Assembly: GCA_036511855.1 (NCBI GenBank)
Contig: DATCBN010000025.1
Location: 1 to 35,436, forward strand
Length of the DNA: 35,436 nucleotides
Reading direction: 5' to 3'
From: Candidatus Eremiobacteraceae bacterium
Lineage (GTDB): Bacteria; Vulcanimicrobiota; Vulcanimicrobiia; Eremiobacterales; Eremiobacteraceae
The notes beneath the pieces were generated by a model. That model did not search any database. It was not told where the DNA came from and was given only the letters and a program-made list of their open reading frames with translations. The position numbers and the translations under genes are program-made. Shown here one piece after another: positions 1 through 35,436 of the stretch (its first letter is position 1; each line of letters opens with the position of its first letter).

Positions 1-1104
1 CCCGGCGCGCGATGCGATGAGCCGCTCGAAGTCCATGACGTCGGTTATGCTGTTCCCCAGGCGCGTCGACGCGTTTGCGATGATGGTGCCGAACTCCATC
101 ACTTGGTCGCTGGGCATCTCGACCGCACCGAGAAGTTCTGCGTAGCCGCGAATGGCGGTCAACGGCGTCCGCAATTGATGTGTGACGAGACTTACGAATT
201 CACTTCTCAAGCCCTCGAGCCGTTTTTGTTCGGTGATATCGCGAAAAGAGCAGACGAGATTCCGGCGATGGGTGCGCCCACCCACCGACGCGCCGGCCAT
301 AGAAAGCCAGATCGGCTCAGCGTGGTCGCGGTGCAAGGCGATTTCGATCGTATGCGAGTCCGCCTTCGCAAACGCATCCGAAAGTGCATCGAACGATTCG
401 AAGGCGCCGCGGCGTGCCGGGACTTCAATGCGCGTGAACGCGGCTGCGAGCTTCTTCCCGGCGAGCTCCCGAACGTTCACGCCGGTGATCCGTTCGGCCG
501 CGCGATTCCAGAGCACGACCGCAAGCCGTTCGTCGAGCGTGCAAAATCCCTCGGCCGTCTCGGCGACCAGCGCGTCGTGCTGTTCGCTCTCGCCGGCGAG
601 CCGTTCGAATCGGCGCGCGCGGCCGATGGCCATGCCTCCGTGCGCGGCGAGGATTCGAAGCGCATCGACCGTCGCGTTGTCGAGAACGCGAGCATCTGAG
701 AAGTAGACGGTTGCGACGCCGATGCAGTCTTCATCCGCGATGAGCGGCATCGCGAACGCCGCGCGGATGGCGAACGCTTCTGCCGTCGCTGCAAAACCTG
801 CCCGGCTTTCCTCGTCCGTCCGTACGTCGGGTAAGGTCACATCGGACAACGCGTCGAAGGCGCGCTTTGCCGGATCGCCGGCCTGACGGCCACGATTGAA
901 TGTACCTTGCAGATTGGCGAGAAATCGCCACGGGGCAGCCCGATCGCCATACGCGTCGAACGTGCCGTCCGCCGCGTCGGCCGAGACGACTGCCGCGAAG
1001 CTGCCCTTTGCGCAGCGCGCGACCGCGCGCGCGACGCCCTCACACACGCCGGCGATCCCGTCGCTGCTCGCGAACTCGAGCAGCAGGTCGGCCAGCTCCG
1101 CCAT
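1..1104 (-). CDS. Soluble GAF-PAS-HisKA sensor histidine kinase (3' end beyond window)
   Basis: The visible 368 residues start at ATG 1104-1102, which shares its A with the TGA of the upstream glycosyltransferase (TGATG), so translation is probably coupled. Residues 1-165 look like a GAF domain and about 170-295 like a PAS domain ending in FRDITEQKRLE. A HisKA helix follows with SLVTHQLRTPLTAIRGYAE, placing the phospho-accepting His at about residue 309. No signal peptide or membrane segment is visible, so it should sense a cytoplasmic signal. The ATP-binding domain lies outside the window. It follows two receiver-only genes and a polysaccharide-synthase-like gene on the same strand, which makes those receivers plausible partners (inference). 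HisKA identity is clear; the ligand is unknown. Confidence 0.9.
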   Translation of the reverse strand, partial: MAELADLLLEFASSDGIAGVCEGVARAVARCAKGSFAAVVSADAADGTFDAYGDRAAPWRFLANLQGTFNRGRQAGDPAKRAFDALSDVTLPDVRTDEESRAGFAATAEAFAIRAAFAMPLIADEDCIGVATVYFSDARVLDNATVDALRILAAHGGMAIGRARRFERLAGESEQHDALVAETAEGFCTLDERLAVVLWNRAAERITGVNVRELAGKKLAAAFTRIEVPARRGAFESFDALSDAFAKADSHTIEIALHRDHAEPIWLSMAGASVGGRTHRRNLVCSFRDITEQKRLEGLRSEFVSLVTHQLRTPLTAIRGYAELLGAVEMPSDQVMEFGTIIANASTRLGNSITDVMDFERLIASRAG

Positions 1105-2600
1105 CAGCCTGTCTTCGTGACCGGTGCGGCCGCCGGTGCCGGCGGCGGTGCGGCCGCCGGAGTTCCGAAGCCCTGGCGTACTTGCGCGCCCCATTGCTTG
1201 TTCCCGCGGAGATAATCCCACGTGCCGGTGAGCCGCCACCATAAGGTCAACTGGCGGTAGCCGAAATTTTCAGCGACGGCGACGAGATTCAGCAACGCGA
1301 GCTCGCGCCAGTGCGGGTAGCGATGGAACGACGCCTCCTCCAGAAGCACCGCGCTCACCGAAATGATGATGCCTAAGACGACGGCGCACAAGGTGTAGAC
1401 GATGGCGTTGATCGGCGCGAGCAGCCCCATGAGCGCGGCCAGCGGCAGCAATATGTAGCCGGATAGCTCGACGATCGGACCCAAAGCCTCGATGAACAAG
1501 AAGTACGGCATGCCGAGCATACCTGCGCGGCCGTAGGCGCGGTTGAAGAGCATCGCGCGATGCTTGTACAGCACTTCGAACATCCCGCGATGCCAGCGGT
1601 TGCGCTGCCTGCCCAGAGTCTGCCACGACGCCGGCACCTCGGTCCAGCACACCGTCTGCGGCACGAACAAGATCTCGTAGTCGCGCTTGTTCTCTTTTAG
1701 ATAGCGCACGATCTTGACGACCAGCTCCTTGTCTTCGCCGACGGTGTCGCTTGAGTAACCGCCCACGGTCTTCGCGGTCGCCTTGTGGAAGAGGCCGAAA
1801 GCGCCGGAGACGATCAACATCACATTCAGCGCCGATTGCGCCGTGCGGCCGCACAGAAAAGCGCGCATGTATTCGACGATCTGGAACAATTCGATCGGGC
1901 GGCGAGGCAAGCCGACCGACTCGACGCGTCCCTGAATGATCCGACAACCGTTGGCAGCGCGGATGATGCCGCCGGTGACCGGCACGAATGTCGGCCGGTC
2001 GAGCATCGGTCTCACGACGTGGAGCAGCGCGTCTTCCTCGAGGATGGCGTCCGCGTCGACCGTGCAGAACAGAGGATAGCGCGATGCATTGATCCCGGCA
2101 TTGAGCGCGTCCGCTTTGCCGCCGTTCTCTTTGTCGACCACGATCAGCTTTGGATAACCCGGCGACGCATAGAGCGCCCGCACCGGCTTGGAAGGCACCG
2201 TCGTCTCGTATTCGAACTCGAGTTTCTCCATCTGAAAGGCTTCGATCAGAGACGCGAGCGTGTTGTCCTTGGAGCCGTCGTTCACGACGACCACTTCGTG
2301 TTGCGAGTATTTCAGTCTGAGCAGAGAGCGTACCGATTCGACGATCGTCGTGCCCTCGTTGTACGCGGGGCAGAGGATCGAGATCGGCGGCACGAGGCGC
2401 GAGCGGAATATCTGCTCGAGACGTTCCTTGTCGCGCGTCCGCAAGTACCGCTGGACCTCCACGAGCGCGATGAACGTGAACGCGATATATGTGAGGTCGA
2501 CGAAGATTACGTAGAAAAATACGAGCGCGTTATAGCCGACGACGACCTCGCGCGCGAGATTCCAAGCCGGCGAGCCGAACCATCGCCACTGGAGTAGCAT
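1104..2600 (-). CDS. Membrane-bound processive family 2 glycosyltransferase (PgaC/BcsA-like)
   Basis: This 498-residue protein probably adds sugars from a nucleotide donor to a growing surface polysaccharide at the inner membrane. Start ATG 2600 was chosen because it lies five bases after the HEAT gene stop; a longer frame to 2792 only adds Arg/Pro-rich residues overlapping that gene. A hydrophobic helix at about 20-48 precedes the GT2 domain, with PISILCPAYNEG, VVVNDGS, the DxD-type VDADA, a GED catalytic-base motif and QRNRW, the Q(R/Q)xRW signature of processive synthases. Several hydrophobic helices follow at about 350-460, and the tail is rich in Ala and Pro. No PilZ domain is seen. The family is secure; the product (for example poly-N-acetylglucosamine) is unknown. 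Confidence 0.9.
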   Translation of the reverse strand: MLLQWRWFGSPAWNLAREVVVGYNALVFFYVIFVDLTYIAFTFIALVEVQRYLRTRDKERLEQIFRSRLVPPISILCPAYNEGTTIVESVRSLLRLKYSQHEVVVVNDGSKDNTLASLIEAFQMEKLEFEYETTVPSKPVRALYASPGYPKLIVVDKENGGKADALNAGINASRYPLFCTVDADAILEEDALLHVVRPMLDRPTFVPVTGGIIRAANGCRIIQGRVESVGLPRRPIELFQIVEYMRAFLCGRTAQSALNVMLIVSGAFGLFHKATAKTVGGYSSDTVGEDKELVVKIVRYLKENKRDYEILFVPQTVCWTEVPASWQTLGRQRNRWHRGMFEVLYKHRAMLFNRAYGRAGMLGMPYFLFIEALGPIVELSGYILLPLAALMGLLAPINAIVYTLCAVVLGIIISVSAVLLEEASFHRYPHWRELALLNLVAVAENFGYRQLTLWWRLTGTWDYLRGNKQWGAQVRQGFGTPAAAPPPAPAAAPVTKTG

Positions 2601-2605
2601 GAGAA

Positions 2606-3760
2606 TCACGCGCGGTTGGGCACCGGGGCGCGGGCCAGACGGGAAGCGGAAAGCAAGACGAGCCGCTGAAGGGCGGATACCGCTGCCCGGCGGGCGATCG
2701 AGCCGACCGGCTCGAGCATCGCGCGGCCAAGTATCGTGCGGCCGAGTTCGCCTGAGTCCGCCAGAGCCTCCGCTGCGTGGCGTCTGACCCACCAGACGTC
2801 ATCGTGCAGTCCGGCGTCGAGCACCTGGAAAAATCGCGTGCTGAGCGCGTCGTCCAACGGCGCTCCCAACGCATGGAGCGCCTTCATCACACGCACGCGG
2901 ACAAACCAAGCGGCATCGGTGGATGCCGCGAACAGTGACGCGATGCGATCTGTGGCGCCGCCGCGGCCAAGCGCTTCAGCCGCGCGGGCGCGGACCTCGG
3001 GCGACTCGTGTTTGAGCGCGCGTTCGGCGGGGCCGAAATCCGACATCCAGCCGATGTCCGCCAGAATGTCCAACGCGAGCGCCGCGATCCGGATATCCTT
3101 GTCTTCCACTGCTATGGTGAGCGCCGGGACTGCGGTCATGCCCATGCGCGACAGCACTTCCGCCACGCGAACCTGTTGCCAGCGCGTTGGGTTACGCAAG
3201 GCCGCGAGCAACGGCGCCACCGCCACATCCGAACCGATAGCGCCGAGAGCCTCGGCCGCACCGATGCGGACGAACGCGTCCGGATCATCGCCGAACACTT
3301 CGATCAGCGCGGGCACCGCGAGACGCGAATGCATCGCGCCCAGCAGCATGCACGTCTTGATGCGCGATTCGACGTTGCGCGACTTGAGGCCGCGCATCGC
3401 GGCGGAGATATAACCTGCCTCTTCAAGAATTTTTACGAGCCGCTCGCGCAGCTCGCCGGCGATGAAGATGAGATGGTCGGCGAAGACCTCGCGAACCGCG
3501 TCGCCCAGTATCCCCTTCGGCGGCGGAAGCTCGACGACTAGCACATCGTCGATGTACACCTTTCGGCCCTCGCAACGCTGTTCGGCGTCGCCGTCGAAAA
3601 GGGGCAGCATCTTGTCGACCATCCAGGCGCGCGCGCGCGCGGCGATCTCCGCACGCCGGACGCGCAAGGTGCGCATCGCGAACATGCACGTGAGGAGAAC
3701 GACGAGGGAGATCTCAAGACCTACAAGGAGCTGCTCGAGCGACACGAGGGACGGATTCAT
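2606..3760 (-). CDS. Membrane-anchored HEAT-repeat protein
   Basis: The 384-residue product has one hydrophobic helix at about residues 12-29 (GLEISLVVLLTCMFAM), then a basic stretch and a cytoplasmic solenoid. From about residue 120 there are at least five HEAT/PBS-lyase-type repeats, recognisable from recurring patterns such as VRIGAAEALGAIG and VRARAAEALGRGG. HEAT arrays are usually protein-docking scaffolds with no catalytic activity. The gene ends five bases before the glycosyltransferase start, so the two are very likely cotranscribed, and I infer that it scaffolds or regulates that synthase at the membrane. No Shine-Dalgarno sequence is obvious before ATG 3760; an AT-rich GATAAT lies eight bases upstream of it. 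Confidence 0.85.
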   Translation of the reverse strand: MNPSLVSLEQLLVGLEISLVVLLTCMFAMRTLRVRRAEIAARARAWMVDKMLPLFDGDAEQRCEGRKVYIDDVLVVELPPPKGILGDAVREVFADHLIFIAGELRERLVKILEEAGYISAAMRGLKSRNVESRIKTCMLLGAMHSRLAVPALIEVFGDDPDAFVRIGAAEALGAIGSDVAVAPLLAALRNPTRWQQVRVAEVLSRMGMTAVPALTIAVEDKDIRIAALALDILADIGWMSDFGPAERALKHESPEVRARAAEALGRGGATDRIASLFAASTDAAWFVRVRVMKALHALGAPLDDALSTRFFQVLDAGLHDDVWWVRRHAAEALADSGELGRTILGRAMLEPVGSIARRAAVSALQRLVLLSASRLARAPVPNRA

Positions 3761-3774
3761 ATGCTATTATTATC

Positions 3775-3829
3775 GGCCAAGCGGAACCGGTCCTCACGCC
3801 GGATCCCCGACTCAACTCACCGCTTGGCC
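3775..3829 (-). promoter_or_regulatory. Ten-base-pair inverted repeat between receiver gene and HEAT gene
   Basis: Perfect arms 3775-3784 (GGCCAAGCGG) and 3820-3829 (CCGCTTGGCC) enclose 35 bases. On the minus strand the first arm lies in the last codons of the upstream receiver gene, and the second ends 14 bases before the HEAT gene ATG. The RNA could form a stem sequestering the start region, or part of a terminator, but no T-tract follows. A GATAAT box directly follows the second arm, so the palindrome could instead be an operator. Confidence 0.45.
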
Positions 3830-4206
3830 AGCACCGATCGGACGCGCGCCTGCAGCTCGCGTGGGGAAAACGGCTTCACGACGTAGTCGGCGCCGCCGGC
3901 CTCGAAGCCCTCGAGGACGTCATGTTCCTGACCTTTGGAGGTGAGGAACATGATCGGGATTCCAGCCGTTTTCGGGTCGCGTTTCAGCTCTTTTGCGACT
4001 TCCCAGCCGTCCATGCGCGGCATGAGGACGTCGAGGATGACCAGATCGGGCATGACCTCGCGAACCGCTGCGAGCGCGCTTTCGCCGTCCGGAGCGGACG
4101 TCACATCGCAGCCGGCATTGGCCACCGTGAGATGCACCAAGCGACGGATGTCGTTGTCGTCGTCGGCGACGACGACGCGCGGCTTGGGCGGTTGAGCCTC
4201 TGGCAT
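3817..4206 (-). CDS. Single-domain response regulator (receiver only)
   Basis: A 129-residue CheY-like receiver with no output domain. It carries the acidic pair in VVVADDDND, phospho-acceptor Asp59 in LVILDVLMP, Thr89 in MFLTS and Lys111 in VVKPFSP, the full set needed for phosphorylation and switching. Its start lies five bases after the stop of another receiver gene, and a HEAT-protein gene follows. With no DNA-binding or enzymatic domain it should act through protein contact or as a phosphorelay step. The histidine kinase at the end of the cluster is the natural candidate partner (inference from position). Confidence 0.93.
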   Translation of the reverse strand: MPEAQPPKPRVVVADDDNDIRRLVHLTVANAGCDVTSAPDGESALAAVREVMPDLVILDVLMPRMDGWEVAKELKRDPKTAGIPIMFLTSKGQEHDVLEGFEAGGADYVVKPFSPRELQARVRSVLAKR

Positions 4207-4211
4207 AACCC

Positions 4212-4589
4212 TTATGGCCTTTCGCAGATCGCCTTGATGCGTTGCGCGAGCACGACCGGATCGAACGGCTTGGTGAGGTAACCGTCCGCGCCGGCATCCA
4301 TGCCGGCCTTCACGTCCGCCGGATCGCTGCGCGCCGACAAGAAGACGATCGGGATGTCGCTTGAGTTTGGGGCGGCCTTGAGACGCCGGCAGATTTCGAG
4401 CCCGTCAAGATCCGGGAGCATGCGATCGAGCAGAATGACGTCGGGCCGGCTGCGTTCGATGGCTTCGAGCGCCGCGGCGAAGCTATCGACGGCGACCACA
4501 TCGAGCTTCCCGAGCAGACGCAACGACAGATCGATGACCCCGAGAATGTCGCGCTCGTCTTCTACTACCAGTACTGTGCGGACTTCCAG
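4212..4589 (-). CDS. Second single-domain response regulator, apparent CTG start
   Basis: The frame encodes a complete receiver of 125 residues with LVVEDERD at the N-terminus, acceptor Asp55 in VILLDRMLP, Ser in VFLSAR and Lys in LTKPFDP. No ATG or GTG gives a whole domain. TTG at 4523 would remove the first beta strand and the acidic pocket. CTG at 4589-4587 lies ten bases after a strong GGAGG and restores the domain, so I chose it. The frame continues upstream without a break to the TAG (4619-4617) of the aminopeptidase gene, ten codons before. The receiver identity is firm; the start is inferred. Confidence 0.85.
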   Translation of the reverse strand: MEVRTVLVVEDERDILGVIDLSLRLLGKLDVVAVDSFAAALEAIERSRPDVILLDRMLPDLDGLEICRRLKAAPNSSDIPIVFLSARSDPADVKAGMDAGADGYLTKPFDPVVLAQRIKAICERP

Positions 4590-4616
4590 TTGCGCGGCTC
4601 CTCCTCGCTCCGGCTT

Positions 4617-7196
4617 CTAGCCGCGCGACTTGCCGCCTGCTCGCGTCGCGCGCGGAGCCTTCGCTTCGAGTGCCTCAAGCCTGGTCTGCAGCGCACGATT
4701 GGCTTCGCGCACGCCCGCCAGCTCGTCTCGCAATTGTTTGACCTCGATGGGTTTTGCCAGATGTTCGCGGATCTTTGCGGCCGCGTCTGCACATCGTCGC
4801 TTCAACCGGCCGTCGACATCCTGGCTGGCGATGCGCTCGAAGGGCGCGATCGCGGCCTGTTCGTGGAGCGTTTCGAGCGCGTCGATGGCGGCGACGCGGA
4901 CGTGAAAGCTTCGATCTTCGAGCAGCGCGATCAGAGCGTCGCGCACATCTTTGCGGCCCTCGCCGAGTTTGCCGAGCGCCGCGACGGCTGCGCGCCGCGC
5001 CGCGGTGGGCTTGCCGTATGCGGTCCAAGAAAGGCAATCCGGTATCGCACGCTCGTCGCCGAGCTCGGCCAATCCTGCGAGCACGCCCGCGCGCACGGTC
5101 TCTTGCCACGACTCTTTTGCCGGCAACGCGGCCAAGAGCACGGCGTGTGCCCGCTCGGATTTCGTGCGGCCGATCGACGTGGCCGCTGCCGCCTCGACGA
5201 AATAGGATGCGTCCTTGCGCAACAGCGGTTCGAGCGCCGCGCACGCGGCGTCGGTGCGGAACTCTCCGAGCGCTATCGCCACGGCGCGCCGCGCCTTCGG
5301 ATGTTTGACCACAAGGCCCGCAACGAGCGCTGCGAATGCCGCGTCGCCCCGGATAGTGCCGAGGGCTCGAGCGGCTTCGGCCTGCACGCCCCAGAACGGA
5401 TCGCTCTGCACCGTTGCCGACAGCGCAGCCACGGCAGCCGGGGAGGCATCCTTCGCAAGCGCGTGTGCAGCTTCTACCCGGCTCGCGACGCGAGCGTCGG
5501 TCTTGAGCTGCGTGACGAGCATCTGCACCGGCACGTCGAGCGCGAGCGTCTTGAGAACATCGGCATCCGGATCGAAGACGAACGTCTGCGGCTTTGTTTT
5601 CAACGAAAAGAAGAATGTCTGTTCCGGCGCGTCGCACACGATGTCGAAGTGCTCGGTCTTGCCCCTGCCGAACCCGAACTCGACGGCAACCGGCGTGGCG
5701 AACAAAGGCGTGGCTTCGTCGACCGTCTGCGTCTGCGAAACGACGACGACCGCTTGCGACTGCGCCGCATCCCAGGTGTAGCGCACCTTGAATTCGGGAT
5801 GTCCGGCCTTGAACACCCATTGGTCGAAAAAGGGCGCGAAGTTGCGGCCGGTTGTCTCTTCGATGGCGCGGGCCAGGTCGACGGTCTCGACGTTGCGCCG
5901 CTGATTCACGTCGACGTACCGGTGCATCATATCCCAGAATAGCTCGTCCCCGAGCTGCGTGCGGATCATGTGCAGCACGCACGCGCCTTTTTCGTAGAGG
6001 TGGCGATCGAAGATCTCGACCGGTTCGTCGAACACGTTCGTGACGATGGCGCGGCGGTAGTGATCGGCATCCTCGTTTCGGTAGCGCAGCTGAAGTTCGA
6101 GGCGGTAGTAATCGAAGTCGTCTTTTCCGCGGTCGAATTCGCGGAACAATGCTTCGAAATAGGTGGCAAAGCCCTCGTTGAGCCAGGCATGCGACCAGTC
6201 TTTACACGTGAGGAGATCGCCAAACCATTGGTGGGCGAGCTCGTGTGCGACCAGTCCGTCGCTCGAGAAGTCGAGGTGGGCCCGCGCGTCGTGCAAGGTG
6301 GTGTCCGTCTGGGTGGTTGCGGTCGTGTTTTCCATGCCGCCGAAGATGAAATCGGCGACCGCGATCTGGGCATACTTCACGTAGGGATACGGGAAGCGAA
6401 GTTTGTCGCCGAAAAAGCGCAGCATCTTCGGCGTCTTGCCGAACGACCGCTCGCCGTCCGCTTCGCGGCCCGGATGAACGTAGTACGAGACGGGCACCTC
6501 TCCGACCATCGAGGTCTTCTCCGAAAACCGGCCTGCGACGCACGAGACGAGATACGTGACGTGAGGGACGTCCATCGTGAAGTGAAACGTCTTCGTGCGC
6601 GGCTTCTTGTCTTGGACTACTTTGGCCAGCGCTCCGTTGCTCAACACGACGAAGTCGCTCGGAACGGTTGCGGTGACCTCGGTTGTGGCTTTCGCGTTAG
6701 GATAGTCGATGCACGGAAACCAATAATGCGCATCCTGATCTTGGCCCTGCGTCCAGACCTGCACGGGCTTCTTCGGATAGCCTTCATCCGGGCCGATAAA
6801 ATAGATGCCTTGCCGCGCCTTGCGAGCTTCGTACTCGACAACCACCGTTGTCGAGCGTCCGGGAGCCAACCGCGGTATCTCTATGCGAAGCTTCGGACCG
6901 AGCAATGCGAACTGGAGAGGCGCCCCTTTGGCGCCGAGCACGCGCTTGATGATCAATTGGGCGGCGTCGAGCTCCACCGCGTCCAGGGTTTTGCCGACGG
7001 CCGTGAACGTCGTGGCGCACTTGCCGAACAGCGTCTTCGCGTCGAAATCGAACGAGACGGTGAGCGCGATGTGATCGACGCGCGCCGGCCGGTCGGGCGC
7101 ATATTGCGGCTTTGCGCCCGGCAGCGCGAAGGGACGGCGGCTCGGGCCGAGGCCGGCCGCTTCAGCCCAAGCGAAGCGGCAATAGGCGTGGTTCAT
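4617..7196 (-). CDS. M1-family zinc aminopeptidase with C-terminal HEAT repeats
   Basis: This 859-residue metallopeptidase removes N-terminal amino acids from peptides. It has the exopeptidase motif GGMEN, and the zinc site HELAHQWFGD (His318, Glu319, His322) with Glu341 in WLNEGFATYFE at the expected spacing. The N-terminal beta domain and catalytic domain fill roughly residues 1-450. From about 560 to 820 there are HEAT/PBS-lyase repeats instead of an ERAP-type helical domain, and the last 40 residues look coiled-coil and basic. No signal peptide is present, so it is probably cytoplasmic. It starts the minus-strand cluster of receivers, HEAT protein and glycosyltransferase. The upstream 95 bases hold two palindromic repeats. 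Confidence 0.95.
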   Translation of the reverse strand: MNHAYCRFAWAEAAGLGPSRRPFALPGAKPQYAPDRPARVDHIALTVSFDFDAKTLFGKCATTFTAVGKTLDAVELDAAQLIIKRVLGAKGAPLQFALLGPKLRIEIPRLAPGRSTTVVVEYEARKARQGIYFIGPDEGYPKKPVQVWTQGQDQDAHYWFPCIDYPNAKATTEVTATVPSDFVVLSNGALAKVVQDKKPRTKTFHFTMDVPHVTYLVSCVAGRFSEKTSMVGEVPVSYYVHPGREADGERSFGKTPKMLRFFGDKLRFPYPYVKYAQIAVADFIFGGMENTTATTQTDTTLHDARAHLDFSSDGLVAHELAHQWFGDLLTCKDWSHAWLNEGFATYFEALFREFDRGKDDFDYYRLELQLRYRNEDADHYRRAIVTNVFDEPVEIFDRHLYEKGACVLHMIRTQLGDELFWDMMHRYVDVNQRRNVETVDLARAIEETTGRNFAPFFDQWVFKAGHPEFKVRYTWDAAQSQAVVVVSQTQTVDEATPLFATPVAVEFGFGRGKTEHFDIVCDAPEQTFFFSLKTKPQTFVFDPDADVLKTLALDVPVQMLVTQLKTDARVASRVEAAHALAKDASPAAVAALSATVQSDPFWGVQAEAARALGTIRGDAAFAALVAGLVVKHPKARRAVAIALGEFRTDAACAALEPLLRKDASYFVEAAAATSIGRTKSERAHAVLLAALPAKESWQETVRAGVLAGLAELGDERAIPDCLSWTAYGKPTAARRAAVAALGKLGEGRKDVRDALIALLEDRSFHVRVAAIDALETLHEQAAIAPFERIASQDVDGRLKRRCADAAAKIREHLAKPIEVKQLRDELAGVREANRALQTRLEALEAKAPRATRAGGKSRG

Positions 7197-7224
7197 GAAA
7201 CGTCCTTGCTAGTCGACAATCCAT

Positions 7225-7285
7225 TGTACTAGGGCAAGCAGCGCTTGCCCCGGCTTTTTGGGCGAGCGATGCTCGCCCTACTACA
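7225..7285. repeat. Pair of oppositely oriented REP-like palindromes
   Basis: Two 19-base palindromes, 7232-7250 (centre AGC) and 7260-7278 (centre GAT), each have eight-base arms of the type GGGCRAGC/GCTYGCCC. The first is preceded by GTACTA and the second followed by CTACTAC, so they face each other. They lie between the EF-G-like gene and the aminopeptidase gene, both on the minus strand. The same element recurs at four other loci in this window. Confidence 0.85.
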
Positions 7286-7291
7286 CACGAG

Positions 7292-9358
7292 TTACTTCGC
7301 GGCAACCGGTTCTCGCTTGTCCGCGGTCACCGTCTGAACCACTTTTGGCGGCGCGAATTCGAAGTGGTCGTGCTCGGCGGTGAAATATCCGAGACCTTGA
7401 GTGGCCGTTCGCAGCTCCGTGAGATAGCGCGGCAATTCGGCCTGCGGCACGAGCGCCTTCACGGTATCCCAACCTTTGCGGCCGTCGCAGGGACCAAAGC
7501 TCAAGATCTGCCCGCGCTTGCCCGTGACTTGCTGCATGACGGTACTGGTGTAATGCGTGGGCACCGTGATTTGGACGCGCTGGATGGGTTCGAGCAGACT
7601 TGGTTTACACTTCGGCAAGCCCTCGCGCATCGCGAGAGCCGCGGCCATCTTGAACGACGCTTCGTTTGAGTCGACGCTGTGATACGATCCGTCGTAGAGC
7701 GTCACGCCCACGTCGACCACCGGAAATCCGCCGATCGGCCCCTTGTCGAGTGCTTCGCGGACGCCTTTTTCCACGCCGGGAAAATATTGTTTGGGCACGA
7801 CGCCGCCGACGATCTTATCGGTGAATTTTATCCCCGCGCCGCGCGCCAATGGCTCGATCTTCAAGTGCACGTCGCCGAACATTCCATGACCGCCGGTTTG
7901 GTGCTTGTAGCGGCCTTGCTGCTGCGTCTCGGCTGCGATGGTCTCGCGGTAGGGCACTTGCGGTAGTTGGGTGTCCAACTTGACGTTGTACTTGCGCTGC
8001 ATCCGCTCGACGGTGATCGTGAGATGCATCTCCCCGTGGCCGCGGAGCACGAGTTCGTCGGTGAATTCGGCCCGTTCCGCCACGATGCTTGGATCTTCGT
8101 CTTTCATGCGCACGATCAATTGCGAAAGTTTGGCTTCGTCTCCGCGGTCATGCGGACGCACCGCCATCGCAAAAGAGTGCTTGGGAAGAACAGGCACGGG
8201 CAACGTGATTTTCGCGCCGAGAGTGCACAGGGTGTCGCCGGTGTGCGTGGCCTCGAGCCGAGCGATCGCGACGAGGCTGCCGGGCCCAGCGCTTGTGATG
8301 GCAGTCTGAGCTTTGCCCTGAAGATCGTAGAGGCCGCCCGGACGTTCTTTTGTTTCGCCACGCGAGGCGCACGAAAGTTGCGCATCTCCCGTCAGCGTTC
8401 CGGAAAGAACTTTGACGACTGAAAGTTTGCCGCTCTGGGGGTGGACGAACGTCTTGCATACTTGAGCGACGATGGGTCCGCCGGGGACGGGTTTTATCTC
8501 ACTGCCGTCGGTGGCCGTGCGCGTGAGGGTGGCGCCGTCGGGGAATTGACGCACTATAAGTTCGAGCACTTGCGGGGCTCCGAAGCCGCGCACGCCGCTG
8601 CTCACAAGTACCGGCACGATCTTATCGGCGCTGACATCGGCCGAGAGATCCCGCTCGACCTCGTCGAGGGGCGGCTCCTGGCCTTCGAGGATCTCTTCCA
8701 TGAGATGATCGTCGAAGTCGGCGAGCGCCTCGAGAAGCTCTTCGCGCGTCTTGTCGACGGCGTGTTCCGGCATCGTTGTGGCTGACGTGGCGCCGTTCTC
8801 ATCGTACTTGAACGCCTTCATCGCGACGACGTCGATGTAGCCTGCGAATGCGTCTCCCTGGCCTATCGGTTCGTGTTCGGCCACGACGTGGTTGCCGAAC
8901 CGCTCGCGCAGCGCGGCGTACGTGCCGTGAAAGTCGGCTCCGGGCCGGTCCATGCGGTTGATGACGAAGCAGTGCGGCATGCGCAAGTTTTCGAGATAGT
9001 CGACGAGCGTCTCCACTTGCGCGATGCGCTGCGGGTCGGCCTCGACCACGATGACCGCGGCGTCGGCGCCCAGCAGCACGAATTTCGTCTCTTCAAAAAA
9101 ATCGACCGCCCCCGGGCAATCGATGAGGTTGACGCGGACGTCGCCGGTTCGCAGGTGAGCGAAACCCGGCGCCACAGACATCTGATGATTGATGGACTCG
9201 GCGTCGTGATTGGTGGTGGCCGTGCCGTCGGTGACGGCGCCTTTTCTCACGATGGCGTTCGTGTGCGCGAGCAACGCCTCCACAAGCGTGGTCTTGCCGC
9301 TATGATGCGGTCCCACGAAGGCCACGTTGCGGACGCCCGTGGCGTTTGGAGTAGCCAT
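7292..9358 (-). CDS. EF-G-like translational GTPase (FusA2-type paralogue)
   Basis: A 688-residue GTPase with the five-domain elongation-factor-G layout. ATG 9358 is preceded by an AAAGGGGG Shine-Dalgarno nine bases away, so the longer upstream reading is rejected. The P-loop GPHHSGKT is at 16-23, G3 is DCPG near 81, and G4 reads NRMD near 130 instead of NKMD. The switch I segment lacks the RGITI motif of canonical EF-G. Domain IV shows YKHQTGGHGMFGDVHLK and later domains are intact. These features match EF-G-like paralogues such as mycobacterial FusA2, whose ribosomal role is unclear. It stands alone, divergent from queE and away from rpsL/rpsG/tuf genes, supporting paralogue status. Confidence 0.9.
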   Translation of the reverse strand: MATPNATGVRNVAFVGPHHSGKTTLVEALLAHTNAIVRKGAVTDGTATTNHDAESINHQMSVAPGFAHLRTGDVRVNLIDCPGAVDFFEETKFVLLGADAAVIVVEADPQRIAQVETLVDYLENLRMPHCFVINRMDRPGADFHGTYAALRERFGNHVVAEHEPIGQGDAFAGYIDVVAMKAFKYDENGATSATTMPEHAVDKTREELLEALADFDDHLMEEILEGQEPPLDEVERDLSADVSADKIVPVLVSSGVRGFGAPQVLELIVRQFPDGATLTRTATDGSEIKPVPGGPIVAQVCKTFVHPQSGKLSVVKVLSGTLTGDAQLSCASRGETKERPGGLYDLQGKAQTAITSAGPGSLVAIARLEATHTGDTLCTLGAKITLPVPVLPKHSFAMAVRPHDRGDEAKLSQLIVRMKDEDPSIVAERAEFTDELVLRGHGEMHLTITVERMQRKYNVKLDTQLPQVPYRETIAAETQQQGRYKHQTGGHGMFGDVHLKIEPLARGAGIKFTDKIVGGVVPKQYFPGVEKGVREALDKGPIGGFPVVDVGVTLYDGSYHSVDSNEASFKMAAALAMREGLPKCKPSLLEPIQRVQITVPTHYTSTVMQQVTGKRGQILSFGPCDGRKGWDTVKALVPQAELPRYLTELRTATQGLGYFTAEHDHFEFAPPKVVQTVTADKREPVAAK

Positions 9359-9466
9359 ATTATGCACCCCCTTTGCAATGACGAAGGTGGCGTTCAAAAT
9401 GAGAGAGCGCTTTTCGTTCGACGCCTGCGGCGGGGGCGCCTCGCGGCCGGCGCGAACATCCGCTCG

Positions 9467-10156
9467 ATGCTCACCGCTGCGACAGTCCGCGTCAACGAGA
9501 CGTTTTTTTCGGTTCAAGGTGAGGGATCTTTGGCCGGAGCGCCGTCGTTCTTCATCAGGCTAGATGGCTGCCCGCTTCGCTGCTCGTGGTGCGACACGCC
9601 ATATGCGCTCGAAGGCACAGCCGGCACCGAGACCGACGTCGCCGCGCTTGGCGCGCTCGCGCGCGGCGTCAACCGGGTCGTCATCACCGGCGGCGAACCG
9701 TTGGCACAGGACATCGGCCCGTTGATCGCCGCGTTCGTTCCCGGCACACACGTCACCGTCGAGACGAGCGGCGCGATTTTCGCCGACTTGCCTTTGGTCT
9801 CGCTCTTCAGCGTGAGCCCAAAGGTGGGCACTTCGAACTACACGCCCAAGCTGGCGGTGCTGCGGAAGTACTGCGCCACGGCGGGATCGCGTCTTCAGTT
9901 GAAATTCGTCATCGGCGACGAGCGCGATCTAGCCGAAGCGCTCGCCTGCCTCGAATCGATAGCGGACTCGTTGCCACGCGCCACGCCCGTCATCTTGCAG
10001 CCTGAGAGCGGCCGCGCGGGCACCGGCGAAAGTTATCACGCGTTCATGCGGGATCTCACCGAGCGCTTTCTCGGCGATGCGCGTTGGCGCAGATTCGACG
10101 CGCGCGTGCTGCCGCAATTGCACTATCTGCTCTGGGGCGGAGAACCGGGCCGTTGA
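9467..10156 (+). CDS. queE: 7-carboxy-7-deazaguanine synthase QueE
   Basis: The 229-residue protein is a radical SAM enzyme converting 6-carboxytetrahydropterin to 7-carboxy-7-deazaguanine in queuosine precursor synthesis. The N-terminal FFSVQGEGSLAG motif and the cluster-binding cysteines CPLRCSWC (Cys35, Cys39, Cys42; CxxxCxxC) are typical of QueE, as is the GGEP motif further on. Length matches the family. ATG 9467 was chosen because homology begins just after it; the frame remains open far upstream but over the EF-G-like gene. It overlaps the next gene, queD, at TTGA, so the two form a translationally coupled pair. queC and queF are not in the window. Confidence 0.95.
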   Translation: MLTAATVRVNETFFSVQGEGSLAGAPSFFIRLDGCPLRCSWCDTPYALEGTAGTETDVAALGALARGVNRVVITGGEPLAQDIGPLIAAFVPGTHVTVETSGAIFADLPLVSLFSVSPKVGTSNYTPKLAVLRKYCATAGSRLQLKFVIGDERDLAEALACLESIADSLPRATPVILQPESGRAGTGESYHAFMRDLTERFLGDARWRRFDARVLPQLHYLLWGGEPGR

Positions 10157-10521
10157 TTTCGATAACGTATTCGTGTCACTTCGACGCCGCCCATCAACTC
10201 GAGCTTCCATACGACTCGCCGTGCAACCGGCGCCACGGTCATCGCTATGCGGTGGTGATCGGCGCGTCGGCGTCCGAGCTACAACACGGCATGGTCGTGG
10301 ACTACAACGTGCTAAAAGGCGTCGTCGATGAATTCGACCACTGCGATTTGAACGAGCGGCCGGAATTCAAAAATCCGCGGTTGCAAACCACGGCGGAGAA
10401 TATCTGTCAGGTGCTTGCGCGGATGCTTCAGTCGGCTGTGGGCGCCAGAGTTTCGATCGACGAGGTCGTTGTCCGGGAAACGCCGCGCGCCGCCGCACGA
10501 TGGCGGCGCAACGCCGGGTAG
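10153..10521 (+). CDS. queD: 6-carboxytetrahydropterin synthase QueD
   Basis: A 122-residue member of the 6-pyruvoyl-tetrahydropterin synthase family that converts dihydroneopterin triphosphate into the substrate of QueE. TTG at 10153 overlaps the queE stop (TTGA) and gives a protein of normal length; an earlier ATG would add 23 unrelated residues inside queE. Zinc ligands are His14 (DAAHQL), His28 and His30 (RRHGHR), and the catalytic Cys24 precedes them. DHCDLNE, TTAENI and the C-terminal VRETP are the expected conserved blocks. The queE-queD order on one strand directly indicates 7-deazaguanine synthesis. Confidence 0.93.
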   Translation: MISITYSCHFDAAHQLELPYDSPCNRRHGHRYAVVIGASASELQHGMVVDYNVLKGVVDEFDHCDLNERPEFKNPRLQTTAENICQVLARMLQSAVGARVSIDEVVVRETPRAAARWRRNAG

Positions 10522-10538
10522 GGTTTTTGTCGCCGGCG

Positions 10539-10766
10539 CTAGTCGGTGGCCTTTCCGATGGTGATGTCGAGTTTTCCGGCAGCGATTTCGGCGAACGCCG
10601 TGCTGACGGCTTTCTCGGGATTGGCTCCTTCGACGAGCGGTTCGGTCTGATTCACGAGTTGCTGTGCGCGAATGCGCGCCGCGTTCACGAGCAGATACTT
10701 ATTTTCGACGACCTTGAGCAGTTGATCGATATTGCCGAACTGCGAGTGCTTTTTCGAGTTATTCAT
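10539..10766 (-). CDS. rpoZ: RNA polymerase omega subunit
   Basis: The 75-residue product (from ATG 10766) is a short omega subunit that helps assemble the beta-prime subunit of RNA polymerase. NKYLLVNAARIRAQQL matches the conserved omega helix, and EKAVSTAFAEIAAGKL follows as expected. A TTG three codons upstream (10775) could be an alternative start; the GGAG at the junction is rather close to the ATG. It converges with queD and has its own strong promoter upstream. The absence of the usual gmk neighbour is the only unusual point. Confidence 0.88.
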   Translation of the reverse strand: MNNSKKHSQFGNIDQLLKVVENKYLLVNAARIRAQQLVNQTEPLVEGANPEKAVSTAFAEIAAGKLDITIGKATD

Positions 10767-10832
10767 GATCTCCAAACCGGACCGGCGTCACATCGAGCCT
10801 GTCCTGCATGATTATAATTGACGCAAGCTCTC

Positions 10833-10862
10833 ATTATACCACGAAATTGGGGGCCTATGCAA
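10833..10862 (-). promoter_or_regulatory. Sigma-70-type extended -10 promoter for rpoZ
   Basis: On the minus strand a perfect TATAAT (10838-10833) is preceded by TGG, giving the extended -10 motif TGnTATAAT. An 18-base spacer separates it from TTGCAT (10862-10857), a weak -35. A second TTATAAT lies about 20 bases further downstream and could be an alternative -10. Transcription would begin about 60 bases before rpoZ. This is the clearest housekeeping promoter in the window. Confidence 0.75.
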
Positions 10863-10877
10863 CGCGAAGCAGCGGAT

Positions 10878-11486
10878 TTACAGGCGCGTGGTGAGCCCGA
10901 TGAGGAGACCGCTGAGAGCGGAATGCTCGTTGATATAGTACTTCGCTTCGAGCGTGGCCGATGAACCGACCGCGATCTGGCCGAATGCATCGACGACAAA
11001 TCCGTTGCCCGGGCGGCTCACGCCGGTCCCGCCATTGTTCACGCCGCTGATGCTGACGAAATCGTATCCGAAACCGCCGCCGAGTCTGAAAGATTTGCCA
11101 AGACCGGAATCTTGTTCGAACGTGATGGGGATTTGCGTGATACGCTCGGTGCCCGGCGTGAAGACCGGGCCGAACGGGCCGCCGAATACCTGCTGACCGT
11201 TCGGCGTCGACACGGTTTCGTGGCTCGACAGTACAGCTGCTGAGATGCGATAGCCGCCCGAAAGCAGATTGGGTTCGATCGCGAGTTCAAGCGCTAGGTC
11301 GCCGTGTTGGTTGACGGACACGCTTCCCGGAGTTGGAACCGACTCCAAGGACGAGCCTGTAGACGTCGGCAAGAACGCGCCGATCCCGACGCTGAGCGGC
11401 AACGTGGCGGCAGCCGCGCGTAGTGGCGCGATAGCCGCGATTGCACAGAGTCCGAAGACTGCGAGACCTTGGGGAAGCATTCGCAC
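10878..11486 (-). CDS. Exported protein, probably a small outer-membrane beta-barrel
   Basis: I chose GTG 11486 because AAGGAG lies nine bases before it; an ATG at 11504 would overlap that Shine-Dalgarno. The 202-residue product begins with a signal peptide (VRMLPQGLAVFGLCAIAA, cleavage near AAAAT). The remainder has alternating beta-strand-like segments rich in Gly, Ser and Thr, ends in LSGLLIGLTTRL, and has one YDFVSISG-type strand typical of small porin-like barrels. No named family is recognised. It lies between the STAS gene and rpoZ on the same strand. Surface localisation is inferred only from composition; a periplasmic beta protein is possible. Confidence 0.65.
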   Translation of the reverse strand: MRMLPQGLAVFGLCAIAAIAPLRAAAATLPLSVGIGAFLPTSTGSSLESVPTPGSVSVNQHGDLALELAIEPNLLSGGYRISAAVLSSHETVSTPNGQQVFGGPFGPVFTPGTERITQIPITFEQDSGLGKSFRLGGGFGYDFVSISGVNNGGTGVSRPGNGFVVDAFGQIAVGSSATLEAKYYINEHSALSGLLIGLTTRL

Positions 11487-11568
11487 GTGCGATTTCTCCT
11501 TCATCCAGAGAGCGGCCATTCAATCATGCTTCCGCTTCTTTCGGCCTGCCGCGCGGGAATCCCGCGAC

Positions 11569-11925
11569 CTACGCAGCTGCGAGAGATGAAATTGCCGCGC
11601 GCGCCATCCGGCGGTCGCGATAGATTTCGGCGACTCCGGAAGGAAGATGTCGCTCGAGACTGTCGGCGAGCAGCGACCTGTGCGCCAGCACGGCGATTCG
11701 GATGTGGGGATGATCGGCGCGCACTCGTCGCACGGCCGCGATAAGCGCGGCGATTCCGGGTTCGTCGGCCGCATCCACCGCGTCGAGATCGATGAGCAAG
11801 TTCGATTCGCCGGCCGCGGCAGACAAAAGTTCATCGCAGATCTTCGGCGCTGCGATGACGTCGAGCTGGCGCTCGATTCTCAGGCTGCGCCAGCCCGGGC
11901 CGGCAAACGATACGCGCATCATCAT
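11569..11925 (-). CDS. STAS-domain protein (anti-sigma-factor-antagonist-like) with altered phosphosite
   Basis: The 118-residue protein resembles the STAS fold of SpoIIAA/RsbV: LRIERQLDVIAAPKICDELL, then LLIDLDAVDAADEPGIAALI. In classic antagonists the loop reads DSSG and the second Ser is phosphorylated by an anti-sigma kinase. Here it reads Asp54-Glu55-Pro56-Gly57, so the target Ser is Pro. The protein may therefore be always active, or be a non-regulatory STAS module. Its start ATGA overlaps the stop of a 63-codon frame upstream. No anti-sigma kinase or sigma factor gene is nearby. Confidence 0.75.
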   Translation of the reverse strand: MMMRVSFAGPGWRSLRIERQLDVIAAPKICDELLSAAAGESNLLIDLDAVDAADEPGIAALIAAVRRVRADHPHIRIAVLAHRSLLADSLERHLPSGVAEIYRDRRMARAAISSLAAA

Positions 11926-12113
11926 GATATTGGTCTCCCTTTACCGGCGAAACGTAGGCGCTCGTTCAATCGGTCTTCTGCCTCGGTCGATTTTACCGCG
12001 CTCTCATCTAGCCGCTCCAGGCCCGGCCAGGCGTACCGCAGAACGCACCGCGTATGGAGATCGTATGTGTTATCGGCGAGCGACTGTACCACCGTCCCGG
12101 CAGCGATTGTCAC
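11922..12113 (-). CDS. Possible small hypothetical protein overlapping the STAS gene
   Basis: A 63-codon frame starting with GTG ends in a TGA that overlaps the ATG of the STAS gene by four bases, the usual arrangement for coupled genes. GTG 12113 is preceded by ACTCCCG, with no good ribosome-binding site. The product, including the segment DNTYDLHTRCVLRYAWPGLE, has no recognised domain. It fills an otherwise empty 294-base gap between the STAS and thioesterase genes. The evidence is position only, so this is a tentative call. Confidence 0.35.
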   Translation of the reverse strand: MTIAAGTVVQSLADNTYDLHTRCVLRYAWPGLERLDESAVKSTEAEDRLNERLRFAGKGRPIS

Positions 12114-12219
12114 CGGGAGTTGGAAAAAACCGCGACCGGACCGCTACTTTCATTGACCGCCGCGCAAGCGCACGAAGTGGGCATGGAACCGTGCGGCGTC
12201 TGTTTAGGTGATATCGGCG

Positions 12220-12630
12220 CTAACCACTGAACGGGGCGAGCGCCAAACGCAGTTCTTCCGGCAACGGCATGGACCGAAACGTTTTTCGATCGACGCACAC
12301 GAGCACGATTTCACAATCGGCGACCCGCACGCCCTGAGCCGTCGCTACCTCGAACGCAAGCGTCATCGACCGGTCGCCTAGCCGCTTGAACCAGACTTCG
12401 ATGTGCAGCAGATCGTCCAGCCGCGCCGGAGATCGAAATTCGCACGCGTACTTCACGCGCGGCAGCCAACAATCGAAGCGGTCGTAGAGCTTGCCGTATG
12501 GAAATCCGGCGGAACGGAACAATTCGCTTTCCGCGATTTCGAAGAAACGCACGTAGGTGCCGTAGAAGATGACGCCGGCGGCGTCGATGTCGCTCCATCG
12601 CACGTATTCGTCGATGTGAAAGCGCGCCAT
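12220..12630 (-). CDS. YbgC/4HBT-type acyl-CoA thioesterase
   Basis: The 136-residue hotdog-fold protein should hydrolyse acyl-CoA thioesters. Its N-terminal motif VRWSDIDAAGVIFYGTYVRFFE contains the family catalytic Asp (Asp16) followed by the conserved Gly, Tyr and Glu helix residues. The central LHIEVWFKRLGDRSMTLAFE is the standard hotdog beta strand segment. Length fits the family, and it acts in the cytoplasm. It starts 21 bases after the DUF5069 gene and is probably cotranscribed with it. No tol-pal genes are adjacent, so a YbgC role with Tol-Pal is not supported; substrate unknown. Confidence 0.88.
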   Translation of the reverse strand: MARFHIDEYVRWSDIDAAGVIFYGTYVRFFEIAESELFRSAGFPYGKLYDRFDCWLPRVKYACEFRSPARLDDLLHIEVWFKRLGDRSMTLAFEVATAQGVRVADCEIVLVCVDRKTFRSMPLPEELRLALAPFSG

Positions 12631-12651
12631 CAGACCCCGTTCGTGCGAGGA

Positions 12652-13080
12652 TCAACCACCGCGGGGCAGCCGGCCTTCCTCGACGTCTATGAGGTCGGTC
12701 CACGACTTGACGTCCGGCCGGCCGGGTGCGATCTGTTCGCGCTGCTTTTCGAATCGCTCGCGTGACTCGTCGGTCTTTGGCTTCCAGTCGTCGATCTCGG
12801 CGTTGAGCGAATCCAGCGCGGCGCCGCGCGGCATGTGTCCGTTGCGGACGAACCACGAGACCACGGCATCGTCGTCGTTCGCGGCGGTCACGACCCCCAA
12901 GAACTCCTCGCCGTCCGTGCGCATCGATTCGAAGAGCCGTCGATCCATGGGGCAGTCGAAAATATATTCGCCAAGGGTGCCCGCGGAACGCGCGCGCGCT
13001 TTGTCGATGGTGCGCGGGAGCATCGCCACGCCGGCAAGCTTTTCGCGTGGGCTTCGCGGAAACTGCTTGGTCAAGTCCAT
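12652..13080 (-). CDS. DUF5069 family protein
   Basis: The 142-residue protein begins MDLTKQFPRSPREKLAGVAM and continues with LPRTIDKARARSAGTLGEYI, which is the characteristic N-terminus of the DUF5069 family. A second conserved block DRRLFESMRTDGEEFLGVV follows, and the charged C-terminal half ends near SWTDLIDVEEGRLPRGG. It is predicted soluble with no signal peptide. The family has no established biochemical function. The gene is followed after 21 bases by a thioesterase gene and lies divergent from a small CxxC protein gene. Confidence 0.9.
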   Translation of the reverse strand: MDLTKQFPRSPREKLAGVAMLPRTIDKARARSAGTLGEYIFDCPMDRRLFESMRTDGEEFLGVVTAANDDDAVVSWFVRNGHMPRGAALDSLNAEIDDWKPKTDESRERFEKQREQIAPGRPDVKSWTDLIDVEEGRLPRGG

Positions 13081-13182
13081 ACGAAGCTATTTGGACGCTC
13101 GTCCGGCCGGCTCCCGTGACGCTACAGTGCGCATTTTGAAATCCTCCAAGGAACTCAGGCGCGCGGGCCAAAGTCTGGGCGC

Positions 13183-13419
13183 GTGATCGCGGAAAGAGCG
13201 CTGTCGCAGCGCTGCCCGAAATGTAATGCGCCGGGACTCTCCAAGACGGAGTACCGCTATCCCGTATTGGGATTCAGCGAACATGAACTCGCGTGCATCT
13301 CCTGCGGTCTGAGCTTGTGGCCGAAGACCGAAGAATCTCCCTCTCAATCATATTTCCGCTGGCTGATGGACCGCGCGGGTTTCGCGCGCGCCCGGCTTCA
13401 CGATCCCGTTCCTTGGTAG
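13183..13419 (+). CDS. Small four-cysteine (zinc-ribbon-like) protein
   Basis: A 78-residue frame starting with GTG has two CxxC knuckles, CPKC (11-14) and CISC (38-41), spaced like a zinc ribbon, with YRYPVLGFSEHELA between them. The C-terminal segment QSYFRWLMDRAGFARARL may be a short amphipathic helix. No family is recognised, and no Shine-Dalgarno precedes GTG 13183. It converges with the ABC permease gene, with stops about 20 bases overlapping. The paired cysteine knuckles suggest a real gene; function unknown. Confidence 0.6.
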   Translation: MIAERALSQRCPKCNAPGLSKTEYRYPVLGFSEHELACISCGLSLWPKTEESPSQSYFRWLMDRAGFARARLHDPVPW

Positions 13420-14222
13420 TGGTTGAGTCCTCGACGCCAAAAGATATAAGCCGCTAAGAACCATATCGCGCCCACCGCCGGTGTCAGCCACCCAAGCACC
13501 GGGTTCAATGTATAGCCGTTCTCGTTCGTTTTGTTCAGCAGCGTGGTCGCCGGGAAATAGTTCATGAACGCGAACGGGAACACGTAGCCAAGCACGATGC
13601 GCACCCCGCGCGTGTAGATCGACAGCGGATAGCGCGTGAAATCGTTCTCGAGCGACATCACAACCCAGCGCAACGCATCGAGGCGGACGAACCAGAAGGC
13701 AAGCGTCGCCACCGCCAATTGCACCGCGAAGTCGATGAGCGATCCGCCGGTCATCGCCGCGAACAACAAAAATACCGTCGACGCCGTCCACTGCAGATGC
13801 ACCACGGATTGCGCGACGGCGAAAAAGACCAGCGCGAGCACCAATTCGTCCGGCCAGATCTGGCCCGGGGCTGAGAGAACCTGGAAGAGCGGATTTAGCG
13901 GACGAACGAGGTAACGGTCGAACGTGCCGTCGCGCACGTATTCGGGCACATTGCCAACCGTGAAGAAAAGCGTGTTGTTGAGCGTGTGACCGAGCATGAA
14001 GAGCGTATAGAGGAAGAACACTTCCTGGTAGGTCCAACCGTTCATCGAAGGATAGCGGGTCATGGTGACCCATATCGCGCCAATGGCGACGCCGTGATAG
14101 ACAAAGCTGAACATCAGCCAGATGACGAAGTTCGCCTTGTACTCGATCATCGTCAAGAAATTGAGGCGCCAGAATTCGCTGTACGCGCGCCAATACCCGG
14201 TGAATGCGCCGGTGCTAGCCAC
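13398..14222 (-). CDS. ABC-2 family exporter permease (COG3694-type, second permease)
   Basis: A 274-residue membrane protein with about six hydrophobic helices, such as NFVIWLMFSFVYHGVAIGAI and VFLLFAAMTGGSLIDFAVQL. It has the GTFDRYLVRPLNPLF segment characteristic of the paired DUF990/ABC-2 permeases. GTG 14222 overlaps the stop of the preceding permease by eight bases; a longer frame to 14288 adds residues inside that gene. It would form the transmembrane channel with the upstream permease and be driven by the ATPase encoded first in the operon. The substrate is unknown. Confidence 0.9.
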   Translation of the reverse strand: MASTGAFTGYWRAYSEFWRLNFLTMIEYKANFVIWLMFSFVYHGVAIGAIWVTMTRYPSMNGWTYQEVFFLYTLFMLGHTLNNTLFFTVGNVPEYVRDGTFDRYLVRPLNPLFQVLSAPGQIWPDELVLALVFFAVAQSVVHLQWTASTVFLLFAAMTGGSLIDFAVQLAVATLAFWFVRLDALRWVVMSLENDFTRYPLSIYTRGVRIVLGYVFPFAFMNYFPATTLLNKTNENGYTLNPVLGWLTPAVGAIWFLAAYIFWRRGLNHYQGTGS

Positions 14223-15012
14223 CTTGCACCACCACGCGCCGTTCGCCGACGCGCCATAGAGCGGTCGCGCACACGCCGAAGACCGCAACCCAGCACGCCT
14301 GCACCGCGAGATGCGTGAGGATGTCCGGCCCTTTGATGAGCCCGATGTACATGGAGATCGGGTCGTTATACAGGCCGGCGAACGGAAGTGCTAGCACGAT
14401 CTTTTGAAGCGGGCCTGCCGGGAACAACGCGAGCGGCACGAGCGCGCCCGACACCAGGGAGACGATGAACTGCACCATGATCTGAACGCCGAAGATCTCC
14501 ATCGTCCAAAATGTTATAGTGGCCATGATGAGATCGATGAAATAATTTAGGCCAAATCCCATGAGCACGCTCGCGACGAACGCGATCGCGGCAACCGGAT
14601 TCGCCGGCGGTTCCACCCGCACGATGAGCAGTGAGAGCAGGAGTGCCGGCACGATCTGCACGATCGAGAAGAGCGTCTGACCCACCGTATCGGAGAAGAC
14701 GTATAAGGGCACGCTGATGGGGCGCATGAGATCGATCGCGATCGAGCCTTCGCGTATCTTCTCCCGGATGACATAGGCGCCGTCGACATTATAGATGAGG
14801 CCCATCACGAGCGCGAGCGTTTGGTAAGTGATCATGCCCTGCAGCGTGATGCCGGCCTGCTCTCCGTTCGTACGGTACAGCGCGGTCCACAGCGTCGCCA
14901 TGAGAAAGACGCGCAGCAAGATGGACCCGATGCGCGTGAACACCTGGACGCGATAGACGCTTTCGCGATTGAATGCGCGCTTGGCGAATTCGATGTACGC
15001 GGTCGCGGCCAT
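14215..15012 (-). CDS. ABC-2 family exporter permease (COG4587-type, first permease)
   Basis: The 265-residue protein begins MAATAYIEFAKRAFNRESVY and has about six membrane segments. The cytoplasmic loop REGSIAIDLMRPISVPLYVF is the paralogous counterpart of the GTFDRYLVRPLNP loop in the next gene, so the two likely form a heterodimer. ATG 15012 shares the A of the Kelch gene TGA (ATGA overlap); a longer upstream frame would run inside the Kelch gene. The gene is third in the operon ATPase, Kelch, permease, permease. Confidence 0.9.
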   Translation of the reverse strand: MAATAYIEFAKRAFNRESVYRVQVFTRIGSILLRVFLMATLWTALYRTNGEQAGITLQGMITYQTLALVMGLIYNVDGAYVIREKIREGSIAIDLMRPISVPLYVFSDTVGQTLFSIVQIVPALLLSLLIVRVEPPANPVAAIAFVASVLMGFGLNYFIDLIMATITFWTMEIFGVQIMVQFIVSLVSGALVPLALFPAGPLQKIVLALPFAGLYNDPISMYIGLIKGPDILTHLAVQACWVAVFGVCATALWRVGERRVVVQGG

Positions 15013-16121
15013 CAGTGCGTTCTGGGACCGAAATGCACTTTGATGAGCGGGCTTACGTAGCGGCGCACGTCGGCGATCGGACCAACGCCGTACCACGGAG
15101 AGCCGCCGATCAGGTACACGACATCGCCGAGCGTGACCACCGCCATGCCTTGGCGCGGGAACGGCATCCACGGTCCGCTCATCCAACCTTGGTTGATTCC
15201 GGCCGAGATCTCCATCGTCTGCGTCGCCGAAGGATCGTCTGCTTGGCTGCCGGGGATGATGCCGCCGATCGCGACCAGCCTGCCTTCGACGGTGGTCAGG
15301 CCGAAGTGCGCGCGGCTTTGCAGCATGTGATACCCAAGAGTCCACCGGTTGCGCACTGGGTCGAAGTATTCCACGGAATCGAGAAAGCGGCCATCGTGGG
15401 CCGTGCCGCCGACGATCGCTATCTCACCGTTGATGAGCGCCGTGACGCTGCCGATGCGCGACGTCGCGAGGGCGTTTTGCATCAAGCTCCATCTGCCGGT
15501 CGCGATGTCGAACACTTCGATCGATGTTTCGTCGTTGCCGTGAGACGATGCCCCGCCGACGAGATAAAGTCTTCCCGCGACTGCCTGCATGCTGGCGCCG
15601 TGGCGAGGTACCGGCATGGAACGCATCTCTTCCCACGTGTCGGTCACGGGGTCGTAGCGCCACGCTTTGTTGGTGACTTTGTTCTCGATGCGGCCGCCGG
15701 CGAGATAGATGTAGCCTTGATAAGCGGTGGCCGCGGCGTTGTCTACCGATTCCGGAACGGGTGCAGCGGTCTGCCACGTGCCGAGATTCGCGGGGATCGG
15801 GCCGCCTTGGCCTTCCGGTGGCGGCGTGCTCGTCACAAGGCTCGGCTGAAGCACAAGCGTTGTGTCGACTTGTTTGCGGTTGCCGTTGAACCCGCCGAAT
15901 AGGTAGACTCGTCCATTGAGAACTGCCGCGGCCGCATATTGGAGCGGCATTGGCAGAGTCGGCCCTTGCACCCAACTGCCATGGTTAAGGTCCGGGCGAA
16001 GCACGTAGCTGGTATCGGATGTCGCGGTGGCGGCCGGCTGCGGCGACGGAGCGGGGCTAGGCGAAGGAGTCGGATCCGCCGCGGCGACCATCATCGCGGC
16101 CAGCGCCGCAAATACGTTCAT
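15012..16121 (-). CDS. Exported Kelch-repeat beta-propeller protein in ABC operon
   Basis: The 369-residue protein starts at ATG 16121 within the TGATG junction of the ATPase gene. A hydrophobic N-terminus (MNVFAALAAMMVAAADP) looks like a signal peptide or anchor and is followed by a Pro/Ser/Ala linker. Six GG doublets (FGGFNGN, AGGRIEN, VGGASSH, VGGTAHD, IGGIIPG, IGGSPWY) with trailing W/Y residues mark about six Kelch blades. Kelch propellers usually bind proteins or sugars; some are oxidases, but no Cu/Tyr-Cys site is evident. Its place between ATPase and permeases with overlaps at both ends implies it works with the exporter on the outer face (inference). Confidence 0.88.
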   Translation of the reverse strand: MNVFAALAAMMVAAADPTPSPSPAPSPQPAATATSDTSYVLRPDLNHGSWVQGPTLPMPLQYAAAAVLNGRVYLFGGFNGNRKQVDTTLVLQPSLVTSTPPPEGQGGPIPANLGTWQTAAPVPESVDNAAATAYQGYIYLAGGRIENKVTNKAWRYDPVTDTWEEMRSMPVPRHGASMQAVAGRLYLVGGASSHGNDETSIEVFDIATGRWSLMQNALATSRIGSVTALINGEIAIVGGTAHDGRFLDSVEYFDPVRNRWTLGYHMLQSRAHFGLTTVEGRLVAIGGIIPGSQADDPSATQTMEISAGINQGWMSGPWMPFPRQGMAVVTLGDVVYLIGGSPWYGVGPIADVRRYVSPLIKVHFGPRTH

Positions 16122-17137
16122 CACGACCGGCCAACCGGTTCGGGCGCAAGCGCGCCCATGCCGCGCTGGTATACTTGTCTGATGATCGTCTCCAATTCGG
16201 GCTCGGCTATCGTGATGTCGCGCAACTCGCACTGCGCGGCCAACGCTGTGATGAGTTGGTCCGCACGCACGACGTCGCGATCGAATTCGAATTTCATGGT
16301 CGGACCATCGCGGGAAACCACGACAACTCCGGGGAGGTTGATGCTGACGCCGCTGCAGTCTTCCACGAGCTCGACCGTCAGCAACCGCTTGCGTCCGAAG
16401 CGGTCGCGGATCCCATCGATGCTCCCGTCGTAAATTTTTTGGCCGTGATCGATGAGCACGATCCGTTCGCAGAGCTTTTCGATGTCGTTGAGGTCGTGTG
16501 TGGTGAGCAAAAACGTGGTGCCGCGCTGGATGTTGACGCGCTGGATGAACTTCCGGATCGCTTCTTTAGCGACGACGTCAAGGCCGATCGTCGGTTCATC
16601 CAGGAACACGACTTTCGGTTCGTGCAGCATGGCCGCCGCAAAATCGCCGCGCATCCGTTGGCCTAGGCTGAGCTGACGCACCGGCGTTCGGATGAATTCG
16701 TCAAGGCCGAGAATTTCGGTGAATTCCGCCAGGTTTCGCGCGTAGGTCTTCTCCGGCACATTGTAGATGGCGCGCAAAAGCCGGAACGATTCCACCAGCG
16801 GCAAATCCCAGTACAATTGCGTTCGCTGGCCAAAGACCACGCCGATCTGCTTTCCGTTGGATTGGCGGTCTTTCCAAGGAACGATGCCGTCGACCGTGCA
16901 CGTGCCGCTCGTGGGCACGAGAATGCCGGTGAGCATTTTGATGGTGGTGGATTTGCCGGCGCCGTTTGGCCCGATGTAGCCGACGATCTCTCCAGTGTCG
17001 ACTTCGAACGAGACATCGCGCACGGCGTCTTTGGTCTCGTAGTCGCGCGAGAAGAGGTTGGCGAGCGCGCTCCACGCGCCGTCCTTGCGTTTGAGGGTCT
17101 TGAACTGCTTGGTCAGCCGGTCGGCGCGGATGATCAT
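16121..17137 (-). CDS. ABC exporter ATP-binding protein (COG4586-type)
   Basis: The 338-residue ATPase has Walker A GPNGAGKST at 56-64, Q-loop FGQRTQLYWDLP, signature LSLGQRMR, Walker B VVFLDEPTIGLD and H-loop TTHDLND. The insertion of FGQRTQLYWDLP and a C-terminal domain of about 100 residues are typical of ATPases paired with DUF990/ABC-2 permeases. Start ATG 17137 (MIIRADRLTKQF) is chosen because homology begins there; the frame extends further upstream only through repeat sequence. It is first in the four-gene exporter operon and would energise the two permeases. Confidence 0.93.
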   Translation of the reverse strand: MIIRADRLTKQFKTLKRKDGAWSALANLFSRDYETKDAVRDVSFEVDTGEIVGYIGPNGAGKSTTIKMLTGILVPTSGTCTVDGIVPWKDRQSNGKQIGVVFGQRTQLYWDLPLVESFRLLRAIYNVPEKTYARNLAEFTEILGLDEFIRTPVRQLSLGQRMRGDFAAAMLHEPKVVFLDEPTIGLDVVAKEAIRKFIQRVNIQRGTTFLLTTHDLNDIEKLCERIVLIDHGQKIYDGSIDGIRDRFGRKRLLTVELVEDCSGVSINLPGVVVVSRDGPTMKFEFDRDVVRADQLITALAAQCELRDITIAEPELETIIRQVYQRGMGALAPEPVGRS

Positions 17138-17188
17138 CGTAGGCCGCCCGTTCGACGCTGCCTGCACCCTCGCATTTTCAACCTGTGC

Positions 17189-17260
17189 AATCGTACAGGG
17201 TAAGCATCGCTCGCCCATTTGTAGGAGGGCAATCGTACTAGGGCAAGCATCGCTTGCCCC
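17189..17260. repeat. Two REP-like palindromes in direct orientation
   Basis: 17198-17216 is an imperfect copy (GGGTAAGC/GCTCGCCC) and 17241-17259 a perfect one (GGGCAAGC/GCTTGCCC), both with centre ATC. Each is preceded by GCAATCGTAC, and a stray GTAGGAGGGC at 17221-17230 marks a partial unit. The pair lies between the ABC operon and the end of the membrane protein gene on the same strand. T6 at 17271 is 11 bases past the second palindrome. Confidence 0.85.
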
Positions 17261-17274
17261 GTACCTGCGATTTT

Positions 17275-18045
17275 TTATGCGATGGGTGCCAAATTGCGAT
17301 AGCAGATTGTCGCAACTGCGGCTGTGAGGCTCCACGCCACACAGTCGCCAATGCTCTGGATGATGACGTTTGCCGCGTCCGCGCCCGTGAACCCGAAGGC
17401 AACAACTCCAAGGAAGTAACAGCCGAAATTACCAATCGCGAGCAGGATGAACAGGGGGGCGCCGACGCCCAGCGCACGCCGGCGGTTGCCCTTTTCAAAC
17501 GCGCTAGCGATGCCCAACCGCAACGACAAAACCACGCGGCCGGCGTCAAGCGCGACGCGCGCGAATCCGACCGCAACGCCAAACGCGAGCATGCCCGTGA
17601 GCCAGACTACGAGTCCTGTCGTGACCACGGTCAATACGGTGATAGCTGCCGGCTGATTGAACATGCCAAGCGCGATTAAGTACGCGATTGCGATGGCAAA
17701 TGCCGGCACGGTAGCATAGATCCCCGACAGGAGCGAGGCGACGATGACATTTCCCGTGCGTCGAAGCGGCGAGCTGAAAAACTGATTCAGGCCAATTTGC
17801 TTGCCGCGTATCGCGGCGTCAAACATGACGCAAAGCCCGGCCTCGACCATCGGGAATAGCACAATCGCGGTCAACGCGCCGAGCGCCGTGAACCAACCAC
17901 TATTCAATACGGCTCCGTGCACGCGTAGATGCAGAGCGGCCAGCATTTTGTCGTCTCCCGAGCGATTGGAGAGGCCATTGAACGTGTTGCCGATCAGGCT
18001 AAAACGCCCAGCGTAAGCGCGATTTTGCCGGCGTTGCGCAAACAT
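17275..18045 (-). CDS. Multi-pass integral membrane protein of unknown function
   Basis: The 256-residue product has a basic N-terminal segment of about 35 residues and then roughly six hydrophobic segments, including GWFTALGALTAIVLFPMVEA, ATVPAFAIAIAYLIALGMF and TVLTVVTTGLVVWLTGMLAF. The loop ASAFEKGNRRRALGVGAPLF is charged and probably cytoplasmic. No transporter motif or enzyme site is visible, and no family is recognised. ATG 18045 has AAGG ten bases upstream. It is divergent from the GGCT-fold gene and ends close to two palindromic repeats, so it may be a single-gene transcript. Confidence 0.75.
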   Translation of the reverse strand: MFAQRRQNRAYAGRFSLIGNTFNGLSNRSGDDKMLAALHLRVHGAVLNSGWFTALGALTAIVLFPMVEAGLCVMFDAAIRGKQIGLNQFFSSPLRRTGNVIVASLLSGIYATVPAFAIAIAYLIALGMFNQPAAITVLTVVTTGLVVWLTGMLAFGVAVGFARVALDAGRVVLSLRLGIASAFEKGNRRRALGVGAPLFILLAIGNFGCYFLGVVAFGFTGADAANVIIQSIGDCVAWSLTAAVATICYRNLAPIA

Positions 18046-18100
18046 AAATCGATCGCCTTGTCGTATATTTCGCCGACGCTAAGAACGTGATGCACGGCGG

Positions 18101-18109
18101 TGCTATACT
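18101..18109 (+). promoter_or_regulatory. Extended -10 promoter giving a probably leaderless mRNA
   Basis: TGC followed by TATACT (18104-18109) is an extended -10 element. The ATG of the GGCT-fold gene begins at 18116, seven bases after the box, where transcription would normally start. No convincing -35 sits 17 bases upstream and no Shine-Dalgarno sequence could fit. The mRNA would therefore start at or next to the initiation codon. Confidence 0.6.
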
Positions 18110-18115
18110 GTATCT

Positions 18116-18505
18116 ATGAATGACGAGCCTCTGAAGATATTCGTTTACGGTACCCTTATGCGCGGATTATCGCGCCACCACTTCATGACCGACGGGCGCT
18201 ATGAAGGCGAAGCGTCTGCTAAGGGCCGGCTCATATCGCTCGGGGAATACCCGGCATTGCTCGACGGCGCCGGCTCTGTGCGCGGCGAGGTCTATTCGTT
18301 CGACGATCTGCCGGCCGCTTTGGACGTACTTGACGATGTCGAAAATTTCGATCCGGCAAATCCCGAGAGCGGCGAGTACGTACGTGAAGCTCGGCGCGTC
18401 GTCCGCGATGACGGCGAAGAGATCCGCGCTTGGCTATACGTCTATAACCGGCCGCGCGAAAATGCGCCGATCATCCAAAGCGGCGATTGGCGGCGACAGC
18501 CGTAA
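18116..18505 (+). CDS. Gamma-glutamylcyclotransferase-fold (AIG2-like) protein
   Basis: The 129-residue protein has the substrate-loop motif FVYGTLMRG (YGTL at 11-14), the conserved GEYPALLDG segment, GEVYSFDDLPAALDVLDDVE with the candidate catalytic Glu76, and the closing RAWLYVYNRP strand. Family members cyclise gamma-glutamyl groups or open gamma-glutamylamine bonds, releasing 5-oxoproline. Substrates differ widely and none can be assigned here. It is soluble and stands alone, converging with exbD. The start is supported by an extended -10 element immediately upstream, implying leaderless translation. Confidence 0.88.
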   Translation: MNDEPLKIFVYGTLMRGLSRHHFMTDGRYEGEASAKGRLISLGEYPALLDGAGSVRGEVYSFDDLPAALDVLDDVENFDPANPESGEYVREARRVVRDDGEEIRAWLYVYNRPRENAPIIQSGDWRRQP

Positions 18506-18516
18506 GACGTCGAGCG

Positions 18517-18939
18517 CTAGTCGGTTACCAGTCCGACGTCATCGTCGCCGGCTTCACGCGCGGCGTCGAGCACCTTGATGATCGAACCGTAGGGTGTGGC
18601 GCTATCTGCAATCAGAGCGATATGCGTGGAATAGCCCGCTCTCTCAGAGTGGAAGCGCACAGTCTCGGCCATGCGATCATAGAGGTCCGAAGCGGTCACG
18701 CGTTCGCCGTCGATTGTCGTCGCGCCCGACGCGGTGATCGATACCTCGATGTTTTTCATCGGATGATGTCCGGGGCAGACGATACATTGATGCGAAATAT
18801 CTTTTTGGAAGCCTGGCGGCGTGTTCAATGAAGCGAGGATCATGAAGATGATCAGCAGCACGAGGAGCACGTCGGTGAACGGGGTGATATTGATCTCGGC
18901 CATCGGGCCGTCGTTGCTCGCGCCGGATTGCGTGCCCAT
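18517..18939 (-). CDS. exbD: ExbD/TolR-type energy-transduction protein with CxxC-HH insertion
   Basis: A 140-residue ExbD homologue. MAEINITPFTDVLLVLLIIF holds the single membrane helix with Asp23, the proton-path residue of the family, followed by a periplasmic domain with IEVSITASGATTIDGERVT. ATG 18939 follows AAGGAGG by eight bases; a longer frame upstream covers repeat sequence. ExbD works with ExbB and TonB to energise outer-membrane transport. No exbB, tonB or receptor gene is in the window. Just after the helix is HQCIVCPGHHP (Cys52, Cys55, His58, His59), which I do not know from ordinary ExbD proteins. Confidence 0.9.
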   Translation of the reverse strand: MGTQSGASNDGPMAEINITPFTDVLLVLLIIFMILASLNTPPGFQKDISHQCIVCPGHHPMKNIEVSITASGATTIDGERVTASDLYDRMAETVRFHSERAGYSTHIALIADSATPYGSIIKVLDAAREAGDDDVGLVTD

Positions 18940-19020
18940 TGTGGGCCTCCTTCGCTGCGGGTAATGCGCAGGATCGGGTGGCCCGAGAGTTCGGCGCGGT
19001 GATCGCGGCGCCTTGCGGAA

Positions 19021-19105
19021 GTCGGGGCCAAGATCGCTTGGCCGACAATGAAGGTCGGCCCCTGCAATAAGATGGGGCAAGCGTTGCTTGCCCTAGTACG
19101 GATGC
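19021..19105. repeat. Composite palindrome cluster upstream of exbD
   Basis: Three stems occur in series: GTCGG.GGCCAAG/CTTGGCC.GAC around 19021-19046, GGCCGAC/GTCGGCC at 19040-19060, and GGGCAAGC/GCTTGCCC at 19075-19093 (centre GTT) followed by TAGTAC. The first two share arms, so alternative pairings are possible. The second matches the last hairpin of the element at 22838-23109, and the third is the 19-base element seen elsewhere. They lie between exbD and the ndh gene end, both minus strand. Confidence 0.8.
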
Positions 19106-19116
19106 CCTGATCCCTC

Positions 19117-20382
19117 CTACAGACGCGGGTCGGCGGGCATCGAGAGCTTGACCGTATCGCGCGAGAAGAGAAGGTCGAGCGTCCAATCGATGGCGACGCG
19201 CAGTTTGCGCTCGAGGGTGGGGATGCGCGTGAGATAGTAGGTGCGCCACAGCCACCATGCTGGGAACCCCGAGATTTTGAATCCGCCGACCATCGCGACC
19301 GCGCTTCTTTCGCCGAGGTTTGCCATCTGGCCGATCATCGTGAACGCGAACGGCTTGAGCGGTTTTCCGTCAGCCAACGCCACCATGTTGTTCGCGACGT
19401 GCGTGCCTTCGCGCAGCGCATGCTGCGCCGTCGGCGGATATGGCTTCGCGCCTGGTGCCGGCAAGACTTGGGCACAGTCGCCGATCGCCCAAACGCCGGG
19501 ATGACCGGGAACGGCCAAGTTGGCGTCCACGGGCACGCGCCCGCGCTCGTTTGTGATCCCCAGCGCGGCGATGAGCGGATTGGGCCCGACGCCGCCGGCC
19601 CAGATGAACGTCCGGGTCAGAATGCGCGTGCCGTCGCTCAAGTCGATGCCTTCCGCGTCGGCGGCGCGCACTTTCGCGTTCATAAGGACCTCCATGCCGC
19701 GCTTGACCAGCGTGCTCGCGGTGAAGGTCGCGAGCTGCTCGCTGAGCTCGGGCAGAACGCGCGATTGAGCGTCCAATAACACAGTGCGGATGTCCGCGGC
19801 TGTGAAATTGCTGTATTGCCTAGAAGCGCGACGCACGAACACGTCGAGTTCGGCGGCGGTTTCGACGCCGGCGAAGCCCGCGCCGGCGACGACAAAGGTC
19901 AGCAACTGGCGGCGCTGATCTGCGTCTTCCTCGAGTTCGGCTCGTTCGAGCATATCGAGTGCATGGTTGCGGATGCGGATCGCGTCTGTGAGTGTTTTGA
20001 CCGGCAGCGAGAATTCCGCGACTCCGGGCAGGCCGAAGTAGTTGGACACGCCGCCGACGGCGATCAGCAATTGATCGAATCCCAACTGGTGGCGATGGCC
20101 TTGCTCGTGGCTGAACGACACCGTGCGGGTGGCGAGGTCGACAGTGTCGATCTCCGCCTCGAGAAGCTTGATCCGCGGGCAGATGCGTCTGATGTTTTGC
20201 ACGATATGCCGTGTGTCGATGGAACTGGTGGCGGCTTGCGGCAGCATCGGCGTGAATAGGAAGTAATTTTCGCGGCTGACGAGCGTGACTTGGATATCCT
20301 TGTGCCGGCCGGCCAGTGCCTGCAGGCGAAGCGCGGCGTAGACCCCGCCGAATCCGCCGCCGAGTATGAGCATCCGATTCAT
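19117..20382 (-). CDS. ndh: Type II NADH:quinone oxidoreductase (Ndh-2)
   Basis: The 421-residue flavoprotein passes electrons from NADH to quinone without pumping protons. The FAD-binding Rossmann motif LILGGGFGGVYAAL is at the N-terminus, the NADH-binding motif VVAGAGFAGVETAAEL in the middle, and the FAD-binding GVWAIGDCAQV near residue 300. GTHVANN and a C-terminal amphipathic stretch (ISGFPAWWLWRTYYL) fit peripheral membrane attachment. ATG 20382 was chosen by homology to family N-termini; a frame to 20589 runs over the divergent gene. The divergent neighbour starts at 20432, leaving about 50 bases for both promoters. Confidence 0.94.
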   Translation of the reverse strand: MNRMLILGGGFGGVYAALRLQALAGRHKDIQVTLVSRENYFLFTPMLPQAATSSIDTRHIVQNIRRICPRIKLLEAEIDTVDLATRTVSFSHEQGHRHQLGFDQLLIAVGGVSNYFGLPGVAEFSLPVKTLTDAIRIRNHALDMLERAELEEDADQRRQLLTFVVAGAGFAGVETAAELDVFVRRASRQYSNFTAADIRTVLLDAQSRVLPELSEQLATFTASTLVKRGMEVLMNAKVRAADAEGIDLSDGTRILTRTFIWAGGVGPNPLIAALGITNERGRVPVDANLAVPGHPGVWAIGDCAQVLPAPGAKPYPPTAQHALREGTHVANNMVALADGKPLKPFAFTMIGQMANLGERSAVAMVGGFKISGFPAWWLWRTYYLTRIPTLERKLRVAIDWTLDLLFSRDTVKLSMPADPRL

Positions 20383-20431
20383 GGCCGCTGCTCCGAGCAG
20401 GCGACGCGCTCCGGCCGCCCAATCCCTTTCT

Positions 20432-22813
20432 ATGCCACAACGCACGAAAATTGCTGCCGCAATCGTCATCGGCTTTGCTACTTTGGTCTTCGCGCTCGCC
20501 GGCGCCGAACGACTTCGCGCGGCCGACGGTACGATGCTGCCGAACGGTTGGACGATCACACCGGCCGGAGAGCTGACGCCGCTCGGCACCTTGCCCCTGC
20601 GTGTCGTCGAAGATCCGTCGGGCCGATGGCTCGCGGTGTCAAACGCCGGCTACGGTGCCCAATCGGTGACGATCGTCGACGAGCGAACCGGCGTCGTGGC
20701 TGCGAGCGCACCCATCGCCAAGTCGTTTTATGGACTTGCGTTCGCATCGGACGGAAAGACGCTCTATGCATCCACCGCCGCCGATGGAGGCATCAGACGA
20801 TTCGCCTTCGACGCGAATACCGGCGCGTTGCACGATCTCGGCGCATGGACGATCGGCTCGGGATCGCAGTGGATAGCGGGCCTCGCGGTTTCGGCCGATG
20901 GACGAGTGGTATACGCTGCATCAACTGCCACCGATGAGCTCATGGCGTTGGACTCTTCGAGCGGCTCAAAGCTCTGGGCCGCAAAAATAGGCACCCAACC
21001 ATACGCAGTCGCGTTGTCAAGGACCGGCACCAACGCGTATGTGAGCGATTGGACCGGCTCTTCGGTTGACGTCGTGGATGCTGCGTCGGGCGCAAATATC
21101 GCTCACATCCAAGTCGGGGCGCATCCGAACGCATTGCTCGCCTCTCCGGACGGTGCAACATTGTACGTCGTGTGCGCGAACGATAACACCGTCTATGCGA
21201 TCGACACGAAAACGAATTCGGTGCGCGCGCATTTCGATGTCGCGCTGTCTCCAAATTCGCCTGAGGGCTCGACGCCGGACGGCCTCGCACTTTCCACTGA
21301 TGGGAAGACACTATTCGTCGCCGACGCCGGCAACAACACAGTGGTGGCCTTAGACCTCGCGAGCGGCGAGGTGAACGGGGCGGTGCCGGTTGGATGGTAC
21401 CCCACCGATATCCTGATCACGCACGATGGTGCCCGACTGGTTGCGCTCGACGGTCACGGCACGCAAGTCCATTCCAATCCGCTGTATCGTCACCCCGATG
21501 CGCGGCCGAAATCCAAACAAGGTGCGAATCCCGACGAATATTACGTCGCGGAGTTGGCCACCGGGGATCTGGAACGACTCGCGATGCCGGATCAGAAAAC
21601 GCTCGCCTCAGGATTGATCGTCGCGCGCGGCAACGTTCCACGCATCACAAACACTATCGACTGTTACAGCGTAGACTACAGCCTGAACTGCTCCCCGTTT
21701 GACCACGGTCGCATTTCTCCAGCGCCAACGCACGTCATCTACGTCATCAAAGAGAACCGGACGTATGACGAAGTGCTCGGCGATGACCCACGGGGCAACG
21801 GCGAGCGCGATCTCGCTATCTTCGGGAAGAGAATAACCCCTAATATTCATAGCCTCGCCGACAGCTTCGTCCTTCTCGACGATTTCGATGTGGATGCCGA
21901 AGTGTCGGCCGACGGCCACAATTGGTCGACGGCCGCGTACTCGACCGACTACGTCGATAAGCTTTGGCCGTCAACGTACTCGCACCGCAGGCAAGATTAC
22001 GATTACGAAGGCAGCGCAGCGTCGCGACCGTCGGCGGGGTACATCTGGGATGCCGCGATCGCAAAGGGCTTAAGCGTGCGCGACTACGGCGAGTATACCG
22101 ATTTTTCAACGAAGGCGGGCGATCTGGAAAAGCCTGTGGTCTCATCGTTGGTGGGCCGCATCGACCAGCATTACCGCGGCTTCGACCTGCAGGTCACGGA
22201 TCAGTCGCGAACGGATGAATGGCTCCGCGAATTCAAAGAATTTGTCAAAAACGGGCAACTGCCGGCGTTCGAAATCGTCCGTCTGCCCAACGACCATACT
22301 TCGGCCACACGTCCGGGCATGCCGACGCCGTACGCGATGGTGGCCGACAACGACCTCGCGCTCGGCCGGATGATCGACGCACTGAGCCATAGTAAGTATT
22401 GGAAAAACACCGTCGTGTTCGTGCTTGAGGACGACGCCCAGGCCGGCCCGGATCACGTCAGCGATCACCGCACTGAAGCGCTCGTGATCGGTGCGCAGGT
22501 TAAGCGCGGATTCGTCGACCACACACACTACACCACCTCCGGCATGATCCGGACCATCGAAGGCATCCTCGGTCTCGAACACATGAGCCAGTTCGACGCA
22601 AATGCGCGCTTGATGGATTTGGACTTCGCGGCAATCGCAAACACGGCGCCATGGTCGGCGATCCGCGAGACGGTCGACCTCAAGGCCGTTAATCCACCGG
22701 ATGCTTCGGGAGCGAAGGCCTCGATGCGACTAGACCTGAGCGGCGCCGACCGCGCAAATGAAGCGGCGTTCAATCGCATACTTATGGATTGGGCGAAGTC
22801 GCAGACGCACTAG
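20432..22813 (+). CDS. YncE-type beta-propeller fused to phosphoesterase (alkaline phosphatase superfamily)
   Basis: The 793-residue protein starts with a signal peptide (MPQRTKIAAAIVIGFATLVF, cleavage near RAADG). Residues 45-400 hold YVTN/YncE propeller repeats such as AFASDGKTLYAS and ASPDGATLYVV. From about 430 there is a PF04185-like phosphoesterase domain with VIYVIKENRTYDEVLGD, LPNDHTS near 620 and EDDAQAGPDHVSDHRTE near 667, which supply metal ligands and the nucleophile region. Such fusions are annotated as bifunctional YncE/alkaline phosphatase family proteins. It is secreted or periplasmic and may release phosphate from lipids or polymers; the substrate is unknown. ATG 20432 lies in the short gap before ndh. 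Confidence 0.9.
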   Translation: MPQRTKIAAAIVIGFATLVFALAGAERLRAADGTMLPNGWTITPAGELTPLGTLPLRVVEDPSGRWLAVSNAGYGAQSVTIVDERTGVVAASAPIAKSFYGLAFASDGKTLYASTAADGGIRRFAFDANTGALHDLGAWTIGSGSQWIAGLAVSADGRVVYAASTATDELMALDSSSGSKLWAAKIGTQPYAVALSRTGTNAYVSDWTGSSVDVVDAASGANIAHIQVGAHPNALLASPDGATLYVVCANDNTVYAIDTKTNSVRAHFDVALSPNSPEGSTPDGLALSTDGKTLFVADAGNNTVVALDLASGEVNGAVPVGWYPTDILITHDGARLVALDGHGTQVHSNPLYRHPDARPKSKQGANPDEYYVAELATGDLERLAMPDQKTLASGLIVARGNVPRITNTIDCYSVDYSLNCSPFDHGRISPAPTHVIYVIKENRTYDEVLGDDPRGNGERDLAIFGKRITPNIHSLADSFVLLDDFDVDAEVSADGHNWSTAAYSTDYVDKLWPSTYSHRRQDYDYEGSAASRPSAGYIWDAAIAKGLSVRDYGEYTDFSTKAGDLEKPVVSSLVGRIDQHYRGFDLQVTDQSRTDEWLREFKEFVKNGQLPAFEIVRLPNDHTSATRPGMPTPYAMVADNDLALGRMIDALSHSKYWKNTVVFVLEDDAQAGPDHVSDHRTEALVIGAQVKRGFVDHTHYTTSGMIRTIEGILGLEHMSQFDANARLMDLDFAAIANTAPWSAIRETVDLKAVNPPDASGAKASMRLDLSGADRANEAAFNRILMDWAKSQTH

Positions 22814-22837
22814 AAGAGTGAGATTCAAAAATGGTCA

Positions 22838-22962
22838 GTAGGGCCGAGGTTTATCCTCGGCCTCGGCGAGCTTTAGCTCGCCAGTTAATAGGTCGGCTGG
22901 GCAAGCGATGCTTGCCCTTCTACAAAAAAGTCCTGGCCGACCATAAAGGTCGGCCCCACAGA
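22838..22962. repeat. Four-hairpin modular element, copy A
   Basis: A 125-base unit carries four consecutive perfect stems: 22843-22861 (GCCGAGG/CCTCGGC), 22865-22882 (GGCGAGC/GCTCGCC, loop TTTA), 22899-22917 (GGGCAAGC/GCTTGCCC, centre GAT) and 22935-22955 (GGCCGACC/GGTCGGCC, loop ATAAA). It starts GTAGGGCCGAGG and ends CCCACAGA. It lies between the convergent phosphoesterase and MBL-cupin genes. A second near-identical copy follows 148 bases later. Confidence 0.9.
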
Positions 22963-22985
22963 AATGAGCGGCGCCGACCTGAAAT

Positions 22986-23109
22986 GTAGGGCCGAGGTTT
23001 ATCCTCGGCTTCGGCGAGCTTTAGCTCGCCGGTTAATAGGCCGGCTGGGCAAGCGATGCTTGCCCTCCTACAATAAATCCTGGCCGACCATAAAAGTCGG
23101 CCACACAGA
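22986..23109. repeat. Four-hairpin modular element, copy B
   Basis: This 124-base copy repeats the element at 22838-22962 with the same order of stems and only a handful of substitutions plus one length change in the A-rich spacer. The four stems are again present, with the last shortened by a mismatch (AAAAGTCGGCC). The two copies fill nearly all of the 306-base gap between 22814 and 23119, which holds no gene. A 23-base spacer (22963-22985) separates the copies. Confidence 0.9.
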
Positions 23110-23119
23110 CATATTTGAC

Positions 23120-24181
23120 TTAAAGCTCGCCGTCGAAGTAGTCCAGGTGGGGTGACGCGCGCACGCGCAGACGGCGGCCGCTGATGCTCACTTTGTCCGA
23201 ATCCGGGTAGTGACACACGTCCTCCACCTCGTCCATGCCGAGCAGAAACACTTTGCATGGCGTGTCGCTGCCGTTGAGGAGTTGGTGCGCGCCGGTGTCG
23301 CCGACGGGAAACGCGATCACATCGCCCGGCCGGCACTCAAATGTTCCGCGCGGAGTGCGGATGGTCGGCCGGCCTTCCCAAACCAAGAACATCTCTTCTT
23401 CGAGTTGATGCGAGTGAAGCGGACAGAATTTCTTGCCCGGCGCCAGTTCGACCATCCAATAGCCGAGCTTGCGTGCGCCGATCGGGTTCCCGATCTCGTA
23501 CAGGGTTGCTTCGTATCCGCCGGGATCCACTTCGTACTGCGCGGCGATCTCATCGATGTTGATGCGGTTGACGTACGCGTCGGTCCGCGATTGCAGGCAT
23601 TCGCCGATAATGCGGTCGGCGTCGGCGAACAAGCACGCGCCGTCGCCGACGAGAAGGACGTCCAGTCGCAGCGCCCACAATTTGCGAAGCGACATCACCG
23701 CGGCGCGAGGGTCCAGCAGTTTGTCGTCGTCGAGCAGGCGCAGGCTTCCCGCCGGATCTCCCCACAATGCGTCGCCGACAATGGCCGCGTTAAGTTTCGG
23801 CAATGACAGCGCGATCTCGCCGGGGCTTTTCATGCCGTCAAACGCGATGACGCGGGCGCCTGCGAACGGCTCGTCGCCGTCATTTAACACGCGGTCGACG
23901 GGGCCGGTGAGCAGCGGCGCGTCGCCTTTGCTCGCGGCGATCTTCGCGCCGAATTGCGCTGCTACTTCGCGCGCCATCCGCTCGTGATCGCGATTCGTGA
24001 CGATCACCCAGGCCGCGCCGCCGCGTTCGGCTAGTTCTGCGGACTGCTCGGGGAGCAGCGCGAGGGGATCGACGACGACATTGCCGCCCGGTATCGTCAA
24101 GAAATACGAGTTGAAGAACACGCGTCTTGCCGGTTGCCAGACCGACCACATGAAGACGCCCGGGATCACGGTGGGCTGCAT
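23120..24181 (-). CDS. Metallo-beta-lactamase-like domain (degenerate) fused to cupin
   Basis: The 353-residue protein has an MBL-fold N-terminal region (1-215) and a cupin from about 225. The usual HxHxDH metal motif reads TNRDHER, the next ligand motif SPGEIALS lacks His, VGDALWGD keeps Asp, and the last motif is GDG instead of GHG, so the binuclear zinc site is probably lost. The cupin keeps PLHSHQLEEEMFLVWEG with His256, His258 and a Glu, and PGDVIAFPVGDTGAHQL, so it can bind a metal. The start overlaps the upstream response regulator by 16 bases. It may act as a ligand sensor or enzyme for that two-component system; function unassigned. Confidence 0.8.
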   Translation of the reverse strand: MQPTVIPGVFMWSVWQPARRVFFNSYFLTIPGGNVVVDPLALLPEQSAELAERGGAAWVIVTNRDHERMAREVAAQFGAKIAASKGDAPLLTGPVDRVLNDGDEPFAGARVIAFDGMKSPGEIALSLPKLNAAIVGDALWGDPAGSLRLLDDDKLLDPRAAVMSLRKLWALRLDVLLVGDGACLFADADRIIGECLQSRTDAYVNRINIDEIAAQYEVDPGGYEATLYEIGNPIGARKLGYWMVELAPGKKFCPLHSHQLEEEMFLVWEGRPTIRTPRGTFECRPGDVIAFPVGDTGAHQLLNGSDTPCKVFLLGMDEVEDVCHYPDSDKVSISGRRLRVRASPHLDYFDGEL

Positions 24182-24558
24182 GACGTCCTTGCCTTTCCTA
24201 CGAGCAACGATTCGATGATGTTCAGCAGATGATCGGGCTCGAACGGCTTAACCACGAGGCCGTTGCCGATGAGATCCATCTCGGCGCGCAGTGCGGCGTC
24301 GGTGTTGCGCGCGGTGACGAATAGCACCGGCACATCGAAGAGACCTGGGTCTTTGCGCAGTTCCCGGCAGAAATCGAGACCGTCCTTTTGCGGCATGAGG
24401 AGGTCGGTTAGGACGATGTCGGGCCGCCGTCCGCGCGCGAGCGCGAGCGCCCCGGCCCCATCTCCGGCTTCAACCACTTCATATCCGGAGAACTCGAGGA
24501 ACTGGCGCAAGACCGATCTTAACACCGGTTCGTCGTCGACGAGGAGAATATGCTTCAC
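24166..24558 (-). CDS. Single-domain response regulator of the sensor operon
   Basis: A 130-residue receiver (MKHILLVDDEPVLRSVLRQF) with acceptor Asp52 in IVLTDLLMP, Thr in LFVTAR and Lys in VVKPFEP. A short tail of about ten residues replaces any output domain. Its ATGA start overlaps the histidine-kinase stop by four bases, and its end overlaps the MBL-cupin start by 16, so all three are translationally coupled. The kinase is almost certainly its phosphodonor. How a receiver without an output domain signals here is unknown. Confidence 0.94.
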   Translation of the reverse strand: MKHILLVDDEPVLRSVLRQFLEFSGYEVVEAGDGAGALALARGRRPDIVLTDLLMPQKDGLDFCRELRKDPGLFDVPVLFVTARNTDAALRAEMDLIGNGLVVKPFEPDHLLNIIESLLVGKARTSCSPP

Positions 24559-26651
24559 GCCGGTTTTTTGGACGACCGGCCGAAGTCGACCGGTTGAATG
24601 ATGGAACTCTTCGCCGCGACGCTTTCGGCTGGGAACTCCACGGTCACCGTCGTCCCTGTGCCAACGACGCTTGATACCGCGATGGTGCCATGCATCTGCT
24701 CGACAAGCCGAGCCACGATCGCAAGTCCGAGACCCGTGCCTCGGATGGCCGTGCCGGGGCGCTCAACTCGATAAAAGCGGTCGAAGATATGCGGAAGATC
24801 GCGCTCGGGAATTCCCAGTCCGGTATCGGCGACCGCGAGACGGACTCGCGCCGGCGACCGCTCGACCGTGACCGTCACAAGTCCGGTTCCGGGCGTGAAC
24901 TTGAGAGCGTTGCCGACGAGGTTGGCCACAACACGGCGAAGTGAGGCTTCATCGCCGCGCATGACCGTAGGCGCGGACGGCAGACGCAACTCGACCGGCG
25001 GTGCTTTTTCGTCCGCGAGTTCCCGGAAGCTTTCGACTTCAGAGCGCGCGACCTCAACGACGTCGACATCGGCCTCCGGACGGCGAGCTTCATCCGCGTC
25101 GATCTTCCCAACTTCGAGCAGATCATCCACGAGGAGATTGAGCCGTTTCGTCTCGCGTTCCAAGAGACCGACCAGCGTCCGGTCTTCGTCGTCAAATGAA
25201 TAGCGCGGCGCTATCTTCGATACGAGCAAGGCGCACAACGTGCGCAACGTGGTGGCGGGGGTGCGGAGTTCGTGACTAGCGGTTCCGATGAAATCCGCGC
25301 GCACCCGCATCTGCCGTTCGAGATCATCCTTGGCGGTCACGAGTTGGTCGACGAGCGCGCGCCGGTCTGTGATGTCGCGCGACACGGCGATAAGGCCGGT
25401 CATCTTGCCATCGGCGTCGCGCTGCGCGGTAAAGGCGATCCCCGCCCAGTACGTGCTTCCGTCGGCGCGCGCGCGCGCGGTCTCCAAGTACATATAGCCG
25501 AGCCTAGACACCGTTGACCGGATCTCTGCGAGCGTCGTCGCGCTGAGCGCGACCGCGTTGATATCGTACACCGATTTGTCGATGAGGTCTGCTGTCTTGC
25601 AGCGGAGTTCCTTGGCAAGCGCGGCGTTGGCGTACCGGACCGTGCCGTCCGTGCTCACCAGCATCACGCCTTCACTGACCGATTCGACGACCGCCGCAAG
25701 CTTGCGCGACTCCGCCACTGTCGACTGCAACTGGCGAGTGCGGGCGGCCACTCGCTCCTCGAGACTTTCGTTGAGGACGCGCACGCGACGGTTGATCTGT
25801 CCGACCACCTCGATCGGCCATGCGAGCACCAGCCACAGCACGAACGCGCCGGCAGCGAACCACCACGGCTTGACGGATTGAACGGACGTAGCCGGTTCGA
25901 CCACGAGCTGCCATTGCCGGTCTGCGAACTTGATGGGGAACGTCTGGGCGAATGGACCGGCGCCTTGACTGCCGGGCGGCCAGCTCGCCTGAAGGCGGCC
26001 GGTGCTGTCGTCAAGCGTGAATTTTGTGGGCGGAAGCGTCGCGCGCAAGTCGTCGATGAGCAAAGCGTGGACGTCGATACGAGCGACCACGTCGCCCTGC
26101 GCCTCGCGGTCGATGATGATCGGTGCTGCCGCGAAAACATACAACGGTCCGCTCACGTCGCCGCGATGCCGTGCCAATCGAAGCACTTCGGATGCGGCCA
26201 TCGACTTTGTTAAGTCGGCTCGAGCCTGGACGATGTTGACCGCGGTTATCGTTTGAAACGAGATGTCTGGCGATTTAAGCCCAGAATGCTGCAAATCGCT
26301 CGGACCACTTGGGGTCACGAGCACGACGTGATCGCCGTTCCCGTTGAAATAGTCGATCGTGCGCAGCGCCGGATATTGTCCGAGCGCCCTGCGTGCCCCG
26401 GCTTCGAAGACCCGCCGGTCAAACCCATTTGCTTCGATGCCCGCCGCAAGCGAGTTTATGGCGACGAGCGTGTTGTCGATGCGCTCCGCTTCGCGTTGTG
26501 CCGCTTGGGCTCCGATCCGGCGCACTTCGTTTGAAACTCTAAAGCCGAGCCATGCGGTGGAGAATTGATACAGAAAGAACGCGCCAAACGCAAGGACCAC
26601 GCCGGCGAGCAGCTGCGCGATGCGAACGCTGACGGCGCGGTCCTTGGTCAC
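24555..26651 (-). CDS. Membrane sensor histidine kinase, CHASE-like/PAS/HisKA/HATPase
   Basis: The 698-residue kinase has membrane helix 1 at about 9-31, an extracytoplasmic sensor of about 230 residues resembling a CHASE-type domain, helix 2 at about 262-284, and a coiled-coil linker. A PAS domain covers about 318-435 (VSEGVMLVSTDGTVRYANAA to VSRDITDRR). The phosphorylated His460 lies in TASHELRTPATTL; ATP-binding boxes are LVGNALKFTPG, DTGLGIPERD and GTGLGLAIVARL. GTG 26651 begins ten bases after the exported-protein gene. It is coupled to the receiver gene by a four-base overlap. The extracellular ligand is unknown. Confidence 0.93.
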   Translation of the reverse strand: MTKDRAVSVRIAQLLAGVVLAFGAFFLYQFSTAWLGFRVSNEVRRIGAQAAQREAERIDNTLVAINSLAAGIEANGFDRRVFEAGARRALGQYPALRTIDYFNGNGDHVVLVTPSGPSDLQHSGLKSPDISFQTITAVNIVQARADLTKSMAASEVLRLARHRGDVSGPLYVFAAAPIIIDREAQGDVVARIDVHALLIDDLRATLPPTKFTLDDSTGRLQASWPPGSQGAGPFAQTFPIKFADRQWQLVVEPATSVQSVKPWWFAAGAFVLWLVLAWPIEVVGQINRRVRVLNESLEERVAARTRQLQSTVAESRKLAAVVESVSEGVMLVSTDGTVRYANAALAKELRCKTADLIDKSVYDINAVALSATTLAEIRSTVSRLGYMYLETARARADGSTYWAGIAFTAQRDADGKMTGLIAVSRDITDRRALVDQLVTAKDDLERQMRVRADFIGTASHELRTPATTLRTLCALLVSKIAPRYSFDDEDRTLVGLLERETKRLNLLVDDLLEVGKIDADEARRPEADVDVVEVARSEVESFRELADEKAPPVELRLPSAPTVMRGDEASLRRVVANLVGNALKFTPGTGLVTVTVERSPARVRLAVADTGLGIPERDLPHIFDRFYRVERPGTAIRGTGLGLAIVARLVEQMHGTIAVSSVVGTGTTVTVEFPAESVAAKSSIIQPVDFGRSSKKPA

Positions 26652-26660
26652 GGGTTGGCC

Positions 26661-27581
26661 CTAACGGTGCGGCGGCGGCGAGGCCGTCGAAGCGTCGACT
26701 TTCGTGTAGCCTGCCGGGATGTCGAAGAACGCGGGCTCGTACGGCTGGGTCTTCAGCGACGTCACGAGCGTCGTCGTAGAGATGTTCATCCCGGCCTTTT
26801 GTGAGCCGGGCATGGACATCGTGGACTTCAGCATGATGCGCGGTTGGGCGGACCTCACGGAGTTCGCCTGGATCATCATGTTTTGCGCGCAGGGGTTACT
26901 GGATTGACCCGGAGCGGACGGAATCGTCGGTATGGCAAGTTTTGTGGGGCACGACATCTTGACGGGCGGGGGCGCGAACCATACGTCTTCTGTCATCGAC
27001 TGCGAGAAAGATGGGCAGTCGCCCGTGCCTTGCTCGGAAATGGTGATGGTGTCGACTGCATGATGAGCGGTCAGGCCCGCGATGACCTGCGTTTGGTTGT
27101 CGGGTTTTTCGTCTAACGTGATCGCGGTACGGCCGGTTCCGGTCATCGTCGTCGACGCGGGTGCCGGCGTGGCGGCCTTGGCCGCCGCTTGCGCTTTTGC
27201 GAGCGCCGCCGCAACGGTTTTCATCTCATCGTCGAAGCTGAGAACTGTATACGTTTTGGCGTTGTCGTCTATCGTGATGATGCGCGACAAGTCGCATTCC
27301 ACGATCGTGCTCGTGCCTTTGCCATCGTCGCGTCTCGTGCGATAAGTCGAAATAGTGGTCGTGGTCGGAGGCTGCTCGCCTTTGTGCCCCATCATCATCT
27401 TCAAGAAACCGGGCACGTTCAAGGTCGTCGTGGTCACGTACTGCAATTCCTGGCCGCCGCCGGCAGCGCCGCTGCCGTTGCCGGTGGTTCCGCCAATCGC
27501 GTGCGCGGCCGGCGACGCGAACATCACCGCCAGGAGACCGGCGCCGATCAATGCATAATTACCCAACGATAATCGGGTCAT
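26661..27581 (-). CDS. Exported protein of unknown function, first gene of sensor operon
   Basis: The 306-residue product has a clear signal peptide (SLGNYALIGAGLLAVMFA, cleavage near AHAIG) and strong GGAGG nine bases before ATG 27581. The mature part is rich in Thr, Ser and Met, with strand patterns such as LQYVTTTTLNVPGF and IITIDDNAKTYTVLSFDDE, and resembles periplasmic DUF4412-type proteins in pattern, though I cannot confirm this. Four cysteines lie outside the signal peptide. It ends nine bases before the histidine kinase, so it could be the kinase's periplasmic partner (inference). Confidence 0.75.
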   Translation of the reverse strand: MTRLSLGNYALIGAGLLAVMFASPAAHAIGGTTGNGSGAAGGGQELQYVTTTTLNVPGFLKMMMGHKGEQPPTTTTISTYRTRRDDGKGTSTIVECDLSRIITIDDNAKTYTVLSFDDEMKTVAAALAKAQAAAKAATPAPASTTMTGTGRTAITLDEKPDNQTQVIAGLTAHHAVDTITISEQGTGDCPSFSQSMTEDVWFAPPPVKMSCPTKLAIPTIPSAPGQSSNPCAQNMMIQANSVRSAQPRIMLKSTMSMPGSQKAGMNISTTTLVTSLKTQPYEPAFFDIPAGYTKVDASTASPPPHR

Positions 27582-27725
27582 GATGTTGTTCCTCCTCGTG
27601 TGCTCACGGATGTTTGAGAATCGTTAACCTCGGCGGCGTCTTCATCCTGGGACGGATACGGGCCGTCTGTACTAATCGAATGATTCTGGCGGGAGCCCGC
27701 ATCTTGTCGTAGAAGTACGGCAAGT

Positions 27726-30700
27726 ATGTCAATTCGTCCGCAATCCAAGCCGCATCAGCCGGTGATGCTCCGCTTTGAAGAGGGTGTAGCACCCGAACGT
27801 GGCGGCCCGCCGCTCGGCCCGTGGCAAGCATGGCTTCCCGCACCGCAAGCGATCGAAGGCACTTTTCCGAAACCCATAATCGCGCAGGGCCTGGCGGCGT
27901 ACCAACGCGGTAAGGTGCGATCGCTCAACCTAAGGCGCGTCGATCTCGTCGCCACCGTTGCCGACACTGAAACGCACACCACAACGCTCACGCGCGATAC
28001 GTCGCGGCCGCCTTTAGGACTTCGCTGCAATTGCACGTGCCGATACGGCTACGATTGCAAGCACGCGGTGGCCGCCCTGTACATGCTCATCGAACTCGCC
28101 TCACGTACACCCGATGCGCCTCCGGATGGCACCGGAGGGGACGGGACCGGCAACGGACACGCGGGCGCAGTCGACCAAAGCCGCCAGCTCGCGGCCGGCA
28201 CAACGAATGGCCACGTTGCGGCCGCCGACCCGAGCCGCTCTTCGGCAATGCCGTCTTCTAACGGCCATACCGGCACTTCGCCGCCCATTCGCGACTTACT
28301 CGACATGCTCGCGCCGCATCACGAAGCCGTCGTGCCGCGCCGCCGGCTATGGGTGGTCATCGGCTTTGATGACCGGCTCGGTGTTTTTTACGCGCAGCTG
28401 CGGCTGGATGCCCCGAAACTGCACGGCGTCGCGCGCACGCATGCGGAATTGCAACAGCTCTATCGCACCACTCGCCAAGCCAACCTCACCGGTGAAGAGT
28501 GGGACCGGCACGACGCCGCACTGCTCTCGGATTCGTCGCTTGGCGCGATGTTCGGCACGCCTGCCGATTATGCGCTCGCGCGGGCCACGTCCGAACAGAC
28601 TCAACGTCTAAGCAATAATTTCGCGCAACTGCTGCTGCGCCTCATCGCACATCCGCGCGTGCGGTTCGACGATCACCTCGCTGCCGCACCCGATCAGATG
28701 CCGGCTGTGAAGATCGCGCTCACGCCGCTTCGTCTTCGATTGGGCGGGGCGCGCGAGTCCGGCGATCTGCGATTGAACGGCGCGTTCGTCCGCCCAGACG
28801 GTTCGCTGGTCGACGTCGCGAGCGCGCGGCCGGTCGACGGCACGCCCGCATGGCTTTTCGACGGCGCCACTTTCCATCTGCACAGCGGCTCGTTCAGTCT
28901 GCGCATCGTCGACAAGTTGAAATCCACACCCACACTCACGCTTGCGCCTCCCGAAGTGCCGCAGTTCCTCGAATGCGCGCACGGTCTGCTCGACGCCGCC
29001 ACCGCCGCCACGCTCATGCTCATGCCGGAAGACATGCGGTGTCAGACGCTGCTCACGCTTCGCTGGCAGGGCGACGGCATCACGATCTCTGCGGCCATCG
29101 AAGACGCGCATAGCGGCGCCAATTGGAAAGTGACGCCAGGCGAGTTCGCCGCGCTCCTTCGCATCGACGACGGAACGAAAGACAGCACACCCCGATACGC
29201 GTACTGCGATCCTTCGCAAGCCTCGCTCGTGCGGGCGCGGCTCGAAGCCGCAGGCGCCGTGCCGTGGCGCGACGTGAAAGACGCCTTCGCTCACGACCAG
29301 AACGGCGAAGCCCCGCCACACTACGACGAGACCGCGTGGCGCGTCGAGCCGACCGATGCCGCGTATCAATTCGGCACGGACGTCTTGCCGCAATGGCGCG
29401 GCGAACTCCAACTCGACATGGACGACACGGTCAAGTCGCTCGTCGAAGGTCCGAAGACGCTCAAGGTCTCGGTCAGCGTGGACACGGCGCACGAAGCCGC
29501 CGCCGCGAGGGCCAAGGCGAAGAAGCCATCAGCGGTTTCCACCGGTCCAATCGACTGGCTGGAGATATCCGTCGAACTGATGCTCGACGGTCAGGTACTC
29601 TCGCCGGACGATCTCAAAGCGCTCTGGCATAGCACGGGCCGCTACCATCGGCTGTCCGACGGCCGCTTCATCGACCTCTCGTCGTTCGCGCTGCTGCGCG
29701 AAGCCACCGGCGGCTTCGGCGGCACGCTCGAGCGCGGCGGCAAGGCACGACTCACGGCCGCGCAGATGCTTTCAGTGTACGACGATCTCGCGCGCGCATG
29801 CGGCGACACGCAGCTTCCAGCACCGTTGCGCGAGCTTCGCGAAGCGGTTCGCGATTTCGCCGGCATCGAAGAGACGGACCCGCCGGCGCATCTCGAGAAG
29901 ATCCTGCGCCCGTACCAGCGCCGCGGCCTCGACTTTTTATCGTACCTCGGCCGCTACAAATTCGGCGGCATCCTTGCCGATGACATGGGCCTCGGCAAAA
30001 CGCTGCAAGTCCTCGCATATCTGGATAGCAGGCGCGAATCTCGCGGCAGCGCGCCAAACCTCGTCGTCTGTCCGACATCGGTGACGCACACCTGGGTGAA
30101 CGAGTCGGCGCGGTTCACACCCGAGATGAAGGTCGTTCTTCTCTCGGCTGGGTCCGGGCGAGATGCCATCTACAAGACCGCCGACGAGTATGACATGTTG
30201 GTCACATCGTACGCACTCGCTCGCCGGGATGCGGAAGCGCTCTCGGCCATCGGTTTTCGATCCGTCGTGCTCGATGAGGCGCAGCAGATCAAGAATCCAC
30301 AGGCCAAGATTTCTCAGGTCATCAAGTCGATCGAAGCGGAGCAGCGGCTTGCGCTCACCGGCACACCCATCGAAAATTCCGTGCTCGACCTCTGGTCCAT
30401 CGTCGATTTCGTCATGCCCGGACTTCTCGGCAACGAAAGCCATTTCCGGTCGGTCTTCGAAACACCGATCATGCGCGACGGCGATGTCGAAAAGCAGACG
30501 CGGCTCGCGAAACGCGTACAGCCCTTTATGATTCGGCGCCTCAAAACGCAGGTCGCCGCCGACTTGCCATCGCGCACCGAACAGAGCATCGAGTGCGAGA
30601 TGACTGGCGCGCAAAAGAAAGCGTACCGGGAGATCGTCCTGCGTGCACGGCGCGAGATCTTGCGAGAAGTGGACGAGCACGGCATCGGCCGCGCGCAGCT

Positions 30701-31307
30701 CTCCATCCTCGCGGCATTGACGAAGCTGCGCCAGATCTGTTGCCATCCCGGGCTTGTCGGCGATCACTGGCGCGAAGATCCGGAAGCGTCGGGGAAATTC
30801 GTCGCGTTTCTCGAGCTGATCGATTCCATCGTCGAATCGGGTCATCGCGTGCTCGTGTTCTCTTCGTTCACGGAGATGCTCGGCTTGATGCGCGAGGCGC
30901 TCGACGCGCGCAAACTAAGTTACTCCTACCTCGACGGCGCCACGAAGAACCGTCAAAAAGTATTGGAAGACTTCAAGCGCGAGGAAGGGCCGCCGATATT
31001 CCTCATGAGCCTCAAGGCGGGCGGCGTCGGTCTGACCGTGACCGAGGCGGATTATGTGATCCTCTACGATCCGTGGTGGAATCCGGCGATCGAGCGCCAG
31101 GCGATCGACCGCACGCATCGCATCGGGCAGACCAAGCCGGTCACCGCCTACCGTCTCGTCACGCTCGGCTCGGTCGAAGAGAAAATCCAGGCTCTGCAAA
31201 GCCGCAAACAGGCGTTGGCGGATTCGGTCATCGCCACCGACGCGGCGTTCGCGAAGAGTCTCACGCGAGAGGACTTGGACGACCTCTTCGCGCTCATCGG
31301 CGACTGA
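27726..31307 (+). CDS. SNF2-family helicase with N-terminal SWIM zinc finger
   Basis: A 1193-residue Swi2/Snf2 ATPase that translocates on DNA and remodels protein-DNA complexes. The SWIM motif CNCTCRYGYDCKH (101-113) near the N-terminus provides a zinc site. A low-complexity linker and a large middle region follow (to about 700). Helicase motifs are complete: DDMGLGKT (Lys758), DEAQ (850-853), TGTPIEN, and then LKAGGVGLTV and QAIDRTHRIGQ near 1128. Bacterial SNF2 proteins often interact with RNA polymerase or repair. GNAT and PLP-decarboxylase genes follow within a few bases, forming a plus-strand unit. The start ATG 27726 sits in a divergent region with the exported-protein gene. Confidence 0.94.
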   Translation: MSIRPQSKPHQPVMLRFEEGVAPERGGPPLGPWQAWLPAPQAIEGTFPKPIIAQGLAAYQRGKVRSLNLRRVDLVATVADTETHTTTLTRDTSRPPLGLRCNCTCRYGYDCKHAVAALYMLIELASRTPDAPPDGTGGDGTGNGHAGAVDQSRQLAAGTTNGHVAAADPSRSSAMPSSNGHTGTSPPIRDLLDMLAPHHEAVVPRRRLWVVIGFDDRLGVFYAQLRLDAPKLHGVARTHAELQQLYRTTRQANLTGEEWDRHDAALLSDSSLGAMFGTPADYALARATSEQTQRLSNNFAQLLLRLIAHPRVRFDDHLAAAPDQMPAVKIALTPLRLRLGGARESGDLRLNGAFVRPDGSLVDVASARPVDGTPAWLFDGATFHLHSGSFSLRIVDKLKSTPTLTLAPPEVPQFLECAHGLLDAATAATLMLMPEDMRCQTLLTLRWQGDGITISAAIEDAHSGANWKVTPGEFAALLRIDDGTKDSTPRYAYCDPSQASLVRARLEAAGAVPWRDVKDAFAHDQNGEAPPHYDETAWRVEPTDAAYQFGTDVLPQWRGELQLDMDDTVKSLVEGPKTLKVSVSVDTAHEAAAARAKAKKPSAVSTGPIDWLEISVELMLDGQVLSPDDLKALWHSTGRYHRLSDGRFIDLSSFALLREATGGFGGTLERGGKARLTAAQMLSVYDDLARACGDTQLPAPLRELREAVRDFAGIEETDPPAHLEKILRPYQRRGLDFLSYLGRYKFGGILADDMGLGKTLQVLAYLDSRRESRGSAPNLVVCPTSVTHTWVNESARFTPEMKVVLLSAGSGRDAIYKTADEYDMLVTSYALARRDAEALSAIGFRSVVLDEAQQIKNPQAKISQVIKSIEAEQRLALTGTPIENSVLDLWSIVDFVMPGLLGNESHFRSVFETPIMRDGDVEKQTRLAKRVQPFMIRRLKTQVAADLPSRTEQSIECEMTGAQKKAYREIVLRARREILREVDEHGIGRAQLSILAALTKLRQICCHPGLVGDHWREDPEASGKFVAFLELIDSIVESGHRVLVFSSFTEMLGLMREALDARKLSYSYLDGATKNRQKVLEDFKREEGPPIFLMSLKAGGVGLTVTEADYVILYDPWWNPAIERQAIDRTHRIGQTKPVTAYRLVTLGSVEEKIQALQSRKQALADSVIATDAAFAKSLTREDLDDLFALIGD

Positions 31308-31313
31308 TCTGCA

Positions 31314-31832
31314 TTGACCGCCGGGGACGTGATCCGCACGGAGCGATTGCGGTTGCGTCATCTCGTGCAACGCGACGTCGACGAACTCTATTCCATGTTC
31401 CAGGATCCGCTGGTGATGCGTTACTATCCGGCGCTCAAGTCGCGCGCCGATACCGACGCGTGGCTTGACTGGGTTTTTGCGGCCTACGCAAAGAATGGCC
31501 ACGGATTGTTCGCGGTCGAGCGTGCGAGCGACGGCGCGTTCCTTGGGCAGTGCGGATTGATGCCGCAGACCGTCGAAGGCGAAGCGCTGGTCGAAATCGG
31601 CTATCTTTTCAAGAGCAAGCATTGGCATCGCGGCTATGCCACGGAAAGCGCGATCGGTTGTCGCGACCACGCATTCGGCGTGCTCAAGATTCCCAAAGTC
31701 ATTTCGCTCGTGCGCCCGGAAAACGCCCCCTCACGCGCCGTGGCCGAGCGCATGGGAATGTCCGTCGATCGATCCACTACGTGGCGCGGCATTCCGCATC
31801 TCATCTACGCGGTCGACAATACCGACGCATGA
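31314..31832 (+). CDS. GNAT acetyltransferase of the RimJ/RimL type
   Basis: The 172-residue protein transfers an acetyl group from acetyl-CoA. The N-terminal IRTERLRLRHLVQRDVDELY and the acetyl-CoA-binding region WHRGYATESAIGCRDHAFG, followed by ENAPSRAVAERMGM, are characteristic of the RimJ/RimL subgroup. TTG 31314, six bases after the helicase stop, is used because homology starts there. It overlaps the PLP-decarboxylase start by four bases (ATGA), so the two proteins are probably made together. The acceptor is unknown; an amine from the decarboxylase is one possibility. Confidence 0.9.
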   Translation: MTAGDVIRTERLRLRHLVQRDVDELYSMFQDPLVMRYYPALKSRADTDAWLDWVFAAYAKNGHGLFAVERASDGAFLGQCGLMPQTVEGEALVEIGYLFKSKHWHRGYATESAIGCRDHAFGVLKIPKVISLVRPENAPSRAVAERMGMSVDRSTTWRGIPHLIYAVDNTDA

Positions 31833-33205
31833 CTGAACGCGAACTGCGAGCGCTGCTGGAGCGCGGAATGGATGGCGTGGCCGCGTGGGAAGCGCGCTGG
31901 CCGGCGTTCGCGGCCGATCCGTCGCTCGACATACCATTCGATCGGGCGGCGGCCGCCATCGATGAGCTCGCGGAGCGGCTGCACGACAACTATCCGTTTT
32001 TCCATCCGCAATACGCCGGCCAGATGCTCAAGCCGCCCCATCCCATAGCGCTCGCCGCCTACGCGATGACGGCGCGCATAAATCCGAACAACCACGCGCT
32101 CGACGGCGGTCCGGCGACGGCGGCGCTCGAACGTGAAGCCGTCGCGCAGATCGCGACGATGTTCGGCTACGGCCACGATCACCTCGGCCATCTCACAAGT
32201 TCCGGCACGATCGCCAACCTTGAAGCATTGTGGGTCGCGACGCGACTGCGTCCGGGCACGGCGGTCGCGCACTCCGCCGAGGCTCACTATACGCATGCGC
32301 GCATGTGCGCCGTTCTTGGCGTGCGGTCGATCGCCGTTCCCGTCGACGCGCGAGGACGGATGGATGTCGCGGCGCTCCAGGCCTTGGCGGAATCGGACAA
32401 CGTCGGCACGGTGGTCGTGACGGCGGGGACGACCGCTTCTGGCGCAGTGGACCCGGTGCACGAAGTGGTCGCGCTTGCGGCGACACGCGGATGGCGCGTG
32501 CACGCCGACACCGCGTACGGCGGATTTTTCAAGATCATAGCGGAGATGCCCGACGCGTACATGGATCCGGCGCCATGGCAAGCGCTATCCGCCTGCGATT
32601 CGATAGTGGTGGATCCGCACAAGCACGGCCTGCAGCCCTATGGTTGCGGATGCGTGCTCTTCCGCGACGCATCGGTGGGAGCGCTCTACAAACACGACAG
32701 CCCGTACACGTACTTCACGTCGCAAGAACTGCACCTCGGCGAGATCAGTCTTGAATGTTCGCGCGCCGGTGCTAGCGCGGCGGCGCTGTGGGCCACGTTG
32801 CGTTGTCTGCCTCTCTCGCCTACCGGACTCGGCCGCGCGTTGCTCGCCACGCGAACCGCGGCGCTGATCGCAAGCGCCAACGCGCGGGAAAGCGGCGAAT
32901 TGAAGCCGGTCGTCGAGCCCGAGCTCGACATCTTCAGCGCCGCGCCGGTCAGAGCGGGTTCGCGCGCGGCCGCGTCGGCGATATCGGCCCGAACCCAAGC
33001 AGCGTTCGACAAGCTCGGGAGCGACCGGGACGACCCGCTCTATCTCGCAGTTTGGCGCGTGCCCGCTGCGTTCGGCCGTCTGGCGATGCCATACGTGGAT
33101 TGGGATCGCGACGATTGCGCCGTCCTGCGCAGCGTGCTCATGAAGCCGGAACATAAGGACCGGGCGGCCGGTATCGTCAGCCGGATTCTGGCGGCGGTGA
33201 AGTAG
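31829..33205 (+). CDS. PLP-dependent group II decarboxylase-like enzyme
   Basis: The 458-residue protein belongs to the fold-type I PLP enzymes that decarboxylate aromatic or acidic amino acids. Conserved features are NNHALDGGPATAALEREAVA, LTSSGTIANLEALW in the cofactor-binding helix, AGTTASGAVDP, HADTAYGGFF with the cofactor-binding Asp, and Lys265 in VVDPHKHGLQPYGCG forming the Schiff base. Length fits the family. ATG 31829 overlaps the GNAT stop; a frame extending to 31550 is inside that gene. Substrate (Tyr, Asp, Glu or other) cannot be read from the sequence. Confidence 0.92.
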   Translation: MTERELRALLERGMDGVAAWEARWPAFAADPSLDIPFDRAAAAIDELAERLHDNYPFFHPQYAGQMLKPPHPIALAAYAMTARINPNNHALDGGPATAALEREAVAQIATMFGYGHDHLGHLTSSGTIANLEALWVATRLRPGTAVAHSAEAHYTHARMCAVLGVRSIAVPVDARGRMDVAALQALAESDNVGTVVVTAGTTASGAVDPVHEVVALAATRGWRVHADTAYGGFFKIIAEMPDAYMDPAPWQALSACDSIVVDPHKHGLQPYGCGCVLFRDASVGALYKHDSPYTYFTSQELHLGEISLECSRAGASAAALWATLRCLPLSPTGLGRALLATRTAALIASANARESGELKPVVEPELDIFSAAPVRAGSRAAASAISARTQAAFDKLGSDRDDPLYLAVWRVPAAFGRLAMPYVDWDRDDCAVLRSVLMKPEHKDRAAGIVSRILAAVK

Positions 33206-33296
33206 ACTTTAGTCGTGTGATGCCCGTCTCAGGCCGATGCGGCCCGTCACGTCGGTCAAGCTTTGCCGTCATATGTGCAGAAGGGGATCAACCACC

Positions 33297-33473
33297 ATGC
33301 ACACCTGCGCGTTCTGCCACGCCGATGCGACCCACTCGAACCTATTCCTGAATTTCATCTCGCAGGGTCCGCCGCAGTTCCGCATCTGTTCGGCATGCTA
33401 CTTCGTAGCCGTCCGGCACGGATACTCAGTCGTGTGCGAAGATGGCGCCCCGCTGAAGCAAAAAGTCGCGTAA
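33297..33473 (+). CDS. Small four-cysteine zinc-knuckle protein
   Basis: This 58-residue protein has CAFC (4-7) and CSAC (31-34), with His8 and His13 close to the first knuckle and a short C-terminal strand YSVVCEDGAP. ATG 33297 has AAGGGGA about ten bases upstream. The two CxxC knuckles spaced by 23 residues suggest one structural zinc. No family is recognised. It follows the decarboxylase gene by 91 bases and ends close to the palindrome block, whose first hairpin is a likely terminator. Confidence 0.65.
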   Translation: MHTCAFCHADATHSNLFLNFISQGPPQFRICSACYFVAVRHGYSVVCEDGAPLKQKVA

Positions 33474-33503
33474 CCTCCGTCCCCGTACAAGGGCAACCGT
33501 ACT

Positions 33504-33535
33504 GGGGCAAGCATCGCTTGCCCCTTTGATTTTTT
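33504..33535 (+). terminator. Intrinsic terminator after small zinc-knuckle gene
   Basis: The first palindrome of the block (nine-base GC-rich arms GGGGCAAGC/GCTTGCCCC, three-base loop) is followed on the plus strand by TTTGATTTTTT. This is a typical rho-independent terminator placed 30 bases after the stop of the 58-residue protein gene. Confidence 0.7.
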
Positions 33536-33615
33536 CGCCGTACTAGGGCAACTGTACTAGGGCGAGCATCGCTCGCCCAAAAAACGGGGCAAGCGATGCT
33601 TGCCCTCCTACGTAG

Positions 33616-33645
33616 ATTTAAAAAATGGGTGAGCGATGCTCGCCC
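33616..33645 (-). terminator. Intrinsic terminator after citrate synthase
   Basis: On the minus strand the palindrome 33645-33627 is followed directly by ATTTTTTAAATC. It lies eight bases past the citrate synthase stop. The next palindrome on that strand (33605-33587) is followed by CGTTTTTT and could act as a back-up terminator. Confidence 0.65.
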
Positions 33646-33653
33646 TCCTACGG

Positions 33654-34919
33654 CTACCGGTTTTTCATCGGCACCCAAGGCAGACCCATCAGGCCCGTGT
33701 ATTTCACTTGCGGGCGGATCAGCCGGTTGTTGAGCATCTGCTCCATTACGTGCGCGGTCCAGCCTGCCATGCGGCTGCATGCGAACATGCACGTGAACGT
33801 GTCGGGCTCGATGCCGAGCGCGTAGAGCGTGGGCGCGGTGTAGAATTCGACGTTGGCGTACAGACGGCGGCCGGGCTTTTTCTCGTCCAGCACACGCACG
33901 GCGATTTCTTCGAGCGTGTGGGCCACGTTGTACCATTGCGGCGTGCCGGCGCTCTCCCCGAGCGTGCGCGCCATCACCTCGAGCGGTTCGGCGCGAGGAT
34001 CGCGTACTTTGTATTCGCGATGTCCGATGCCCATGACGCGGCCGCCCTTGTCCACCAGGGCACGCACGTAGGCTTCCGCACGGTCTGGCGTGCCGATGTC
34101 GAGGATCATCTTCATGACCTTACCCGGCGCGCCGCCGTGCAGATCCCCTTCCAGCGTCGCGACAGCTGCAGTCGCCGCCGCGTACATATCGGACCACGTG
34201 CTCGCCGTGACGCGCGCGGCGAACGTGGACGCGTTGAATCCGTGATCGGCGAGCAGCACGAAATATGTGTCGAGCGCACGCGCGGCCGCTTCAGTCGGCT
34301 CGGCGCCGTTTTTCATGTACAAGAAATTTGCGGCGTGCGAAAGGTCGGTGCGCGGCGCGACCGGTTCCAGTCCGCGGCGTAAGCGATCCCATGCGGCTAC
34401 CGCGGTGGCCGACGATGCGGTGAGCCGCATCGCGGTGTCGGCGTCCGAGACGTGCGTGCCATCCGCCCGGTGCGGCACGTGCAGGGCGATCGCGGACACG
34501 ACACTGCGCAAGACGTCCATGGGCCACGCATCGCGCGGCACGTCCTTGAGCGCTTCGATCAACGGCTCGGGCAATGGCCGGTACGCAGCCATGCGGCCGC
34601 GAAGGTCGGCGAATTCGGATGAATTTGGCAAGCGCCCGTGCCATAGAAGATACGCGACTTCCTCGAACGACGCGTTCGCCGCGAGGTCGGCGATGTCGTA
34701 GCCTCGATATGTGAGGCGGCCTTCTTCTCCGGCGACGCGACTGAGGGCGGTCTCGCCGACGATGACTCCTTCGAGCCCTGGATCGACGGTGATGGCGGAG
34801 TTTTTGACGATGCACCTGCTCTTTCGGCGCCTGCGTTCGCCGAAACGCTGCTCGTTCCCGGCTGAGCGGGACAGGCGAAGGCGACACTCACGGCAATTGC
34901 GAAAGATGATAAGGTGCAA
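33654..34919 (-). CDS. gltA: Citrate synthase (GltA/CitZ type)
   Basis: The enzyme joins oxaloacetate and acetyl-CoA to give citrate, entering the TCA cycle. Homology runs from VKNSAITVDPGLEGVIVGET to the end (about 383 residues, normal length). Catalytic His residues are in GDLHGGAPGKV and GIGHREYKV. The third catalytic residue, Asp in most homologues (NVDFYS), is Glu here in NVEFYTAP (codon 33846-33848). SRMAGWTAHVMEQ, NRLIRP and YTG are intact. The only in-frame standard start is TTG 34919, adding about 38 Arg/Cys-rich residues; the true start is probably near 34810 or hidden by a frame error. A 2-methylcitrate synthase activity cannot be excluded. Confidence 0.92.
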   Translation of the reverse strand: MHLIIFRNCRECRLRLSRSAGNEQRFGERRRRKSRCIVKNSAITVDPGLEGVIVGETALSRVAGEEGRLTYRGYDIADLAANASFEEVAYLLWHGRLPNSSEFADLRGRMAAYRPLPEPLIEALKDVPRDAWPMDVLRSVVSAIALHVPHRADGTHVSDADTAMRLTASSATAVAAWDRLRRGLEPVAPRTDLSHAANFLYMKNGAEPTEAAARALDTYFVLLADHGFNASTFAARVTASTWSDMYAAATAAVATLEGDLHGGAPGKVMKMILDIGTPDRAEAYVRALVDKGGRVMGIGHREYKVRDPRAEPLEVMARTLGESAGTPQWYNVAHTLEEIAVRVLDEKKPGRRLYANVEFYTAPTLYALGIEPDTFTCMFACSRMAGWTAHVMEQMLNNRLIRPQVKYTGLMGLPWVPMKNR

Positions 34920-35436
34920 ATCCTTGCGGACCGGCCATCATCGGACAGTCGCAGCATACTCTTCCTCTTCTCTGACACCGGCGGCGGCCATCGCGCCTCT
35001 GCTCAAGCCATCGACTTCGGACTCCACGCGCTCAACGGTTCAGAAAACATCCGCGTTCATCACGTGGATGCGTTTGCGTCGTGCGGCACGTTTCCGCTCC
35101 GCGAGGGTGTCGCTTCATATGGCTCGATGCTCAAAGTCCAGCCGAGTCCGTATCCTGCGATATATCATCTCACGAACGGGCGCACGCGCTTTCGCGTGAT
35201 CGCGGAGCTCGGCAAGCCGTTCATCCGCCGCAACTTCCGCCGCATGTTATCGGAATTGCGCCCCGACCTCGTGGTCTCGGTCCATCCGTTATTGAATGTC
35301 TATGCGCGCCAGCTCATCGACGCATCGGGTCTGCATGCTCCGCTCGTCACCGTCATCACCGATCTTGTGACGATCCATCATAGCTGGACCGCGGCGGGCG
35401 CCGCCGATCAATATGTCGTCGGATCACCCGAGGCTC
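34914..35436 (+). CDS. MGDG-synthase-like glycosyltransferase, N-terminal part
   Basis: The frame from GTG 34914 runs off the window after 174 codons. ILFLFSDTGGGHRASAQAID is the nucleotide-sugar glycosyltransferase start typical of the MGDG synthase/processive diacylglycerol glucosyltransferase (UgtP) family, and LRPDLVVSVHPLLNVYARQL with TVITDLVTIHHSWT are its further conserved segments. Family members transfer sugars onto diacylglycerol at the inner face of the membrane. An in-frame TGA at 34863 fixes the upstream limit; the ribosome-binding site is weak (GATAAG). It is divergent from citrate synthase. The donor-binding domain is outside the window. Confidence 0.85.
   Translation, partial: MQILADRPSSDSRSILFLFSDTGGGHRASAQAIDFGLHALNGSENIRVHHVDAFASCGTFPLREGVASYGSMLKVQPSPYPAIYHLTNGRTRFRVIAELGKPFIRRNFRRMLSELRPDLVVSVHPLLNVYARQLIDASGLHAPLVTVITDLVTIHHSWTAAGAADQYVVGSPEA

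Follow-up and report, generated by a model that had tools for sequence, protein, structure and literature searches.

The two consecutive groups of hairpins at positions 22838-23109 of the window, i.e. of the whole 35,436-nt stretch of DNA that was analyzed, very probably constitute a hybrid, tandemly duplicated bacterial interspersed mosaic element (BIME), in which an inverted pair of family-II REPs, i.e. short palindromic repeats associated with transposases, carries a family-I REP in its linker. This conclusion is drawn from the presence of two REP families and of REP-associated tyrosine transposases (RAYTs), together with the near absence of the corresponding intergenic gap in two related genera. 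The hairpin set is not a new RNA family; it is a known kind of repeat in an unusual bacterium.

The first-pass annotation had described two copies of about 125 nt, offset by 148 nt, and both were recovered at 22838-22962 and 22986-23109, with 94% identity over the whole unit. The left part (92 nt) is 95% identical at an offset of 148, the right part (41 nt) 88% identical at an offset of 147. Both copies contain the same four stems in the order A-B-C-D. Hairpin A is a plus-strand family-II REP. In copy 1 (22838-22862, stem 22842-22862) it reads GTAG followed by GGCCGAGG-TTTAT-CCTCGGCC with an 8-bp stem, and in copy 2 (22986-23010, stem 22991-23009) it has a 7-bp stem and the loop TTTAT. Hairpin B (22865-22882 and 23012-23031) is a minor hairpin that lacks a GTAG tag; it reads GGCGAGC-TTTA-GCTCGCC in copy 1 and has the same loop TTTA in copy 2. 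Hairpin C is a family-I REP on the minus strand with an 8-bp stem in both copies. It reads GTAGAA followed by GGGCAAGC-ATC-GCTTGCCC in copy 1 (22899-22923, stem 22899-22917) and has the tag GTAGGA in copy 2 (23047-23071, stem 23047-23065). Hairpin D, also on the minus strand and with 8-bp stems, is again a family-II REP, which reads GTGG followed by GGCCGACC-TTTAT-GGTCGGCC in copy 1 (22935-22959, stem 22935-22955) and has a decayed tag, GTGT, in copy 2 (23081-23106, stem 23081-23103). The 23-nt spacer between the copies (22963-22985) contains GAGCGGCGCCGACCTGAAAT and resembles sequence that flanks family-II copies at other loci, such as GCGGCGCCGACATGAAATGTGG in L012.

The fixed order of stems was thus as annotated, but the number of kinds was not: A and D are one element on opposite strands, so that there are three kinds of hairpin and not four. 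Likewise, the loops of A, B and D are AT-rich as had been stated (for D, ATAAA in copy 1 and CATAAAA in copy 2 on the plus strand), but that of C, GAT, is not. The order within a copy is II(+), B, I(-), II(-), and that of the REPs across both copies is II+ I- II- II+ I- II-, i.e. the alternating orientation of a BIME combined with a 148-nt tandem repeat. The 272-nt stretch has a folding energy of -84.9 kcal/mol, compared to -44.8 +/- 3.3 for shuffled sequences (z = -12). Hairpins A and D, inverted with their tags outward, are 79% complementary over 28 nt, and the predicted fold mostly keeps the hairpins separate. In its left half, CGGCGAGCTTTA, hairpin B shares 12 identical nt with the 3' terminus of the right flanking gene, read on the gene's own strand; the match sites in the window are 22864-22875, 23012-23023 and 23121-23132. 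This may be coincidence, or B may have been made from the end of the gene.

With 27 perfect stems of 8 bp or more, the window exceeds all of 10 first-order shuffles, which have 5-17 (mean 9.5); the excess is due to the REP families I and II. Repeats were counted in a 427-kb sample of the source genome, a draft assembly of 3.07 Mb (112 contigs, 96% complete), and by genome-wide pattern searches, with shuffled sequence as the control for the sample and reversed patterns as the genome-wide control. Among perfect stems of 8 bp or more, those seen most often in the sample were GGGCAAGC (89 occurrences), GGGTGAGC (17), GGGCGAGC (10) and GGCCGACC (6); no stem occurred more than three times in the shuffled control. 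Searches with the stems thus yielded the further copies that the first-pass annotation had proposed to look for. The family-I hairpin, GGGCAAGC-3 nt-GCTTGCCC, has 430 exact stems in the genome, and the reversed pattern has none. Its stem variants, GGGCAAGC, GGGTGAGC and GGGCGAGC, change on both arms. In 108 of 113 sampled copies, the trinucleotide GTA occupies -6 to -4 on a single side; the opposite side is unconserved. Two sister species have 58 and 66 family-I copies, the other genomes searched 0-2. The near identity of the 430 stems suggests a recent spread.

Within the window, single family-I stems had been reported at four further loci, and seven hairpins are indeed present there: two at 7226-7278 (a GTACTA-tagged REP at 7226-7250 and a second stem at 7260-7278), one on the plus strand with a GTACTA tag at 17235-17259, one at 19075-19099, and a cluster of three at 33504-33605, one of them with a GTAC tag (33554-33578). 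The REP at 19075-19099 has a GTACTA tag and lies on the minus strand beside a single family-II REP (19040-19060), which had also been noted before and is real, albeit imperfect and likewise on the minus strand. In the 427-kb sample, family-I copies are often singlets or same-strand arrays, not doublets. A tandem single-REP array of seven family-I REPs in the same orientation, mostly with a 42-nt period, is located at 124410-124770 of contig C4.

Family II is defined by GTAG or GTGG followed by GGCCGANN-TTTAT-NNTCGGCC and has 38 exact copies genome-wide (control 0), nearly all preceded by CTGTGG, CTGTAG or TGTAGG. Its variants also change on both arms: GGCCGACC, GGCCGATG, GGCCGAGG and, in the sister species G001, GGCGGACC. 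The family-II-like stem of G001 differs from family II by a paired change; G001 has 155 stems of the GGCGGACC type, and all 38 stems of the source genome have GGCCGA. A search with the 125-nt unit retrieved 86 places in the genome, with full-length matches only at the two copies in the window. The complete A-B-C-D order was found nowhere else in the genome; other loci have sub-combinations. The C-D pair (unit positions 61-125) recurs at about 10 other loci, compact inverted family-II pairs that lack an insert are present at e.g. L012, L014, L019 and L180, and B-like hairpins directly follow family-II copies at C99:9974-10012 and in L013. The composite module was not found in 30 related genomes. 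A chimera of a family-II hairpin and a family-I 3' arm, TGTAGG-GGCCGACTTTTATGGTCGGCC-CCGCTTGCCC, is present at about eight places, which shows that shuffling between REP families is real. The earlier description as mobile or shuffled cassettes was a fair one. Loci with this chimeric repeat (GTAGG, family-II hairpin and CCGCTTGCCC) include L106, L114, L117, L175, L177, L184 and L186.

RAYTs (TnpA-REP) are single-strand HUH/Tyr nucleases. The search for a RAYT-like Y1 transposase, also proposed in the first-pass annotation, revealed two Y1_Tnp genes in the source genome, on contigs C109 and C4, both located between inverted family-I REPs. The C109 protein scores 95.5 bits with the NCBIfam model REP_Tyr_transpos (cut-off 80); a PDB search with this protein gave no match. 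The C4 protein is shortened by a frameshift and is below the cut-off. The frameshift in its gene (L032:1426-1812) is located before the catalytic-Tyr region and may be a draft-assembly error. The HUH motif (PDHVH) and the Tyr region are present in the RAYTs at L031 and L145 and lost in frame at L032; one family-I RAYT of the source genome has a frame open through both motifs. A RAYT flanked by family-II REPs was not found in the source genome (two Y1_Tnp genes only in a draft that is 96% complete). Family II may be orphaned there, or its RAYT may be encoded in the missing part of the draft. The RAYT of G001 (contig C59; 94.6 bits) matches the solved TnpA-REP structure 4ER8 (E = 5e-4) and is flanked by hairpins of the type GTAG/GTGG-GGCGGACC-TTTAT-GGTCCGCC, of which at least eight, family-II-like and in tandem, lie upstream and three, inverted, downstream. 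Among named genomes, the RAYT search yielded distant relatives only, with 25-44% identity (cyanobacteria, Planctomycetota, Verrucomicrobiota, and others). Most other RAYTs of the bacterial family with enough flanking sequence carry their own tagged inverted hairpins; the RAYTs at L137, L139-L145, L148, L149 and L152 are each flanked by hairpins of their own stem sequence. Inner support of the RAYT tree is weak, and the tree does not prove REP-RAYT co-evolution.

The module is located between two convergent genes, encoding a protein with a beta-propeller and a phosphoesterase domain (20366-22813, plus strand) and a protein with a metallo-beta-lactamase fold (Lactamase_B_5) and a cupin domain (23120-24181, minus strand). 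The gap of 306 nt is nearly all REP. In two genomes of the same family, the orthologous convergent genes lack the hairpins and overlap (G004) or are separated by 9 nt (G005); because both genomes belong to other genera, this comparison does not represent a recent insertion polymorphism. Same-genus genomes yielded no full-length homologue of the gene on the right. In the 427-kb sample, 101 of 133 REPs lie outside predicted ORFs (crude calls, covering 90% of the sample), with 54 in convergent, 44 in tandem and 3 in divergent gaps. The preference for convergent and tandem over divergent gaps holds for both families, and other REPs are reported to show it as well (PMC3733652).

A non-autonomous repeat spread by a REP-type transposase had been one of the options considered earlier. 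It is strongly supported by the hundreds of copies, the one-sided tetranucleotide tag, the RAYT genes with HUH and Tyr motifs between inverted copies of the same hairpins, and the near-zero gap in relatives. The family-II REP A and the inverted family-II REP D, with their tags outward, would form a REP doublet (HH dimer or REPIN type), the linker of which would hold hairpin B and the inverted family-I REP C; the whole A-B-C-D unit would then have been duplicated in tandem. Spreading most likely resembled that of other REPs, in that tag and hairpin would be recognized on single-stranded DNA, cleaved and joined by the RAYT. The biochemistry of TnpA-REP (PMC8266576) is the ground on which we infer that RAYT action moved these copies. 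The 148-nt duplication itself would have arisen by RAYT strand transfer or by recombination or slippage between repeats.

A special case of this scenario is that the duplication was due to ordinary slippage or recombination and that the REPs are decayed, immobile remnants. The lack of a family-II RAYT in the source genome, the frameshift in one of the family-I RAYTs, and the decayed tag and stem of copy 2 are compatible with it, but the reading frame of the other family-I RAYT runs uninterrupted through the HUH and Tyr motifs, and the 430 near-identical stems suggest recent spread. We regard it as unlikely, while giving it appreciable weight.

Two readings that differ in kind had also been proposed, a bidirectional terminator and a processed structured RNA; neither is needed to explain the module or has specific support here. 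A bidirectional intrinsic terminator or mRNA 3'-end stabilizer would fit the location between convergent 3' ends, as well as the minus strand's two terminator-like sites (0.6 expected), and known REPs can stabilize mRNA or aid termination (PMC3733652, PMC2817692). However, the plus strand has no terminator-like site, the same hairpins are present in hundreds of copies, most lacking a strong downstream T-run, and the hairpins are lacking from the orthologous pairs of G004 and G005. It is therefore very unlikely that termination explains what the module is, even though a secondary role as a terminator or stabilizer may exist. A discrete processed RNA, representing a new non-coding RNA family, could account for the strong folding and the perfect stems. 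But independent REP hairpins, which occur singly across the genome and in either orientation, account for the fold, no Rfam family matched at the gathering threshold, and the composite was not found in the 30 related genomes. Such an RNA is extremely improbable. A tRNA/tmRNA scan found none.

For the hybrid BIME, the closest known systems are the hybrid BIMEs of Stenotrophomonas maltophilia, in which REPs of two RAYTs are present in one cluster (Nunvar et al. 2010, PMC2817692). They share the alternating orientation, the tandem repetition of the basic unit and the intergenic location, whereas the REP sequences and the host lineage differ, and for the second family of the module no cognate RAYT was detected in the source genome. 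Heterodimers of different REP families (PMC3733652) and tandem REPIN arrays (PMC3116915) have also been described, so that the earlier statement that no family of this composition is known holds for the letters, but not for the kind of element (PMC2817692, PMC3733652, PMC3116915). REPINs and HH dimers of GTAG REPs (PMC3116915, PMC3733652) are likewise inverted pairs with tags outward that occur in tandem arrays and, like the REPs here, mostly in convergent or unidirectional gaps. In contrast to them, the linker of the module contains a REP of another family, and the sampled family-I copies often stand alone or in same-strand arrays. The general features of GTAG-type REPs, i.e. a high-copy short palindrome (20-50 nt), a one-sided tag and an extragenic location, are all found here; the tag is GTGG or GTAG in family II and GTAG in hairpin C, whereas it is mostly GTAC in family I genome-wide. 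The arrangement of a REPtron, a RAYT between inverted copies of the same REP, is present on C109 and C4 (family I) and on C59 of G001 (family-II-like), but not for family II inside the source genome. Family I resembles the group 3 REP of S. maltophilia in its 8-bp perfect stem and 3-nt loop, and the TTTA loop and the two bases between tag and palindrome of the Marinomonas group 3 REP are similar to elements here (PMC8266576). However, group 3 REPtrons use GTAG and family I mostly GTAC, and the residue equivalent to Q95 of E. coli is H or K in the RAYTs here, not Q.

The tag GTACTA is present on about 249 of the 430 family-I copies, and in most copies GTAC stands in place of GTAG/GTGG. The family-I copies of the sister species have almost only GTAG (GTAC in 2 of 87 among the copies listed), and GTAG or GTGG is present in all of the 66 described REP families that were collected in PMC6006769. 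Around the C4 RAYT (L032 1292-1993) the REPs are GTAC copies, around the C109 RAYT mainly GTAG copies. At the position matching Q95 of E. coli, a tag-contacting residue (PMC6006769, PMC8266576), the C4 RAYT has K and the C109 RAYT has H; in the other aligned RAYTs of the bacterial family it is Q in 10 of 11 and M in one. For Marinomonas, a change of GTAG to GTAC made by hand moved cleavage in vitro to GA/GT (PMC8266576). No clear signal of a conserved GT/GA cleavage dinucleotide was found 3' of the GTAC copies. A tentative scenario, plausible rather than probable, is that a RAYT was duplicated in this lineage and that one paralogue came to use GTAC in place of GTAG as its guide tag, along with an altered residue at the Q95 site; the GTAC-tagged REP would then have multiplied to about 249 copies. 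Because there are only two RAYTs, one of them frameshifted, the guide switch is a lead and not proof.

If true, it would represent a naturally occurring switch, in a REP-RAYT system, of both the guide and the site of cleavage. The GTAC majority and the differing RAYT residues provide natural material for testing whether the tag guides the choice of cleavage site. The RAYT set of this bacterial family is good material for a study of REP-RAYT co-evolution. A known process accounts for a striking module, and a little-studied lineage contributes two further REP families with RAYTs.
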